A stretch of 64,000 bases of DNA from Maridesulfovibrio hydrothermalis AM13 = DSM 14728 (GTDB lineage: Bacteria > Desulfobacterota > Desulfovibrionia > Desulfovibrionales > Desulfovibrionaceae), in NCBI RefSeq assembly GCF_000331025.1, contig NC_020055.1, positions 1,706,370-1,770,369 on the forward strand, written 5' to 3'. The notes under the pieces are model-generated. The model worked only from the letters and a program-made list of their open reading frames with translations. It was not told the origin of the DNA and did no database searches. Below are positions 1 to 64,000 of this stretch, one piece after another. Both the position numbers and the translations under genes were made by a program. The stretch's first letter is position 1; every line of letters starts with the position of its first letter.

Positions 1-48
1 TGATTGAAGTTATTATAAATATTACTAGGCAGATAGAGGAGTAATCCA

Positions 49-1488
49 ATGGTAGACAAGGATTTATTGTCCATTCAGGAAGCACGTTCCTTAGTTCGTG
101 CTGCTAAAACAGCTCAGGCAGCTTTGGCAGATCTGGATCAGAAACGTATCAACAGCATTGTAAAAGCTATTTCCGTTGCCGCATATGAACAGGCGGAGCC
201 TTTGGCTGCACTGGCAGTGGAAGAGACCGGATTCGGTAAAGTTCAGGATAAGAAAGCTAAAAACATTCTTGCCAGTGAGAAACTTTACGAAGCAATCAAG
301 GACATGAAAACCTTCGGTGTGCTCAGCAACGACGAGGAAAAGAAAATTGTCGAAGTAGCTGTGCCTATGGGAGTAATTGCAGGGATAATCCCCTCCACCA
401 ATCCGACTTCTACAACTATATATAAGTCCATTATTGCTCTCAAGTCAGGTAATGCCATTGTTTTTACTCCTCATCCCAGTGCCAAAAAGTGCATCGGGAA
501 GACTGTGGATATCATTCGCGGTGTTCTGCATGACTGCGGTGTTTCTGAGGATCTGGTCAGCGTAATGAGTGTTCCTACAATTCAGGGAAGCGGTGAACTC
601 ATGAAAGTTGCAGACCTTATTCTGGCAACCGGCGGTCCGGGCATGGTTAAGGCTGCTTACAGCTCCGGTACTCCTGCACTCGGTGTCGGTGCCGGCAACG
701 TTCCCGCTTACATTGAAAGGACTGCTGACATCGAAGATGCTGTAAGCAAGATTTTCATGAGTAAAACTTTTGACAACGGAACTGTCTGCGCATCTGAGCA
801 GTCTATTGTCACTGAGTCCTGCATTGCTGAAAAAGTAAAAGCGGCTGTCATTGCTTGCGGCGGTTACTTCCTGCACGGAGAAGACCTTACCAAAGTCAAG
901 GCTGTGATGGAGCGTGCCAACGGCTCTATGAATCCTGACATTGTCGGCCGTGATGCCTGTTATATTGCCAAAATTGCAGGGATCAGCGTTCCGGCAGGAA
1001 CTCGTATTCTCGTTTCTGATGAAGCTGGAATCGGTCCTAAATATCCTTTTTCCAAGGAAAAGCTTACTGCACTTCTCGGCTTTTATGTTGTCGAAGATTG
1101 TAATGAAGCTTGCGAAGTCTGCCATGCACTTCTGGAGAACGGCGGTGTGGGTCACTCTCTTGCTATCCATTCCCGCAATGAAGCTGTCATTTGCGAATTC
1201 GGTATGAAAAAGCCTGTATCCAGACTGCTGGTGAACACACCTTCCACTCACGGTGCGGTGGGTATTTCCACCTCTCTGTTTCCTTCATTCACACTGGGGT
1301 GCGGTACTGTCGGCGGAAGTTCAACTTCCGACAATGTTACTCCGCTTAACCTGATGAACGTGAGAAGAATTGCATACGATCTCGGAGGCACAGTTCCTGA
1401 GTCTGAGCCGGTTGCCTGCAAGTCCGATTCTATTGATGTGGAAAAGATCACTGCCATGATCGTCGAACAGCTCAAACAGATGGTATAA
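49..1488 (+). CDS. CoA-acylating aldehyde dehydrogenase of the microcompartment (EutE/PduP/CutF type)
   Basis: This enzyme oxidises the aldehyde made in the microcompartment lumen to acyl-CoA with NAD+ (acetaldehyde to acetyl-CoA in the choline and ethanolamine pathways). The 479-residue protein has the ALDH fold of the EutE/PduP group, with the catalytic cysteine at about residue 247 in the motif DNGTVCASEQS and a glycine-rich GVGAGNVPAYIE segment. The last 17 residues (DVEKITAMIVEQLKQMV) look like an amphipathic encapsulation helix, which in some glycyl-radical-type shells is carried at the C-terminus. The start at 49 has a GAGGAG ribosome site at 37-42. It is followed at once by shell and PduL genes. 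The upstream signature enzyme lies outside the window, so the exact substrate is not shown. Confidence 0.93.
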   Translation: MVDKDLLSIQEARSLVRAAKTAQAALADLDQKRINSIVKAISVAAYEQAEPLAALAVEETGFGKVQDKKAKNILASEKLYEAIKDMKTFGVLSNDEEKKIVEVAVPMGVIAGIIPSTNPTSTTIYKSIIALKSGNAIVFTPHPSAKKCIGKTVDIIRGVLHDCGVSEDLVSVMSVPTIQGSGELMKVADLILATGGPGMVKAAYSSGTPALGVGAGNVPAYIERTADIEDAVSKIFMSKTFDNGTVCASEQSIVTESCIAEKVKAAVIACGGYFLHGEDLTKVKAVMERANGSMNPDIVGRDACYIAKIAGISVPAGTRILVSDEAGIGPKYPFSKEKLTALLGFYVVEDCNEACEVCHALLENGGVGHSLAIHSRNEAVICEFGMKKPVSRLLVNTPSTHGAVGISTSLFPSFTLGCGTVGGSSTSDNVTPLNLMNVRRIAYDLGGTVPESEPVACKSDSIDVEKITAMIVEQLKQMV

Positions 1489-1590
1489 CAGGCCGCTTGA
1501 AAGCAGCTTGTTCTTATATAGAACTTCATTCCCTTCCGGGGAGTATCAAGGACTAGGATAGTCCATAAAAACATTTAAAGGAGAACTAAC

Positions 1591-1872
1591 ATGTCTTCAA
1601 ATGCACTGGGTATGATTGAAACTAAAGGTCTTGTAGGCGCAGTAGAAGCAGCAGATGCAATGGTTAAAGCTGCAAACGTAACTCTGGTCGGCAAGACTCA
1701 GATCGGCGGCGGCCTCGTAACTGTAATGGTTCGTGGTGATGTAGGTGCTGTTAAAGCAGCAACTGACGCCGGCGCAGCAGCTGCGCAGAATGTAGGTGAA
1801 CTTATCAGTGTTCATGTAATCCCCCGTCCTCATGGCGAAGTTGAAATCATCCTTCCCAAAGCTGAGGGATAA
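1591..1872 (+). CDS. BMC-H hexameric shell protein (PduA/EutM type), copy 1
   Basis: The 93-residue single-domain BMC protein forms hexamers that tile the facets of the microcompartment shell, with a central pore for small metabolites. The sequence follows the canonical PduA/EutM pattern: [20 protein letters not shown] at the N-terminus, [10 protein letters not shown] in the middle and [10 protein letters not shown] near the end. The pore loop reads GGG, where Salmonella PduA has GSG. A good AAGGAG ribosome site lies before the ATG. A second, very similar copy is found at 5501. A 261-bp spacer containing two hairpins separates it from pduL. Confidence 0.97.
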
Positions 1873-2133
1873 TTAAAGTTGTAATTCACGAGGAAGCCAT
1901 TCCCATGATTCTCGAAAGTGGAGGAGGGGGACAGCTGAGCTGCCTCCCCTCCGCTGCCAGAGAGTAATGACCGGCAGACGGCTTTCAAGGGAATTACATT
2001 CGCTGTCCACTTAAGGCGGAAGAAATTGTCAAATGCGTTGAGCATATCCGCCACCCGGGCCAGCAAGGCTGACGGTGGCTGACAAGGCAGGCAATATTAT
2101 CTGGTAACTGATTATTTTGTAAGTAGAAAGAGC
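1873..2133. other. Intercistronic spacer with two GC-rich hairpins
   Basis: The spacer between the first BMC-H gene and pduL contains no ORF with coding character. It holds two stem-loops: 1923-1952 (7-bp GGAGGGG/CCCCTCC stem topped by CAGC/GCTG) and 2050-2079 (GCCACC/GGTGGC with an inner CAGC/GCTG). Neither is followed by a T-run, so they look like mRNA processing or stability elements, not terminators. They may let the abundant shell protein be made in excess over the enzymes; that role is inference. Confidence 0.55.
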
Positions 2134-2835
2134 ATGAACGAGAAAGCCATTAACGAGATCATGGAAGGCGTCATTAAAAGCGTCGTTGAGCAGCTGAGTG
2201 AGAACGCTCCGCATATTTCTGTGTACGAAGGTTCAAGTGAAACTATCCCCGTTGAACTGTCTGCACGTCATGTTCATCTGAGCGAAGCTGATGCAATTGA
2301 ACTTTTCGGTGCTCCGCTTACTCCGGTGCGCGAGCTTTCCCAGCCGGGGCAGTTCCTCTGCGAAGAGCGTGTCCGTCTTATCGGCCCTAAAGGTGTTATG
2401 GATAATGTTGCAGTGCTCGGGCCAGCACGGACATCTTCTCAGGTAGAAATTTCTAAAACAGACGCCCGTATTCTTGGAATAAATGCTCCGGTACGTCAGT
2501 CCGGTAATATCGCCGAAACTCCCGGAATAATTTTAGCATCTCAGACAGGCATAGTGGGACTTGAAGAGGGTGTAATTATCGCAGCACGCCACATTCATAT
2601 GTCCACTGCCGATGCCGCCAGATTCGGTGTTGCCGACAATGAAAAAGTCAGCGTCCGTCTTGAAGGTGAACGTCCGGTGATTCTTGAAGAAGTCGTTGTA
2701 CGTGTTGATGATTCCTTCAAACTGGCCATGCACATCGACCCTGACGAAGGCAACAGTGCCGGCTGGAATAAAAAAGTCCAAGGTAAAATTGTTTCCATAG
2801 CAGGCGGAGCAGGCAATGGACTTCTCAGTCATTGA
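2134..2835 (+). CDS. pduL: Phosphate acyltransferase PduL
   Basis: PduL transfers the acyl group of acyl-CoA to phosphate, making acyl-phosphate for ATP synthesis and freeing CoA inside the compartment. The 233-residue protein shows the duplicated PduL domain with two histidine motifs, ARHVHLS (H46, H48) and ARHIHMS (H153, H155), which are the zinc-ligand and active-site signatures of the family. The first 22 residues form an amphipathic helix (NEIMEGVIKSVVEQL) typical of the encapsulation peptide of PduL. It overlaps the next gene by 20 bases, which suggests translational coupling. The ribosome site AGAAAGAG is close to the ATG. Confidence 0.95.
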   Translation: MNEKAINEIMEGVIKSVVEQLSENAPHISVYEGSSETIPVELSARHVHLSEADAIELFGAPLTPVRELSQPGQFLCEERVRLIGPKGVMDNVAVLGPARTSSQVEISKTDARILGINAPVRQSGNIAETPGIILASQTGIVGLEEGVIIAARHIHMSTADAARFGVADNEKVSVRLEGERPVILEEVVVRVDDSFKLAMHIDPDEGNSAGWNKKVQGKIVSIAGGAGNGLLSH

Positions 2836-3631
2836 TGAGCAGATACGGACTCTGGAAAGCCGTCTTGAAACCACAGGTGAAGTAGGTGTTGATGAGAAGC
2901 TCTATGTCGGAGTTGATCTAGGAACTGCCTACATAGTCATTGTGGTTCTTAACAGCAGGAAAGAGCCTGTAGCCTGTGCGATGGAGTTCGCACAGGTCAT
3001 TAAAGACGGTCTTGTTGTTGATTATATGGGGGCCAGCCGCGTTGTGCGTAAACTGGTTGCAGAGCTGGAAGAACGTCTTGGACGTTCTTTGACTCACGCT
3101 GCTATCGCTGTTCCTCCCGGAACAGGAAAAAAGGATTGCACAACCCATCAGTATATTGTCGAGGGTGCTGGACTGGAAGTTACCGCTATTCTTGATGAAC
3201 CGACAGCGGCTAACGCTGTACTCGGGGTTGATAACGGAGTGATCGTTGATATCGGCGGTGGAACAACCGGACTTTCAATTTTCGAAGACGGAAAAGTTAC
3301 TTACGTAGCTGACGAAGCTACGGGGGGAACACATCTGTCACTTGTTATCGCGGGTAACAGAAGCATTTCCTTTGAGGAAGCTGAAGTTCTCAAAAAACAG
3401 AAGGAATTGCAGAATGAGATTCTTCCTGTAGTCCGTCCAGTCATTCAGAAAATGGCTTCAATTGTTAATAGACATATTGAAAATAGAGATATTTCAGCCA
3501 TATATCTTGTTGGTGGAACCTGTTGCCTTAAAGATATGGAAAAAGTGATTGAGAAGGATACTGGCAAGCCGGTCTACAAACCAGCCAATCCTTTTCTTGT
3601 TACGCCGCTTGGTATTGCTCTGAATTGTTAG
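2816..3631 (+). CDS. eutJ: EutJ-like actin/Hsp70-fold chaperone
   Basis: EutJ proteins are found in ethanolamine- and glycyl-radical-type microcompartment loci and are thought to act as chaperones, perhaps for cargo or reactivation of the signature enzyme; no reaction is firmly known. The 271-residue protein has the ASKHA ATPase motifs: phosphate-1 loop DLGTAYIVIV near residue 39, phosphate-2 loop DIGGGTTGLSIF near residue 145, and an adenosine loop YLVGGTC near residue 226. The start overlaps pduL by 20 bases. The length matches the family. Confidence 0.9.
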   Translation: MDFSVIDEQIRTLESRLETTGEVGVDEKLYVGVDLGTAYIVIVVLNSRKEPVACAMEFAQVIKDGLVVDYMGASRVVRKLVAELEERLGRSLTHAAIAVPPGTGKKDCTTHQYIVEGAGLEVTAILDEPTAANAVLGVDNGVIVDIGGGTTGLSIFEDGKVTYVADEATGGTHLSLVIAGNRSISFEEAEVLKKQKELQNEILPVVRPVIQKMASIVNRHIENRDISAIYLVGGTCCLKDMEKVIEKDTGKPVYKPANPFLVTPLGIALNC

Positions 3632-3676
3632 AGTTTGCCGTGGAGGCCCTGCGGGGCAAAAAAAGTCGGAGACTTT

Positions 3677-4276
3677 ATGAGTGTTGATGTAAACGAACTG
3701 GTCCGGTCTATAGCTTCTGAAGTTTTGAAGCAGCTTCAGGGGGTTGAACAGAAGGATTGCGTCATGGTTCTTGCTGAAAGAGATTGTTCCACAGCTGCCA
3801 TGGTTCAACAGAAGCTTGGCGATGACGTGGAGCTGGTCTTTTTCGGTGAAGACACTCTTAACCGAAATTTCTGCCGATACATCATTCCGTCTCTGTGTGT
3901 GTGCGAAATGTCTGATCTGGCTATCGGCAAGGCGCAAGGTCCTATTATGACCGAAGTACTCAGGCTTTTGCTGCTCGGTAAAACCATTGAAACTTTTAAA
4001 TTCGGTCATCATGCCTACAGTGAAACAGCGCCGGGATCTCTGTACAGTCTGTATGAGTCCTATGTGGAGACTCTGGCCGGTTTCGGGCTTAAGAAATTTC
4101 AACCTGAGGCCCCTGAAGTTATCCGGTTCCGTGAGGAGCTGGTCACTGAAAAAGTTGTAAATGACATAGCGCAGCAGGGGGCATCAACTCTCATGGTTCC
4201 GGTTGCCGCACAGGTAACTCCTCTGGCGGTGGAAACTGCCCAGAATCTTAACATCAATATCCAGAAATGTTTGTGA
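3677..4276 (+). CDS. Microcompartment-associated protein with N-terminal encapsulation-like helix (eut_hyp type)
   Basis: This 199-residue protein resembles the conserved hypothetical 'ethanolamine utilization protein' found in many BMC operons, but I cannot name its reaction. The start at ATG 3677 is chosen because GGAG lies at 3668-3671; an in-frame TTG further upstream (3635) adds 14 residues and has no ribosome site. With this start the protein opens with SVDVNELVRSIASEVLKQL, an amphipathic helix much like that of PduL, so it is probably luminal cargo. The body contains a conserved-looking HHAYSETAP segment. It sits between eutJ and the pentamer gene. Confidence 0.75.
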   Translation: MSVDVNELVRSIASEVLKQLQGVEQKDCVMVLAERDCSTAAMVQQKLGDDVELVFFGEDTLNRNFCRYIIPSLCVCEMSDLAIGKAQGPIMTEVLRLLLLGKTIETFKFGHHAYSETAPGSLYSLYESYVETLAGFGLKKFQPEAPEVIRFREELVTEKVVNDIAQQGASTLMVPVAAQVTPLAVETAQNLNINIQKCL

Positions 4277-4286
4277 GGACGGGCGT

Positions 4287-4562
4287 ATGATTATTTGCAA
4301 AGTGATTGGAAATGTTTGGGCTACGCGTAAAGAGGAAACCTTAAGCGGTGAAAAGTTAATGGTTGTCCAGCGGATGGACCTTGATGAAAAGGTCAGTGAA
4401 GAAATTTTCGTAGCTGTAGATTGTGTTGGTGCAGGAATCGGTGAACAGGTTCTGGTCACCACCGGCAGTTCCGCCCGCATGGCTTTGCGTAATCAGGATG
4501 CTCCTGTGGATGCATCTATCGTAGGTATCATTGATGAAGTTCAGGCGCAGGCCGGAGAATAG
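4287..4562 (+). CDS. eutN: BMC-P pentameric vertex protein (EutN/CcmL type)
   Basis: The 91-residue protein is of the EutN/CcmL family, whose pentamers close the twelve vertices of the polyhedral shell. It shows the family pattern: MIICKVIGNVWATRK at the start, VDCVGAGIGEQVLVTTGSSA in the middle and DASIVGIIDEV at the end. It lies 10 bases after the preceding gene and 3 bases before the BMC-T gene, so it is tightly linked in the operon. It is the only vertex protein gene in the window. Confidence 0.96.
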   Translation: MIICKVIGNVWATRKEETLSGEKLMVVQRMDLDEKVSEEIFVAVDCVGAGIGEQVLVTTGSSARMALRNQDAPVDASIVGIIDEVQAQAGE

Positions 4563-4565
4563 ATT

Positions 4566-5120
4566 ATGGATACGCTGGGCATAGTGGAAAGCAAAACTAT
4601 CGCAGCCGGAATTTATCTGGCTGATGCCATGATGAAGGCTGCATCGGTTGAACTTGTACGGGCTTCAACCATTTGTTCCGGCAGATACCTGATCTATGTT
4701 TCCGGTGATCGAGACGCTGTTGCAACCAGTGTGAATGCTGCACTTGAGTCAGGATTTAATCTCAAGGACAGTTATGTCATCTCGCAGGTTTCTCCTGAAA
4801 TGCTGGCTGTTTTAAAGAAAGATGTTCCTGTTGAACGTGTTCAGGCTATGGGCGTTATTGAGTGCCGCAGCGTATCTTCGGGGATTATGGCGGCTGATAC
4901 TGTTGTTAAATGTTCTGATGTACAGCTTGCCCGGTTTGTTTCAGGGCAGGGCATCAATGGTAAATCATATTTCATAATGAGTGGTGATGTGGCTTCTGTT
5001 GAAGAGGCTGCCGGAGCAGCCCGCTCAGTTTTAGAGAAAAATCTTGTTGAGGCAGTGGTAATTCCAAGACCAGATGCTTCGGTCGTAAGAGTTCTTATCA
5101 AAGAGGTAGGGTTTATATGA
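4566..5120 (+). CDS. BMC-T trimeric tandem-domain shell protein, copy 1 (PduT-like)
   Basis: The 184-residue protein has two BMC domains in tandem (about residues 1-90 and 91-184) and would form a pseudohexameric trimer. Domain 1 holds the motif TICSGRYLIYVSGD with cysteine 37 at the position where Salmonella PduT has Cys38, the ligand of a [4Fe-4S] cluster in the trimer pore. Domain 2 has SGQGINGKSYFIMSGD. If the cysteine binds a cluster, the protein could pass electrons across the shell to the PduS-like protein encoded at 7060. It overlaps the following ORF by 4 bases (ATGA), a sign of coupling. Confidence 0.93.
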   Translation: MDTLGIVESKTIAAGIYLADAMMKAASVELVRASTICSGRYLIYVSGDRDAVATSVNAALESGFNLKDSYVISQVSPEMLAVLKKDVPVERVQAMGVIECRSVSSGIMAADTVVKCSDVQLARFVSGQGINGKSYFIMSGDVASVEEAAGAARSVLEKNLVEAVVIPRPDASVVRVLIKEVGFI

Positions 5121-5473
5121 AAAAGAAACTTATAGAAGTTGGCAATCTGGAGTCGTTTCTCTGCCCGGACAGCAGCATGTTCTATGTGGACAGCACAATT
5201 ATCCTCACTCCCGGCGCAAAGGATGAATTAGGCAGAAGAAAGATTTCCATTGCCCGTGTAGCAGACGCTGAAGCTGCGGTCCGTGAGCAGAAAGATCAGG
5301 CTTTTTCTGAATGCAGGGATGCAGGCGACTGCGTAAAGGCTGAGCGCGATGAATGCGAGAATCTGGTTATGGGTATAGCCGTTATGCTCAAAGAAGAGTA
5401 CGGAATATCCGATATTGCACAGTTGAAAGAGATGAGTTTTCAACTCGCTGAAATTGTTAGAGAAAATATTTAA
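5117..5473 (+). CDS. Conserved microcompartment-operon protein of unknown function (118 aa)
   Basis: I do not recognise a named family. The protein is real by context: its ATG overlaps the stop of the BMC-T gene in an ATGA arrangement and it ends 27 bases before the next shell gene. It is soluble, with an N-terminal half that reads like a small beta-rich domain (YVDSTIILTPGAKDELGRR, faintly like the N-terminal segment of some BMC adenosyltransferase and EutQ-type proteins) and a C-terminal half that is helical (KEEYGISDIAQLKEMSFQLA). Cysteines occur at about residues 16, 67, 73 and 81. A role as a cargo adaptor or assembly factor is only a guess. Confidence 0.8.
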   Translation: MKKKLIEVGNLESFLCPDSSMFYVDSTIILTPGAKDELGRRKISIARVADAEAAVREQKDQAFSECRDAGDCVKAERDECENLVMGIAVMLKEEYGISDIAQLKEMSFQLAEIVRENI

Positions 5474-5500
5474 AAATAGCACCGTTAAAGGAGATTTACT

Positions 5501-5788
5501 ATGTCATCACTTAATGCACTCGGTATGATTGAAACCAAAGGACTCGTCGGAGCTGTAGAAGCGGCTGATGCCATGGTAAAATCCGCAAATGTACAATTGG
5601 TAGGTCGTGAACAGGTCGGCGGCGGTCTGGTAACTGTTATGGTTCGCGGCGATGTAGGTGCTGTTAAAGCTGCCATTGACGCAGGCGCAGCTGCGGCTGA
5701 AAAAGTTGGCGAGCTGAGAAGTGTTCATATAATTCCACGGCCACACGGCGAAGTGGAATTGATTTTGCCCAAATGTTCCTCGCTATAG
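5501..5788 (+). CDS. BMC-H hexameric shell protein (PduA/EutM type), copy 2
   Basis: This 95-residue BMC-H is a close paralogue of the protein encoded at 1591. The two share long identical blocks ([39 protein letters not shown]) and differ at scattered surface sites and at the tail, which ends in PKCSSL here and PKAEG in copy 1. Both have the GGG pore loop. The AAGGAG ribosome site is strong. A GC-rich terminator-like hairpin follows at 5797, so this gene may end the more abundant upstream part of the transcript. Confidence 0.97.
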
Positions 5789-5796
5789 GTTTGGGA

Positions 5797-5847
5797 TGGG
5801 GCGCAGGCACACTCACCCCACTTTGGCCTGCGCCCCAACATTTTTTT
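5797..5847 (+). terminator. Internal intrinsic terminator or attenuator in the BMC operon
   Basis: A perfect 12-bp GC-rich stem (TGGGGCGCAGGC at 5797-5808 with GCCTGCGCCCCA at 5826-5837) is followed by ACATTTTTTT. It lies between the second BMC-H gene and the alcohol dehydrogenase gene. Because the downstream genes are plainly part of the same locus and no strong promoter is evident, partial read-through is likely, giving a step down in expression after the shell genes. Confidence 0.8.
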
Positions 5848-5886
5848 CAAATTCATTAACACTATTCGGATTTACTGGAGAAACGG

Positions 5887-6996
5887 GTGACACAATTTTA
5901 CGGAAAAACAAAGATCTGCTACGGCGAAAATGCTCTGGACAATATCGAGAATCTTCCCGCCAGTCAGGCTTTTATTGTAACTGATCCATTCATGGTTAAA
6001 ACTGGTTTTGCTGATCGGGTAAAAAGTCACCTTGATCGTATGGGAGTGCCTCATATCACTTTTGATGGAGTGGAGCCGGACCCCTCTCTGGAAACAGTGA
6101 CCAGAGGTGCAAAAATTTTCCTGGAAAATAAGGCGGACCTCATTATCGCCCTAGGCGGTGGCTCGCCGATAGATGCGGCTAAAGCCATCGCCTTTTTCGC
6201 ACATAAGGCAACTGAAGGTAAAAATAAGCCCATGCTGGTAGCCATTCCGACTACCAGTGGAACCGGAGCTGAAGTAACCAGTATTTCTGTCGTTACCGAT
6301 AAGGTTAATGAAGTAAAGATTCCTCTTAATGATGAACTTCTTATACCCGATATGGCAATTCTGGATGCCCGTTTTACCCGTACTCTGCCAGCCCATGTGA
6401 CAGCCGCAACGGGGATGGACGTATTGACCCACGCGATTGAAGCGTACACCTCCAAACAGGCCAATGCTTTTACTTCTATCTATGCTAAATACGCAATTCG
6501 TTACGTGTTTAAGTATCTTAAAAGAGCATACCTGAACGGCGATGACATGGAAGCGAGAGAGAATATGCTGCTCGGGTCCTGCATGGCTGGTATGGCTTTT
6601 AACAACAGCGGACTGGGAATAACTCACAGTATCGCTCACAGCCTTGGCGGGATTTTTCATGTGCCTCACGGATTGGCAAACGCAGTTGTGCTGCCGCACG
6701 TGATCAGGTTTAACAGTTTTGACGTAGGCATCCGCTATCATGAGATTGCGCAGATGCTTGAGCTTCCTTCCGTCACAGTGGAAGAGGGGACTAAAAGCCT
6801 TATCAAGGCTGTCTGCGATCTTAATGAGTCTATGGGGATTCCCAATAATATCGGCGCACTTAAGATCGAGGAAAAGTCTTTTCATGACAGTATGGGAACA
6901 ATCGCCCGTAATGTGATGGATGACATTTGTACCGGAGGAAACCCCAGACAGCCATCCCGTGAAGACATTAAAGATTTGCTTAAACTGGCTTGGTAA
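5887..6996 (+). CDS. Iron-containing alcohol dehydrogenase of the microcompartment
   Basis: The enzyme reduces the aldehyde to alcohol with NADH, recycling NAD+ for the acylating dehydrogenase inside the shell. It is a 369-residue group III (iron-dependent) alcohol dehydrogenase with the nucleotide motif GGGSPIDAAKA (residues 90-100) and the metal ligands D178, H182, H247 and H261 in DVLTHAIEAY and HSIAHSLGGIFHVPHG. The spacing of these ligands matches FucO-type enzymes. The start is GTG at 5887, supported by GGAG at 5877-5880; the next in-frame ATG would remove the N-terminal strand. Confidence 0.94.
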   Translation: MTQFYGKTKICYGENALDNIENLPASQAFIVTDPFMVKTGFADRVKSHLDRMGVPHITFDGVEPDPSLETVTRGAKIFLENKADLIIALGGGSPIDAAKAIAFFAHKATEGKNKPMLVAIPTTSGTGAEVTSISVVTDKVNEVKIPLNDELLIPDMAILDARFTRTLPAHVTAATGMDVLTHAIEAYTSKQANAFTSIYAKYAIRYVFKYLKRAYLNGDDMEARENMLLGSCMAGMAFNNSGLGITHSIAHSLGGIFHVPHGLANAVVLPHVIRFNSFDVGIRYHEIAQMLELPSVTVEEGTKSLIKAVCDLNESMGIPNNIGALKIEEKSFHDSMGTIARNVMDDICTGGNPRQPSREDIKDLLKLAW

Positions 6997-7014
6997 CCCC
7001 CGTTTAAATTTAAA

Positions 7015-7035
7015 TGCCGGCTGATAAGGCCGGCA
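7015..7035 (+). other. Intercistronic hairpin
   Basis: A 7-bp perfect stem (TGCCGGC at 7015-7021, GCCGGCA at 7029-7035) lies between the alcohol dehydrogenase gene and the PduS-like gene. There is no T-run, so it is more likely an mRNA stability or processing element than a terminator. Confidence 0.5.
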
Positions 7036-7059
7036 GTATTACTTGAAAAGGGAAATACA

Positions 7060-8385
7060 ATGGGTGGAAATATAGTCGAAAAGATCAGGGAAACAGGAGT
7101 CGTCGGAGCTGGCGGTGCCGGATTACCTGCACACGTCAAGGCAGAAGCAACCGTAGACACTGTTCTGGTTAACGGGGCTTCCTGCGAACCTCTGCTTATG
7201 AGCGATCCATATCTTATGGAAGCTGAGATTGACACTGTTGTTCGCGGACTGGAAGCAATTCTTGACTGCACCGGTGCAGGGAGAGGAATCATTTGCCTTA
7301 AGGGCAAACACACCAAAGCCCTTGCTTCCGTCAAAGAAGCTGTTGCAAGAGATACAACCGGCAGACTGGCATATTTTGAACTAAAGGATTTTTATCCCGC
7401 AGGTGACGAGCACGTGCTGGTCCATGAAGTTCTGGGAAGGACTGTTCCTGAGCGCGGCATCCCTCTTCAAGTGGGGGCTGTTGTCAGCAACGTGGAATCC
7501 CTGCTCAACGTTGCACGAGCTATGGATGGCGTGCCGGTAACCCATCGCTATCTTACCATTGCCGGTGAAATTGAAAAGTCTATGGTGCTTAAAGTTCCTG
7601 TAGGAACTCTGGTTTCCGATGTGCTTGATTTCGCAGGCGGTCCCACTGTTTCCGACTATAAAGTCGTGGATGGCGGCCCCATGATGGGGCGTGTACTTCC
7701 TGACACAAATAAGCCCGTAACCAAAACCACCAGCGGACTGCTTGTCCTGCCTCCTGATCATAATGTTGTCGCAGGCAAAATTATGGACCCGGAAAAGATC
7801 AGACGTATTACCAATACGGTCTGTTGTCAGTGTTCACGGTGTACAGATCTTTGCCCCCGTAATCTGCTGGGCCATTCTCTGCATCCCCACAAGCTGATGC
7901 GGGTGCTGGAAGACGGGGTGCTTGAAAGTGATATCGCCAGAGAGGCATTGCTGTGTTCCGAATGCGGTATCTGTGAGAAGTTTGCCTGCCCTATGATGGT
8001 TTCTCCCCGGGAGGTTAACGCACAGATTAAAAAAGTGCTGATGAAGGAGCGTGTAAGCTGGGAGTCAAACGGCAGGCCCCTCAACACAAACTCTTTCAGG
8101 GATGTAAGAAGCGTCCCGACAAAGCGTTTAATTCAGCGTCTTGATCTGGCAAAATATGACGGTCACCCTGAGTACGGCGGAGAGTTCACTCCTTCTGTAG
8201 TCTGTCTGCCTTTGAGGCAGCATATAGGTGCTCCAGCATCCTGCGTTGTTGCTATCGGCGACAGGGTCAGCTGCGGCGACCTTATCGGAGAAATTCCTGA
8301 AGGCGCTATGGGAGCAAGAGTTCATGCCAGCATTGATGGTGTGGTGGAAAGCATTGCAGACGGTGAAGTTGTCATCAGGAAGTAA
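7060..8385 (+). CDS. PduS/RnfC-like flavin and Fe-S electron-transfer protein
   Basis: This 441-residue protein resembles PduS, the cobalamin reductase of propanediol compartments, and RnfC. It probably moves electrons from NADH to or through the shell. The N-terminal motif GVVGAGGAGLPAHVK is the glycine-rich nucleotide/FMN region, a SLBB-like segment follows near residues 165-210, and two [4Fe-4S] motifs are complete: C255-C258-C261-C265 and C299-C302-C305-C310. In loci with no B12-dependent diol dehydratase, such proteins are thought to regenerate NAD+ rather than reduce cobalamin. Its usual partner is a PduT-type BMC-T protein, and two are encoded here. Confidence 0.9.
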   Translation: MGGNIVEKIRETGVVGAGGAGLPAHVKAEATVDTVLVNGASCEPLLMSDPYLMEAEIDTVVRGLEAILDCTGAGRGIICLKGKHTKALASVKEAVARDTTGRLAYFELKDFYPAGDEHVLVHEVLGRTVPERGIPLQVGAVVSNVESLLNVARAMDGVPVTHRYLTIAGEIEKSMVLKVPVGTLVSDVLDFAGGPTVSDYKVVDGGPMMGRVLPDTNKPVTKTTSGLLVLPPDHNVVAGKIMDPEKIRRITNTVCCQCSRCTDLCPRNLLGHSLHPHKLMRVLEDGVLESDIAREALLCSECGICEKFACPMMVSPREVNAQIKKVLMKERVSWESNGRPLNTNSFRDVRSVPTKRLIQRLDLAKYDGHPEYGGEFTPSVVCLPLRQHIGAPASCVVAIGDRVSCGDLIGEIPEGAMGARVHASIDGVVESIADGEVVIRK

Positions 8386-8548
8386 TGTTTCAAGTAGTTT
8401 TGATTCTGTTTTGGGGCATGGCAGCGACAGCGTTTAAGACCTGACCCCGACAGGGATTTTCAATGGGGATGATTCTCTAAGCCGCTGCATGAGAAATCAC
8501 CTGATAATAAGCGCGTAGCGCACCATCTTTTCTTAGGGGGATATAATA

Positions 8549-9100
8549 ATGAATTTACGTACTATCGGTTGTGTCGAGCTTAACAGTGTGGCTCTGGGCA
8601 TGTACACCGCAGATGAAATGATTAAAGCAGCACAGGTCGAACTGGTTATGGCCCGCACCACCTGCCCCGGCAGGTATATTGTAGTTGTAACCGGTGATAC
8701 CGGAGCAGTTGAAAGTTCCGTTGAAGCGGGCCGTAAGACAGGCGCAGATATGGTTGTGGACTGGTTTACCATTGCAGCAGTGCATATGGATGTTATTCCT
8801 GCACTGAGCGGAACTTCGATTGTACCCGAGGTCGATGCGTTCGGCGTAATTGAAACCAGCACCGCTGCCTCCTGTATTGTCGCAGCCGACGCAGCTGCCA
8901 AGGCAGGAGCGGTGAGCCTTATTGAAGTGCGCATGGCTGCCGGACTTGCCGGTAAGGCTTTTGTCACTATGACTGGTGATGTCAGCTCTGTACATGCCTC
9001 CATTGAAGCCGGTATTGAAGGAGTCGGTGACGGCGGTCCTGTCCTTAGTCATGCAGTGATTCCTTCTCCCAGCGAAGAGCTTAAAGCACAGTTGTTTTAA
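8549..9100 (+). CDS. BMC-T trimeric tandem-domain shell protein, copy 2 (PduT-like)
   Basis: A second tandem-domain shell protein (183 residues), following the PduS-like gene. Domain 1 has the motif ARTTCPGRYIVVVTGD with cysteine 39, at the place of the cluster-binding cysteine of PduT; domain 2 (VDAFGVIETSTAASCIVAAD onwards) has MAAGLAGKAFVTMTGD. It differs clearly from copy 1 at 4566, so the two probably form distinct trimers. The start has GGGGG upstream. A 163-bp spacer before it contains no convincing ORF. Confidence 0.94.
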   Translation: MNLRTIGCVELNSVALGMYTADEMIKAAQVELVMARTTCPGRYIVVVTGDTGAVESSVEAGRKTGADMVVDWFTIAAVHMDVIPALSGTSIVPEVDAFGVIETSTAASCIVAADAAAKAGAVSLIEVRMAAGLAGKAFVTMTGDVSSVHASIEAGIEGVGDGGPVLSHAVIPSPSEELKAQLF

Positions 9101-9117
9101 TAGTCACGGCCTGCTCA

Positions 9118-9152
9118 ATCAGCACGTGCGGACCCCCGCCGCACGTGCTGAT
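9118..9152 (+). other. Strong intercistronic hairpin between BMC-T and eutS
   Basis: A perfect 14-bp stem (ATCAGCACGTGCGG at 9118-9131, CCGCACGTGCTGAT at 9139-9152) with a 7-base loop lies between the second BMC-T gene and eutS. It lacks a following T-run and so is probably a 3'-end-protecting or processing structure, not a terminator. Confidence 0.6.
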
Positions 9153-9172
9153 ATCAAATTAAGGAGACAGAT

Positions 9173-9532
9173 ATGATAGACAGTTCTAACGCTGGCAAAC
9201 AGCGCATTATTCAAGAGTATGTTCCCGGTAAACAGGTGACACTTGCGCATCTGATCGCCAGTCCGCATAAAGATATTTATCTGAAGCTTGGACTTGATAA
9301 TGACGCTGCCGGAGCTATCGGGATTATGACTATCACTCCCAGCGAAGGGGTCATCATCGCTTCTGACGTGGCAACTAAAGCAGCATCCGTTGAAATAGGC
9401 TTTCTGGATCGCTTCGGCGGTTCTCTGCTATTGCTCGGAGATGTTTCCAGTGTTGAAGTATCATTACGGGCCGTACTTGATTATTTTGAAAAGAGTCTGC
9501 ACTACTCCTCTGTTGAATTGACCAGTTCTTAA
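9173..9532 (+). CDS. eutS: EutS/PduU-type permuted BMC-H shell protein
   Basis: The 119-residue protein is a circularly permuted BMC-H shell subunit. The family signature is clear: [19 protein letters not shown] at the N-terminus (the strand that forms the beta-barrel cap over the pore), then [20 protein letters not shown] and [20 protein letters not shown]. In E. coli EutS this type of hexamer is bent or capped and is thought to sit at edges or to gate transport. The ribosome site AAGGAGA is strong. EutP follows after one base. Confidence 0.94.
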
Positions 9533-9533
9533 A

Positions 9534-9956
9534 ATGAAGAAAATGATGCTTGTCGGGGAGACCCGCTCAGGTAAAAGCTCCCTGATCAAGGCTCTCTCTG
9601 ATGGAGAGTATATTCCGCGCAGAGCTATGGCTGTGGAGTATTATGGACAGTTTATAAACACTCCCGGTGAGTTTCTTGAAAACAGCCGATTCTATCACGC
9701 TCTGATAACATCCTCTGCTGATTGTCAGATTCTGGCGCTGGTGCTGGATGCCACTCGGAAAAGCAGTCTTTTTCCTCCCCTGTTTGTCTCCATGTTCAAC
9801 CGTAAAATAGTCGGCGTAGTTACGAATATTAATGCTTCAACAGCCGATGTCGGGCGGGCAGAACAGTTTTTGCGAAGTGCGGGGGCGAAAGTGGTTGTCT
9901 GCGTATGTGCAGAGAGCGGGGAAGGGCTGGATTCGCTTCGGGAGATGCTCAACTGA
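9534..9956 (+). CDS. eutP: EutP/PduV-type small GTPase
   Basis: EutP/PduV proteins are small P-loop GTPases found beside EutS/PduU in BMC loci; PduV has been linked to positioning of the compartments in the cell. This 140-residue protein has the Walker A motif GETRSGKS (residues 8-15) and ends in a helical segment ESGEGLDSLREML. The canonical NKxD is weak: the segment reads VVTNINAS. The ATG lies one base after the eutS stop without its own Shine-Dalgarno sequence, which suggests coupled translation. Confidence 0.88.
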   Translation: MKKMMLVGETRSGKSSLIKALSDGEYIPRRAMAVEYYGQFINTPGEFLENSRFYHALITSSADCQILALVLDATRKSSLFPPLFVSMFNRKIVGVVTNINASTADVGRAEQFLRSAGAKVVVCVCAESGEGLDSLREMLN

Positions 9957-10054
9957 TCCTGCCGAGTTTTCCCGGATATTCAGTTTATCTGTTAATTTCC
10001 GGTGCAGATAGACGCGTCTTAGATGTTGCTGCAAGCTTTGCTTAACCGGCAAAG

Positions 10055-10100
10055 AAAGATAAAAGGCTGCCTTCATTATTGAAGGCAGCCTTTTATCTTT
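10055..10100. terminator. Very strong bidirectional terminator closing the BMC operon
   Basis: A perfect 21-bp stem (AAAGATAAAAGGCTGCCTTCA at 10055-10075 with its complement at 10080-10100) has a TTAT loop. The T-rich ends on either strand (TTTTATCTTT) let it stop both the + strand BMC operon and the convergent - strand gene ending at 10123. Confidence 0.93.
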
Positions 10101-10122
10101 CCGTGAGCTGTCAATATTGAAA

Positions 10123-10578
10123 TTACATGCCTGACATGGCTTTTACTTCTTCAAGAGATTTTTCCATTTTCTGAAGTCCGTCATTCATCATCTGCATGCC
10201 GCCGGCGTTTCCTTTTTTCATCATGCCCATGCCTTTCATCATTTCCATCATGCCTTTGTTCGCACTGCCCATTGAGTTTTTAATCATGGCATGGTGCTTA
10301 CCACCCTCAGCACCGGTTTCAATCATATTCATGCCGTTATGCATGGGCATCATTTCCTTGTTCATGATCGCCATGCCTTCTTTCATGGTTGCCGGATCTT
10401 TCATCAGTTGAGCACCCTGTTTCATATGAGCAATGCCTTGCTCCATCATTGAGATACCGTCGTGCATGGAGCCTTTCATCCCTTTTTTTCCGTGTCCGGC
10501 AGGGTCCATTGCAAAGGCTGCTGTGGACATGGCAATAACGAATGCGATCAATATGCTTACATTTAAAATCTTTTTCAT
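10123..10578 (-). CDS. Methionine- and histidine-rich exported protein
   Basis: The 151-residue protein has a clear signal peptide (MKKILNVSILIAFVIAMSTAAFA) and a mature part dominated by methionine, glycine, lysine and histidine, with repeated pieces such as MMEMMKGMGMMKKG and GMQMMNDGLQKME. I know no enzyme of this kind. Met- and His-rich periplasmic proteins often bind Cu(I) or Ag(I), and the gene lies 2.6 kb from a CusCBA-like efflux operon, so a periplasmic metal buffer or chaperone is a fair guess. It is separated from the phosphatase gene upstream by 34 bases and may be co-transcribed with it. The start has a GAGGAGT ribosome site. Confidence 0.85.
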   Translation of the reverse strand: MKKILNVSILIAFVIAMSTAAFAMDPAGHGKKGMKGSMHDGISMMEQGIAHMKQGAQLMKDPATMKEGMAIMNKEMMPMHNGMNMIETGAEGGKHHAMIKNSMGSANKGMMEMMKGMGMMKKGNAGGMQMMNDGLQKMEKSLEEVKAMSGM

Positions 10579-10612
10579 TGTTAACTCCTCTGGCTTGTTG
10601 AATTGTTACTGG

Positions 10613-12715
10613 TTAGTTTTTTTTGACGACCACAACAGTGAGGTCATCCTCTTGTTTATCCCTTTCAGTAAATTTATACACAGCTTCAAAAATGCTGTTC
10701 ACAAGGACTTGGGCCGATGAATTCTTTTTGATCTTAATTACTTCAAAGAGTCTTTGTTTTCCGAAAAACTCACCTTTTTTGTTGGAAGCCTCCCATATGC
10801 CGTCTGTACCAAGAATAAGAATCTGCCCAGCCTTTAAATCGGTATAGCAATTCTCCTCATATGTGGCTTCATCGATAGCTCCTAAAGCTATTCCCTGTCC
10901 CTCAAGTTTAATGAAATCATCTTTGTCGGGATCATAGATCAAAGCCGGTTCATGCCCTGCACGTACCCAGCGCAGTTCCTTTTTATCCGGGTCAATCTCA
11001 ACCATGATCATGGTCATGAACTGCCCTGTTTTATACGTATCTTCCGCCACAAGCTTGTTTACATCGGTCAAAACTTCTCCAAGCGTTCCGCCGCTTAAAG
11101 TCCGCGCCCGCACATAGCCCCGTATGGACCCCATAAGCATTGCCGCTGGAACACCGTGACCGCTGACATCGCCCACCGCAAAACGAATGCTTTCCCCGTC
11201 TGCATCAGGTCTTATGTAATCAAAGTAGTCACCACCGAGTTCATCACAATATTTACTTTCGCCGTAAATTTCATAATTGGGGATATGCGGGGAATTTTGC
11301 GGCAGCAGATTTGTCTGCACTTCCATAGCAACATCAAGGGCGCTTTTAATTTCAATATGCTCTTGAAGGCTGGGTACCATTTTATTAAAATTATCTGCCA
11401 GCTCTCCCACCTCGTCAGAACTTACAATCTGGACTTTAGCTGTGAAGTCGCCGGAAGCTATGCGCTTAACGCCATCGGCAAGAATCAGAATACTTTCTGT
11501 AAAACGGCGGGACAGCAGCAAAGCAATAATTGAAACAAGCACAACAACTGCTGCAAGTACCAGCGAAGTGTTTCTATATTGTTCATGTATAACAGATGTA
11601 ACAAAGTATTTCGCCTTTTCCGCAGGCTCGACCACATCATCGTGGGGAAGGATCAGCACCAGCGAAATCCCTCGTTTATCAGGAGCCGAAAAAGCCCATA
11701 TGCTCTCCCGTCCTTTGTAAGGCATGCTCATTACGCCGGATTTTTCATTGGCCAGAAATTTTTGAAATCTTGAAAACAGTACAGAGTCAGCAGATGAAAG
11801 TAAGGTCTGAGCTGTGGAAGTTTCCCACATATGCATCATCACCTTGCGTTTAGGTGCAGAGATTTGTTTGGCAACAACTTCTACTTTGTCAGTCTTGGTG
11901 TCTAACCGGACCAGCAGTGAGTCAATGTTGTCGGAGAAAACGTTCAAATGATTATAGCCATGTAAAAGAGTATCAAGCGGGACATCAATTGAGACTGAAC
12001 CGACAACTTCACCTCGAACTATTACTCCCAAAGATGCTGTGATTACGGTTCGTCCCGTTACAGAATCTTTTTGCGGGAGCGACCAGACAGGAAACAGGTC
12101 TTTATTAATTACAGGAACAGTTTTTAGCATGGACATTTTTCTTGAGCGGTCCGGATAGATAAGAGACTCTCCGGAAATGAAAATTGCCTTGATCCATAAT
12201 GTCAGGTCAGGGTTTTTATTCTCAATTGTCTTGAAAAGCGGGAAAATAGCGTTAAGTGTCTTTTTATGAAGAAATCTGTCAGCTGCCCCGTTATATTCAG
12301 AACGATAACCTATAGAGTCGAAATTAATACGTCCTGCTCCATGCATAGCAGAAGCCTGCCCTTTATATTTCTGCTGAAGACGCTTGGCATTACCTTCAAC
12401 TCCCAAGTCGTTTGTACCTATTAAAACTTCGGGGAGATGGAATTTATCACCGTCTTCAATCCAGGCTGAAAGTTCTGCAGAAAGATGCTGTAGATTGAGT
12501 TCTACAATCTTGCGCTGCTTGGAAAGGACTCTAGCATGATCTTCCACCAGCCTTTTTAATTCAACACTACTTTTGCTGACCAGTTCTCTGCGTACCTCAG
12601 TACCTATTTCACCTGAAAGAGAAAGTAGAGACTCAAGCATCCCGGCTTGAATAATAACCAGTGGTATGATCGAAACTGCCAGCAGCAGTACGAGAAGTTT
12701 GAATCTTATCTTCAT
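10613..12715 (-). CDS. Membrane-bound PP2C/SpoIIE-type serine phosphatase with sensor and HAMP domains
   Basis: The protein (about 700 residues) is a transmembrane phosphatase of the RsbU/SpoIIE class that dephosphorylates an anti-sigma-factor antagonist or similar partner. Order of parts: TM1 near residues 5-25 (LLVLLLAVSIIPLVIIQ), a large periplasmic Cache-like domain, TM2 (SLVLAAVVVLVSIIALLLS), HAMP (SGDFTAKVQIVSSDEVGELADN), then the PP2C domain with GGDYFDYI and AVGDVSGHGVPAAM metal-binding aspartates. The ATG at 12715 is chosen; an in-frame TTG nine codons upstream has no ribosome site, while GCAGG lies 5 bases before this ATG. No STAS/anti-sigma partner gene is adjacent. Confidence 0.88.
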   Translation of the reverse strand: MKIRFKLLVLLLAVSIIPLVIIQAGMLESLLSLSGEIGTEVRRELVSKSSVELKRLVEDHARVLSKQRKIVELNLQHLSAELSAWIEDGDKFHLPEVLIGTNDLGVEGNAKRLQQKYKGQASAMHGAGRINFDSIGYRSEYNGAADRFLHKKTLNAIFPLFKTIENKNPDLTLWIKAIFISGESLIYPDRSRKMSMLKTVPVINKDLFPVWSLPQKDSVTGRTVITASLGVIVRGEVVGSVSIDVPLDTLLHGYNHLNVFSDNIDSLLVRLDTKTDKVEVVAKQISAPKRKVMMHMWETSTAQTLLSSADSVLFSRFQKFLANEKSGVMSMPYKGRESIWAFSAPDKRGISLVLILPHDDVVEPAEKAKYFVTSVIHEQYRNTSLVLAAVVVLVSIIALLLSRRFTESILILADGVKRIASGDFTAKVQIVSSDEVGELADNFNKMVPSLQEHIEIKSALDVAMEVQTNLLPQNSPHIPNYEIYGESKYCDELGGDYFDYIRPDADGESIRFAVGDVSGHGVPAAMLMGSIRGYVRARTLSGGTLGEVLTDVNKLVAEDTYKTGQFMTMIMVEIDPDKKELRWVRAGHEPALIYDPDKDDFIKLEGQGIALGAIDEATYEENCYTDLKAGQILILGTDGIWEASNKKGEFFGKQRLFEVIKIKKNSSAQVLVNSIFEAVYKFTERDKQEDDLTVVVVKKN

Positions 12716-13205
12716 ACAAACCTGCGTTAAAAAAACGAACAATGGGAAATTAAAATATTCATAAATATATCACCTTTTATTGTTTGTTCCTAGCACTTTT
12801 AAAAAGTATTACATGTAGTATTCCATATTCGTGTTTTTGATTATATTTCAAAGTGTTAGTTGTTATTAATTCCTTTGTTAAGTTTAAAACAGTACATATG
12901 TGAATAAAATGGCACTTGATTACGAATAATATGTCAATAAAATTTATTATATACTATTTTAGTGTGTTTTGGTAGTATCTTATAAAAAAAAATGTGCAAA
13001 AAGTTGCACGTCAGAACTGGAATATTTAGAAATAATGATGGATAATATGCAAAAAAGTGCACCAAATATCTATTTAAATCTATCATCAATGATTTTTATA
13101 TGGTATATACGATCTAAATTAGGATTGGTGAGCTAAATAAATGGTATGGAATAGTAATTGCTTACAGCAAAGGCAACCCCCAGTAATAGCTTCGCAGGAG
13201 ATTCA
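12716..13205. promoter_or_regulatory. Divergent intergenic region with a paired 16-bp palindromic repeat upstream of the efflux operon
   Basis: This AT-rich 490-bp region separates the - strand phosphatase from the + strand efflux operon. It holds a palindrome GTGCAAAAAGTTGCAC (12994-13009; arms GTGCAA/TTGCAC) and a near copy ATGCAAAAAAGTGCAC (13047-13062). The two are 53 bp apart, about five helical turns. The spacing and symmetry suggest operator sites for a dimeric regulator, probably of the efflux operon. No regulator gene is adjacent and no clear consensus promoter is visible. Confidence 0.55.
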
Positions 13206-14603
13206 ATGCCTTATAAATTTATATATACAGTTATCATGATTCTGTTTTCGCTCATCTTTTTTCCGGCCCACGGGGAAACGCAGGAAGCTTCAAATGAAAC
13301 CATAGCTGAATATAAGAGCAGGCAGGGTGAAATAGAGGAGTTGACCCAGTATCTCGTTGAGGCTGCGCGTAATAATGATGATCTGTATTCTGCATTTTAC
13401 AGCTGGAAGGCAGCGTTGCAGCGGGAGACCAGTTTTTCCAGCTTGCCTGACCCCAGATTCAGCTTTGCGTGGTTCATCCAGCCGGTTGAAACCAGAACCG
13501 GACCGCAGGAATTCAAATATGGACTGAGTCAGACCCTTCCGTGGTTCGGCAAACTGGACCTTAAAGGAGAACAGGCCCTGCGTGATGCAGACATCAAAAA
13601 AGCTAAATTTGATGCCTTGAAATTAAAGATTTTTTATCAGGTGAAAAAAACTTACTACGATTATGCATTTCTTGCGCAGGCTATCCGCATTACCCGTGAA
13701 AATATTGAACTCATGAAATACCTCGAAAGCGTAGCCCGCTCCAGATACACCACCGGATCAGGAACCTATGACGGAGTCATCAAGGCTCAGGTTGAGCTGG
13801 GCAAGCTTGAAGACAGGCTCCGGTCACTTGAGGAGCGCAAAAGACCTACATCCGCTAAACTGCTTGCCGCTATGAACAGGTCAAGTGAAGGGGTTTTGCC
13901 CCTGCCGGCTTCAATCCCTGTTATGAAAATCGAAATAGATCCTTTGCAGCTTAAAAAGGATTTCAAAGAATCCAATCCCCGCCTGCTGGCTCTGACCCAT
14001 AAAATTAATAAAGAAAAAGTTTCGGTAGAACTTGCTGAAAAGGACTACTTTCCAGACTTTTCTTTTGGCGTTGAATATATTCAGACAGGAAAATCCAGAT
14101 CGCCAAATGTGACTAACGCGGACCGCGACCCCATAGTTGCAGGTATGTCAGTAAATCTGCCCATATGGCTCGACAAGCAGGAGGCTCAGCTCGTTGAAGC
14201 AAAGTACAAGGTTAAATCAGCCAGCCGCGAACGGGCAGGACTTGAACGCAACCTTTCAGCCGATCTTGAACTGGAAATATACCGTTATGAAGATGCCATC
14301 CGTAAAGTTAAACTTTATCAGGATTCCCTTACCCCCAAAGCTGAGCAGTCGCTTGCTGTTTCTATTGAGAGTTTTCAGTCCGGAACCGCTTCATCCAGTG
14401 ATCTGATTGATGCCGAACGGACTCTCATTGAATTTCAGCTTGTTTATTATGAAGCCCTCGCCGAACAAGCTAAAAAAGTAGCTGCCATTGAATATCTGGT
14501 TGGTCGTGAGATACCCTGTACCGTGCATGGTTCAACCCTTACTCAGACATCAGCAATTATCTCTGCTCAGCAATTAAAACAAAACGGAAGCCATAATGAG
14601 TAA
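13206..14603 (+). CDS. TolC-family outer-membrane efflux protein (CusC-like)
   Basis: This is the outer-membrane channel of the tripartite metal efflux pump encoded here. The 465-residue protein has a signal peptide (MPYKFIYTVIMILFSLIFF, cleaved near AHG/ETQ) and two helical OEP repeats; the second ends in SFQSGTASSSDLIDAERTLIEFQ, a pattern typical of metal-efflux OEPs. The start at 13206 is chosen because AGGAG lies at 13196-13200 and because the signal peptide begins here; a longer in-frame TTG start at 13158 adds 16 residues. It overlaps the next gene by 8 bases. Confidence 0.9.
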   Translation: MPYKFIYTVIMILFSLIFFPAHGETQEASNETIAEYKSRQGEIEELTQYLVEAARNNDDLYSAFYSWKAALQRETSFSSLPDPRFSFAWFIQPVETRTGPQEFKYGLSQTLPWFGKLDLKGEQALRDADIKKAKFDALKLKIFYQVKKTYYDYAFLAQAIRITRENIELMKYLESVARSRYTTGSGTYDGVIKAQVELGKLEDRLRSLEERKRPTSAKLLAAMNRSSEGVLPLPASIPVMKIEIDPLQLKKDFKESNPRLLALTHKINKEKVSVELAEKDYFPDFSFGVEYIQTGKSRSPNVTNADRDPIVAGMSVNLPIWLDKQEAQLVEAKYKVKSASRERAGLERNLSADLELEIYRYEDAIRKVKLYQDSLTPKAEQSLAVSIESFQSGTASSSDLIDAERTLIEFQLVYYEALAEQAKKVAAIEYLVGREIPCTVHGSTLTQTSAIISAQQLKQNGSHNE

Positions 14604-16800
14604 TATTAAAAATATTAAATCAGCACTGGTCCCGATTATTATTGTGGCTGTTATTGCTTTTGGAGCAGGCTACTGGATTTCCGGTCCGGCTGAAGACAGT
14701 GCAGGAAAAAGTATAGTTGATGAACACGCTGAACACGGATTGGATGCTGAAATTACAGATACTGGCGAAGTGGTCTGGACCTGTTCTATGCATCCGCAGA
14801 TTCAGCTGCCGGAACCGGGTAAATGTCCCTTGTGTTTCATGGATTTGATTCCCCTTGAGAAAGGAGGCGAGTCAGGTGATGAAGCCATCAGTCTCAGGCA
14901 GATAAGCTTAACCGACAGGTCACGCAAACTTGCCGGAATTGCCTCCAGTCCGGTGGAGAGAAGAAACGTAAGCGTGGAAACCCGCATGGTGGGTAAGGTT
15001 GATTATGATGAAACCCGCATCGGTACGATCACCGCATGGACCGGAGGCCGTATTGATAAATTGTATATTGACTATACCGGAAGTTCTGTGCGCAGAGGGC
15101 AGGCTATGGCTTCCATATACAGCCCTGAACTTCTTACCGCGCAGGTAGAATTGATTCAGGCTGTTAAAGCTAAAGAAGCGTTGCAGGGAAGCTCTATGAA
15201 AGTGGTCAAAGACACTGCTGCCCGCACGGCAAAAGCAGCGCGTGAAAAGCTCCGGCTGCTCGGTCTTTCAAAAACACAGATTGCAAATATCATTAAAAAA
15301 GGCAAAGCAGCACAGCATATAACTCTTTATTCTCCCATGAGCGGAATAGTTATAAAAAAAGATGTTGTTGAAGGTGTTTACGTAAAAACAGGGACGCCGA
15401 TATACACCATTGCAGACCTTTCAAGGGTCTGGGTCATTCTCGAAGCTTATGAATCTGACCTGCCGTGGATAAGAATGGGAATGCTCGTAGATTTCACAAC
15501 AGAAGCTTATCCCGGCAAATCTTTTCAAGGAAAAGTAGTTTACATTGATCCGGTTGTTAATGAAAAAACCAGAACAATCAGAATCCGCCTTGAAGTTCCG
15601 AATAAAGGTCTAAAGCTCAAGCCCGGCATGTTCGTGCGCGCAGTCAGTCAGATTGACAAAAAGGCAGAAACTCAGCTGGTTATCCCTGCCTCAGCCCCGC
15701 TCATTACCGGAAAACGGGCAGTGGTATATATAGCTGTACCCGGAAAAGAAGGTGTCTACGAAGGACGTGAAATTGTTCTCGGCCCCAAAGCCGGAGATTT
15801 CTACGTTGTTAAATATGGTCTGGCTCAAGGCGAGCGTGTAGTGACTAAAGGTAATTTCAAGATAGACAGTGCACTTCAGATCATTGCCAAACCAAGCATG
15901 ATGAATCAGGAAAGCGGTGTGAAAAAGGCTGTCCATAATCATGGCGGTGATTCCGCTGTCATGGAGAATATGGACAATAAAATACAGCCTGAATATACAC
16001 TGCCACCACTTTTTATATCCAGACTGGTTTATTTGAAGAAAGATTTTGATAAACTTATGGAAACAGCCAAGTCAGGCAATATTGATGAATCCCGTAAGCT
16101 TTACTCAAAATTCTTTGATAGTGTTACTGCGATAGACAGCTCCGGCCTAAAAGGGGAGTCCTCGCTGGTCTGGAAAGAACTGTCCATGCTTTTAGCCAAC
16201 GATACAGTGCTGGGCAGTGGAGTGAAAGATGCACGCAGGCTGAAGTCCGTCACGGAAGAGACAGCGAAACACTTTATGCGTCTTGATATGGCTTTTGATA
16301 TCTCAAATATCGCCAAACATGCCGGAAGCACCGTGGCTGCCCCTGAAGTTTTCAAAGCTCAGCTCGGCAAGGTTTACACTTCTTACTCCGCTTTCACAGA
16401 AGCTCTTGCCGCAGACAATATGCAACTTGCGCAAAAACAGGCTGCACTTATGACAGAAGAGCTTAAGAAAGTTGACCACGGCTCTCTTTCTGAGGAGGCC
16501 CATATGGTCTGGATGGGCGCCCTTAAAAATATAAATGACGGAATAAGTGCCATCCGCGAGGCAAAAGATATTGTGGGTATACGAGCCGGTCTTGAGCCTC
16601 TTTCCTACGGCATGATTGACGCGGTAGAAAAACTGGGCATCAAGTCCACACAGCCGGTATATGAGGTGTTCTGTCCTATGGCCTTTGATTTTAAAGGGGC
16701 CAAGTGGCTGCAAAGTGATGAGAATATACGCAACCCCTATTTCGGGGAGGCCATGCTCCAGTGCGGTGAAGTGGAGCGGCAGATTAAAGGCAAGGAATAA
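14596..16800 (+). CDS. cusB: RND periplasmic adaptor of heavy-metal efflux (CusB-like) with metal-binding N- and C-terminal domains
   Basis: The 734-residue membrane-fusion protein links the CusA-like pump to the outer-membrane channel. Order: TM anchor (residues 10-29), a heavy-metal-binding domain with WTCSMHPQIQ (61-70) and GKCPLCFMDLIPL (75-87), barrel-sandwich/lipoyl and beta-barrel domains (for example YSPMSGIVIKKDVVEGVYVK), then a C-terminal extension of about 270 residues. The end of that extension (VFCPMAFDFKGAKWLQ and NPYFGEAMLQCGEVE) matches the DUF3347 metal-binding type. Cu(I)/Ag(I) is the likely substrate; the sequence does not exclude other soft metals. CusB of E. coli is about 407 residues, so this adaptor is nearly double in size. 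Confidence 0.9.
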   Translation: MSNIKNIKSALVPIIIVAVIAFGAGYWISGPAEDSAGKSIVDEHAEHGLDAEITDTGEVVWTCSMHPQIQLPEPGKCPLCFMDLIPLEKGGESGDEAISLRQISLTDRSRKLAGIASSPVERRNVSVETRMVGKVDYDETRIGTITAWTGGRIDKLYIDYTGSSVRRGQAMASIYSPELLTAQVELIQAVKAKEALQGSSMKVVKDTAARTAKAAREKLRLLGLSKTQIANIIKKGKAAQHITLYSPMSGIVIKKDVVEGVYVKTGTPIYTIADLSRVWVILEAYESDLPWIRMGMLVDFTTEAYPGKSFQGKVVYIDPVVNEKTRTIRIRLEVPNKGLKLKPGMFVRAVSQIDKKAETQLVIPASAPLITGKRAVVYIAVPGKEGVYEGREIVLGPKAGDFYVVKYGLAQGERVVTKGNFKIDSALQIIAKPSMMNQESGVKKAVHNHGGDSAVMENMDNKIQPEYTLPPLFISRLVYLKKDFDKLMETAKSGNIDESRKLYSKFFDSVTAIDSSGLKGESSLVWKELSMLLANDTVLGSGVKDARRLKSVTEETAKHFMRLDMAFDISNIAKHAGSTVAAPEVFKAQLGKVYTSYSAFTEALAADNMQLAQKQAALMTEELKKVDHGSLSEEAHMVWMGALKNINDGISAIREAKDIVGIRAGLEPLSYGMIDAVEKLGIKSTQPVYEVFCPMAFDFKGAKWLQSDENIRNPYFGEAMLQCGEVERQIKGKE

Positions 16801-16806
16801 GGCGGG

Positions 16807-19800
16807 ATGAGTATGAGTGATAATTCAACACCCAAAGCACAGCATCCTGTCCCCCGGAGCTTTACGGAAAAGACGATTCTGTTCTGTCTTGAACAGAAAT
16901 TGATTGTCGGTATTCTCCTGCTTGTGGTCATCGGCGGAGGAATATTCACAGCCCCTTTTGACTGGAAAATTGATGGTATTGACAGGTCACCTGTCCCCGT
17001 TGATGCCATTCCGGATATAGGGGAAAATCAGCAGATTATTTTTACCAAATGGATGGGCCGCTCCCCGCAGGATGTTGAGGATCAGATCAGTTATCCATTG
17101 ACCGTGGCTTTGCTGGGTATTCCCGGAGTTAAAACAGTCCGCAGTTATTCTATGTTCGGCTTTTCTACTATCTACGTTATTTTTAACGAAGATATTGATT
17201 TTTACTGGTCCCGCTCGCGGCTGCTTGAGAAACTTAACAGCCTTCCGGCAGGAACGCTTCCTGACGGGATAAAACCGTCCCTCGGGCCTGATGCAACGGC
17301 CTTGGGTCAAGTGTACTGGTATACTATTGAAGGACGTGACCCTGCCGGTAATCCAACTGGAGGGTGGGGGCTTGATGAATTGCGTTCAGTACAGGACTGG
17401 TACGTCCGGTATGCTCTGCTGGCTGCTGACGGGGTCAGTGAAGTAGCCTCGGTCGGCGGGTTTGTGAAAGAGTACCAGATTGATGTCGACCCCGATGCCA
17501 TGCGGGCTGCCGATGTCACACTGAACGATGTTTACCGGGCTGTAAAAATGTCCAACCTCGATGTGGGCGCGCGGACCATTGAAATTAACAATGCCGAATA
17601 TGTCATCAGGGGTATTGGTTTTATTAAAGAACTTTCTGATATTGAGAGTTCGGTTGTTAAAGTCGTTAATAACATTCCTATCCATGTCCGTGATGTTGCA
17701 CGGGTGACAGAAGGTCCGGCCCTGCGGCGCGGCGCGCTTGATAAAGGCGGGGCGGAAGTTGTGGGCGGCGTGGCAGTCGTTCGCTACGGCGAAAATCCTT
17801 TGCAGGTTATCGAAAATATCAAAGCTAAAATCAAAGAGATTTCACCGGGGCTGCCCTCAAAGATTCTACAGGACGGAACCGAGAGCAAGTTGACCATTGT
17901 GCCTTTTTATGATCGCTCCGGCCTGATCCATGAAACACTCGGTACGCTTAACACAGCGTTGACCGAGGAAATATTGATCACAATTATTGTTGTCCTTATT
18001 GCAGTCATTCACCTCAAAAGTTCACTGCTTATTTCATCATTGCTACCCCTTGCCGTGCTTATGTGCTTTATCGGCATGCGTATTTTCAAGGTCGATGCAA
18101 ATATTGTTGCTCTCTCGGGAATTGCCATTGCCATCGGTACTATGGTTGATATGGGAATTATCATCTGTGAAAATATTCTTAAAAAGCTTGAAAAAGCAAA
18201 AGAAGGAGTCAGCAGGCTTAAGCTTATTTACGATGGCACTACCGAAGTAGGCAGTGCCGTTATGACTGCTGTTGCAACCACAATTGTCAGTTTCATGCCG
18301 GTTTTCGCTATGGACGGAGCCGAAGGAAAGCTCTTCAAACCTCTGGCTTATACCAAGTCCTTTGCCTTGCTGGCCTCCATTATTGTCGCCCTGACAATTT
18401 TGCCGGCTATGGCTCAGCTTCTCTTCACTGCGCGTAGAAAATTTTTAAAAAACAAACAGACATATATCCGCGCCGCTCTTTATTTTATTTCCGGCATCGC
18501 AATATCCATCATGTTGAAATGGTGGGTTGGTATCTTCTTTATGTACTTAGGGTTAAAGAATTTCGTATTGCCATTTTTTTCGGAAAAAGTGCATAATTTT
18601 ATTAATTACGCGGAAACATGGACAATTGTCGCTATGGTCGGCTGGGTTCTTACCAGTTCATGGCTGCCGCTGGGACCGGAAAAAGGGATGAGCAGCAACT
18701 ATATGTTCGTTGCCCTGATTATCGGCGGGTTGATGCTCTTTTTCGATATTTTCCGTCGCAACTATCCAGTTATGCTGGGCTGGTGTTTGAATCATAAGCT
18801 GCTTTTTTTGTGCCTGCCCGCTTTCATTACTGTTCTGGGGATGTCCATCTGGCTGGGGTTCGGCAATATTACCTCATTTCTTCCTGAGACAGTTAAAGCA
18901 TCATCACCCTATGTAAAGCTGGCGCATTCTTTCCCCGGACTGGGGAAGGAGTTTATGCCCAACCTTGATGAAGGTGCGTTTCTTTTCATGCCTACCACCA
19001 TGCCCCATGCATCAATTGGAGAAGCTCAAGATGTGTTGCGCAAGCAGGACATGATGATTCAATCTATTCCAGAAGTTGACTCCGCTGTGGGAAAACTCGG
19101 GCGTGCGGAAACCCCTCTTGACCCTGCTCCGATCTCCATGATCGAAACTGTTATCAACTATAAATCTGAGTATCTGACTGATAAATCAGGAGAAAGGTTG
19201 AGGTTCAAATTCGATCCGGATCAGAAAGATTATTTCCGTAATGCCGACGGCGGTCTTGTGCCGGCGCAAGATGGTTATCCATATTTGGTACAAGGATATT
19301 ATGAAAGGGATGAAGACGGAAAATTAATTCCTGATGAAGACGGCAAACCTTTCAGAATATGGCGTGCAGCTCTCAATCCCGGCCTGAATCCGGACCGCAA
19401 AAGCTGGAAGGGCATTAATTCTCCTGACGATATCTGGGATGAAATAATCAAAGCCGCGGAAATTCCCGGAGTGACTTCCGCACCTAAACTTCAACCCATC
19501 GCCGCACGAATTGTCATGCTCCAATCCGGTATGCGCGCGCCTATGGGTATAAAAGTCAAAGGTCCAAGTCTGGAGATTCTTGAAAAGGTCGCACTTGATT
19601 TGGAAAGACTGCTCAAGCAGGTCGGTTCGGTGCAGCCGGAAGCCGTCATTGCAGACCGCATTGTAGGTAAACCTTACCTTGAGATTATTATCGACCGTGA
19701 AGCCATTGCAAGGCACGGAGTCATGCTTTCTCAGGTGCAGGACGTTATTGAAGTTGCTGTGGGCGGAAAGGTTGTGACTACAACTGTTGAAGGCCGTGAG

Positions 19801-20721
19801 CGTTACCCTGTCCGAGTTCGTTACTTGAGAGAGCTTAGAGACAATATAGATAGTCTTGGTAATATCCTTGTCAGCGCCCCCGCAGGTGAGCAAATCCCGT
19901 TAAGCCAGTTGACCGAGATAAAATATATTCGCGGTCCGCAGGTCATAAAAAGTGAAGATACTTTTCTGGTCGGCTACGTACTTTTCGACAAAAAACCCGG
20001 TTTTGCCGAGGTTGATGTGGTTGAGCACGCTCAGGCTTTTCTGGATTCCAAAATTAAATCTGGTGAGTTGGTTATTCCGGCCGGAGTGTCCTACGAATTT
20101 GCAGGAAGCTATGAAAATCAGATCAGAGCGCAAAAGAAGCTTGCTGTAATTCTGCCGCTGGCTCTACTGGTTATTGTCCTTATTTTATATTTGCAGTTCA
20201 AATCTATGGCGACAACGCTTATGGTTTTTTCCGGTATTTTTGTAGCATGGTCCGGAGGATTTCTTATGATCTGGCTGTACGGTCAGGCATGGTTCTTAAA
20301 TTTCACTATGTTCGGAACGGACATGCGCGAGTTGTTTCAGGTTGCACCGATCAACTTAAGCGTTGCCATCTGGGTGGGCTTTCTGGCTTTGTTCGGAATA
20401 GCCTCGGACGATGGCGTAATTATGGCGACATATCTGGATGAAAGTAAAAAAAGACGCAAAATGCAAAGTATCCCCGAAATCAGGCAAGCCATAATAACTG
20501 GAGCACAAAGAAGAATCCGCCCGGCACTCATGACCTCGGCAACAACTATTCTTGCTCTGCTGCCTATCCTGACCTCGACAGGGCGAGGTTCTGACATAAT
20601 GGTGCCTATGGCAATACCTTCATTCGGAGGGATGACTATAGCGATCTTAACCGTATTTGTTGTGCCGGTGCTTTATTGCGGGGTAGAGGAGATTAAGTTT
20701 AAGCGTGCTGGAAGCAGTTGA
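16807..20721 (+). CDS. cusA: Heavy-metal RND efflux pump (CusA/CzcA family), unusually long
   Basis: This is the inner-membrane proton-driven pump of the tripartite system, exporting soft metal ions. It shows the family signature DAIPDIGENQQIIFTKW near residue 68 and the motif MLQSGMRAPMGIKVKG near residue 905, which resembles the CusA metal-site methionine segment. The length, 1304 residues, is about 250 above the usual 1040-1060. Extra sequence lies in two places: about residues 544-660, with several added hydrophobic segments between TM6 and TM7 (for example IAISIMLKWWVGIFFMYLGL), and about residues 785-865, a charged insert in the second porter region. The ATG at 16807 has GGCGGGA upstream; ATG 16813 is also possible. 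Confidence 0.92.
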   Translation: MSMSDNSTPKAQHPVPRSFTEKTILFCLEQKLIVGILLLVVIGGGIFTAPFDWKIDGIDRSPVPVDAIPDIGENQQIIFTKWMGRSPQDVEDQISYPLTVALLGIPGVKTVRSYSMFGFSTIYVIFNEDIDFYWSRSRLLEKLNSLPAGTLPDGIKPSLGPDATALGQVYWYTIEGRDPAGNPTGGWGLDELRSVQDWYVRYALLAADGVSEVASVGGFVKEYQIDVDPDAMRAADVTLNDVYRAVKMSNLDVGARTIEINNAEYVIRGIGFIKELSDIESSVVKVVNNIPIHVRDVARVTEGPALRRGALDKGGAEVVGGVAVVRYGENPLQVIENIKAKIKEISPGLPSKILQDGTESKLTIVPFYDRSGLIHETLGTLNTALTEEILITIIVVLIAVIHLKSSLLISSLLPLAVLMCFIGMRIFKVDANIVALSGIAIAIGTMVDMGIIICENILKKLEKAKEGVSRLKLIYDGTTEVGSAVMTAVATTIVSFMPVFAMDGAEGKLFKPLAYTKSFALLASIIVALTILPAMAQLLFTARRKFLKNKQTYIRAALYFISGIAISIMLKWWVGIFFMYLGLKNFVLPFFSEKVHNFINYAETWTIVAMVGWVLTSSWLPLGPEKGMSSNYMFVALIIGGLMLFFDIFRRNYPVMLGWCLNHKLLFLCLPAFITVLGMSIWLGFGNITSFLPETVKASSPYVKLAHSFPGLGKEFMPNLDEGAFLFMPTTMPHASIGEAQDVLRKQDMMIQSIPEVDSAVGKLGRAETPLDPAPISMIETVINYKSEYLTDKSGERLRFKFDPDQKDYFRNADGGLVPAQDGYPYLVQGYYERDEDGKLIPDEDGKPFRIWRAALNPGLNPDRKSWKGINSPDDIWDEIIKAAEIPGVTSAPKLQPIAARIVMLQSGMRAPMGIKVKGPSLEILEKVALDLERLLKQVGSVQPEAVIADRIVGKPYLEIIIDREAIARHGVMLSQVQDVIEVAVGGKVVTTTVEGRERYPVRVRYLRELRDNIDSLGNILVSAPAGEQIPLSQLTEIKYIRGPQVIKSEDTFLVGYVLFDKKPGFAEVDVVEHAQAFLDSKIKSGELVIPAGVSYEFAGSYENQIRAQKKLAVILPLALLVIVLILYLQFKSMATTLMVFSGIFVAWSGGFLMIWLYGQAWFLNFTMFGTDMRELFQVAPINLSVAIWVGFLALFGIASDDGVIMATYLDESKKRRKMQSIPEIRQAIITGAQRRIRPALMTSATTILALLPILTSTGRGSDIMVPMAIPSFGGMTIAILTVFVVPVLYCGVEEIKFKRAGSS

Positions 20722-21051
20722 AGAAGAAAAAAACAGCCGGGACTTTTATCTGAAAATTGCTGCGCAAACTGCTGTTGAGACGGATTTTAAGTCTGGCATA
20801 AATTGATGCTGTTCGGGAGAATTTTGCAGTTAATAGTTGCGTGATAAAATCAAAGTCAACATTGTATAATTTTCGCCTTTAGATATACATGATATTGAAG
20901 GGCCTGGTGTTCTTTTCAAGCTTTATCAGGAGCTTGACAGGGTTGTGTTATTATTTAGATCTCGCTTAGGGTTATCGGTAAGAGAGTCGTAGTTCACTCT
21001 TACTCTCCCAAGGGATTGTGGGGTTTATTCATGAAAAACTCTAGAAAATTC
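20722..21051. other. Intergenic region upstream of the riboswitch
   Basis: No gene is seen. The stretch contains a small hairpin (GTAAGAG/CTCTTAC near 20980-21005) and no clear terminator for the efflux operon; the sequence after the cusA stop is only A-rich. Confidence 0.4.
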
Positions 21052-21079
21052 TTGACCAGAAACGAAGGTTTGTTAAGCT
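21052..21079 (+). promoter_or_regulatory. Possible promoter for the riboswitch-nrdJ transcript
   Basis: TTGACC (21052-21057) and TAAGCT (21074-21079) are spaced by 16 bases just before the riboswitch. The -10 hexamer is a weak match. Confidence 0.4.
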
Positions 21080-21094
21080 TTTCTCCGTTGATTT

Positions 21095-21222
21095 TGCATT
21101 TCAGGAATCTGAGTTTTTTCAGATCATGACAGAGGGAACCCGGTTAGATTCCGGGGCGGTTCTGCCGCTGTAATTTTTATCCGTTTCAGGATTAAGAAAA
21201 GCCAGCCTCCCTGCCTGAAGTT
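21095..21222 (+). ncRNA. Cobalamin (B12) riboswitch
   Basis: The conserved core of the adenosylcobalamin riboswitch is present in order: GAGGGAACCCGGTTAGATTC and CGGGGCGGTTCTGCCGCTGTAA (21132-21173), matching the consensus GGGAA..CCGGT..A..CCGG..C.G.C.CGC..CTGTAA. The 3' box AGCCAGCCTCCCTGCC follows (21200-21215). The closing P1 helix can form between TTTCAGG (21099-21105) and CCTGAA (21214-21219). It lies about 230 bases before nrdJ. A GTCTG/CAGAC hairpin (about 21224-21240) and a CGGCCCA/TGGGCCG stem (about 21278-21318) downstream are candidates for the expression platform. Confidence 0.85.
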
Positions 21223-21453
21223 TGTCTGTGTTTTGCAGACTTTTCCACATTCCGGACACCCCTTTTTTTAAAGGCTCCGGCCCAAAAAAAATCTGCAGAA
21301 TGTGCCTTCTGGGCCGTCTGCGCCACAAGCTTATATCCCCTTTCTCCTTGCGGAAGACTTTCATCGCAGCTTTTTTTCAAATGGTTGCGTCGTTGGTGTT
21401 TTGCATGATGGGCAAATGTTTGTACGGACTATATTTTTAAAGGATCTCATACA

Positions 21454-24138
21454 ATGACCGAACATGCCGTTATCACACGCGAATCCGCCAAAATGGCTTT
21501 GGAAGAACATATTCGTTTTCAAGAAACTGTCAGCTCTAAGAAATATCAGATCCGTGATCGTAACGGCAGTCTTCAGGAGCACTCCTTTAATGATGTTAAA
21601 AATAGACTTTGTCGAGAATTTTTAAAACAGTCCCGCTTTGAGAATCAGGAAAACGAACAGGTGTGTGAAATGATCCAGTCAGGACGTTTTATACCCGCCG
21701 GTTCCATTTTGTCTGGTCTGGGAAACGAGCACAGCAAATGCTCTTTGAGCAATTGCTATCTGGCCAAAATTGAGTCCGATTCTTTGGAGGGCATTTTTGA
21801 AGCACAGAAAAAACTTGCACGGACCTATTCCTACCGCGGCGGCAGCGGGATAGATATCACTATACTGCGTCCTTCAGGTGACCCTGTTAATAATGCCGCA
21901 GTCACTTCTTCCGGAGCGGTAAGCTTCATGCCTTTGTTCAGTGAATTGACCAACACCATAGGGCAGAACGGCAGGCGCGGCGCACTCATGATTTCTTTGG
22001 ATATCAGACATCCTGAGACCCGCCGTTTTATCTGGTGCAAAAGTAAGCCTGAACAGGTTTTCGGTGTGGATTCCCTTACTGGTAAAACTCAGGATGTGTT
22101 CGGGGCTAATATCAGCCTTAAGATTACTGATGAATTTATGCAGGCTGTAGAAGAAAACAAGGACTGGACTTTTGTTTTTCCTGACCGGAGCAAGGTGACA
22201 GGCAAGATTTGTGATGCATCTACTTTACAGCTTTTACCTGATGTCTACAATGCGTTAGAGCCGCAGATAGGGGATCGCCTTGAGTCTGATATTCTGTACA
22301 AAGTCACAGCCCTTGATCCCAAAAAATATTTGATAAAAGTGCAACCGGACCTTCCTGTTGACGGAGAAGAGGCCGCGCTTGCTGAAGATACTTTGACATT
22401 TACTATTTCCAGACGGCGCAGCGAAACTTCTGATATTTTTGATACTGTCAATTCAGTATATAACGGTATCTGGGACGGTGATTATAGCCGCTGGCAGGAA
22501 CTCGGGCTTCCTCTCAAAACATATGAAACGGTCAACGCACGGGATTTGCTTGAAGAAATCAGCACCTCGGCATGGCAGTCCGGAGATCCGGGCATCCTTT
22601 ATCAGGATAAAACTCAGCAGAACACTCCCGGAACATTTATTGATCCACTGCGCCTTAAGCCTATGTCCACCAATCCTTGTGGAGAGCAAGGGCTGGGTTA
22701 CTGGAACAATTGTCTTCTAGGGGCTATGGTTTTGTTTCGCTATGTAGTGAATCCCTTTACAAAAGAAGCCCGGTTCGACATGGATCTGTTTCGGGACGAT
22801 CTTGTCCGGACAATGGCCTTTATGGATACCATGTCTGATCTCAATCAGAACAAACATCCGCTTCAGAAACATCGGGATGCAGACAGGTATGGTAAAAGAA
22901 TAGGTATAGAATTCACAGGTCTTGGCGACATGCTGGCCATGCTGGGCATGCGCTACGGTAGCGAGGAGTCCATCGCTTTTATCAGAGAGGTTCTGCATGA
23001 CAAAGCCATTACTGAAATTTCCATCAGTGCGGATATTGCCGAACGTTTCGGGGTGGTGGAAGCGTTAAAAGATCCGGAAGCCAGAAAACGTTTTCTGGAG
23101 TGTCCGTATATTGTAAACCTCGGCCTGCCAAAACAGTTGCAGAAAAAAATTATGAAGACCGGACTTCGCCATACGGCTTTTAATACCGTTGGGCCGTCAG
23201 GATCTATTTCAATTATGTCGGATAACTGCACCTCAGGGATCGAGCCGGCATTTCTCTTCAGCTACACCCGCGAAACCCGTCTTGAAGCTGGGAAAGTTTT
23301 TGAGTTTATCCATATGCCTCCGCTGAAATGGATGCTTGAAACTAATCAGGAGGAGCTGTTCGGCAAATACACCGCCAGCCAGCTCAAAGAAAAGCTGAAC
23401 TATGTGCAGGCTGACGAACTTGATTATATGGACCGTATCCGTTTGCAGGCTGCGATTCAGGAATACACAGACAGCTCTATTTCCTCGACCATCAACCTTG
23501 CTGAAGATACTCCTAAAGAAACCATATTTCAGATATACCTTGAAGCATGGAAGCACAATCTCAAGGGAGTAACGGTCTTTCGCAACGGTTGCAAAAAAGG
23601 AGTGCTAAGCAAAAAAGAAGAGACGAAAGAGGCCGATCCGTCCATGCTGGGCCAGAATCCAACTCTGGTTGAAAGAGAGCTGGGAGATATTGAACGTGCC
23701 GAGCGGCATCGGGTTATGTGGAAAGGCTCCAAGATGTATATTATAGTCTCTCTGGATGATGCCGGAAGCCCCATTGAAATATTTGTGAAACTTCCTAAGG
23801 AAGCCGGACTGACCGGAAACGGTCTATACAACGAACAGGTCTTTCAGGAGAAATATTCTCTCTGGGAAACCATTACCCGTCTGATCAGCATGCTTCTCCG
23901 TGTCGGCATGCCCATTGACCGTATTCTTACCCAGCTTGATCGCTCAAGCTATAATATAATTGATGCTTCAGCGATTATCTCCCGCATTTTACGTCAATAC
24001 ATATCCCTTGATATGGATGATCAGACAATAGTCTCCAAAGGACTTGGCGATACCTGCCCTGAGTGTGGTAAAAATGCCTATGTACCGGAGAGCGGGTGCA
24101 AGATTTGCAAAGCTTGCGGTTATACTACCTGCGGATAG
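21454..24138 (+). CDS. nrdJ: Adenosylcobalamin-dependent (class II) ribonucleotide reductase
   Basis: NrdJ reduces ribonucleotides to deoxyribonucleotides using a thiyl radical made from adenosylcobalamin, in air or without it. The 894-residue protein has the core motifs: CSLSNCYLAKI near residue 108, NPCGEQGLGYWNNCLLG near residue 407 with the active-site Cys and Glu, and TAFNTVGPSGSISI near residue 572. The C-terminus ends in a zinc-ribbon CPECGKNAYVPESGCKICKACG, which re-reduces the active-site disulfide or binds metal in the family. The start has AAGGAT upstream. A cobalamin riboswitch precedes it. Confidence 0.95.
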   Translation: MTEHAVITRESAKMALEEHIRFQETVSSKKYQIRDRNGSLQEHSFNDVKNRLCREFLKQSRFENQENEQVCEMIQSGRFIPAGSILSGLGNEHSKCSLSNCYLAKIESDSLEGIFEAQKKLARTYSYRGGSGIDITILRPSGDPVNNAAVTSSGAVSFMPLFSELTNTIGQNGRRGALMISLDIRHPETRRFIWCKSKPEQVFGVDSLTGKTQDVFGANISLKITDEFMQAVEENKDWTFVFPDRSKVTGKICDASTLQLLPDVYNALEPQIGDRLESDILYKVTALDPKKYLIKVQPDLPVDGEEAALAEDTLTFTISRRRSETSDIFDTVNSVYNGIWDGDYSRWQELGLPLKTYETVNARDLLEEISTSAWQSGDPGILYQDKTQQNTPGTFIDPLRLKPMSTNPCGEQGLGYWNNCLLGAMVLFRYVVNPFTKEARFDMDLFRDDLVRTMAFMDTMSDLNQNKHPLQKHRDADRYGKRIGIEFTGLGDMLAMLGMRYGSEESIAFIREVLHDKAITEISISADIAERFGVVEALKDPEARKRFLECPYIVNLGLPKQLQKKIMKTGLRHTAFNTVGPSGSISIMSDNCTSGIEPAFLFSYTRETRLEAGKVFEFIHMPPLKWMLETNQEELFGKYTASQLKEKLNYVQADELDYMDRIRLQAAIQEYTDSSISSTINLAEDTPKETIFQIYLEAWKHNLKGVTVFRNGCKKGVLSKKEETKEADPSMLGQNPTLVERELGDIERAERHRVMWKGSKMYIIVSLDDAGSPIEIFVKLPKEAGLTGNGLYNEQVFQEKYSLWETITRLISMLLRVGMPIDRILTQLDRSSYNIIDASAIISRILRQYISLDMDDQTIVSKGLGDTCPECGKNAYVPESGCKICKACGYTTCG

Positions 24139-24278
24139 CGGCAGAAAGTCCGGGGGATAGCAATAAAAGCTATTGCCATGATTGTTAAGTTGAATTTTTT
24201 TTAAATATTCATATATTGTAATAGGATGTAAGGCAGCGTTGACCTTGCGTAATAGGTTCAAACTATAAAATTAAAAGA

Positions 24279-24309
24279 GGCGGCTGATCAGACAGCCGCC
24301 CCTTTTTTT
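24279..24309 (+). terminator. Intrinsic terminator after nrdJ
   Basis: An 8-bp GC-rich stem (GGCGGCTG 24279-24286, CAGCCGCC 24293-24300) with a 6-base loop is followed by CCTTTTTTT. Confidence 0.9.
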
Positions 24310-24401
24310 GTGAGCCAAATCAGTCGGTGAACCTTTCAATTATTGGTTCCGACAAATAAGAAGTCCCTTAAACTTATTTAGATTTTTTTTGACGAGAATT
24401 A

Positions 24402-24416
24402 GTTTAGCTGCTAAAC
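24402..24416 (+). promoter_or_regulatory. MarR-type operator, site 1 (before the regulator gene)
   Basis: A perfect 15-bp palindrome with one central base, GTTTAGC-T-GCTAAAC. The identical sequence occurs at 24898-24912 before the methyltransferase gene. It covers the likely -10 region (TAAACA at 24412-24417, with TTGACG at 24389-24394, spacing 17), so bound regulator would block transcription. Confidence 0.8.
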
Positions 24417-24423
24417 AGTTTTT

Positions 24424-24882
24424 ATGAGAACTTACGATGAGATGATGCCTGTGTTTATGGAGCTTGGCAGAGCCTTGGCAAAATATTCCATAGTTGACCG
24501 CACGGCCTTCGATTTCGGTGTAGGCGTGGATTTGTATCCGGCTGAGATTCATATGTTGACTGTTGTGGATAATCTTGGTGGTGCAGGTGTTACCGAATTA
24601 GCCAAGGAGCTTGGTATAACCAAAGGTGCAGTTTCTCAGTTGGTGGCTAAGCTGGTGAAAAAGGGATTATTTTTTAAAGAATCTGACCCCGAACATGGGG
24701 CGCGTGTTATCATCATGCCTACGGAACTAGGAATTATCGCTTGCAAGAATCATAAGGCTTTTCATCAGGATCACGATAAGGATTTTTTGGAATATATGGC
24801 AAATCTTGATGAGGCTTCTTATGAAGTTGTCAGTAAGATGAGCAGGGAAATGAATTTGTGGATGGATAACTATTTGAAATAA
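24424..24882 (+). CDS. MarR-family transcriptional regulator
   Basis: The 152-residue protein is a winged-helix MarR regulator: the HTH lies near residues 55-80 (GVTELAKELGITKGAVSQLVAKLVKKG) and the wing follows with KESDPEHGARVIIMPTELG. It most likely controls itself and the next gene through the identical palindromes before each. The ATG at 24424 lacks a Shine-Dalgarno sequence and falls about 7 bases after a plausible -10 box, so the message may be leaderless; internal ATGs at 24442 and 24445 are alternative starts. The ligand is unknown. Confidence 0.9.
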   Translation: MRTYDEMMPVFMELGRALAKYSIVDRTAFDFGVGVDLYPAEIHMLTVVDNLGGAGVTELAKELGITKGAVSQLVAKLVKKGLFFKESDPEHGARVIIMPTELGIIACKNHKAFHQDHDKDFLEYMANLDEASYEVVSKMSREMNLWMDNYLK

Positions 24883-24897
24883 TTTTTTTAAAAAAGT

Positions 24898-24912
24898 GTT
24901 TAGCTGCTAAAC
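24898..24912 (+). promoter_or_regulatory. MarR-type operator, site 2 (before the methyltransferase gene)
   Basis: Same 15-bp palindrome GTTTAGC-T-GCTAAAC as at 24402, here in the 43-bp gap between the regulator gene and the methyltransferase gene. It indicates that the second gene has its own regulated promoter. Confidence 0.8.
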
Positions 24913-24925
24913 ATGTGGAGAAGCT

Positions 24926-25942
24926 ATGCTAGCCATGAAGCCTTGTGCCAGTTTTGAATCAGTAAATGCTATGTTGATGCAATCCTTTTCCGCCAAGGCG
25001 GTAATGAGTGCTGTGGAGTTGAAAGTTTTTGATCATCTTCAGGGAAAAGCGTTTGGAGCAGCAGCACTCGCAGATGAATTAGGACTTGTGGCTGAACGCC
25101 TTGAACCTGTTCTTGATATTCTGGTGGCAGCTGAACTGCTGGATAGAAAGGGAAGCAGTTATATCAACTCATCCGTAGCCTCGGAGTTTTTAGTATCCGG
25201 CTCTCACTTCTATCAAGGGGAGAGCATGAGGCTCACTATGCGTTTTAATGCGATGGTGGAAGATTGCATAACCGACCTGCTGGCCGGCGGAGATGTTGAT
25301 CGCGTCAGGACTGATGAAGACTGGGCTACGGAAAGAACGCTGGAAGGAACAGAGCAGGACGCAAAAGGCGGTGCACTTCCGTATGTAGTAAATTTTGTAG
25401 AGAAACTTCCGGGATTCGAAAATTTCAAAGCAATGTGCGATATTGGTGGAAACCACGGTATGTATACTATGGCCGTGCTTGAGAAAAATGAAAATATGCA
25501 TGGAACTGTCTATGATCTCCCTCATGTTGTTTTGCAGGCGCAGAAGAGGTGCAACATGCTGGGATTTGGCGACCGGATCACAATGCAGCCACTTGATTTC
25601 AGGGAAGAGCGGCTTCCGGCTGCTCAGTTTGACCTCATTTTTACGTCACATGTTCTTTATGCTTTCAAGGATGATTTGAGCAAAGCTCTGGCAAAGATAG
25701 CCGAAGGACTGAAACCGGGAGGATGGTTTGTCTCCAGCCATTATTCAGGACGTAATGAGAAGGGGAATGAAATGACTAAAGCCTCTCTGGAACTTTTAAC
25801 CCGTCTGTGCGGGTATTCATCACATTTTATTGAAAAAGAAGAATTGATTAATATCCTAGAATCACTGGATTTCGAAGAGATTCGCTGCCGTCCTGTTCAT
25901 GAAAACGGACTGGGACTTATGATTGCGGGGCGAAAGGCGTAA
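24926..25942 (+). CDS. SAM-dependent O-methyltransferase-like protein (AcmA/hydroxyneurosporene type)
   Basis: The 338-residue protein has a winged-helix dimerisation domain (about residues 15-90, with SAKAVMSAVELKVFDHL and AADELGLVAERLEPVLDIL) and a SAM-binding domain with the glycine motif CDIGGNHGMYTMAVL near residue 171 and an LKPGGWFVSSHY strand. Such proteins methylate small molecules in secondary or detoxification pathways; the substrate here is unknown. The ATG at 24926 has GGAG 5 bases upstream. The MarR operator shared with the gene before it suggests induction by a small compound, perhaps the substrate. Confidence 0.88.
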   Translation: MLAMKPCASFESVNAMLMQSFSAKAVMSAVELKVFDHLQGKAFGAAALADELGLVAERLEPVLDILVAAELLDRKGSSYINSSVASEFLVSGSHFYQGESMRLTMRFNAMVEDCITDLLAGGDVDRVRTDEDWATERTLEGTEQDAKGGALPYVVNFVEKLPGFENFKAMCDIGGNHGMYTMAVLEKNENMHGTVYDLPHVVLQAQKRCNMLGFGDRITMQPLDFREERLPAAQFDLIFTSHVLYAFKDDLSKALAKIAEGLKPGGWFVSSHYSGRNEKGNEMTKASLELLTRLCGYSSHFIEKEELINILESLDFEEIRCRPVHENGLGLMIAGRKA

Positions 25943-26020
25943 AGGTGTGGTGATACCTTCCCGTCTTGGCAATGACCTGCGTAACGGGGAGGCTGTGCCC
26001 AACTGAACTTTTTCACGGGT

Positions 26021-26051
26021 TTGAGTTATATAAAAAAGTGAAAAATATAAT
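26021..26051 (+). promoter_or_regulatory. Possible promoter of the first tRNA-Asp gene
   Basis: A perfect TATAAT (26046-26051) lies 19 bases after TTGAGT (26021-26026), about 80 bases before the tRNA. The spacing is long. Confidence 0.4.
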
Positions 26052-26096
26052 TGCGCAAATATCCAGAAATTCATAAACACATCTTCACAAAACGAA

Positions 26097-26122
26097 TTTA
26101 AACGCTGCTTAACTCGTTTAAA
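26097..26122 (+). repeat. Inverted repeat in front of tRNA-Asp copy 1
   Basis: TTTAAACG and CGTTTAAA flank a 10-base loop containing GCTTAAC, ending 7 bases before the tRNA. The same structure, with GCTTAAC in the loop, precedes the second tRNA-Asp (32102-32127). It may guide precursor processing. Confidence 0.65.
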
Positions 26123-26129
26123 TGATTGC

Positions 26130-26273
<144 letters not shown>

Positions 26274-26636
26274 CAAGGATGGAGGGAGTTGGTAGGGATA
26301 AAAGAAATTATAAATTCTGACCATTAACTTTCCATTTACTCACTGCGATAGATCTAACAGCTTTTGTTATGATTCTTAACTGCGTAAAGATCCTATCCTT
26401 AGGCCCACCTAAGGGTAGAGACTTCCGCTCGGTTGGCGATGTTTGCCCCGCGGGAGGTCAATTAGTCTCAAAGTGTTTTTCGATAACATCCTTACGCATG
26501 GAATTTTCAAGGCTAAGATTGGGGATATTTGTTTAAATTTACGGAATATCTTGAAGATTATAATACATTAAATTATATAAACACCGTGTAAAGAAATGGT
26601 CCTAATTGCCGATGTGTATCTTGAAGGGGTGAATCA
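26274..26636. other. Non-coding part of the island with adjacent stems
   Basis: No ORF of note. Two neighbouring stem-loops stand out: CCTTAGG-CCCA-CCTAAGG at 26397-26414 and GACTTCC/GGAGGTC at 26420-26459 with an inner GGC/GCC loop. Together they suggest a compact structured RNA or a recombination site; I could not match it to a known family. Confidence 0.45.
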
Positions 26637-27254
26637 ATGATATCAAAAACACTTGCAAAACTAACATTGGCAATATTTGCTATTTCAGCCATTGTTGCCT
26701 GTTCACAAGTTCCATATCCAACTACATATGGGCTTTCATCTCAAAAGCTGATGCAGGCCGCAGAACACTGGCAGATACAGGCAGAAGATACAGCTGATAG
26801 CATTTCTGAAAAAGTTAGGCCGGGAAGCAGGCTTTTTATTGAAAGGGAAAATGAGGAACCTTTCTACATATATTTTGCAGACTTCTTAGAACAAGAACTG
26901 GTTGGTAGGAATTTTGTACTATGCTCCAGTAAATCTTCAGATTGCCTACCAATTCAAGTGCAAGCAAGAGTTCTGGAACACGGAAAAAGATTTATTGACG
27001 TGTACCCCGGTTTAGTCCCAGCAGCAACTGGAGTCGTTTTCAGCTCTTTAGCTGTTATTGGAGGAACCTCAACTGGAGATTTATCCACCAACGAAGTATT
27101 GGTTACCGTTAAAATTATAAACAACGGACAAACTCTTTTAGCTAAAAATAATATATATTACATAAATGAAGACGAAATTTGGCATTATAACAGCCTTCTC
27201 ACATCAACAGGAATAAAAATTCCAAATAAAAAAATAAAGGTTGTTGGTGAATAA
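26637..27254 (+). CDS. Predicted lipoprotein of unknown function (205 aa)
   Basis: The protein has a lipoprotein signal peptide with the lipobox IVAC (cysteine 22). The mature part is about 180 residues with no family I can name; its style (REN.EPFYIYFADFLEQELVGR and an N-terminal half of alternating strands and helices) fits a small periplasmic domain related to those encoded beside FlgO. A hydrophobic glycine-rich stretch (GVVFSSLAVIGG) lies near residue 132. It overlaps the following FlgO-like gene slightly, so the two are one unit. The pair lies within the island and looks AT-richer than the core genes around it. Confidence 0.8.
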   Translation: MISKTLAKLTLAIFAISAIVACSQVPYPTTYGLSSQKLMQAAEHWQIQAEDTADSISEKVRPGSRLFIERENEEPFYIYFADFLEQELVGRNFVLCSSKSSDCLPIQVQARVLEHGKRFIDVYPGLVPAATGVVFSSLAVIGGTSTGDLSTNEVLVTVKIINNGQTLLAKNNIYYINEDEIWHYNSLLTSTGIKIPNKKIKVVGE

Positions 27255-27750
27255 ATTGAAAAAAATATGTTTGATTCTTATTTTTTTATTTCTTTGCTCA
27301 TGCTCTAGCAGAAGCAACGACTATATAAGCCCAGAATCTGAAACTATGAAAATCTGCTATGAGATTGCAGATAGAATGGCAGAGCAACTTAGAGCAAAAA
27401 AAATAACTAGCCTGAAAATAATTAAAGTTGCTTTTGTCAATATTGATAATATTAATAGAGTCTCTCCGAATGGCAGAGCATATTCGGAATTCATTGCATC
27501 GAGACTTTGCCAGCAGGGCTTCCAGGTTGTAGAGCTTAAACTTCGCACGAATAACGTGGAAATAGTTCCTTTTAAAGGTGAAATGATGTTGACCTATGAT
27601 CAGTACAACTTAGCAAAAGAACACAATGCAGCAGCAGCTTTGTTAGGCTACTATCAAAACAGGCGAGGAGAAGACATTTCCGTTTTTGCTCGAATAATTA
27701 ATATCAACGACAACGTTATTTTAGCTTCACAGGATGTAAGTTCGCTTTAA
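27247..27750 (+). CDS. FlgO-like lipoprotein
   Basis: The protein (167 residues from the GTG at 27247) has a lipoprotein signal (KICLILIFLFLCSC) and a domain of the FlgO type: IADRMAEQLRAKKI, VAFVNIDNINRVSPNGRAYSEFIASRL, MLTYDQYNLAKEHNAAAALLGYY and ARIININDNVILASQDV. FlgO proteins are outer-membrane lipoproteins first known from Vibrio flagella, but the domain is also found away from flagellar loci. The GTG start is chosen because AAAGG lies at 27236-27240; TTG codons at 27241 and 27256 are alternatives. It overlaps the preceding lipoprotein gene by 8 bases. Confidence 0.8.
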   Translation: MNKLKKICLILIFLFLCSCSSRSNDYISPESETMKICYEIADRMAEQLRAKKITSLKIIKVAFVNIDNINRVSPNGRAYSEFIASRLCQQGFQVVELKLRTNNVEIVPFKGEMMLTYDQYNLAKEHNAAAALLGYYQNRRGEDISVFARIININDNVILASQDVSSL

Positions 27751-28101
27751 CTTTAGACTGGAGTTTATAAAACAGGGCCGTACATGCTGCATTTATAAAG
27801 AAGAGGGTGTTGCATAACTGTAGCAGTCATTGCTTACATCTGTTGCCCGAATTGCTTTACATAAGTTAATAATAAGCTGGGGAATAAAAAACAATTTGTT
27901 GTATGACCGCCTCTTTCAGCCTTGATCTTTTTTTGTACTGCATAACAATTTTCTCCCATGCTACGGGCCATACTTTTAACTCAAGAAAGTAATAAAAGAG
28001 AGTAAGCCAAGGTCGTCATATCAAGTATGAACCATTACATATCAAGTAAATGGCATCATAAGCAATGCATTAAAGGAGCAGATAGAAACAGGCAGAAAGA
28101 G
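27751..28101. other. Island tail without genes
   Basis: No convincing ORF, RNA gene or terminator was seen between the FlgO-like gene and the right repeat copy. Confidence 0.4.
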
Positions 28102-28223
28102 TAACGCCGGCCTGTCACGCCGGAGGCCGAGGGTTCGAGTCCCTTCGGCTCCGCCACTTTTCCTGAAAAGGGATATCAGTCATAAGATTGGTATCCCTTT
28201 TTCTTTTTGCGTGGATTGGAAAA
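28102..28223 (+). repeat. 122-bp direct repeat, right copy (truncated tRNA-Asp)
   Basis: Identical to 26152-26273. It begins inside the anticodon stem, so the acceptor 5' half and D-arm are missing; it is a tRNA fragment and cannot make a functional tRNA. It marks the right border of the island. Confidence 0.92.
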
Positions 28224-28349
28224 TATTTTTGTGATGCTGTGCAGGTTGTTCGGTAGTTTCTTTGAATCAGGAATCAACCGTCGAGGTTGTATCTTGCGGC
28301 CTGACTGTCTGTCCGGAGAATGTGTCCGGATCACGTTGTAGATTCAGAC

Positions 28350-28355
28350 TATAAT
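28350..28355 (+). promoter_or_regulatory. -10 box before the GGDEF-EAL gene
   Basis: A perfect TATAAT lies at 28350-28355 with no clear -35. It overlaps an upstream in-frame TTG, so that TTG would not be in the transcript and translation probably starts at ATG 28391. Confidence 0.4.
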
Positions 28356-28390
28356 TGACAGTGTGTTTGGCTAAAGATAATATCTGTAAT

Positions 28391-30061
28391 ATGCATGCAA
28401 TAGTAGATTCGAGCGACACGTTTTTTTTCAGCAATATTTCTGCTGGGTTGATTATACTTCTCGGTGGGGTTGTATGCTATCTCTTTATACTCAATAAATT
28501 GCGTAAAAATGAACCCTCTCTCTATAGGCAGACCAGGACCAGTTTCATTATTCTTGTCTCTCTTATATTTTCATTTGTGCTTGGTTATTCGGCCGTTCTG
28601 GCCTCTGTTATTTTCCATTATCGCTTTGACTTTAACTCTATTTTGGGGCCGATACTTTTTCTAGGCTCCATTTTTGTGCTGGCTACGGCCTACTTCAATG
28701 TAGCTATGTTTAATAAGCTTCTTAAGTCGCGGGAAGTCCTTAAAAGTCAGGCTCTTCGTGATTTTATGACCAGACTGCCGAATAGAAGAATGCTGGTCGA
28801 TAAAATCAAATTGGCTCAGGAGCGCAAGAGAATTAATAAAAATTACGACTTTGCGGTCATTTTTATTGATATACTGAACTTCAAGAAGGTCAACGACAGC
28901 TTCGGGCATTACACGGGCGATAAAATTCTGATTCAGACCTCCAACAGACTGCTTAAAGCTGTAAATAGCGTAGATACTGTCGGCAGAATCGGTGGAGATG
29001 ACTTCATATTACTTTTTGATGATTCATCACCGATGGAAACTCTGCATAAGATGAATCATGTTAGAGCTTCTTTGCAAAAAGCATATGAAATAGATGGAGT
29101 GGAATTCAAACTTGATGCCAGCTACGGCATATACTTCGCAAGAGATGAAGACCTGCCACCTGAAGAAATCATTAATAGAGCCAATATGGCCATGCGCCGT
29201 TCAAAACAGCGGGGCAAAAATAATTTTTCGGCTTTTATGGAATCGATGCTGCTTAAAGCTGACAATCTCTTAAAGTTTGAAAATGATTTCCGCAGGGGGT
29301 TGCAGAATAATGAATTCATCCTTGTTTTTCAGCCTCAATATAATTTGAAACCCAACCTCAGCCTTGCCGGCTTTGAAGCTCTGGTACGCTGGAATCATCC
29401 GAAACAAGGCTGGATAAGTCCCGGTGACTTTATTCCCATAGCAGAAAAAACAGGACTGATCATTGAACTGGATCGTTATGTCCTAGACCGTGCGTGCATG
29501 CACTGGGCGCAGTGTCAGCGCAAAACACCAAATTGTTCAGGATTGAGTATTTCGGTAAATCTCAGCGCACACTACATAATCGATTCCACACTGGTCCGGT
29601 ATGTGGCAGAAACAATTAAGAAACATGGCATTGAAAAAAATACACTCATACTTGAACTGACTGAGTCTGCATTTGTTACCGATCCGGTTCTGGCTGCCGC
29701 CAACCTTGAGTCTTTGCGAGAATTAGGTGTCAAAAGTGCCATTGACGATTTTGGTACAGGCTACTCTTCGCTTACATATCTAACCAGATTCCCCACGGAA
29801 CACATTAAAATAGATAAAAGCTTTGTCGATGGCATTGAATCCGATCAAAGCTCTCGAAGAATCGTCAAATCGGTTATTAATCTGACTCATGGCCTGAATA
29901 TGATTGCTGTTGCTGAAGGCGTAGAAAAAAAATCGCAACTGGAAATACTCAAAGAGATGGGCTGTGATATTGTGCAGGGTTTTTATCTGGCAAAACCACT
30001 TTCCCTTATTGACACTCGTACATTTATCAAAGAAAGAAAATTACCTTCCGAAAACAGCTAA
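28391..30061 (+). CDS. Membrane GGDEF-EAL cyclic-di-GMP protein
   Basis: The protein (556 residues from ATG 28391) has three hydrophobic N-terminal segments (ISAGLIILLGGVVCYLFIL; FIILVSLIFSFVLGYSAVL; ILGPILFLGSIFVLATAYF), a GGDEF domain and an EAL domain. The cyclase motif reads GGDDF, and there is no RxxD inhibitory site before it. The EAL domain looks complete: FEALVRW, ELTESAF, DDFGTGYSS, IKIDKSFV and AEGVE. It is therefore most likely a phosphodiesterase with a weak or regulatory cyclase domain. It begins 130 bp after the island's right border. No ribosome site is obvious. Confidence 0.88.
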   Translation: MHAIVDSSDTFFFSNISAGLIILLGGVVCYLFILNKLRKNEPSLYRQTRTSFIILVSLIFSFVLGYSAVLASVIFHYRFDFNSILGPILFLGSIFVLATAYFNVAMFNKLLKSREVLKSQALRDFMTRLPNRRMLVDKIKLAQERKRINKNYDFAVIFIDILNFKKVNDSFGHYTGDKILIQTSNRLLKAVNSVDTVGRIGGDDFILLFDDSSPMETLHKMNHVRASLQKAYEIDGVEFKLDASYGIYFARDEDLPPEEIINRANMAMRRSKQRGKNNFSAFMESMLLKADNLLKFENDFRRGLQNNEFILVFQPQYNLKPNLSLAGFEALVRWNHPKQGWISPGDFIPIAEKTGLIIELDRYVLDRACMHWAQCQRKTPNCSGLSISVNLSAHYIIDSTLVRYVAETIKKHGIEKNTLILELTESAFVTDPVLAAANLESLRELGVKSAIDDFGTGYSSLTYLTRFPTEHIKIDKSFVDGIESDQSSRRIVKSVINLTHGLNMIAVAEGVEKKSQLEILKEMGCDIVQGFYLAKPLSLIDTRTFIKERKLPSENS

Positions 30062-30394
30062 TCAGCGACTTGCATCCTTCCGCCTAGAACCGGCAGGCTT
30101 AATTTAATAAATTCAGGTTTTTATGCCGCTTTTTTTACAGGATTCTTTTACCGGAAATATTATATTACCAACTTTGATGTAAGCACATCTCGTAAGTGCA
30201 ACTGGAGATAATAGCCTTAGATAGTGTTCCGAGTATAAAGATATTTCGGGAGTAACCTGCACGCGAGACAATATGTACCAATTCCTTTTAAGTTTATTAA
30301 AAATGGGTTAAATTACAAAAGCAGAGATTATTATGCCGTCCACTTACAGGGAATGCATACATATATATAATTATATAATAAATGAGGTTGCCAA
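30062..30394. other. AT-rich intergenic region
   Basis: No gene seen. An AT-rich run (ATATATATAATTATATAAT near 30359) precedes the next gene and may hold its promoter. Confidence 0.35.
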
Positions 30395-31549
30395 ATGAGT
30401 TCTGAGCTGCCAACAGATTTTGCACCTGCCGAAAGAGATTCGTTAGAAAATGTCTTAGGTACAGCTAAGCAATTACAAGAAAATCCCCTGATAGAAATTT
30501 TTAATGCTGTGCCTGTTCCGTTGATTATCATCAATCAAAAAAGGCAGGCGGTATTCTGCAATTCTGTTTTTCAGACAGCATCAAATTGCAAGTCAATCCA
30601 AGAGCTTATAGGGCTGAGGCCCGGTGAGGCTCTTGGATGTATACATGCCAACGCACATGAAGGGGGATGCGGAACAAGCAGGTTTTGCAAAGACTGCGGG
30701 GCGGCATTGGCAATAATTAAATCCCTTCAAGGCGAAAATGCGACAGAAGAATGCCGTATTCTGCGCAAAAGAGACTTTGATGATGGAGGAGAGGAAGCTC
30801 TGGATTTACACGTTTTCACCTCGCCGTTTAAGTATCTGGATCAAGATTTCATACTATTTACCGCGATGGACATCAGTCATGAAAAAAGGAAACAAAACCT
30901 TGAACATCTTTTTTTCCATGACGTTTTAAATCTTGTTACAGGGCTTAAATATGCAGCGCAGACTATTTGCAAGACTACAACGAGCGATAGAATAAGTCGG
31001 CAATGTCAGAAAATGACCAGTGCAATCACCCAGATAGCAGAAGAGATTCAGGCTCAAAAAGCTCTTTCCAGCGCAGAGGAAGGCAGTCTTCGGGTCTACC
31101 CGCAGTTAACCACAACGGGATACATTCTGAATCATATCCGCGAGATCTATTCCGGACACAATCTATGCGTAGGCAGGCATATTACAATTTCCCCGCATAG
31201 CATAAATTACGAGTTCAAAACCGACCCGATCATTTTAAGCAGAATACTGGGAAATATGATCAAGAATGCTCTGGAAGCCTCCGAGCAGGGGGCAGAGATC
31301 ACTATAGGAGCCAATACAGATAACGGCTTGGTTCAGCTGTGGGTGCACAATGAATGTGTAATACCCGCACAAGTACAAAGGCAGATTTTCAAAAGGTCTT
31401 TCTCAACCAAAGGAGATGGGCGGGGAATCGGAACGTACAGTATGAAGCTTCTTGCTGAAAATTATCTGAAAGGGCTTATGGCGTTTGAATCAAGTGATGA
31501 GACCGGTACTGTCTTTTCCATATCATTACCGGAGAAGGGTCTTTTTTAA
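30395..31549 (+). CDS. PAS-domain sensor histidine kinase with cysteine-rich PAS loop
   Basis: The 384-residue protein is soluble. It has a PAS domain (about residues 30-170), an HDVLN-type phosphoacceptor box (LEHLFFHDVLNLVTGLKYA) and a HATPase domain with the N-box NMIKNALEASE and a G-box GDGRGIGTYSMKLL. Within the PAS domain a cluster of cysteines and histidines (CIHANAHEGGCGTSRFCKDC) suggests a metal, Fe-S or redox-sensing loop. No response regulator is adjacent, but a SpoIIAA-like gene follows after 43 bases. The start has GAGG 8 bases before the ATG. Confidence 0.88.
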   Translation: MSSELPTDFAPAERDSLENVLGTAKQLQENPLIEIFNAVPVPLIIINQKRQAVFCNSVFQTASNCKSIQELIGLRPGEALGCIHANAHEGGCGTSRFCKDCGAALAIIKSLQGENATEECRILRKRDFDDGGEEALDLHVFTSPFKYLDQDFILFTAMDISHEKRKQNLEHLFFHDVLNLVTGLKYAAQTICKTTTSDRISRQCQKMTSAITQIAEEIQAQKALSSAEEGSLRVYPQLTTTGYILNHIREIYSGHNLCVGRHITISPHSINYEFKTDPIILSRILGNMIKNALEASEQGAEITIGANTDNGLVQLWVHNECVIPAQVQRQIFKRSFSTKGDGRGIGTYSMKLLAENYLKGLMAFESSDETGTVFSISLPEKGLF

Positions 31550-31592
31550 TTATTGCAGATTAAAAAACAACAGTCTCAAAACAGGAGCAGTC

Positions 31593-31949
31593 ATGGTGGA
31601 ATTAATCGAAATAGCCCCAAAAGTGTTAGGTCTTAAGATTGACGGTAAAATAACAGAAGAAGACATGAAAAAAGTTATCGCAGTCTGTGAAGATAAAATG
31701 AAGGCCGAAGAGCGGATTGCTATTTATGTCGAAATTGTTCAAATGAACGGAGTCACCTTCAGCGCGCTCAAGGAAGACCTTAAATTTGCCCTGCCTAATT
31801 TTAAAAGGTTCTCCAGAAAAGCAGTTGTGTCTGATAGCAAATGGCATGAGCCGCTCATAAAGATTGGAGATAAACTTTTTCCGTCCATCGAAATAAAGCA
31901 TTTCAACCCTGAGGAACGTGAAGCAGCCGTTAAGTGGGTTAAAGAATAA
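31593..31949 (+). CDS. SpoIIAA-like STAS-fold protein
   Basis: The 118-residue protein belongs to the SpoIIAA-like (STAS-related) group: LKIDGKITEEDMKKVIAVCED, then a strand IAIYVEIVQMNG and a helix-rich end DREAAVKWVKE-like. These proteins are often found alone; some bind lipids or act near signalling proteins. AGGAG at 31583-31587 supports the ATG at 31593; a longer in-frame ORF begins inside the kinase gene and is not used. It probably forms an operon with the kinase. Confidence 0.8.
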   Translation: MVELIEIAPKVLGLKIDGKITEEDMKKVIAVCEDKMKAEERIAIYVEIVQMNGVTFSALKEDLKFALPNFKRFSRKAVVSDSKWHEPLIKIGDKLFPSIEIKHFNPEEREAAVKWVKE

Positions 31950-31977
31950 GATTTTTCGCTTTTTCTTGAAATTCTTG

Positions 31978-32006
31978 TTGACAACTCAGGCTACTATCTT
32001 TAAAAC
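31978..32006 (+). promoter_or_regulatory. Promoter of the tRNA-Val/tRNA-Asp pair
   Basis: TTGACA (31978-31983) and TAAAAC (32001-32006) are spaced by 17 bases, with tRNA-Val starting 14 bases later. The block TTGACAACTCAGGCTA recurs almost exactly at 43984. Confidence 0.7.
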
Positions 32007-32019
32007 ATATTTCTCTTGA

Positions 32020-32095
32020 GGGCGAATAGCTCAGTTGGGAGAGCATCGGCCTTACAAGCCGAGGGTCACAGGTTCGAGCCCTGTTTCGCCTACCA
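32020..32095 (+). tRNA. tRNA-Val (TAC)
   Basis: A complete 76-base tRNA: acceptor GGGCGAA/TTCGCCT, D-arm TAGCTCAGTTGGGAGAGCA, anticodon loop CTTACAA with anticodon TAC, T-loop GGTTCGAGCCC and encoded CCA. tRNA-Asp follows after 38 bases, so the two are probably cut from one precursor. Confidence 0.97.
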
Positions 32096-32101
32096 TTTGA
32101 T

Positions 32102-32127
32102 TTTAAACGTCGCTTAACACGTTTAAA
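32102..32127 (+). repeat. Inverted repeat between tRNA-Val and tRNA-Asp
   Basis: TTTAAACG and CGTTTAAA flank a 10-base loop (TCGCTTAACA), 6 bases before tRNA-Asp. The same arrangement precedes tRNA-Asp copy 1, with only the loop ends changed. Confidence 0.65.
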
Positions 32128-32133
32128 ATATGC

Positions 32134-32210
<77 letters not shown>

Positions 32211-32215
32211 CTTTT

Positions 32216-32260
32216 CCTGAAAAAGGACATCAATCTGATGATTGGTGTCCTTTTTCTTTT
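32216..32260 (+). terminator. Terminator of the tRNA-Val/tRNA-Asp unit
   Basis: AAAAAGGACA pairs with TGTCCTTTTT around a short loop and is followed by CTTTTTT. Confidence 0.8.
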
Positions 32261-32325
32261 TTGCCGCGTCTTTTATTCACTTTATTCTTGCATTTCCTCC
32301 ATTTCTGAATACTTCTGGATTTATT

Positions 32326-33666
32326 ATGAAAACAGAACTCAAGATTCCTCTTATACCTCGTAAGGTTTTCCCCAGAAAACCCGGACCTGAAGATCTCGAA
32401 CAGCTTAAAAATGGACTTGCAGCTCCTGAAAACCGCATGACTGAGATCGTCGGCGCACTTATTAATGTTCATAAAAATGATGTGCACGATACACGTGAAA
32501 TTCGTGAAAAATTTAAAGATATGACGATTGAACTTGCCCTTGTTAATGGACATATCAATTTACACTGTACAAAAGTTCCTATGGATTGCCTCTATGACGG
32601 CAGGAATGTCATTTGGCAGTCAGTTGAACATATTTCCGCTCTTATCAGAGACATGATTTTTGCACCGGAAGTTCCAAAAGGGGCTGATGCCTGCCGTTCA
32701 ACTTATATTAAAAAGTTTGTTGAGAATTCCGGTCTTATGTATCGCGGTGAACGAGGGCTGGTTATGTTCACCTGGGGCGGTCATCAAGTTCCTATGGATG
32801 AGTATAACTTCGCAAAAGAACTTGGTTATTGGACCGCTCTTTTTATGCCTGATATGGAGAATATTACCGGTTGCGGTGTCGGCGTTATGAAGGCTCCTTT
32901 TAAAGGGGCGCAGGTTGCGTACGGTAAGCAGAATACTTTTGAACGCTATGGACAGCGCGATTTTATCGGTTTTTCTGAGAAACAAATTCTTGCCGCTGAA
33001 GCCCCTAACGAATTAGTAACCCGTCTTTTGACTTTTCCCACTATTGAGGAGCGCATGGAGGCGTTTATCCGTGCCTCTCACCGCGGCAAGGTCCATCCCG
33101 GCGGGGCTGGAACTATTGAAGAAATTCTGACCATGCTGGCACTTCTTTCCATGCCCGAAAATAAGGATATTCCTTACGATTTTGATCTGGTGGAGAAAGG
33201 GGGCGGAGTATATTTTAAGGAATTTGTAGAATATTTAAATCTCTGCTTTGGTGATTCTCTGGACGGACTTTATAATGTTCATGTCGGTACAGCCAGATCC
33301 TATGCAAATTTTGTTGCCTACGAAACGGAAAGGCTTAGCACAAAGTTCCTCTGGAATGACGATTTGACGTTTGATCACCGAATTCAAGAACCTTTTGAGG
33401 TTACATTTGAATCTATGGAAGGATTGGATTTATCCAGAGATCAGGAGTCCTTTTCTTTGCTTATTAATTTACGCCGTTTCTTTTCGGCGGTAGTCCACCT
33501 TTCGGTAAAAGATCCCGATATGCTGGATTCATGGGGGGATGACCGCCCACTGATTAAGGGTGATAGAAATATCGTTGAGGCTACAGACCTGTTTGTGCGC
33601 AAACTTGCTCAGCAGGGCCGGATTCACCCAAGCAAAAATAACACACCGTCCTATCGCATTGAGTAG
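32326..33666 (+). CDS. ppnN: PpnN-type nucleotide 5'-monophosphate nucleosidase
   Basis: PpnN (YgdH) splits nucleoside monophosphates into base and ribose 5-phosphate and in E. coli is stimulated by (p)ppGpp. The 446-residue protein has the LOG-family core with HPGGAGTIEEILTMLALL, the flanking GERGLVMFTWGGHQVP region and the N- and C-terminal extensions of the YgdH group. The ATG at 32326 (MKTELKIPLIPRK) fits the family; a longer in-frame start at 32242 would run into the tRNA terminator. The length agrees with the E. coli enzyme (454). Confidence 0.9.
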   Translation: MKTELKIPLIPRKVFPRKPGPEDLEQLKNGLAAPENRMTEIVGALINVHKNDVHDTREIREKFKDMTIELALVNGHINLHCTKVPMDCLYDGRNVIWQSVEHISALIRDMIFAPEVPKGADACRSTYIKKFVENSGLMYRGERGLVMFTWGGHQVPMDEYNFAKELGYWTALFMPDMENITGCGVGVMKAPFKGAQVAYGKQNTFERYGQRDFIGFSEKQILAAEAPNELVTRLLTFPTIEERMEAFIRASHRGKVHPGGAGTIEEILTMLALLSMPENKDIPYDFDLVEKGGGVYFKEFVEYLNLCFGDSLDGLYNVHVGTARSYANFVAYETERLSTKFLWNDDLTFDHRIQEPFEVTFESMEGLDLSRDQESFSLLINLRRFFSAVVHLSVKDPDMLDSWGDDRPLIKGDRNIVEATDLFVRKLAQQGRIHPSKNNTPSYRIE

Positions 33667-33704
33667 CAGGTCGCCTGAAAGGGCAAAATCGATTAAAAAA
33701 CACC

Positions 33705-33742
33705 GGCTTCCCTTCTTTTACATGAAAGAGGGGAAGCCTTTT
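33705..33742 (+). terminator. Intrinsic terminator after ppnN
   Basis: GGCTTCCCTTCTTT pairs with AAAGAGGGGAAGCC (one wobble) around a 6-base loop, followed by TTTT. Confidence 0.85.
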
Positions 33743-33817
33743 GAGATACATCCTTCAAAACCTGCAAAGACATCATTCAAAAAGTAACGCCTTTAAAGTT
33801 TAAGATAGTTGGAGTAT

Positions 33818-35482
33818 ATGTTTCCCATGAACAAACTTCTGCTGATTAACTGCCGTCAGGATATGGTAAATGCTTTTATCGAGCTTGGCTGCGAAGTGCG
33901 CTGCATTCGTTCCTCGGGGCGGGAACTTGATATTCCTGCGAAACTTGCAGAACTTGAATTTGATCCGGACCTTGTTTTTCAGCAGGAGATATTGGGGCTG
34001 CGTCTTTTCTTGCGAGGGCTTCATACGTTAAATTGCGTGCGCATTTACTGGTCCGTGGATACTCACCTGAATATGCACTGGCATGGCCTATATGGTTCAC
34101 TGTTTGACGGTGTGCTTACAGCTCATAAAAAATATGTTTCTTCTCTGGGTAAAGTCTGCGATGCAGATATTTGCTGGGTTCCGTGGATGGGAGGCAGGCC
34201 GGGACCTGAAATCGGGACCGGAAAAGGGATCATTCCATATACAAAACGAATCCATGATATGACCTTTGTGGGGCGGGTCTCAAAAGAAAGACGCTCCAGA
34301 CAATGGTTCGTAGATTTTCTTAATTCAAGCTACAATCTATATCTGGCGGATGGGCTGAGCTACAGTGAAATGATGGAGACTTACCGTCAAACCAGAATTG
34401 TTCCCAATGAAGCTATTTTCGGGGAGATTAATTTTCGCTTATTTGAGGCATGTTCGTGCGGATGCGCTATGGTCACCCCGGACATAGGAGAAGAGCTGGG
34501 TGAACTTTTTGAGATAGGCAAAGAAATAGAAGTTTACAATGATGCGCTTGAACTTAAAGAAATTCTTAGTCGCTTTTATCGTGATCCCGCTTATGCAGCA
34601 TCTATGGGATTAGCTGCCTACGAAAGAGTTTTGCGTGATCATCTGCCAGTAAACCGGGCTTCTCGTATTTTGGATTTTGCAAAAGAGGTAACTGTACGCA
34701 AAATCGATTCGCACAGGGCTGAACTGCTGAACCTTCTTATTGATGCCACTTTGGGGGAGGCTGGAGATCCTGCTGTTAAATGGGAAAAGCTTATAGCTCA
34801 GCTCTTACTGATTCCTGCGGGCGATCAGAGGGATACTGCCCTGATGCGGTTTTTTGCGCGCGCAGATATTCTGGATGGCTATATGGGAGTGGCCCGTCCT
34901 TATTTGGTGAAACAGCGAAAGAGTGCGGATTGTATTTTTAATATGACTGCTTCTCTTTGCGCGCTGAAACTTAATCAGTGGGATATTGCAAAGCATTTCT
35001 GGTATTCTTATTCGTCCGGAAAATATTCTGAAAATATAAGTAAGCCGCAGAATGAAGCACATCTTTTCATATTGTGGGGAGAAGAGCTTTGCAAGTGCGG
35101 TCTGAGTATTCGTTCTGGAGTTGTTTTTAACGAAAGATCAGGCATTCCTGCTTGCGGGGCTGATTGTTTTTTTGCTGCTTTGTATAAGCAGCCTGCTAAT
35201 CTTGATATATACAAGCACCTTGATTCTATCTTCAGAAATGTAAAAGGGGCTGAGCCGAGCCGGCTCGGTTTTCTATCTCATCTTTCCCTGCATAATCCGG
35301 ATGACTGGCGCATAAGTACGGAAGTTGGAATAACAAATTTAAAGGTATTTCGTATTTCTGAAGGTCTACATGAGCTTGAGAATGCCCGTAAAATAGCTGC
35401 TCGGTTCGGTGGAGAACGGTTTTTTAAACGTAAAATAGAATCTGAATTACCACTAATGAGAAATATGTTTAATAATGCCTAG
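33818..35482 (+). CDS. CgeB-like glycosyltransferase with C-terminal helical region
   Basis: The protein (554 residues) has an N-terminal half like the CgeB/Glyco_trans_1_2 family, with strands LLLINCRQDMVNAFIELGC and YWSVDTHLNMHWHG, and a sugar-nucleotide motif FGEINFRLFEACSCGCAMVTPDIGEELGELF near residue 205. The C-terminal half (about residues 290-554) is helical and TPR-like. Such proteins decorate proteins or surface glycans; this one lies alone, not in a glycan cluster. The ATG at 33818 is preceded by GGAG, 3 bases away; ATG 33827 is an alternative. The acceptor is unknown. Confidence 0.75.
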   Translation: MFPMNKLLLINCRQDMVNAFIELGCEVRCIRSSGRELDIPAKLAELEFDPDLVFQQEILGLRLFLRGLHTLNCVRIYWSVDTHLNMHWHGLYGSLFDGVLTAHKKYVSSLGKVCDADICWVPWMGGRPGPEIGTGKGIIPYTKRIHDMTFVGRVSKERRSRQWFVDFLNSSYNLYLADGLSYSEMMETYRQTRIVPNEAIFGEINFRLFEACSCGCAMVTPDIGEELGELFEIGKEIEVYNDALELKEILSRFYRDPAYAASMGLAAYERVLRDHLPVNRASRILDFAKEVTVRKIDSHRAELLNLLIDATLGEAGDPAVKWEKLIAQLLLIPAGDQRDTALMRFFARADILDGYMGVARPYLVKQRKSADCIFNMTASLCALKLNQWDIAKHFWYSYSSGKYSENISKPQNEAHLFILWGEELCKCGLSIRSGVVFNERSGIPACGADCFFAALYKQPANLDIYKHLDSIFRNVKGAEPSRLGFLSHLSLHNPDDWRISTEVGITNLKVFRISEGLHELENARKIAARFGGERFFKRKIESELPLMRNMFNNA

Positions 35483-35554
35483 CCATGCCATCGCTGTATA
35501 TAATATAAGTAATTTTCATACGGGGAATAAAATTAATACAAGGGGCTGTGTCGA

Positions 35555-35911
35555 ATGAGAGCTGGTGCTGTGTTTAACGAAAAGGCTTTTTTTGCACATC
35601 TGGGCGGTGATATAGAATTGGGTCTTGAGATTCTCATAGTTTACGTTGTGGATGCTCCGGCCAGAGCTGAATCCCTTGCTGAAGCTCTTGAGGCTGAGGA
35701 TCAGGACCGGGTCATAAAATTTTCTCATGCATTAAAAGGCATTTCCGCGACAATAAGAGCAGAAAAAATCACCATGCTTGCTGAAAAAGTGGAGAGGGCA
35801 GCCAGAAAGAATCAACTGGATGAAGCTAAACAAGTTATGCCTTTAATCGCTGAACAACTTGATAGCGTTCTTGAAATGGTTAAAAGTATCCTTAGTGAAC
35901 ATGGAAAATAA
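35555..35911 (+). CDS. HPt phosphotransfer protein
   Basis: The 118-residue protein is a single histidine-phosphotransfer domain: a four-helix bundle with H58 in FSHALKGISATIRA. It would shuttle phosphate between a hybrid kinase and a response regulator. No kinase is directly adjacent; the hybrid kinases encoded at 39232 and 58756 are candidates in the window, but the latter has its own HPt gene. The ATG follows a TGTCGA sequence with no clear ribosome site. Confidence 0.85.
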   Translation: MRAGAVFNEKAFFAHLGGDIELGLEILIVYVVDAPARAESLAEALEAEDQDRVIKFSHALKGISATIRAEKITMLAEKVERAARKNQLDEAKQVMPLIAEQLDSVLEMVKSILSEHGK

Positions 35912-36255
35912 AATCGTTACAGACCGGCCTCTGTATTGTCTGTTTATCTTAACAAAGTCATGATTTTCATAAGTTGAATTTGATTTTATGTGCAGTTATT
36001 CTGAGGGGCCGAAGATGTAATATCTGCCGCGTGTTCGGGGTGGGCTTTTTGCCTTCAAAAAGCACTGTCTGGTTATGCTGTAGTATGAGTTTATGTTTTT
36101 TTTGGGTTGACCAGTGTTTGCAGTTGTTGATAACTGCTTTCAAGTCAGGGTGAGAGGGCTTTTAATAGGGAAACTAATTCGCCGCTGTTTAGAATTTGGA
36201 GTTTTTATTAATTGGTTGATCAATTTATATGTGTAAATAAATCAGGAGAATAGGT
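35912..36255. other. Intergenic region before the chemoreceptor gene
   Basis: It holds an 8-bp hairpin GCTTTTTG-CCTT-CAAAAAGC (36044-36063) with no T-run, and a possible promoter TTGACC (36107-36112) with GATAAC (36129-36134). No gene seen. Confidence 0.35.
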
Positions 36256-38274
36256 ATGTTTAAGAACCTGAAACTCGGATGGAAGATTGGCGGTGGGTTC
36301 GTTGTTGTGCTGCTCTTAACCATTATTGTGGGCGGAGTAGGGTGGTATGGTTTATCTAAAGTTTCAGAAGAAAATTCCCGTACGGATGTAGTCAGCAAGG
36401 CTGTTGCAGATATGTATACATCCAGACTTATGGTGCTGTATTATTCTCTTAAAGGCACAAAAGATTATGAAGATAAATTTTATGCATCTATCAGCGCGAT
36501 AAGTAATAATATTTCCGCAAATAAAGACCTGTTTACAGCCAAAGGATTTGCTGAAGTATCTAAAATTGATGCAAAAGCAATCAAATACAAAGAAATATTC
36601 AATGATTATAAAAAGTATGAAACCGAAAAAAAACAAGCTGTTATAAACTGCATAGCAGCATCTGAAAATTTGAACAGGTATGTATCCCGGATGGAAAGTC
36701 AGGGTAAAGAATTTATTCAGAAAAGCTTCAACTCCATAACTGCCTCTACTGAAGCCAGAGATGCTTTCGATGGATATTCTACACTGGGCGAGGCTGACAG
36801 GCTTTTCCGTAATGCCCGAACTCTGGTTAATGCTTACCTGAGGACTGGTTCCAGTGAGTATATTTCGCAGGTCCGCGATGATCTTAACTCAATCATTACT
36901 ATGTGCAGCAGCCTGAATACAAACAGCTGGGTTGAAAAAAGTTCAGGTTGGAATATTGCTGAGCTGGAGAATGAAACGCGTGCCTACCTTGACAGTTTTA
37001 ATGTGATTGTCGAGAAGGCCGCCCTTCAAAGCTCTGAGCTGAAAGCCATGGCTGCTGTCGGTGTTGAGGCCCTTAGTTTAAGTGAGCAGATTATGGCTCA
37101 GCAGCAGATTGCCACTGACGATGTTATGAAAGCATCCTTTTCCATGATTCTGGGCGGACTGGTTATCGCTCTTCTGTGTGGCGGAATAATCTCATATATT
37201 GTTACCAGCGTAATTACCGGACCAATCCGCAAAGGTGTCTCTTTTGCGGAAAATATGTCCCGGGGGGATTTTACCGGCACACTTGATATTAATCAGCGTG
37301 ATGAAATCGGAATTCTGGCAGCTGCCTTGAATGATATGGTTGTTAAGCTGTCGTCGGTTGTTTCCGAAGTTGGCAGTTCTTCTGAAAATGTCGCTTCAGG
37401 CAGTGAAGAGCTTTCCGCTACGGCTGAAAGTCTTTCGCAGGCTTCAACGGAGCAGGCCGCTAATGTTGAGGAAGTCTCCGCTTCAATGGAAGAAATGACC
37501 GCAAATATCAGGCAGAATGCAGAGAATGCCCAGCAGACCGAGCAGATAGCAGTACAGTCCTCAAGGCAGGCTGAAAGAGGCGGCGAAGCTGTGAGCAAGG
37601 CTGTTGATGCCATGAAGAATATTGCCGAGAAGATTTCCATTATTGAGGAAATTGCACGCCAGACTAATTTGCTGGCTCTTAATGCCGCTATTGAAGCTGC
37701 GCGTGCCGGAGAGCATGGCAAGGGATTTGCTGTTGTTGCAGCTGAAGTAAGAAAGCTTGCTGAGCGAAGCGGTGAAGCTGCCGGAGAAATTGGTGAACTT
37801 TCCTCCAGCACTGTCGGGGTTGCCGAAAAGGCCGGCGAAATGCTCACTCTGCTTGTACCGGATATTAAGCGCACAGCGGAACTGGTGCAGGAGATTGCTG
37901 CGGGTAGCAGTGAACAGCTTTCCGGAGTTGAACAGATCAACAAGGCTGTGCAGCAGCTCGATCAGGTTACTCAGCAGAATGCATCTGCTTCTGAAGAAAT
38001 GGCTTCCACCTCTGAAGAGCTTTCAAGTCAGGCTGAACAGTTGCAGCAGGTGATGAGTTTCTTTCGGGTAAGTTCCCAGCCTCAGAGAAGAGCCAGATCC
38101 AGAGCACTTCCTGCTTCACGTCCTACAGCTGGCTCTCATGCCTCTGCGCCTGTAAGCGAGTTTCGGGCGCAAAGCGTTCCTTCAAAAGTTGAAAACCAGA
38201 CAAACGCGGCCTCTTCAGGTGTTGCCCTCGATATGGGGAACGATTTTTCTGATGGGGATTTTGAGAAATTCTGA
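36256..38274 (+). CDS. Methyl-accepting chemotaxis protein
   Basis: The 672-residue receptor has TM1 (residues 11-31, [20 protein letters not shown]), a periplasmic helical domain of about 250 residues (four-helix or HBM-like), TM2 (about 295-318, [20 protein letters not shown]), a HAMP domain and the signalling domain with the conserved hairpin tip [20 protein letters not shown] and [21 protein letters not shown] disordered C-terminal tail ends in [10 protein letters not shown] CheW gene follows, so the pair is likely one signalling unit. The ligand cannot be told from the sequence. Confidence 0.95.
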
Positions 38275-38365
38275 TAAACTGTGGCTGAATATTATTTTTT
38301 AGCTTATGATAAGTTCAGGATGAAAAATCTGGTCGTTATAGCCCATAAAAAAGCAGGTGTTAAGG

Positions 38366-38914
38366 ATGAGTGTTGAAATTAATAGCACAACCAATCAGTA
38401 TCTGACCTTTACCTTGAATAAAGATATATATGCGTTAGACATTTCCAGCGTGAGAGAAGTGCTGGAACTTACCCCGATTACCCGGATTCCCAGAACTCCT
38501 AAGTTCATGCGGGGGGTGATCAACCTCAGGGGACACGCTGTCCCTGTCGTTGATATGCGGCTAAAGTTCGGAATGAGCAGGACAGAGGATACTATTAATA
38601 CCTGTATCATTATAGTTGAGGTTGTCTTTGACGGTGAGAATACTGTCATGGGAGCTTTGGCCGATTCTGTACGCGAAGTTATTGAGTTGACTGAAAGCAT
38701 GATAGAAGAGCCTCCGAGAATGGGGACAACCATCAAGACTGATTTTATCCGCGGAATGGGTAAACAGGATGATGATTTTGTCATTATTCTCAATATTAAC
38801 AAAATTCTCTCAGTTGAAGAGCTTGCAATGCTTAAGAGTGTTCAGCATGATTCACCCGGAGCTGAAGTTATGCAGGAAGTTAATCCATCACAAGGGATGA
38901 CTCTTAGTCTTTAG
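38366..38914 (+). CDS. cheW: CheW chemotaxis coupling protein
   Basis: CheW links receptors to the CheA kinase. The protein (182 residues) shows the family pattern QYLTFTLNKDIYALDISSVREVLE, IPRTPKFMRGVINLRGHAVPVVDMRLKFGM and DSVREVIELT. The ATG at 38366 is chosen with AGG 8 bases upstream; a GTG three codons earlier would be an alternative. A tail of about 20 residues after the core is longer than usual. It lies 91 bases after the chemoreceptor gene. Confidence 0.95.
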   Translation: MSVEINSTTNQYLTFTLNKDIYALDISSVREVLELTPITRIPRTPKFMRGVINLRGHAVPVVDMRLKFGMSRTEDTINTCIIIVEVVFDGENTVMGALADSVREVIELTESMIEEPPRMGTTIKTDFIRGMGKQDDDFVIILNINKILSVEELAMLKSVQHDSPGAEVMQEVNPSQGMTLSL

Positions 38915-38965
38915 CCTGACTTTCAATTTCCTGCTCAGTCAGGTTCTGTAATAATTGAATATGGT

Positions 38966-39002
38966 ATAAAGCCCGTTTCCTGAATAAGGAAACGGGCTTT
39001 AT
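38966..39002. terminator. Strong bidirectional terminator after cheW
   Basis: A perfect 16-bp stem (ATAAAGCCCGTTTCCT 38966-38981, AGGAAACGGGCTTTAT 38987-39002) with a 5-base loop and a short T-run. Confidence 0.9.
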
Positions 39003-39231
39003 TATACTGATTTTGTAAGTTGATTTAACTGATAGCTGATCTTGTCAAACAGGTATAACAGCATCAATGTGATAAGTTGTTTATAGAACTTTAAATAAAA
39101 TGTCTTAAAAAAGTGATTAATACTTGAAATGTTGCTGTCTGTAAAATAAGCTCTGTAACAATCAGGTTGGTTTTGCTGTCTGCTGTTTTTCTCATTCGTT
39201 TTTTTTAAATTCGTAACTTATTCAGTGTGAT

Positions 39232-41199
39232 ATGAAAAATAAGATTTACTCCGCATTGTTGCTTGTCTGCATCGTAATTGCTTTTGGAGCAGGGACTTTT
39301 GGCGGTGCGCATCTTTTTTTTGCGATTGCAGCCGAGGCTGTCATTGTGGGCGTTGGTCTCTGGGCTTTACTTAAATTAAGAGAAGGCCGAGTCTGCGAGC
39401 GTGCTGAGATCGAAAGCTGGCATGCAACAGTTATGAATAATGCGGGGCTGGCTTATTACCGGGCTGACATGGATGGAGAACTCATCTTTGTTGACGACCT
39501 TTGCAGAGTTTTTGGTCAGTCGCTGATGTTGCCCGACGGGGATGATTGGCAGAAAATTCTGCTGCCTCACCTCAGTGAACGCGGTGATGGCAGCCGTTGG
39601 GAAAAGCTGCTGCTGTCTGAAGATGCTTTTGACTGTTTTGAATCGACTCATATGGTGCATGGTGGCCACAGTGTTTTTTTTGCACATACAATGCAACTTC
39701 TTTTTGACAGTGACGGACAGGTTTCCGGCATTGCCGGAACTGTATGCGATATTTCCAGTCAGAAAAAAGTAGAGAGAGAACTCCTCAAAAAAAGCAGCCT
39801 GCTTGATGCTGTAATGAATTATTCAGAAGATTCGGTTTTCATTCAAGATTTTGAAGGCAATCTTGTAAAAGTTAATAATGTTTTTTGTTCATATGCCGGA
39901 GCGGTAAAACCGGAAGAGTGTATCGGGGCTAATATTCGAGATTACTTGTCTCCGCAGGTCGTGGCAAAAGTTATGCAGGATATCGGCGAAGTTGTAACAA
40001 CGGGCCGTGATAGCAATTTTATAATGCCGGCGGTGGACAGTCTTGGAAATAAGTTGCGTTTTGATGTCCGCCATTGTTTGTATCGCAATTGTGACGGCGA
40101 ACCGGAGTCAATTATAGGATTTGCCCGGGCGCTCCCTGAGAAGGATGGAAGTCTCGATTTTGAGATGCGTAATGCTGATTTTGCTTTACTCGAAACAATT
40201 TCCCATGAATTGCGTACCCCACTTGCCGGAATAATAGGGAGTCTGCGTGTGCTTGAGGGGACAGATTTGTCCGCAGAAGCTAAGGGTTACGTGGATAAAT
40301 GTATTTTGTCCGCTGAGCGTTTCAATGATGTGGTGAGCAATTATCTGCACGAATTATCAGGTAATTTTGATCCGGATGATAAGGAATTCATCTCCCCTGC
40401 GTCGGTTATGGAGAATATTGTGGAGCTGTTTAAGCCGGCTGCATTGCAGCAGGAGAGATGTATAAGTTGCGCTGCGGATGAGAACCTTCCTGACAAAATT
40501 TTATGCAGCAAGCGGGGAGTAAGTCAGGCTTTGTTCTGCCTGATGAATATCGGCATGTCTGTTTTTCCTGAGCAGGGTATTACTCTCGGTGCAAGGGTTT
40601 GCGAAAGGGATGCGGATAAATTTATTTTGGATTTTTATTTAACATCTGATTCAAAGATGACTCAAGATCAAAATGAGTGCATGTTTACCGATTGCTTTAA
40701 AAGATCTGCTGGGAGAATTGATGCAGCAATTTATTCAGAATCAGGTGAACAGACTGAGTTCGGGTTTAAATTTGAAGCGCCGAGCGCGCAGGCAGTCGAT
40801 TCAAAGGTTGACAGTACAGAGCAGAGTTTAACTGTCCTTCTGGCGGAAGATGATATCAGCAGTCAGGTTTTAATGCGTAAAAAACTTGAAGGGTGGGGGC
40901 ATGCTGTGCGTACTGCATCCACTGGTTTAGAGGTTCTGGGATGCATTAAAGAACAGGAGTATGACCTTGTATTGATGGATATTCATATGCCGGAAATGAA
41001 TGGCTATGAAGCTATCAGGTCTATCAGGGAATACGAATCCGGTGGTGCTCAGGTTCCTATTGTAGTAATGAGTGCCTATGTGAATGACCGTTTTCGGGAG
41101 GAAATAAAAGAACTTGGAATCACAGATTTTGTATCAAAACCGATCAGAACGGAAGAATTTAAAAAGACCTTGGACCAGCATTTTAAAAAGGACAGCTAG
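39232..41199 (+). CDS. Hybrid histidine kinase with degenerate ATPase domain and receiver
   Basis: The 655-residue protein has two N-terminal hydrophobic segments (residues 7-47), two PAS domains (about 60-180 and 185-300), a HisKA domain with H325 (ISHELRTPLAGIIGSLRVLEG), an ATPase-like domain and a C-terminal receiver with D583 (LVLMDIHMPEMNG). The ATPase region (QALFCLMNIGMSVFPEQ and following) lacks a recognisable N-box asparagine and the glycine-rich G boxes, so it may not bind ATP. It could act as a phosphatase or as a phosphorelay partner fed by another kinase. The TTCAGTGTGAT start region has no strong ribosome site. Confidence 0.85.
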   Translation: MKNKIYSALLLVCIVIAFGAGTFGGAHLFFAIAAEAVIVGVGLWALLKLREGRVCERAEIESWHATVMNNAGLAYYRADMDGELIFVDDLCRVFGQSLMLPDGDDWQKILLPHLSERGDGSRWEKLLLSEDAFDCFESTHMVHGGHSVFFAHTMQLLFDSDGQVSGIAGTVCDISSQKKVERELLKKSSLLDAVMNYSEDSVFIQDFEGNLVKVNNVFCSYAGAVKPEECIGANIRDYLSPQVVAKVMQDIGEVVTTGRDSNFIMPAVDSLGNKLRFDVRHCLYRNCDGEPESIIGFARALPEKDGSLDFEMRNADFALLETISHELRTPLAGIIGSLRVLEGTDLSAEAKGYVDKCILSAERFNDVVSNYLHELSGNFDPDDKEFISPASVMENIVELFKPAALQQERCISCAADENLPDKILCSKRGVSQALFCLMNIGMSVFPEQGITLGARVCERDADKFILDFYLTSDSKMTQDQNECMFTDCFKRSAGRIDAAIYSESGEQTEFGFKFEAPSAQAVDSKVDSTEQSLTVLLAEDDISSQVLMRKKLEGWGHAVRTASTGLEVLGCIKEQEYDLVLMDIHMPEMNGYEAIRSIREYESGGAQVPIVVMSAYVNDRFREEIKELGITDFVSKPIRTEEFKKTLDQHFKKDS

Positions 41200-41289
41200 G
41201 CAAGGTCTTTCCAGTTTTTTTTCAGCCATTTGGCCGTTGCAGAGTAAAATCCCTGTTAATGAGCTTTGTGCATCAAATCTGCTTTCTTT

Positions 41290-41901
41290 TTATTTACCCA
41301 GCACGTTATTGATGTAGAAGGCGACACCGTCTTCCAGCATCTGTACAGCCAGTAAGATCAATACCAGTCCCATGAGACGTTCGCAGGCCCTCAGTCCGCG
41401 TTTACCCAGTATGCGTGCCAGAGTCGGGCCGGCCATCATAATAATAAAAGTAAGCCCCCATGCGAGCATGGTTCCTGACAGTACCGTGAGGTCCGCGTCC
41501 CCTCTGGAACCGTAGACCATGACCGCAGCCAGAAGCGACGGCCCAGCAAATAACGGCACGGCGATAGGCACAATGAACGGATCTTTTTCTGCTTCCGTGG
41601 CAGAGCCTTCCGGTTTGGGAAAAATCATTTTCATGGAGATGATGAATAAGATTACACCACCTGCTATGCGCAGGGTTGATTGGTGGATGTTCAGCATTTT
41701 CATCAGGCCCGCTCCGAGGTACATGAATAAGATTATGATACCCAGAGCAAAAAGTAATTCCCGAAGCAGTATTTTCCGCTGCTTAGCCGGGGAAAATTCT
41801 TTGAGCATGGAGAGGCATACCGGCAGGTTACCTAGCGGGTCCATGATCAAAAAAAGCGGAAAAGCTATTTCAAATATGGCACTTAGTGATTTGATTTCCA
41901 T
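41290..41901 (-). CDS. MarC-family integral membrane protein
   Basis: The 203-residue protein has six hydrophobic segments and the UPF0056/MarC motifs: FLIMDPLGNLPVCLSMLKEF near the N-terminus and VPIAVPLFAGPSLLAAVMVYG in the middle. The family was once thought to give antibiotic resistance but its transport role is not settled. It begins 3 bases after the aldolase stop, on the - strand, in a compact trio with the aldolase and Ste24 genes. Confidence 0.92.
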   Translation of the reverse strand: MEIKSLSAIFEIAFPLFLIMDPLGNLPVCLSMLKEFSPAKQRKILLRELLFALGIIILFMYLGAGLMKMLNIHQSTLRIAGGVILFIISMKMIFPKPEGSATEAEKDPFIVPIAVPLFAGPSLLAAVMVYGSRGDADLTVLSGTMLAWGLTFIIMMAGPTLARILGKRGLRACERLMGLVLILLAVQMLEDGVAFYINNVLGK

Positions 41902-41904
41902 GAG

Positions 41905-42561
41905 CTAATCTTCCTTTCCTCCGGCCTGACCGTATGTTGAGAATTTATCAATGACCCGTTCCATTTCATCCTCAGGTACGATTACCGGTTTTCCGACTGA
42001 AAGGGCCTGAATATATATTCGGGCAATCAGTTCCAGTTCTTCAGCGGCATCAAAAGCATTCTGAATGGCTTGTCCGACAGTTATGAGGCCGTGATTTGCC
42101 AGCAGCACTGCGTTGTAGTCTTCAATTGTATTAACAACATTCTCAGCAAGTTCAGGTGTACCGAAGGTTGCATACGGGGCCAGAGGAACCTTTTTGCCTG
42201 CAAAGCCGACAAGGTAATGCACGGCCGGCAGTTCCATATTCAGGCAAGCCACAGTTGTGGCATAGACTGAATGAGTGTGGACCACCGCGTTTATTGCGGG
42301 TCTTTTTTTATATAAAGCAATATGAAATCCCGCTTCGCTTGATGGCTTACGCTTTGAATCATGAATATTGCCTTCAAGGTCCATGAGCACGATATCTCCA
42401 GCGGTAGCATCCAGATAGTTCAATCCGCTGGGGCTGATTGCCATTAGCCCTTTGCTGCGGTTCAGAATACTTAAATTTCCACCTGTTCCGGTTGTTAATC
42501 CGGCTTCAAGCATTTTGCGGCCATATTCAACAACCAGATTTCTTTCTTGGCTAAGCAGCAT
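41905..42561 (-). CDS. Class II (zinc) aldolase/adducin family protein
   Basis: The 218-residue protein resembles L-fuculose-1-phosphate aldolase and its relatives. The zinc ligands are present in VVHTHSVYATTVACLN (two histidines) and LLANHGLITVG (third histidine), with an acidic residue in SSEAGFHIAL. Relatives act on fuculose, rhamnulose, ribulose or methylthioribulose phosphates, and the substrate cannot be fixed here. The start lies after an AAGGATAA ribosome site (reverse strand). The neighbours (MarC and a protease) give no pathway clue. Confidence 0.9.
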   Translation of the reverse strand: MLLSQERNLVVEYGRKMLEAGLTTGTGGNLSILNRSKGLMAISPSGLNYLDATAGDIVLMDLEGNIHDSKRKPSSEAGFHIALYKKRPAINAVVHTHSVYATTVACLNMELPAVHYLVGFAGKKVPLAPYATFGTPELAENVVNTIEDYNAVLLANHGLITVGQAIQNAFDAAEELELIARIYIQALSVGKPVIVPEDEMERVIDKFSTYGQAGGKED

Positions 42562-42572
42562 TATATTATCCT

Positions 42573-43808
42573 TTATTTTTGCGCTCTAAGGTTTTTGATT
42601 CGCGTAAGCACCGGGGGATGGCTATATTCCAGCCAGACATAAAAAGGGTGCGGGGTAAGGTTGGAAAGATTGCTCGCTGAAAGTTTTTTCAACGCACTGA
42701 TCAGCATTGAGGGGTCACCGGTTGTCTGCGCAGCAAAATCATCGGCTTCAAATTCATGCCTGCGGGAACGGATGTTGCTGAATATGGAAAGCACAACTGA
42801 CACCGGAGTATAGAGCAGGGCAAAGAAAATCAGTCCGGCATGGACAGAAATCTGTTCCATTTTGAACGCAGCAAACAGCTCCCTGTTGCCGAGAAAAAAA
42901 GACATGAGCAAGAAGACTATCCCGGTATTTATGATGCTCATAAGTATCATTTTGCGAATATGTCCCAGCTTGCAGTGCCCTACTTCATGGGCAAGTACGG
43001 CGACAATCTCGTCAGTGGAAAGACTCTCAATAAGAGTATCAAACAGGGCGATCCTTTTCTTTTTGCCGAATCCGGTAAAGTAGGCATTGGCCTTGGTAGA
43101 TCGTTTGGAACCGTCAATCATATAAATACCGGAAAGCTCAAACCCATTGGTTGCGGCGAATTGCTCGATCTTCTCTTTAAGTTCCCCGTCTTCTAGAGGA
43201 GTAAATTTGTTAAACAGAGGCAGAATCCACGTAGGAGCAATATATTGAATTCCAAGGGTGATAAATACTGTGAAAACCCAGCACCACAGCCAGGCAAAAG
43301 CTCCTGTGGCATTAAAAAAAAGAAGCACCCCGCTTAGAATAATTCCGCCAATAATCCCACCCAGCAGGTAACCTTTGAGTTTATCAATGATGAATGTTTT
43401 CAGGTCGGTTTTATTGAACCCGAACTTTTCTTCAAGAACAAAGGTACCGTAAAGTGAAAAGGGCAGAGAAATAATATCGCTCAGTATTGCCAGACCGGCA
43501 AAGAAAATAAGTCCGGTTACAATCTCACCATATCCGAATCCTGCGGCCCAGAGGTCAAGAGTATTGAATCCGCCCAGAATTATAAAAACAACCGTGAGTA
43601 GTGTGCTGCAAATACTGGATAAATTTTCAAAACCTATTCCGGCTTTGGTGTATTCCTGTGATTTGCGGTATTTATCTGCATCAAAGGTTTCAGAAAATTC
43701 ATCTGGAAGGTCTGGTGATAGGGCTTTGCGGTTAAGCTGACGGGAAATTATGCCCAGCAGGCAAGTGCCTATAAGTGAAAATAATATGATAAAAAGGTAT
43801 ATATTCAT
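42573..43808 (-). CDS. Ste24/HtpX-like M48 zinc metalloprotease (CAAX prenyl protease 1 family)
   Basis: The 411-residue membrane protease has the zinc motif HEVGHCKLGH and a second acidic ligand region RRHEFEADDFAAQ, the two marks of M48. Several hydrophobic segments surround the active site, including the N-terminal MNIYLFIILFSLIGTCLLGI. Bacterial members are thought to degrade damaged membrane proteins rather than process prenylated substrates. It is the first gene of the - strand trio, with 11 bases before the aldolase gene. Confidence 0.93.
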   Translation of the reverse strand: MNIYLFIILFSLIGTCLLGIISRQLNRKALSPDLPDEFSETFDADKYRKSQEYTKAGIGFENLSSICSTLLTVVFIILGGFNTLDLWAAGFGYGEIVTGLIFFAGLAILSDIISLPFSLYGTFVLEEKFGFNKTDLKTFIIDKLKGYLLGGIIGGIILSGVLLFFNATGAFAWLWCWVFTVFITLGIQYIAPTWILPLFNKFTPLEDGELKEKIEQFAATNGFELSGIYMIDGSKRSTKANAYFTGFGKKKRIALFDTLIESLSTDEIVAVLAHEVGHCKLGHIRKMILMSIINTGIVFLLMSFFLGNRELFAAFKMEQISVHAGLIFFALLYTPVSVVLSIFSNIRSRRHEFEADDFAAQTTGDPSMLISALKKLSASNLSNLTPHPFYVWLEYSHPPVLTRIKNLRAQK

Positions 43809-44263
43809 CAGGTTCCTATGATTCCGGTTGAGTTTGCAGCTTTTCAGGCAAGCCTGAATATAATGTCCTAAACGACTTTAAGCCCGTAAAACTAACTCCT
43901 GGAATGTGCGCCGTCAATGAATCACATAAGCTCTTTGCGCAGATATTTTTGTTTATGAAAAGTTATTGAAGATGCCTATGTTCTTGACAATTCAGGCTAT
44001 AGTGTAAACAATTATATAGTACCATAAAGAGGGGCAAAGTTCGGTTGAATTCTTTTTTGATTGCTGTTGTTTTGTATAATGGGGACTAAGAACATCTTTA
44101 TTTGATTTAATATTTCTCTCGGGTATAATTCAGAGCAGTTCTATGAGAACTGCTTGGCCAGCTAATGGTAAAAAATATCAAGTTTTGTAAAATGATAAAT
44201 ATTTTTTAGGACCGTCACAAATTTTATAGATAGTTCAGAAATAGTTTGAGGGAGTCTTTTTGT
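43809..44263. other. Intergenic region with a promoter-like block and a small hairpin
   Basis: It separates the - strand protease from the + strand TPR gene. TTGACA (43984-43989) lies 17 bases from AACAAT (44007-44012), and the first 16 bases match the tRNA-Val promoter (see 31978) at 15 positions. About 120 bases on, a perfect 9-bp hairpin AGCAGTTCT-ATG-AGAACTGCT (44134-44154) occurs. A small RNA is possible but not shown. Confidence 0.45.
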
Positions 44264-45271
44264 ATGAGTTCAGCTAAAAGCATCAAGGAAAATATTGCAC
44301 GCGCCAAGGCATATGGTCAGCGGAAAGATTATATGCGCTGTTTGCATGCGCTGAGCATTTCTCTCGATGAATTTGGTGGGAGTAAGATTTTTGGACGTGA
44401 AAAATTTGAAATAGGAATTCTGGTTGATGAAGTCTTCAGGCAGTTGTTAGCAATGGAAGAGCTTAAAAGAGTTCTGCCGCGTGGCCTTAAATATACCAAA
44501 GGGCAGGAAAAAAAGCTTTCTGCCATACTAAAAAAAATACACGATACCATCAAAACTGCACTTGAAAAGGCCGCAATAGAGAAGATCAGAAAGCAGAAAA
44601 ATCAGATTGATCAATACATTTTGGCAGGGCAAAAGGCTTTAGCAAAAAAAGATGTTAAAGAAGCAAAGAAATTTTTCCGTAAGATAACTGATGCCTATCC
44701 TGAAGAACGCGGCATTCTGCAAGACGTGGGGGCGCGGCTGGTTAAGTCCGGTTTTCCTGCTGACGGGGTTGAATATCTTGAAAGAGCCATTGCTCAGTCT
44801 CCATCTGACAGCCGTCCCTACATATCACTGCTCCTTGCCTGGGAGATGCAGGGGGAAGAGGATAAGGCTCTGGCTATAATCAAGGACATAGTTAGACGGT
44901 TCGGCGCAAACGAAAGTATCTACATTCGTCAGGCAAAACTTTTTCTTGGCAAACGTATGTACACCGAAGCTTATGATGCCTCTGCTGCTGCGCTTAAGCT
45001 TAATCCGCTCAGCCGGGAAGCGAAGAAAATTTCCGATCGCCTTGGTCCCAAGATTTTCGGGCGGGGCTATAAGCCCGGTGCTACAGCAGGAGAGTTGAAA
45101 GCTGCCGCCAAATCAAAGACAGCGGCAGGATCTGCTAAAACAGCCGGCTCAAAGTCAGGGGGGATGGATTTCAACCTTGACGGTTCAAGCAGTAAGCCTG
45201 CCAAAGCGGCCAAGAAGAAAGCTACGGCTAAAAAGTCGGATTCATCTAAGGCCATTAAGCTGGATTTTTAG
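44264..45271 (+). CDS. TPR-repeat protein with lysine/alanine-rich tail
   Basis: The protein (335 residues) has a helical N-terminal domain, a basic coiled region (residues 105-125, KIRKQKNQIDQYI) and two or three tetratricopeptide repeats near residues 125-260 (AKKFFRKITDAYPEERGILQ, GVEYLERAIAQSPSDSRPY, YDASAAALKLNPLSREAKK). The last 70 residues are low-complexity lysine, alanine and serine. It is probably a scaffold protein with no reaction I can name. The ATG at 44264 lies 10 bases after GGGAG; an upstream in-frame TTG adds 6 residues. Confidence 0.85.
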   Translation: MSSAKSIKENIARAKAYGQRKDYMRCLHALSISLDEFGGSKIFGREKFEIGILVDEVFRQLLAMEELKRVLPRGLKYTKGQEKKLSAILKKIHDTIKTALEKAAIEKIRKQKNQIDQYILAGQKALAKKDVKEAKKFFRKITDAYPEERGILQDVGARLVKSGFPADGVEYLERAIAQSPSDSRPYISLLLAWEMQGEEDKALAIIKDIVRRFGANESIYIRQAKLFLGKRMYTEAYDASAAALKLNPLSREAKKISDRLGPKIFGRGYKPGATAGELKAAAKSKTAAGSAKTAGSKSGGMDFNLDGSSSKPAKAAKKKATAKKSDSSKAIKLDF

Positions 45272-45960
45272 AGAATATTTATTGGTTCTGACTTGCCGGA
45301 TTGATAGTCGGGATTTTGTTTATTCCGGCACTTTAGTTGTAAGTCTTTCAGAGCCTATTAAAAACGCTTTCTTTCGTTGTTTTCCCCTCCAGATGGTCGG
45401 CAGTAATCTTTTGTTTTAGTGTTGCTGGCCATCTGTTCATATTTGCGCCTATTTCCGCTGCTGCAAAGAGTCCCTTTTCCTGTTACGCCCTTTTCTTTTG
45501 TCTATTTCAAGTTGCATTTAATATCACGCATGCCTGCTTCATATCTTATTTAAACATCTGCCTTCATTCCATAATGAAAATATATAGAAAATATTAAATG
45601 CAGTCTTGCATATTGATATTGTTACTTGTCTTTTTTGAAGCTTTAAGTGTGGCTTCTTGACCCATTTATAGTGAAAGTGACTCAACCATTACTAAGAGTT
45701 GTTATAGTTTGTTATTTTATAATACGAGTCACTCATTTTTTTGCTGTAATGCTGAATATGACCCATCATTGAAAAATCGTTTTTTTAATAAAGTACTTTA
45801 ATTCAGGCTGTTCGATGCATGGCTTGTATGTTGCTAATACAATAGTCTCTTCGATGACATACCAACAGAAAGATTGTGACCGGCTACGCCCCTCTTTTAT
45901 TTTGAGAGAGCAGGGCAATCCGGGGCGAAATTTAACCATAATTCAGGGAGGGATAGAATT
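45272..45960. other. Long intergenic region with pyrimidine-rich strand
   Basis: No gene is seen. The + strand from about 45350 to 45560 is unusually rich in T and C. A 7-bp inverted repeat GTGACTC/GAGTCAC (about 45678 and 45725) brackets an AT-rich loop and is followed by TCATTTTTTT, so it may form a weak terminator. Confidence 0.4.
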
Positions 45961-45974
45961 CTGAGGAGGTATGT

Positions 45975-45992
45975 ATGTCGTCTAATTTTTAA
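45975..45992 (+). CDS. Five-codon leader ORF before the AmiS/UreI-like gene
   Basis: ATG TCG TCT AAT TTT TAA (MSSNF) has an ideal AGGAGG at 45964-45969, 5 bases upstream, and ends 15 bases before the next gene's GTG. It could be a leader peptide or a translation-coupling element. It may also be chance; nothing else supports it. Confidence 0.3.
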   Translation: MSSNF

Positions 45993-46007
45993 CGAGAGGA
46001 GACTGTT

Positions 46008-46538
46008 GTGACAACTGCTTTGCTGATTTTGATAGCTATTATGTGGCTGCCTGTTGCCTTGCTTAATCTGGGTAAAGGCGAGGTTAAGGGCACAGGATTC
46101 GTTGCTGGGCTGGTTGGATTGCTGGTTGTTATCGGTGCCATGATTCAAGCGGCCCTTTTTAATGACGCTTTTACCGCGGGGCTGCTGGTCGCCCACGGTA
46201 TACTCTACTGTTGTATCGGTTACGCACTGCTCGCCGGACTTGAAGATTTGCGCTCAGTGGCCAATGTCAGCCTGACAGTCTGCTTTATCTCCCTTATTTA
46301 TACCCTGTTGTTTTACTTTGGCGGACCGCTTAAAGAGGATGGCACTCAGCTTCTGGCTGTGTCCAATTATTTAGCTTTAGCTTGTCTGGGGTATACCGTG
46401 CTGACTTTTGAAGTTTTTCTTTGTTTTTATGGAAAACTCAGCGGTGCAGTCGTGGCATGGTCTTTACTAATCTGGATTCCTATTGGATTGTGGATACCTG
46501 CATTCTGGCTTTTAAGTTCAGGGACGCTTCCTTTCTAG
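46008..46538 (+). CDS. AmiS/UreI-like integral membrane protein
   Basis: The 176-residue protein has six hydrophobic segments, with LLILIAIMWLPVALLNLGKG first and VAWSLLIWIPIGLWIPAFWLL last. Size and segment pattern resemble the AmiS/UreI family of urea and short-chain amide channels, but no urease or amidase gene is near, so the call is tentative. The GTG start at 46008 has AGAGGAG 6 bases upstream. A small leader ORF precedes it. Confidence 0.55.
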   Translation: MTTALLILIAIMWLPVALLNLGKGEVKGTGFVAGLVGLLVVIGAMIQAALFNDAFTAGLLVAHGILYCCIGYALLAGLEDLRSVANVSLTVCFISLIYTLLFYFGGPLKEDGTQLLAVSNYLALACLGYTVLTFEVFLCFYGKLSGAVVAWSLLIWIPIGLWIPAFWLLSSGTLPF

Positions 46539-46611
46539 TTTATAAGGGGGCGGTATTGTTTGAGAACAGGGGGGGGCTGAGAAATCGTTTTGTCCCATAT
46601 TAAAAAAATGC

Positions 46612-46655
46612 AAAAAAATCCCCGGCAACCGTATGGTTGCCGGGGATTCGATATA
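46612..46655. terminator. Strong terminator between groEL and the AmiS-like gene
   Basis: A perfect 14-bp stem (AATCCCCGGCAACC 46617-46630, GGTTGCCGGGGATT 46635-46648) with a GTAT loop. On the - strand it is followed by a long T-run, so it mainly ends groEL; it also lies after the + strand gene. Confidence 0.92.
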
Positions 46656-46689
46656 TCGGATTATGAGCCGATGAGCGTCTAAGGCGAGC

Positions 46690-48390
<1,701 letters not shown>

Positions 48391-48395
48391 TTATA

Positions 48396-48683
48396 TTATT
48401 CGACAACTGCGAGGATGTCGTCTTCGCGCATGATGAGGTGATCATCGCCGTCGATGTTGACTTCTGTTCCTGCATACTTTGCGAAAAGAACTGCATCGCC
48501 TTCTTTAACTCCCAGAGCAATTCTGGAGCCTGCATCGTCAAGCTTGCCGGGGCCGGTAGCTATAACTTTGCCTTTCATAGGCTTTTCTTTAGCAGAATCG
48601 GGAATGATGATTCCACCGATGGTCTTTTCTTCCACTTCAAGGCGTCTAACCAAAATACGGTCATTAAGCGGCTTAAGTTTCAT
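48396..48683 (-). CDS. groS: Co-chaperonin GroES
   Basis: GroES (95 residues) caps the GroEL cavity. The protein begins [20 protein letters not shown] and carries the mobile-loop sequence [16 protein letters not shown] and the end [16 protein letters not shown]. The ATG at 48683 is chosen from the family start and the GGAGG ribosome site upstream; the ORF could extend 9 codons upstream. Confidence 0.97.
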
Positions 48684-48795
48684 TTGTTGTCCTCCAATAA
48701 GATATTTCAAAACATATTTTTTCTTTCAGGCGGATAGCCTTGATATCGGTATGGCCAATTGATGTTTGAAAAAGTCCAGCCAAACGGATTGAATC

Positions 48796-48823
48796 AAAGT
48801 AAGACATTATTAAAAACTGTCAA
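48796..48823 (-). promoter_or_regulatory. Possible promoter of groES-groEL
   Basis: On the - strand TTGACA (48818-48823) and TACTTT (48796-48801) are spaced by 16 bases, about 110 bases before groES. I saw no CIRCE element. Confidence 0.45.
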
Positions 48824-48864
48824 CCGCAGAGCTTATTTTTTTTTAAAAATCCTGAGCATGGATT

Positions 48865-49512
48865 TTACAGGAGATCCTTGGCGACATAGATAATCCGCCC
48901 TATAGTAGCCCAGCTGAGCGATTCTTCTTTTATTTCCAGTTCAATGCGTTTGGGGCAGGCATCAGGGCAGTCTGAGATCAGCACTGTTTTTCCCGGTTCT
49001 TTGGCAATGCGCCTGACAACGATTTCACGGTCAATGCGGATGGCATATATACGCCCTTCATTCAGTTCTTTTTGTGACTCGTCCACAATCACCTGATCGC
49101 CATCTTCAATGCGTGGACTCATGGAGTTTCCGGTTACGGTCAAGAGATGCATGCTTTCAATGCTTCCCTTACCGGTAAGCCAGTTCCGGCTGAAATATAT
49201 ATTTGATCCATTCTTATCGTCTCTGAGCAGGCCCTCATTTTTGAAGTCGGGACGTGCTAAGGCTCTTGGTATTACGAAAAAATCATTTTCAGTGCCTGCA
49301 TCCTTATTTCCGGGGAAAATTATTTTTGCACCTACTTCATCAAGAACTTTCGCAACTACTTGAATGTGCTTGCCTCTTTCCTGTTTGATGTACCTGATGA
49401 TCTGATTAGGAGCTACACCGCACGCTTTAGCCATTTGAGTAGGGTTGGCGTACTTCCGTCCTTGCCCGATCATTCCTTTTAGCCCTTCGACCAAATCTTG
49501 ATAAAAGCCCAT
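48865..49512 (-). CDS. S24-type phage-repressor-like regulator with altered catalytic lysine
   Basis: The 215-residue protein has an N-terminal helix-turn-helix region (NPTQMAKACGVAPNQIIRYI) and a C-terminal LexA/CI-type S24 domain with serine 130 (TGNSMSPRIEDGDQVIVD). The position of the catalytic lysine of LexA (Lys156, in VKRL) is held here by arginine 167 (EIVVRRIAKE), so self-cleavage is doubtful. A Mor-like activator gene lies divergently, with two palindromes in the 257-bp gap. It probably represses that gene or its own. Confidence 0.85.
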   Translation of the reverse strand: MGFYQDLVEGLKGMIGQGRKYANPTQMAKACGVAPNQIIRYIKQERGKHIQVVAKVLDEVGAKIIFPGNKDAGTENDFFVIPRALARPDFKNEGLLRDDKNGSNIYFSRNWLTGKGSIESMHLLTVTGNSMSPRIEDGDQVIVDESQKELNEGRIYAIRIDREIVVRRIAKEPGKTVLISDCPDACPKRIELEIKEESLSWATIGRIIYVAKDLL

Positions 49513-49608
49513 ATATCCTCCTTGGCATCGCTTGCGTACATGGTTTTGTTAAAAATGTCGTCAGTAAGTTAATAGTTGGTATTCTTTTGTTTTCTCGGGC
49601 TGTTGATA

Positions 49609-49622
49609 TTACCAAATGGTAA
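49609..49622. promoter_or_regulatory. Palindromic operator candidate, site 1
   Basis: TTACCA-AA-TGGTAA, about 100 bases upstream of the S24 repressor gene. The symmetry fits a dimeric repressor. Confidence 0.5.
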
Positions 49623-49712
49623 ATATATTTTACAAATTGGGTTGCAAAGTAGTTAATTTGGGAATAAACACTGTGTCCGTTGTCGTGATGCTCAAAACGA
49701 AGCTGAAGTTTC

Positions 49713-49727
49713 GCTAGTTTAACTAGC
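49713..49727. promoter_or_regulatory. Palindromic operator candidate, site 2
   Basis: GCTAGTT-T-AACTAGC, about 43 bases before the Mor-like gene start. It is different in sequence from site 1, so two proteins may be involved. Confidence 0.5.
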
Positions 49728-49769
49728 AGATTAACGCAGAAAGATCTTTATAAGTAGTGGAGAATAGAG

Positions 49770-50087
49770 ATGATATTAGGTTTTTTTACGAGTTGTGGCG
49801 ATTTTCCCGATCTGGATGGCAAGCGGGCTATGTCGCCTGAGGAACTGATTAAGATCTTAGGCGACGAGGCCGCCGAAAGGGTAATGTATTATTGGGGCGG
49901 AACAAGGGTTTCCGTGCCGGATATGGATGATTTGCGAAAGGTGAGGCTTAGAGAGCGTATCCGGCAGGCATTCATACAGGGTGCAACTCCTGCTCAGGTT
50001 GCAGAGCGTTTCGGTGTTTCTGTGCGGACTGCACAAAGAATGCGTGTTCCTGCCAATTACGTTGAACGTGAAACCAAAATGATATAA
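49770..50087 (+). CDS. Mor-type transcription activator-like protein
   Basis: The 105-residue protein resembles the Mor/C middle-late activators of Mu-like phages: LIKILGDEAAERVMYYWGGTRVSVPDM (the GGxR-x-P turn, residues 43-50) followed by a helix-turn-helix (ATPAQVAERFGVSVRTAQRM, residues 72-91). No other phage genes are nearby. It is a stand-alone regulator, perhaps left from a lost prophage, or one that the host has adopted. The divergent S24 repressor suggests a paired control switch. Confidence 0.78.
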   Translation: MILGFFTSCGDFPDLDGKRAMSPEELIKILGDEAAERVMYYWGGTRVSVPDMDDLRKVRLRERIRQAFIQGATPAQVAERFGVSVRTAQRMRVPANYVERETKMI

Positions 50088-50148
50088 TATGATAAAGTTA
50101 GGAAGAAAAGGTGCTTAGTTTCACTGCTTATAAAAGATACAGGGTGAT

Positions 50149-50928
50149 ATGAAATTATTAAATCTCGGGTGCGGCCAGACTTGGCACAGAGACTGGGTAA
50201 ATATTGATTTTAAGTCCACCGGACCTGAGGTGACCGGTCATGATTTAACTTCAGGTCTGCCTTATGATGATGGAGAGTTTGATGCAGTATACTCTTCTCA
50301 TCTGCTGGAGCATTTCAATAAATCTTTTGCACCGCAGTTTGTGAGTGACTGCTTTCGGGTACTTAAGAATGGCGGTGTTTTCAGGGTTGCAGTTCCTGAC
50401 CTTGAAACTATAACCCGTCTATATCTTATGTTGCTGGACCGGGCGCGCAAAGGGGATGAGGAGGCACAGGGAGCGTATGATTGGATCATGATTGAGCTTT
50501 TTGACCAGATGGTAAGAAATGTTCCCGGTGGAAGTTTTGTTAAGCATTTGGCTGATAAAAATCTTAAAGCTGAATCCTTTATTATATCCCGTGCAGGACG
50601 GGAGGCCTCTGATGTATTATCATATTTGAAAAATCCGGCGAATGCGGACAGAGTTTCAAAGCTGAGCTTTCCTGACGAGACAAAACTTGGAGCGGAGCAG
50701 ATCGGCAATTTCAGATTGTCAGGCGAAGTGCATCAATGGATGTATGACAGTTATTCTCTTGGCCAGCTGCTTTCCGGAGCTGGTTTTACAGCCATAAGGA
50801 CTGTCCGTGCGGATGAATCATTGATTCCTGATTTTGCAGGTTATTGTCTGGATACGGATGAGTGTGGTAAGGTAAGAAAGCCGGACTCTTTATTCATGGA
50901 AGCTATTAAAGAGAATACCGATGGGTAA
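50149..50928 (+). CDS. SAM-dependent methyltransferase (class I)
   Basis: The 259-residue protein has the class I SAM motif LLNLGCGQTWHRDWVNIDF at its start, the acidic motif VTGHDLTSGLPYDDGEFDAVYSSHLLEH and LKNGGVFRVAVPD. It is of the Methyltransf_11 type; similar proteins act on sugars or lipids in surface glycan work, but the neighbours give no substrate. The ATG follows GGTGAT after a short gap. Confidence 0.85.
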   Translation: MKLLNLGCGQTWHRDWVNIDFKSTGPEVTGHDLTSGLPYDDGEFDAVYSSHLLEHFNKSFAPQFVSDCFRVLKNGGVFRVAVPDLETITRLYLMLLDRARKGDEEAQGAYDWIMIELFDQMVRNVPGGSFVKHLADKNLKAESFIISRAGREASDVLSYLKNPANADRVSKLSFPDETKLGAEQIGNFRLSGEVHQWMYDSYSLGQLLSGAGFTAIRTVRADESLIPDFAGYCLDTDECGKVRKPDSLFMEAIKENTDG

Positions 50929-50974
50929 TACGATCAAATAGTAATGAGATAACTGCCTGGAGATAGTTATTTAT

Positions 50975-53314
50975 ATGGTTAGCAAATGTTCCAGCACTGT
51001 TTTGAAGTATTTTCTTAAGAGATATCTTCCTGTTGCAGTTCTCATCCTGGTTATCTCTGCCGGCGTGCTTTATACGCAGCGTGCGCAGTATGTTGAACTT
51101 GTCAAAGATCATGAGATTAATCTGATTAAAGGTGACTATATTGCACTCAGCTCCTGGCTTGCGTCCGGGATAGAAGATATAAGTCTTATTTCTGGGTTAG
51201 TTGAAAATCGTATGATTGCAGATGGTTCCTTTGCTGAGAAATATGATGATATTGCTAAAATTTTTTCGATTTTCGGGCAGGAGCGTCGAAATTGTGTGCA
51301 GGTGCGCTATATTTCCACTAAAGGGAAAGAGCTGGTGCGAATTAATATGGATCAGGGAGAGGCTCTGCGGGTAGGCAGTGAATTTCTTCAGGATAAAAGT
51401 GACAGGGATTACTTTAAAGATATCTCAAACCTTGGTGACGGGGTTTACGTTTCTGCATTTAACCTGAACGAAGAGTTTGGCAAGGTTGTTGTTCCACATG
51501 CCCCTGTCCTTCGATTTGCTAAAAAAGTTTTCGGAGATGGTGGAGGGGAGCTTGGGAGTGTTATTATCAACCTGTCCGGTAATGACTTGCTCAGTGTCTT
51601 CAGCAAGGCCTCTGATGAATCTTTTGGACAGGTTTATTTTGTTAATGAAAACGGCGGCTGGATAGTAGGGCCTCAAGAGAGTCACAACTGGAGATTTTTG
51701 TTAGGGCAGAAAGATGGTTTTATGAAGGACGAATTTCCCGAGCAGTGGGCCATCATCGCTGAAGAGTCTTCCGGACAGTTTGTTGGGAGCAACGGGCTTT
51801 ATACTTATACTTCCCTCAAAGAGGGAAGTTTTGCCGTTCCATTTTCATTTAAAGTCAAGTTTAAAGAAGACTGGAAAATAATAAGCAATGTTGCAAAGGC
51901 TGACCTTGCTGTTCCCTGGAGCAATATAACACTTCTTCTGATTCTTTTTTTGTATATCCTCAGCGGTTTTCTTTTTTGGCGTAAAACGATTTCTGTTGTT
52001 GAGCAGGAAAAGGTCAGTGCGGCACTCAAAAAAAGTGAAAAAAGATTTATGGATGTGGCTGATGCCGCTGGTGAATTTATCTGGGAGACCGGTCCTGACG
52101 GGTGTTTTATTTTTGTAACAGGAAGGGCTCAGGATATTCTGGGATATAGTTCTGAGGAGCTTATAGGTAGATCTCCATTTGATTTTGTGGATGAGGAATC
52201 CTCATGGGAAGTAAGAAAAGAATTTCTGGATGCAGCCCAGAACGGAAAAAGTTTCACGGGGCTGGTTTTTAAATTTGTCAACAGAGACGGACGTAAGCTT
52301 TGGCTTGAATTCAATGGAGTGCCGGTTTTTGATGAGCAGGGAGTTGTTACCGGTTTTCGCGGTGCATCCTCTGACATCAGCGGACAGAGAAAAGCTTTGC
52401 AGGATTTGCAGGACAGGGAAAACATGCTTCAGAGTATAAGTGATTCAGTTCAGGATGCTCTGGTGCTGATGGATGAGGGTGGTTTGGTTCATTTCTGGAA
52501 TCCAGCTGCTGAGAAAATTTTTGGTTATACCGCCGGTGAAATGCTCGGCGAAAGTCTGCAGTGCTGCATTCTGCCTGAAGATAATGTTGATATAGAGGGC
52601 GGTGGAGAAGAAGGGGCCGGGGTAAACGAGCTTCTTGCCAACTATGGGTCTTTTACAGTCAATGTACGCCGCAAAGGGGGGACTGTTTTTCCTGCCGAGG
52701 TGCTTCTCTCGCCTTTGCGTAAGGATGAGAAATGGTGGGTTGTGGGCACTATCCGTGATGTTACTGAACGCAAAGAAGCAGAGGATAAGTTGCGTAAGTT
52801 AGCTACAACCGATCCTCTTACCGGACTCAGCAACCGCCGTTTTTTCATGGAAAGCTCCGAGGATGCCCTTCAAAGGTCGCTTCGTTATGAAAGGGAGCTT
52901 TCTCTGCTGGTGATGGATATTGATTTCTTTAAGAATGTTAATGATATGTTCGGTCATGATGCCGGAGATGATGTCTTAAAAAGTCTTTCTGCCGTCGGGT
53001 TGAAAATTTTACGTAGTATAGATGTCTTTGGCAGAATAGGCGGAGAAGAATTTGCTATACTTCTCCCCGATACCAGACTTGAAGGGGCGAAGCTGGTGGC
53101 CGAGAGGTTTCGCAAGGAAATTGAACAGGCCAGAATGTTCACCCGTTCCGGTGAACTTACCATAACTGTCAGCATCGGAGTTGCAACGCTAAATGAAAAG
53201 ACGCGTACTCTGGAACATCTGCTTAAGGCGGCAGACATAGGTCTGTATGCAGCCAAAAATGCCGGGCGCAACAGAGTGGAGGTGCAGCTTTCGCCGGAAG
53301 GTTCTGTTGATTAA
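50975..53314 (+). CDS. Membrane diguanylate cyclase with dCache, two PAS and GGDEF domains
   Basis: The 779-residue protein makes cyclic-di-GMP in response to an outside signal. Order: TM1 (about residues 15-35, YLPVAVLILVISAGVLYT), a dCache periplasmic domain (about 40-310, with KGKELVRINMD and DRDYFKDISN), TM2 (about 312-330, ITLLLILFLYILSGFLFW), two PAS domains (about 345-470 and 475-600) and a GGDEF domain with the active motif GGEEF. The inhibitory site RxxD (RSID) lies 5 residues before GGEEF, so product inhibition is expected. The start has no strong ribosome site. Confidence 0.92.
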   Translation: MVSKCSSTVLKYFLKRYLPVAVLILVISAGVLYTQRAQYVELVKDHEINLIKGDYIALSSWLASGIEDISLISGLVENRMIADGSFAEKYDDIAKIFSIFGQERRNCVQVRYISTKGKELVRINMDQGEALRVGSEFLQDKSDRDYFKDISNLGDGVYVSAFNLNEEFGKVVVPHAPVLRFAKKVFGDGGGELGSVIINLSGNDLLSVFSKASDESFGQVYFVNENGGWIVGPQESHNWRFLLGQKDGFMKDEFPEQWAIIAEESSGQFVGSNGLYTYTSLKEGSFAVPFSFKVKFKEDWKIISNVAKADLAVPWSNITLLLILFLYILSGFLFWRKTISVVEQEKVSAALKKSEKRFMDVADAAGEFIWETGPDGCFIFVTGRAQDILGYSSEELIGRSPFDFVDEESSWEVRKEFLDAAQNGKSFTGLVFKFVNRDGRKLWLEFNGVPVFDEQGVVTGFRGASSDISGQRKALQDLQDRENMLQSISDSVQDALVLMDEGGLVHFWNPAAEKIFGYTAGEMLGESLQCCILPEDNVDIEGGGEEGAGVNELLANYGSFTVNVRRKGGTVFPAEVLLSPLRKDEKWWVVGTIRDVTERKEAEDKLRKLATTDPLTGLSNRRFFMESSEDALQRSLRYERELSLLVMDIDFFKNVNDMFGHDAGDDVLKSLSAVGLKILRSIDVFGRIGGEEFAILLPDTRLEGAKLVAERFRKEIEQARMFTRSGELTITVSIGVATLNEKTRTLEHLLKAADIGLYAAKNAGRNRVEVQLSPEGSVD

Positions 53315-53385
53315 AAAGTTGCCGGCGGTTCCTGTGCAGTATTTGTATATGGCCGGTTGTCAGCAGAAAATTTATTATCAGACGC

Positions 53386-53421
53386 AAAAAAGCCCGGGAG
53401 AAATTCTCTGCCGGGCTTTTT
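53386..53421. terminator. Bidirectional terminator between the cyclase and cheX
   Basis: AAAAAGCCCGG pairs with CCGGGCTTTTT, with a further GAGAA/TTCTC inner stem. It lies between two convergent genes. Confidence 0.9.
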
Positions 53422-53425
53422 CTAT

Positions 53426-53884
53426 TTAATTGAAGCTGAATTCAATAGTAAAATTGCCGTGCTCAGTGGTGAAGGGAATCGCCATTACCGGTCCTGCGGT
53501 CATATGGGCAATTGTGTGATTGTCGCCCATGATGACTGTCGGTGTGGAGCCTTGAAGCTGGTAGCCCATTTCTGTGAGACCTGCTCTTGCCTGTCCGGAA
53601 ACCATGTTGGTTATTTCACCTACAGCATCTTTTACGTCTTGAAGAATATCCTGAATGTCATCGCCAAGCATATTTTTAACTATTTGGACCGCACAATTTT
53701 TTTCAAAGGAGATTGAGACGCTGCCGCTTACATTACCAGTGAAACCGACAATCCCTGTTACATCTCCAGTGGCAACATTTCCCTTTTTTACAAAGGGTTT
53801 TCCCGCTGTGGGAGTGACCATTGCCATCATGGTGAGGATATCTGAGGTCGCCTTGATGAAAGGCTTAGCCAGTTCTACATTCAT
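53426..53884 (-). CDS. cheX: CheX-type CheY phosphatase
   Basis: CheX removes phosphate from CheY and related receivers. The 152-residue protein has the CheC/CheX fold with the active ExxN motif E90-I-T-N93 in DAVGEITNMVSGQARAGL, and SGSVSISFEKNCAVQIVKNM as the first strand-helix unit. The length matches the family. It stands alone rather than in a che cluster. The reverse-strand ribosome site AAGGAGT precedes the start. Confidence 0.9.
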   Translation of the reverse strand: MNVELAKPFIKATSDILTMMAMVTPTAGKPFVKKGNVATGDVTGIVGFTGNVSGSVSISFEKNCAVQIVKNMLGDDIQDILQDVKDAVGEITNMVSGQARAGLTEMGYQLQGSTPTVIMGDNHTIAHMTAGPVMAIPFTTEHGNFTIEFSFN

Positions 53885-54252
53885 TCTATAAACTCCTTAA
53901 AAATATTGCGCATTTAATTCATAATCAAGGTTTGGTTGTATTGCAGCTTTCTGCGGCGTAACATGCCTTCAGCCTAATCTGCTTATGCCAGACTATGAAT
54001 TGTCAGACTCCCCATGCTTAAGAGATAGGGCTGATTAACTCTGCGCTTTCAGCAGTCTAGCAGAAAACAACATTATGAACAAATCATAATCAGGTGCTGC
54101 TATGGGACTTATAGAAATTATTTTCTACGGGTTTGACCGCAGTGGTAAATTTTCGTAATTAGATAGATCACTTTGTTTGAAATTGTAATTTAAGCAGGTT
54201 TCGGGGGCAGAAATCTTCTCCCCGGAGAATATAATATTAAGGATAGAGATTA
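53885..54252. other. Intergenic region between cheX and glnS
   Basis: Divergent promoters are expected here, but I see no clear consensus, RNA or repeat. Confidence 0.35.
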
Positions 54253-55950
54253 ATGTCAGAAAAGAACAGCGAATCAAGCGTCAGCAAAAATTTTATTACA
54301 GCGATAATCGATAAAGATAATGAAACCGGTAAGTTCGAAGGGCGTGTTGCAACCCGCTTTCCCCCTGAACCGAACGGTTATCTTCATATCGGTCATGCAA
54401 AATCAATTTGTTTAAATTTTGGTCTTGCTGATCAATATAATGGAACCTGCAATCTTCGTTTTGATGACACCAATCCTGTTAAAGAGGACGTAGAATACGT
54501 TGAATCTATTAAGGAAGATGTCCGCTGGCTTGGTTTTGACTGGGAAGACAGGCTTCACTATTCTTCTGACTATTTTGAAAAGCTTTATGAATTTGCTGTG
54601 CAGCTGATCAAGGGTGGCAAGGCTTATGTAGACAGTCTCAGTGCTGAAGAGATCCGTGAGTACCGCGGCTCTCTTAAAGAGCCGGGAAAGGAAAGTCCTT
54701 ACCGTAATCGCTCTGTCGAAGAGAATCTTGAGCTTTTTGAAAAAATGAAAAATGGGGAATGCGAAGAAGGTGAACATGTGCTGCGGGCCAAGATTGATAT
54801 GGCAGCACCTAATATTATCCTGCGTGATCCGACCATTTATAGAATCAGAAAAGCGGCTCACCACCGTACTGGTGATACATGGTGCATTTACCCCATGTAT
54901 GACTTCACACATTGTCTTTCCGATTCACTGGAGAAGATTACCCACTCCCTCTGCACATTGGAATTTGAAAATAACCGTGCTCTTTATGACTGGATGCTGG
55001 AAGCTCTGGGTGTCTACCGCCCGCAGCAGATTGAGTTCGCCAGATTGAACCTCAGCTATACAGTCATGAGCAAGCGTCGTCTGATTCAATTGGTTGAAGA
55101 CGGACACGTCAGCGGCTGGGATGACCCCAGAATGCCCACTATTTCCGGTATGAGAAGGCGCGGTTATTCCCCTGCTTCAATTCGTAATTTCTGTGAACGT
55201 ATCGGCGTGGCCAAAGCTGCTAATATGGTTGACTTTGCATTGCTCGAATTCTCTGTTCGCGAAGATCTTAATGCTAACTCCCATAGATATATGGGTGTGG
55301 TTAATCCTCTTAAAGTTGTTATTGAAAACTATCCTGAAGGTCAGGTTGAGGAATTTGAATTTCAGAATAATCCGGAAGATCCTGATGCCGGAACCCGTAT
55401 GGTCCCTTTTTCAAGAGAAATGTACATTGAACGGGAAGATTTCATGGAAGATGCTCCCAAGAAATTTTTCAGGCTTTCTCAGGGGCGCGAGGTCCGTTTG
55501 CGCTATGCTTATTATGTGACCTGCACTGATGTTATAAAAGATGATAACGGCGAGGTTATTGAACTGCGCTGCACCTATGACCCTGAAACACGGGGCGGTT
55601 CGTCTAAAGACGGCCGCAGGGTCAAGGGAACTCTGCACTGGCTCTCAGCCCCGCACGCAGTTGAAGCGGAAGTCCGTCTTTACAATCATCTTTTCACTAA
55701 AGAAAATCCCTTGAAGAATAAGGACGGTTCTGACTTTAAGGATCATATTAATCCTGAATCACTTGAAGTACGGCCCACCTGTTATGTGGAACCTGCGCTT
55801 GGCAACGTTAAGCCCGGTTACAGGTGTCAGTTTGAAAGAGTCGGCTATTTCTGTGCTGACCCGGACTCTACACCGGAAAAGCCTGTTTTCAACAGAACAG
55901 CTACTTTACGTGACACATGGAAGAAAATTGAAAAGAACCGGAAAAAATAG
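54253..55950 (+). CDS. glnS: Glutaminyl-tRNA synthetase
   Basis: GlnRS charges tRNA-Gln. The 565-residue protein has the class I signature [16 protein letters not shown] and VMSKRRL as the KMSKS-like loop, plus DDTNPVKED and the C-terminal anticodon-binding beta-barrels. Direct charging through GlnRS is found in only some bacteria. A good terminator follows at 55985. It is likely a single-gene transcript. Confidence 0.97.
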
Positions 55951-55984
55951 TACTGCCTCTCTTGGGGGGATATAAGAATAATTT

Positions 55985-56026
55985 AATGCGGGGTCCGTTA
56001 CAGGATTCCGCATTTTGTTTTTTTTT
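55985..56026 (+). terminator. Intrinsic terminator after glnS
   Basis: AATGCGG (55985-55991) pairs with CCGCATT (56008-56014), with inner wobble pairing, then TTGTTTTTTTTT. Confidence 0.85.
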
Positions 56027-56187
56027 GCTGGATTAACTTGTAAAAATCTACTTATTAAAAAAACAACGTTATATATTGTGGTGAAAGATTTTATTAAAAG
56101 TGTTATTTCCAAATTATCGAGAGAAATAACATATGATGCTGATTAGAGTTTAATTTAATATATTTATCATGATCCGGAGGTTGAAGA

Positions 56188-57696
56188 ATGGGTGCTGATC
56201 TTGAGAACAGTTCTAGGCTTGCCATCGCAATTGCAGGAAGGAGCAACGTAGGTAAGTCTTCAATTATTCGCGCTCTTTCAGGCATTGGAAGTGATGAAGT
56301 CAGTCCGGTTGCGCAGGAAGATGAAATGTATCCCCTGACTAGAGCGGAAATTCACCCGCTCGGGCCGGTTACCATATACGATACAGATGCACATGTTCCC
56401 GGAGATGATCGTGCCAGAGCTATTAAGGATGCCTTGTACAGTGTTGATGTGGCTGTAATCGTTACTGACGATTCCGGTATTATAGATGAAGAACGTGAAC
56501 TGACCACTCTCCTGCTTGAACGGGGCATTCCCTGTGTAATGGTTTTTAATAAGGCTGATATCAGAAGACCTAGTCTTGCTGACATGGAATTTTGCGGTTC
56601 AAGAGGCATCCGTTTTGTTGCAACGTCCACCGTGGATGGTCGCGGGATTGAGCGGCTGAAAAAGTCCATAATGGCTCTTGCCCCTGAAGAAAACATGCTT
56701 GACCCTGTTCTTGCCCGTGATCTGATGGATAAGGGGGACTTTGTTGTCTGCGTTGTTACTGAAGATCCTGTTTCTCCTAAAGGACGGCTCGGGCTTCCCA
56801 AATCTCAGGTGCTGCGTGAGATTCTTGATGCCGGAGGTATAGCGGTCATAGTTAAGGAAGGGGAGCTTTATCAGACTATATCCGGTCATAAAAGGCGGCC
56901 TGCACTTGTTATAGCTGATTCACAGGCAGTAAAAAAAGTTCTGGATATTGTTCCTGAAGATGTTTCTCTGACAACATTTCCTATTTTATTCGCCCGTCAT
57001 AAAGGGAATCTGGAGCAGCTTGTTCAAGGGGCTAATGCCATTGACGGTCTGCGTGACGGGGACAAGGTTTTGATTGTTGAAGCTTGTCCTCATCATCCCA
57101 AGGCTGAGGATTTAGGCAAAGAAATGATTCCGGCCCGTATTGCCGGATATACCGGACGCAATATCATTTTTGAATCAAAGACAGGGTGCGGCCTGCCTCT
57201 TGATCTGGCTGACTACAAGCTGGTCGTTCACTGCGGAGCCTGCATGGCTGACCGTGCTGACATGCTCCGGCGCATCAGGGATTGTGACCGCCAACAGGTT
57301 CCCATCACCAATTACGGTCTGGCGGTAGCTAAGGTCGACGGCACTTTACAGCGTTTGATTGAGCCTTTCTTTAAAGACGAAGTTGAAGAGAAAAAAAATC
57401 TGACAGGTAAAATCAATGTTTATCGGGGAAGCAATTCCAGAGCCATGCATTTGGTTGTCCCTGCCGAAATTCATCCCGAAAAAGCCGTACCTTTCAACTT
57501 AATGTATCTTTTTGGTGATATTGAGGTAACAAAAAAACATATAGGATTTGCATCGCTACCTTTTGCCAGAGGCGGGCAGCAGAAAATTCGCAAATTTGTT
57601 GCTGAACACGGGTACTGCTTTTATAAATGGCCGGGGCGTGTGCTTGGCGCGGATCTGGGAGGGCTGCTGGAGCAGGAAGAAGATCAACCTGCGTAA
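56188..57696 (+). CDS. hydF: [FeFe]-hydrogenase maturation GTPase HydF with C-terminal extension
   Basis: HydF is the scaffold on which the 2Fe subcluster of [FeFe]-hydrogenase is built. The 502-residue protein has a GTPase domain (GRSNVGKSS, residues 17-25; NKAD near 115), a dimerisation region and the Fe-S binding ligands C300, H302, C349 and C352 (CPH and HCGAC), spaced as in HydF. The last 95 residues or so (from about 405, NLTGKINVYRGSNSRAMHLV to the end) extend beyond the usual length of about 400-410. No HydE or HydG gene is near. The ATG follows GGAGG after a short gap. Confidence 0.92.
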   Translation: MGADLENSSRLAIAIAGRSNVGKSSIIRALSGIGSDEVSPVAQEDEMYPLTRAEIHPLGPVTIYDTDAHVPGDDRARAIKDALYSVDVAVIVTDDSGIIDEERELTTLLLERGIPCVMVFNKADIRRPSLADMEFCGSRGIRFVATSTVDGRGIERLKKSIMALAPEENMLDPVLARDLMDKGDFVVCVVTEDPVSPKGRLGLPKSQVLREILDAGGIAVIVKEGELYQTISGHKRRPALVIADSQAVKKVLDIVPEDVSLTTFPILFARHKGNLEQLVQGANAIDGLRDGDKVLIVEACPHHPKAEDLGKEMIPARIAGYTGRNIIFESKTGCGLPLDLADYKLVVHCGACMADRADMLRRIRDCDRQQVPITNYGLAVAKVDGTLQRLIEPFFKDEVEEKKNLTGKINVYRGSNSRAMHLVVPAEIHPEKAVPFNLMYLFGDIEVTKKHIGFASLPFARGGQQKIRKFVAEHGYCFYKWPGRVLGADLGGLLEQEEDQPA

Positions 57697-57723
57697 TTTA
57701 ATGATGAGTATATGGAGAAGGTA

Positions 57724-58737
57724 ATGCTTAGAGTGTGTCTCGGTAAATGGCTTATAACTGTTTTTGTTGCGATGGTTATTATGTGTGTTGCACCGGAGGC
57801 TTGCTTTGCGAAATCTTTCACTGTCGGTTTTATGGCCAGTGGCACAGCTTTAGATGATGACTCCTTTAACGGGATGACAGTGGCCGGACTTCGGAAGTTG
57901 CAGAAAGAACACGATTTGAAGGTTGAAGTTCATGAGGGTGGATTTAGCAGTGAGACCATTTTGGAGGGACTTAATCACCTTGTGGAGCGTAACTCCGATA
58001 TTATTGTTATTAATACTTCCACCAACTATGATGTTGTCTTAACCTTCATTAAAAAACATCCTGAATTATTTTTTATAATTAATGATATTGGAGTTGACGG
58101 CTACCCAAACGTTTCATCGATTGTTTTTGGCCAAAGGATGGGATCTTATCTGGTCGGTGCGCTTTGCGGGTGGCAGACCGCTACCGGAAAAGTCGGTTTT
58201 ATCGGAGGAAACGAGAATCCGGTGATAATGGATTTTTTGTGTGGATTTAAGCAGGGACTTAAGGCTTCCGGTAGAGATATTGACCTCGATGTTAAATTCG
58301 TACGTAGCGGCAGCAGTGAAAAAGGTTTTGAAGATCCGCGGCAGGCAAATGTCCTTGCCAGATGTATGTACGAATCCGGGGTAGATATAATTTATGCTGT
58401 GGCCGGACTTTCCGGTAACGGGATTATTGATGCCGCAGCGAAGACAGGCAACTTTGTGGTGGGAGTTGATTCTGATCAAGATTATATGGCCAAAGGAACT
58501 GTACTGACAAGTATGATGAAAAGGCTTGATGTGGCTGTTTATAAGGAAGTTTTATCCGTTTTAAATGGTGAGTTTGTGCCGGGTATTAAAGTGTATGATC
58601 TGTCTAATGGCGGGGTTGGATTGACAGATATGAAGTACAGCAGACACCTGATATCTGAAGAGATTCTGAAAAATCTGAAAAAGTTGAAAGATAGGCTTGC
58701 ATCTGGTGAAATTGATTTGAAATGTTCAGATTATTAA
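57724..58737 (+). CDS. BMP-family periplasmic binding protein (sensor-linked)
   Basis: The protein (337 residues) has a signal peptide (MLRVCLGKWLITVFVAMVIM..., cleaved near ACFA/KS) and the Bmp/PnrA substrate-binding fold: FTVGFMASGTALDDDSFNGM, IIVINTSTNYDVV, VGFIGGNENPVIMDFLCGFK and VGVDSDQDYMAKGTVLTS. Known relatives bind nucleosides for ABC transporters, but no transporter genes are here. Instead it is followed by a hybrid kinase gene after 18 bases, so it may bind the ligand for the kinase. The start ATG 57724 has GGAG 6 bases upstream; ATG 57712 is an alternative. Confidence 0.85.
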   Translation: MLRVCLGKWLITVFVAMVIMCVAPEACFAKSFTVGFMASGTALDDDSFNGMTVAGLRKLQKEHDLKVEVHEGGFSSETILEGLNHLVERNSDIIVINTSTNYDVVLTFIKKHPELFFIINDIGVDGYPNVSSIVFGQRMGSYLVGALCGWQTATGKVGFIGGNENPVIMDFLCGFKQGLKASGRDIDLDVKFVRSGSSEKGFEDPRQANVLARCMYESGVDIIYAVAGLSGNGIIDAAAKTGNFVVGVDSDQDYMAKGTVLTSMMKRLDVAVYKEVLSVLNGEFVPGIKVYDLSNGGVGLTDMKYSRHLISEEILKNLKKLKDRLASGEIDLKCSDY

Positions 58738-58755
58738 CATGGGAAGTGGCTCTGC

Positions 58756-61137
58756 ATGTTGAATTTTTTTAGAATTAAGTACCGGGTTACTCTCGGGCTG
58801 TTGCTTATCTGGATCGCGGTTATGTTACCGTTTGGGTTTATTGCAACGGACTATCATCAGGAAGAGGCGCTGAACTCCCTGAAATCAAAAGGGGAGGGGA
58901 TTGCTTCTCTGGTTGCTTTTTCAAGTGGTGATGCAATTGTTAAATATCAGAATACTAGAATTGAGGAGCTTGTCAGAAGTGCCTGCACTTCATCTGATAT
59001 TATTTCATGCGGAGTATTTACCCAGAGCGGAGAATTGGTCAGTGAGTTTGTCGATACAGGGAAAAGCTTGTCCGGTGATGAAGTCATCTATGTGGAAAAA
59101 AGGATTCTAAAAGATGGCGAATATTTAGGATACGTCAGAGTTGGTGTTTTAAAAGGGAGCAAAACGGAAGTACTGGGCTTTATATTGAATTCTCTGATTC
59201 CAGCCCTGTTGTGTTTTGTGGTTCTGGGTGGGATTTGCGTAAATTTTTTTCTAAGCCGGACTTTTGTATCTCCGGTGATCAGCCTTTCAAGGCAGGCTTC
59301 ACGCATTACTCAGGGTGATTTTGAAGAGTTTGATGATGAAGGCAGAAAGGATGAGGTCGGAGATCTTGCCAGATCCCTTAATTCACTTGCCCGCAAATTT
59401 TCTTTGATGAATAGCGATCTTGAAAAACAGGTTGCCGAGAGAACTGAGGATCTGACAGAGACCAATCGCAAATTAAGCAAAGAAGTTGAAGATCGCATCA
59501 AAGTGCAGAAGCACCTTAACAGCGTTCTTGATGAGCTTTCTTTTGCCGTGAAAGAGCTTGAAAAAGCCAAAGAGAAAGCTGAGAAAGCCAGCAAGTTCAA
59601 AAGTCAGTTTCTGGCTATGATCAGTCATGAGATTCGCACCCCGATGAATGCTATTCTCGGCATGGGGGATCTTCTTCTGGATACTGAGCTTGACCCTGAA
59701 CAGCTGGGCTATGTCGAGATTTTTAGAGGTTCCGGTGAATTGCTGCTTAAGATTATTAACGATATTCTTGATTTTGTTCAGATAGAATCGGGTCAGATCG
59801 ACCTTGTTCCGGTTCCCTTCGACCCGTCGCGGGATGTGCAGAGCGTTTGTAAAAGTGTTGCCCATTCGGCTCATGCCCGTGATATTGAGGTTATCTGTGA
59901 TGTGGATCAGGACGTGCCTGCTCAAGTCGTGGGAGATCCGGTAAGGGTGCGTCAGATTCTTATGAATATTGTTGCAAATGCTATAAAATTCACTTCCAGC
60001 GGTGAGGTGGATGTGCGTCTCAGTCTAGAAGAGGCCGGAGATGAATATGACAGGCTTCTTTTTACTGTGAGAGATACTGGAATAGGTATCCCTGAAGGTA
60101 AACGGGGCAATATTTTCGAAAGCTTTGTTCAGGCTGACGGCTCTACCACCAGAGAACATGGCGGAGTGGGGCTGGGGCTTGCTGCTGCTTCACGGCTTGC
60201 TACTTTGATGGACGGTGAAATTTGGTTTGAAAGTACACGGGGCAAGGGAAGCATTTTTTATTTTTCTATCCCGTTTAAGAAGTCAGTTTATGAACCGCAT
60301 AGAAGTGTTGCCGATTTTTCAGGGATCAAAGTTCTGTTGATTGATGACAATCATACGGTTCGTGAGGTTTTGAGCCGGCGGTTGCAGACTTTTGGAATTG
60401 ATGCTGTTGTCGCGGCAAGTGGAGCTGAAGGGCTTGAGTATATTAAGGTCGCTGATGATCGTGATGATCATTTTGACCTGCTGGTTATAGACAGCGAAAT
60501 GCCGGATATGCTGGGGGTTGACTTCCTTTTAAAAGCACAGCAAAAGAAAATTCTTTCAGGGCTGGTTGCCATAATGTTCTCTGCCGGGTGTACAGAAGAT
60601 GAACGCCGAAATGCCCGTGTGGTGGGAGCTGACTACACTTTGATCAAACCTGTTTTTGATGCCGACCTTATCCGCTGCCTTACAGCTGTTCTGGAAGTTG
60701 ATAATTCCAAGCAGGATCGGGATGGAACCGGATTGAACGTGTTGCTGGTGGAAGACAACGAGGATCACCGCAAGATTCTTGAACTATTCATTATGGATAC
60801 CGGAGCCGAAGTGACCACTGCGGTTGATGGGCTTAAGGCTGTGCAGCTTTTTTCCGACCATACATATGATCTTATCTTCATGGATCTGGAGCTTCCGGTA
60901 ATGGGCGGTGTAGAGGCGGTAACCAGAATGCGTGAATTTGAGCAGGACGGCAGCAGAGATAGAGCCGTAATTGTTGCTCTTGCAGCTCGCACATTCCGTG
61001 GTCACAAGGACGAAAGCAATGCTGCCGGTTGTGATGGATTTATTTCCAAACCCGTTAAATGGGAAACGATCAGGTCCACTATAGCAGCTGTGTCCCGGCA
61101 GAACAGTCTGCCCCAAGAGATTAAATTTACGGAGTAA
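58756..61137 (+). CDS. Membrane hybrid histidine kinase with two receivers
   Basis: The 793-residue protein has TM1 (about residues 9-29, VTLGLLLIWIAVMLPFGFI), a short periplasmic domain, TM2 (about 139-160, LIPALLCFVVLGGICVNFF), HAMP, a coiled coil, HisKA with H291 (MISHEIRTPMNAILGMGDLL), a complete HATPase (QILMNIVANAIKF and GGVGLGLAAASRL) and two receivers with D579 and D710 (LIFMDLELPVMGG). Together with the BMP protein before it and the HPt protein after it, it forms a periplasm-to-cytoplasm phosphorelay. The output regulator is not in the window. Confidence 0.93.
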   Translation: MLNFFRIKYRVTLGLLLIWIAVMLPFGFIATDYHQEEALNSLKSKGEGIASLVAFSSGDAIVKYQNTRIEELVRSACTSSDIISCGVFTQSGELVSEFVDTGKSLSGDEVIYVEKRILKDGEYLGYVRVGVLKGSKTEVLGFILNSLIPALLCFVVLGGICVNFFLSRTFVSPVISLSRQASRITQGDFEEFDDEGRKDEVGDLARSLNSLARKFSLMNSDLEKQVAERTEDLTETNRKLSKEVEDRIKVQKHLNSVLDELSFAVKELEKAKEKAEKASKFKSQFLAMISHEIRTPMNAILGMGDLLLDTELDPEQLGYVEIFRGSGELLLKIINDILDFVQIESGQIDLVPVPFDPSRDVQSVCKSVAHSAHARDIEVICDVDQDVPAQVVGDPVRVRQILMNIVANAIKFTSSGEVDVRLSLEEAGDEYDRLLFTVRDTGIGIPEGKRGNIFESFVQADGSTTREHGGVGLGLAAASRLATLMDGEIWFESTRGKGSIFYFSIPFKKSVYEPHRSVADFSGIKVLLIDDNHTVREVLSRRLQTFGIDAVVAASGAEGLEYIKVADDRDDHFDLLVIDSEMPDMLGVDFLLKAQQKKILSGLVAIMFSAGCTEDERRNARVVGADYTLIKPVFDADLIRCLTAVLEVDNSKQDRDGTGLNVLLVEDNEDHRKILELFIMDTGAEVTTAVDGLKAVQLFSDHTYDLIFMDLELPVMGGVEAVTRMREFEQDGSRDRAVIVALAARTFRGHKDESNAAGCDGFISKPVKWETIRSTIAAVSRQNSLPQEIKFTE

Positions 61138-61140
61138 ATA

Positions 61141-61458
61141 ATGACTTCCGGAGAAAAGACAGGCCATAGTCTGTTTATTATAAATGAAGATTTAAAAGAA
61201 CTTATTCCGCACTTTGTTGTTCATCAGTTTGATGAACTGCATCAGATGGAAAGCAGCCTTGAAGCTGGCAATCTGGAAGAAGTCGGCCGGCTGGGACACA
61301 GCCTCAAAGGGGCTGCTGCAAATTTCTGTCTTGATCCGCTATGCCGGTTAGGGGCAACTATTCATGATGTTTCAAAGCTGGGTATGACCGATGCGCTTGG
61401 ACCGTTGGTTCAGAAATACCGTACCTACCTTACTGAGCTTAAAGTTCAAGTCAGCTAA
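61141..61458 (+). CDS. HPt phosphotransfer protein of the BMP-kinase operon
   Basis: The 105-residue HPt protein has the phospho-histidine H53 in RLGHSLKGAAANFCLD. Its ATG lies 3 bases after the kinase stop, so the two are co-translated. It would carry phosphate from the kinase receivers to a separate response regulator. Confidence 0.9.
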   Translation: MTSGEKTGHSLFIINEDLKELIPHFVVHQFDELHQMESSLEAGNLEEVGRLGHSLKGAAANFCLDPLCRLGATIHDVSKLGMTDALGPLVQKYRTYLTELKVQVS

Positions 61459-61805
61459 ACTGCAGTTGACCAATTAATATCCTTTCGGGATTGCAAGGCG
61501 TAATATTAGCAATTATTTCCAACTCATCCGGTACTCTCTACAACAGTCCCCCTGTTTCTTCTTTTTGCATGGCTTCATATGCGTTTTTATCTCATCTGAA
61601 AATATAGAAGTTTTTTCTATATTGTATCATCATAAATTAATTGGTAATTTTATTTAGTAGTTTAGAAAAATAACGTTATACAGTTAATTGGATATGCATT
61701 CTGGAGTCTCTCCAATATTCAGGCAATGTTTTCTTGCTTGCGCAGGTTATGATTATGCACTAAGCAACGGAACAGCATTTTTGCACTGCATTTTGGAGGA
61801 GAAAA
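61459..61805. other. AT-rich intergenic region before the symporter gene
   Basis: No gene, RNA or clear promoter seen. Confidence 0.35.
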
Positions 61806-62762
61806 ATGGTTTATGCTTTCTGCCGTTTTATTGAGCGGCATTTTCTTTTGTTGGCTGTTACTTTAAGTGTGGCAGCGTTTGTAGAGCCTGCATTGTTTAT
61901 CTGGCTCAGGCCGCATATTGCTCTTTGTCTCGGAATTATTATGTTCGGTATGGGACTTACTCTTGAGTTCAAGGATTTTGTTGCTGCAATAAAGAATTAT
62001 AAGGCCGTCGGGCTGGGGGTGGTTCTTCAGTATACGATTATGCCTGCACTGGCAGTGGTTCTATCTTCGCTTTTGGGACTGCCGCAAGAGGCTTTGATAG
62101 GGATGGTCGTTGTAGGAGCCTGTCCCGGAGGTACTGCTTCTAACGTGATTGCCCATCTGGCTAAAGCCAATGTGGCTTTGTCTGTGACTATGACTATGGT
62201 CTCTACATGTCTGGCCCCTGTTCTCACTCCGTTGATTATTTATGCTGTGCTCAATCAACAGATTGAAATCCCCTTGCTGCCTATGGTGAAATCCGTATTC
62301 TGGATAGTCATTTTCCCATTGGTGGACGGGCTTATTTTAAGACGTTTTCTGCGCAGTAGAATTGATTCGGTCATCCATATCTTTCCCTCGGTATCCATCG
62401 TGGTGATAGCTATGCTCATTGCCTGCATCATAGGTCTTAATCATGACATGCTGGCAACCTTTCCTCTGCTTATTTTTACCGCGGTGGTATTGCATAATCT
62501 CGGCGGTCTTGCAGCCGGTTACGGAGCTGGAAGGATAGCCGGATTTCCGCACAGGGACTGTTTGACCCTTGCCATTGAAGTTGGCATGCAGAACTCGGGG
62601 CTTGGCGTTGCATTGGCCGCAAAGTATTTCAGCGCGGCAAGTGCACTGCCTGCTGCTTTGTTCAGTCTCTGGCACAACATTTCGGGAGCGACTCTGGTCC
62701 ATATGAACAGAGCAAATGCGGAAATTGAAAACTCTGCAGATGCTGAGGTTGCTCGGAATTAA
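61806..62762 (+). CDS. Bile acid:sodium symporter family (BASS) transporter
   Basis: The 318-residue protein has about ten membrane segments and the family motifs GIIMFGMGLTLEFKDF, ACPGGTASNVIAHLAKANVAL and AIEVGMQNSGLGVALAAKYF. Bacterial members move organic anions such as bile acids, pyruvate-like acids or pantothenate-related acids with sodium. The substrate here is unknown and the gene is alone. The ribosome site GGAGGAGAA is strong. A clean terminator follows. Confidence 0.92.
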   Translation: MVYAFCRFIERHFLLLAVTLSVAAFVEPALFIWLRPHIALCLGIIMFGMGLTLEFKDFVAAIKNYKAVGLGVVLQYTIMPALAVVLSSLLGLPQEALIGMVVVGACPGGTASNVIAHLAKANVALSVTMTMVSTCLAPVLTPLIIYAVLNQQIEIPLLPMVKSVFWIVIFPLVDGLILRRFLRSRIDSVIHIFPSVSIVVIAMLIACIIGLNHDMLATFPLLIFTAVVLHNLGGLAAGYGAGRIAGFPHRDCLTLAIEVGMQNSGLGVALAAKYFSAASALPAALFSLWHNISGATLVHMNRANAEIENSADAEVARN

Positions 62763-62784
62763 ATCAAATTAACAGCGAATATAA

Positions 62785-62825
62785 AGCACCCCTTTTGTCT
62801 ATAGCAAAAGGGGTGCTATTGTTTT
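62785..62825 (+). terminator. Intrinsic terminator after the symporter gene
   Basis: A perfect 13-bp stem (AGCACCCCTTTTG 62785-62797, CAAAAGGGGTGCT 62805-62817) with a 7-base loop, then ATTGTTTT. Confidence 0.9.
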
Positions 62826-62887
62826 AAAAAATGAATATTGTTTCTTTGTTATGAAGGTTAAATTTTCCGGTGCGGAGGATTCTTTAG

Positions 62888-63652
62888 ATGGAAAGCAGGC
62901 TTGAAGAAATTATCGACAGCTCTCTGGCTCATGCTTACGCTATGTTTGAAAAACATCCTGAAATGAAAAAGTGGTTGCGGGATATGAGCTTTGCTGTGTG
63001 TTCTGAACTAAGCGGAGTTGATCCAAGTCATAATTTGTTTCCACGGCTGCTGGCAGAAAAAGGTATAAAGTGCTTTGAAGATAATTTCAGCCTCATTGCG
63101 GAGCAGGTCAAAACTTTCGATTCCAGTTTTCAAGTGGCTTGTAGCACCGGGTGTTCATACTGCTGTTTTTCCCACATTACACTTATGCCGCAGGAAGCGT
63201 TCAATATAGCACTGCATCTTGCTCAGACCTGCACTGAAGAAGATTTTACCACATTAACACAAGGTTGTGTTCTAGGGGCTTCCGGTTTTGAAAGCGGAAA
63301 ACCTGCGGAGTTTGCAAAAAAATATTTCAGGCCCTGTCCCTTTTTACGGTCCGGCAAATGCTCCATCTACAAAGTGCGGCCTATTGTCTGCCGTAACTGG
63401 ATTTCAAGTGACCTTAACGCTTGTATAGCCAGTCACAGATCAAAAGATAAAGTCTCAGTGCCGCAAAATGCTCTAATCATGATTCAGAAGGATTTAATAT
63501 TTGCCGGACAGAAAGCCTATCTTTCCGGGCAGGGAATCAACGGATCAATTGCCTCTTTTCTGCCTCTTATGGAAGAAATTTTGACCGACTTTGAAGAAGC
63601 GTATGCAAAGTGGACAACAGGTGGAACTTTGCAGGGACAGATTTTGGAATAA
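62888..63652 (+). CDS. YkgJ-family cysteine-cluster protein
   Basis: The 254-residue protein has the YkgJ/UPF0153 zinc- or iron-chelating pattern: CSTGCSYCCFSHITL near residue 87, then CPFLRSGKCSIYKVRPIVCRNW near 149. The family is widespread and its role is not known. The helical N-terminal part (residues 1-80) and C-terminal tail are typical. GGTGCGGAGG precedes the start, which has the GGAGG motif close to the ATG. Confidence 0.88.
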   Translation: MESRLEEIIDSSLAHAYAMFEKHPEMKKWLRDMSFAVCSELSGVDPSHNLFPRLLAEKGIKCFEDNFSLIAEQVKTFDSSFQVACSTGCSYCCFSHITLMPQEAFNIALHLAQTCTEEDFTTLTQGCVLGASGFESGKPAEFAKKYFRPCPFLRSGKCSIYKVRPIVCRNWISSDLNACIASHRSKDKVSVPQNALIMIQKDLIFAGQKAYLSGQGINGSIASFLPLMEEILTDFEEAYAKWTTGGTLQGQILE

Positions 63653-63751
63653 AGACGACTTTCATGTATGATCATGTCTTTTAAAATCATCTCGCTTCCG
63701 AAGTGCAGAAGTGCTGACCTCCCTCCGCACTTCCTGTTCGTTATGTAAGTT

Positions 63752-63797
63752 AAAAATAAATCTCCTGCTGAACTGACTCAGCAGGAGATTTATTTTT
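63752..63797. terminator. Bidirectional terminator between YkgJ and trpB genes
   Basis: A perfect 20-bp stem (63752-63771 with 63778-63797; core AATCTCCTGCTGA/TCAGCAGGAGATT) with a 6-base loop and T-rich ends on both strands. Confidence 0.92.
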
Positions 63798-63850
63798 AGT
63801 TTGAATAAGCGTGTAATAGGCGCAGCAACAGCTTTTGGGAAAAGCCCGTC

Positions 63851-63871
63851 AGAACCTTTTTAAAAGGTTCT
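63851..63871. repeat. Palindromic hairpin near trpB
   Basis: AGAACCTTTT-T-AAAAGGTTCT is a perfect inverted repeat, followed by CTGGCCGCCGGAG. It lies between the terminator and the trpB stop, so it may be a second weak terminator or an intergenic repeat. Confidence 0.5.
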
Positions 63872-63927
63872 CTGGCCGCCGGAGACAAACTGCCTATTAA
63901 AAAACAGAAAAGTGAATCAAGTCTTAA

Positions 63928-64000
63928 TTATGGAAGACTTAGCTCGCCTTTACTTATCATTTCTTCGATCTGTCCAACGTCTTTGTCGCCTCTTCCGGAG
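63928..64000 (-). CDS. trpB: Tryptophan synthase beta chain, C-terminal end (partial)
   Basis: Only the last 24 or so codons are in the window, on the - strand, with the 5' part beyond 64000. They read SGRGDKDVGQIEEMISKGEL before SLP and a TAA stop at 63930-63928. The SGRGDKDV motif is the conserved C-terminal cofactor-phosphate region of TrpB, which joins indole and serine to make tryptophan. Identification from so short a piece is good but not final. Confidence 0.8.
   Translation of the reverse strand, partial: SGRGDKDVGQIEEMISKGELSLP

What the first reader, a model, noticed from the sequence alone, without database searches (positions are those of the whole stretch)
21095..21454. Cobalamin riboswitch in front of the B12-dependent ribonucleotide reductase
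The conserved riboswitch core and 3' box lie about 230 bases before nrdJ. Cobalamin riboswitches usually turn genes off when B12 is present, and reported cases before reductase genes control the B12-independent enzyme. Here the downstream enzyme needs adenosylcobalamin, so an off-switch would cut the enzyme when its cofactor is plentiful. Either this is an on-switch, or NrdJ is tuned down when holoenzyme is abundant.
Basis: partly seen in the sequence, partly recalled or inferred. Interest (0 to 1): 0.7.

Follow-up and report, generated by a model that had tools for sequence, protein, structure and literature searches.

The report
B12 riboswitch leader shared with nrdD
A vitamin-B12-sensing RNA switch sits in front of a B12-dependent DNA-precursor enzyme in a group of sulfate-reducing bacteria, and it is a sister copy of the switch in front of the B12-independent enzyme, so the usual idea of swapping one enzyme for the other with B12 supply does not fit in a simple way.

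Summary
A cobalamin riboswitch aptamer lies at 21086-21232 (+), just after a conserved promoter (21052-21079) and 221 bases before nrdJ; the 12 nrdJ genes held of this genus all have it. New context: one of two nrdD genes of the genome (class III, B12-independent) has a paralogous leader: same promoter, a compact aptamer unlike the large ones of this genome, and a covarying hairpin, 'element C' (21295-21321). The 14 best aptamer matches fetched outside the genus precede nrdD (12) or nrdG (2), so nrdJ most likely took over an nrdD leader. Of 17 genus genomes none has NrdB; three, 99% complete, have only NrdJ and the riboswitch-type NrdD, so all reductase genes found there follow such a switch; five keep the nrdD leader without NrdJ. 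Simple isozyme switching therefore does not explain it. Sign and ligand cannot be read from sequence. I favour partial repression by adenosylcobalamin with the same sign as nrdD (0.5); an on-switch is the main rival (0.25).

The parts
21000..21046 (+). Block shared with the nrdD leader upstream of the promoter (TTACTCTCCCAAGGG at 21000-21014; GAAAAACTCTAGAA at 21033-21046): possible operator
   Evidence: Aligned nrdJ leaders and nrdD leaders; not conserved in every nrdJ leader; function inferred
21052..21079 (+). Promoter: -35 TTGACC 21052-21057, 16-base spacer, -10 TAAGCT 21074-21079; predicted start of transcription about 21085-21088
   Evidence: TTGAC[CG]-N16-TA...T in 12 of 12 genus nrdJ leaders and 15 of 16 nrdD leaders; not found in the two nrdJ leaders of another family; the generic scan did not list it
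21086..21232 (+). Cobalamin riboswitch aptamer, compact form without the large P7-P12 extension
   Evidence: RF00174 42.6 bits; own model R1 138.2 bits, but the window's sequence is in its training set
21160..21164 (+). Loop L5, UUCUG (9 of 10 large aptamers compared have CCCG there)
21200..21215 (+). 3' box AGCCAGCCUCCCUGCC with CCUCCC in place of the purine-rich J6/3 (GAAGA or GGAGA)
21224..21240 (+). Hairpin A (GTCTG/CAGAC), variable loop
   Evidence: aligned, reduced in some relatives
21252..21280 (+). Hairpin B (CCGGA/TCCGG), absent in several relatives
21295..21321 (+). Element C: conserved two-helix hairpin GCAGA...GCC-UUCUG-GGC...UCUGC; its 5' strand CAGAA is complementary to L5
   Evidence: 96.3% of cells paired, 4 of 8 pairs with changes on both sides, slid controls at most 47.9% paired; complementarity to L5
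21440..21444 (+). Shine-Dalgarno sequence AAGGA of nrdJ
   Evidence: sequence; no conserved pairing partner
21454..24138 (+). nrdJ, class II (B12-dependent type) ribonucleotide reductase, 894 aa

Best explanation
The leader of nrdJ is a genuine cobalamin riboswitch leader that shares ancestry with the leader of nrdD, the B12-independent class III reductase of the same genome, and most likely came from it. Transcription starts just before the aptamer. When adenosylcobalamin (or a related corrinoid) binds, loop L5 probably pairs with the 5' strand of element C, which otherwise pairs with its own 3' strand; opening element C then lowers read-through into the gene, probably by transcription attenuation without an intrinsic terminator (for example Rho). 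Both reductases would thus be turned down, incompletely, when the cofactor is plentiful and up when it is scarce: NrdD as a bypass, NrdJ as more apoenzyme to catch scarce cofactor. Shown: aptamer, conserved promoter sequence, paralogy of the leaders, element C. Inferred: ligand, direction of the copying, kissing pairing, Rho, sign.
For: Aptamer in 12 of 12 genus nrdJ leaders. Leader paralogy with nrdD: shared promoter with a 16-base spacer in 27 of 28 leaders, alignable to the start codon; four nrdJ leaders are 74-77% identical to the nrdD leaders of G096 and G101, as high as those two show to the nrdD leaders of their nearest NrdD group, 73-77%. The 14 non-genus loci fetched with this aptamer type precede nrdD (12) or nrdG (2). 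Element C covaries. Its 5' strand pairs with L5 at 3 to 5 of 5 positions in 28 leaders. The same platform in both genes predicts the same sign. In PMC10653944 (abstract and passages) the A. [quoted passage not shown] Class I and IIb switches are said to select adenosylcobalamin (PMC11260477, passages).
Against: In 3 of 17 genus genomes (G096, G101, G156) the only reductases found are NrdJ and the riboswitch-type NrdD, so strong repression of both would stop DNA synthesis when B12 is present; repression must be partial. No ribosome-site sequestration is conserved. Most nrdJ-nrdD leader pairs other than those named are only 45-72% identical. The L5/element C pairing is not backed by covariation: where L5 is UCCUG in nrdJ leaders L020 and L010 the partner did not follow (in nrdD leader L057 it fits), in two leaders it is no better than random segments of the leader, and the last three pairs count as paired by how I picked the segment. 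The C-over-G excess after element C is modest (29% C, 19% G on average). J6/3 departs from the standard aptamer, so the ligand may differ.
Confidence: 0.5

Rival explanations
1. On-switch at nrdJ, off-switch at nrdD: after the leader was duplicated the nrdJ copy changed sign, so B12 turns NrdJ up and NrdD down, a reciprocal pair made from one ancestral leader.
For: Physiologically the most sensible scheme; required in some form in G096, G101 and G156 if the switches are strong, since no other reductase was found there. nrdJ and nrdD leaders are separated by one well supported branch (100/99, without the G114 rows), with different Shine-Dalgarno sequences (AAGGA against AGGU in most). One activating corrinoid riboswitch is known (PMC10653944), and a B12 riboswitch is reported to favour eut expression through EutV (PMC4991794, passage).
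Against: Element C, its place and the promoter are the same in both genes; no terminator that excludes a P13-like hairpin, as in the known activating switch, is seen; activation is rare in this class.
Confidence: 0.25
2. The reductase-type aptamer no longer reads adenosylcobalamin in the usual way: its J6/3 and L5 changes mark a switch for another corrinoid form or for very different concentrations, used for both reductase genes for a reason other than isozyme choice.
For: All 10 large aptamers compared (cbiK and metE of this genome and the 8 top-scoring ones of the order) have GAAGA or GGAGA in J6/3 and 9 of 10 have CCCG in L5 (metE of this genome does not), while the 28 reductase leaders of the genus have NNC[U/C]G in L5 and no GRAGA in J6/3. 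Five of 17 genomes keep the nrdD leader with no NrdJ, so the switch has a use without an isozyme to choose.
Against: The departure is not confined to this genus: by eye 6 of the 14 nrdD relatives also lack the purine J6/3, and 8 of 14 keep GAAGA or GAAAA. Class IIb switches with pyrimidines in J6/3 still bind adenosylcobalamin according to PMC11260477. Selectivity cannot be read from these sequences.
Confidence: 0.12
3. The aptamer before nrdJ is a relic of the nrdD leader; nrdJ is controlled by the promoter and its shared upstream block, and B12 has no effect.
For: The leader came as a package with promoter and upstream block; the RF00174 score is modest (36-46 bits over the 12 genus leaders), and the aptamer was not found before the nrdJ of L024 and is degenerate before that of L022.
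Against: The aptamer core and element C stay conserved across nrdJ leaders that agree down to 50% overall, with compensatory changes in element C.
Confidence: 0.1

Closest known systems
Cobalamin riboswitch before nrdDG in D. vulgaris and Desulfuromonas (Rodionov et al. 2004, PMC545781, passages read)
   Same: Related bacteria, same riboswitch family, class III reductase gene; the nrdJ leader is most likely derived from such a leader
   Different: There nrdJ is treated as the B12-dependent alternative and no riboswitch is mentioned for it in the passages I read; here nrdJ itself carries one
Cobalamin riboswitches before nrdAB and nrdDG in Propionibacterium acnes (PMC3848588, passages read)
   Same: Riboswitch control of reductase genes
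   Different: The nrdRJ operon is stated there not to have one
nrdJ RNA motif RF03034, listed before nrdJ of Streptomyces lividans (PMC8079986, passages read)
   Same: An RNA element before a class II reductase gene
   Different: A different Rfam family; the Rfam scan of the window gave no RF03034 match at gathering
Activating corrinoid riboswitch of A. halodurans cobT (PMC10653944, abstract and passages read)
   Same: Would be the precedent for an on-switch
   Different: Has an intrinsic terminator competing with P13; none is seen here
Class IIb cobalamin riboswitches, including the M. tuberculosis ppe2 variant (PMC11260477, passages read)
   Same: No P8-P12 extension, GGAA at J3/4, no purine-rich J6/3
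   Different: UCU in J6/3 absent in the window; long spacing and element C; no conserved upstream reading frame seen
V. parvula mutA cobalamin riboswitch (PMC9600662, passages read)
   Same: A riboswitch named for a gene that by name (recalled: methylmalonyl-CoA mutase) is a B12-dependent enzyme
   Different: Not a reductase, promiscuous aptamer; its sign was not stated in the passages I saw

Membership tests
Cobalamin riboswitch (RF00174) | Covariance-model score over the curated threshold | tested here: met
   42.6 against 31.5 bits; 12 of 12 genus nrdJ leaders. nrdD leaders: 12 of 16 over threshold; with laxer filters a thirteenth, L060, at 32.8 bits and the other three, L059, L061, L062, at 22.1, 28.9 and 29.5
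Cobalamin riboswitch (RF00174) | Kissing loop between L5 and an expression-platform loop L13 | tested here: inconclusive
   Element C 5' strand complementary to L5 at 3 to 5 of 5 positions in 28 leaders, without covariation
Class I cobalamin riboswitch | P8-P12 extension and purine-rich J6/3 | tested here: not met
   P6 arm is a short hairpin and J6/3 is CCUCCC; the 10 large aptamers compared are 182-205 bases long and all have GAAGA or GGAGA
Class IIb cobalamin riboswitch | No P8-P12 extension | tested here: met
Class IIb cobalamin riboswitch | GGAA at J3/4 | tested here: met
   Present in the window; by eye in 22 of 28 aligned leaders, not in L020, L023, L059, L060, L063, L064
Class IIb cobalamin riboswitch | UCU in J6/3 | tested here: not met
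   Window has CCUCCC; UCU occurs for example in nrdD leaders L063 and L064
Cobalamin riboswitch | Binds a corrinoid and changes expression | not testable with these tools
   needs binding and reporter assays
Class II (AdoCbl-dependent) ribonucleotide reductase | Sequence relation to class II enzymes and catalytic cysteines | tested here: met
   Best PDB match is the T. maritima B12-dependent enzyme; the NPCGE motif and the paired cysteines align; no NrdB in the genome or in 17 genus genomes
Class II (AdoCbl-dependent) ribonucleotide reductase | NCBIfam NrdJ_Z curated cut-off | tested here: not met
   395.1 against 399.95 bits, with a stretch between about residues 250 and 330 that PF02867 does not cover
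Class II (AdoCbl-dependent) ribonucleotide reductase | Activity with adenosylcobalamin | not testable with these tools
   needs purified protein

The most novel reading that the evidence does not exclude
A single ancestral nrdD riboswitch leader was duplicated onto nrdJ and its sign then inverted, so that one cofactor drives two paralogous leaders in opposite directions and B12 supply alone decides which reductase makes DNA precursors; in three species this pair would govern all reductase genes found.
Probability: 0.2. Interest if true: 0.85.

Novelty: new variant of a known kind. Interest (0 to 1): 0.58.

Why it matters
The usual logic is that B12 riboswitches silence the B12-independent enzyme so that the B12-dependent one takes over. 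Here the B12-dependent enzyme has a sister copy of the same leader, and in some species every reductase gene found is behind one, while others keep the nrdD leader without the B12-dependent enzyme. Whatever the sign, this makes a clear test case: either duplicated riboswitch leaders can reverse sign in nature, or cells tune even an essential enzyme down when its cofactor is plentiful. It also gives natural matched pairs of leaders in one cell for comparing platforms.

Tried and rejected
Intrinsic terminator as the platform: in the window the pattern scan found only a hit inside the aptamer and one upstream of it, and no run of five T follows element C in the 16-18 bases aligned after it; I did not run the terminator scan on the relatives. 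Ribosome-site sequestration: Shine-Dalgarno partners differ from leader to leader among nrdJ (one search stopped with a script error after 10 leaders and was rerun); in most nrdD leaders the sequence pairs locally, often with the first codons. A leader peptide starting in element C: an ATG is present in many nrdD leaders but not in all (not in L053, L060), and not in most nrdJ leaders. A thermodynamic argument: the whole leader folds no better than shuffles (z -0.93). Leader exchange between nrdJ and nrdD within genomes: a FastTree tree put 11 of 12 nrdJ leaders inside the nrdD leaders, next to those of G096 and G101, but the careful tree without the two G114 rows separates nrdJ and nrdD leaders by one branch (100/99) and its root is not inferred, so I claim only common ancestry; the direction nrdD to nrdJ rests. 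The grouping of the two G114 leaders is probably long-branch attraction (47% identity). Phage or plasmid origin of nrdJ: only distant matches under 60% identity, none among viral contigs. Literature searches did not help with the sign.

Corrections to outputs: the segment picked for J_G195 and D_G156 is wrong (a later CAG was taken); the aligned segment is CAGGA in both, which gives 5 pairs, so the mean is slightly above the printed 4.5. In one search the D_G000 segment was wrong and was replaced. In one search the starts of L059 and L060 were wrong and were moved by hand. In one search the pattern took a wrong place for J6/3 of L045; I read it by eye from the printed sequence.

Full report
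Observation. Rfam RF00174 matches window 21086-21232 (+) with 42.6 bits (gathering 31.5; E 2.3e-7 for the window; 2.8e-9 for the 801-base stretch). It is the only cobalamin-type match of the window at gathering. The next gene, 21454-24138, encodes an 894-residue reductase whose best solved relative is the B12-dependent T. maritima enzyme (E 8e-53; the NPCGE motif and paired cysteines align). It scores just below the NCBIfam NrdJ_Z cut-off (395.1 against 399.95). No other PF02867 gene and no NrdB gene was found in the genome.

The genome around it. Four RF00174 matches were found in the 3.7 Mb genome. From the reading frames beside them and their families they precede cbiK with a transporter gene (L001; the transporter by eye), metE (L002; named by eye from the reading frame), nrdJ, and an nrdD gene (L004/L007). 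A second nrdD, next to nrdG (L008), has none. So a B12-dependent and a B12-independent reductase of one cell both carry the switch.

The genus. Seventeen genomes were searched. NrdB: 0 of 17. PF02867 (NrdJ): 12 of 17. NrdD: 17 of 17; the type with the riboswitch leader in 16 of 17 (not in G247, 84% complete) and the second type in 14 of 17. The nrdG2 activase family is over its cut-off in 17 of 17. G096, G101 and G156 (each 99% complete) have NrdJ and only the riboswitch-type NrdD; G096 keeps a fragment of the second. G100, G153, G155, G172 and G179 have both NrdD types and no NrdJ. Cobalamin riboswitch before nrdJ: 12 of 12 distinct genus genes held (13 of 16 loci scanned there, the misses L022, L011 and L024 being from another family; L010 is taken to be the contig G247:C159 from its coordinates, and L009 is the same gene as L020). 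Before the first nrdD type: 12 of 16 at gathering; with laxer filters L060 (G156) reaches 32.8 bits, and L059 (G109), L061 (G179) and L062 (G172) stay under the threshold at 22.1, 28.9 and 29.5 bits. So of the five genomes without NrdJ three have the nrdD match over the threshold and two just under it. Before the second nrdD type: 0 of 14 with my own model R1.

Outside the genus. Of 247 genomes of the order 222 have some match to this NrdJ: 11 of the genus and 2 of another family at 81-100% identity, the rest that are listed at about 28-34%. Of these distant genes I scanned the 17 fetched: none has the switch (with Rfam; with R1); 16 of the 17 hold at least 540 bases before the gene, L032 holds none. 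Of the two close relatives in the other family one (G079, L022) has a weak match before nrdJ (R1, E 1.2e-6; Rfam RF01482 25.2 bits, under threshold); the other (L024) has none.

Anatomy. The leader holds a promoter TTGACC-N16-TAAGCT at 21052-21079, with the same 16-base spacing in 12 of 12 genus nrdJ and 15 of 16 nrdD leaders (not found in the two other-family leaders); this puts the start of transcription at the 5' edge of the aptamer. The aptamer is compact: the P6 arm is a short hairpin, L5 is UUCUG, and J6/3 lacks the GAAGA or GGAGA that all ten large aptamers compared have (two of this genome, eight of the order; 9 of 10 also have CCCG in L5, metE of this genome does not). Downstream come a variable hairpin A, an optional hairpin B and element C, a conserved hairpin at 21295-21321. 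On 27 leaders element C has 96.3% of cells paired and changes on both sides in 4 of 8 pairs (7 cells); shuffles of the 3' letters reach the number of such pairs in 5 of 500 and the other measures in 0 of 500; slid versions pair at most 47.9%. The alignment was not fitted to that structure, but I chose the structure from these sequences and they are related.

Origin. nrdJ and nrdD leaders align from the promoter to the start codon; nrdJ leaders of G096, G101, G109 and G156 are 74-77% identical to the nrdD leaders of G096 and G101, as high as those two show to the nrdD leaders of their nearest NrdD group, 73-77%; the other nrdJ-nrdD pairs range from 45 to 72%. A model built from the 28 aptamers and searched in 247 genomes of the order gave matches at E up to 0.01 in 161; the 14 best outside the genus were fetched (L099-L112). 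By eye on the downstream reading frames 12 precede nrdD (two of them through nrdG) and 2 precede nrdG; the many weaker matches were not examined. So the nrdJ leader is most likely a captured nrdD leader. In 6 of these 14 J6/3 also lacks the purine motif; in 8 it is GAAGA or GAAAA. The careful tree of 26 leaders (the two G114 rows left out) separates nrdJ and nrdD leaders by one branch, support 100/99, with no root.

How it works. The 5' strand of element C (CAGAA) is complementary to L5 (UUCUG); the corresponding segments pair at 3 to 5 of 5 positions in 28 leaders (two rows were mis-picked, see Tried and rejected). This would make element C the partner of the usual L5-L13 kissing loop (PMC10653944, passages), competing with its own stem. 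But covariation for it is lacking. Beyond element C little is conserved among nrdJ leaders up to the Shine-Dalgarno sequence, no U-tract follows element C, and the Shine-Dalgarno sequence has no constant partner. I therefore favour attenuation of transcription, perhaps by Rho; the stretch after element C averages 29% C and 19% G, which is weak support. The sign is inferred: the same platform as nrdD, and repression as the rule in this class, argue for off; the three genomes with no other reductase argue that repression cannot be complete, or that nrdJ is on. I put 0.5 on partial repression, 0.25 on activation, 0.12 on an altered ligand, 0.1 on a relic.

Known work. Rodionov et al. 2004 (PMC545781, passages) found riboswitches before nrdDG in D. 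vulgaris and Desulfuromonas and took nrdJ as the B12-dependent replacement. The P. acnes study (PMC3848588, passages) states that nrdRJ has none. The 2013 survey of RNA regulons (PMC3766115, passages) has no 'nrd' in its main text and lists alternatives to B12-dependent enzymes as targets. PMC5962746 (passages) says in passing that other B12-dependent enzymes, including some reductases of other organisms, are usually regulated by a B12 riboswitch, citing other work; it names no nrdJ with a riboswitch in what I saw. A different Rfam motif, RF03034, is known before Streptomyces nrdJ (PMC8079986, passages). Searches listed no paper that I could see to describe a cobalamin riboswitch before nrdJ; I saw listings and read passages of some, and many subscription papers are not in that library, so this is not proof of absence. 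Class definitions (I, IIa, IIb) are from PMC11260477 passages.

Noticed in passing
window 21000-21046: Two sequence blocks upstream of the nrdJ promoter recur upstream of the nrdD promoter in many of the genomes; possibly the site of a shared regulator of reductase genes.
   Followed up: partly
window 21454-24138, residues about 250-330 of NrdJ: A stretch not covered by PF02867, nor by the T. maritima NrdJ match (which leaves out about 199-348); in the 247 genomes searched this NrdJ type was found only in this genus and in two genomes of another family.
   Followed up: partly
genomes G100, G153, G155, G172, G179: These keep the riboswitch-type nrdD but no class II reductase was found, so the switch there cannot serve a choice between NrdD and NrdJ.
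   Followed up: partly
G096:C1:752883-753210: Fragment of the second nrdD next to an nrdG2 gene over its cut-off: a loss that leaves only riboswitch-preceded reductases.
   Followed up: no
L022 489-652 (another family of the order): Weak, degenerate cobalamin riboswitch before an 83% identical nrdJ, under the Rfam threshold but found with the genus model.
   Followed up: partly
window 26130-26203 and 32134-32207: Two tRNA genes with the same score and, as printed, the same sequence about 6 kb apart.
   Followed up: no
window 13158-20721: A TolC-type, CusB-type and CusA-type metal efflux set directly upstream of the nrdJ leader.
   Followed up: no
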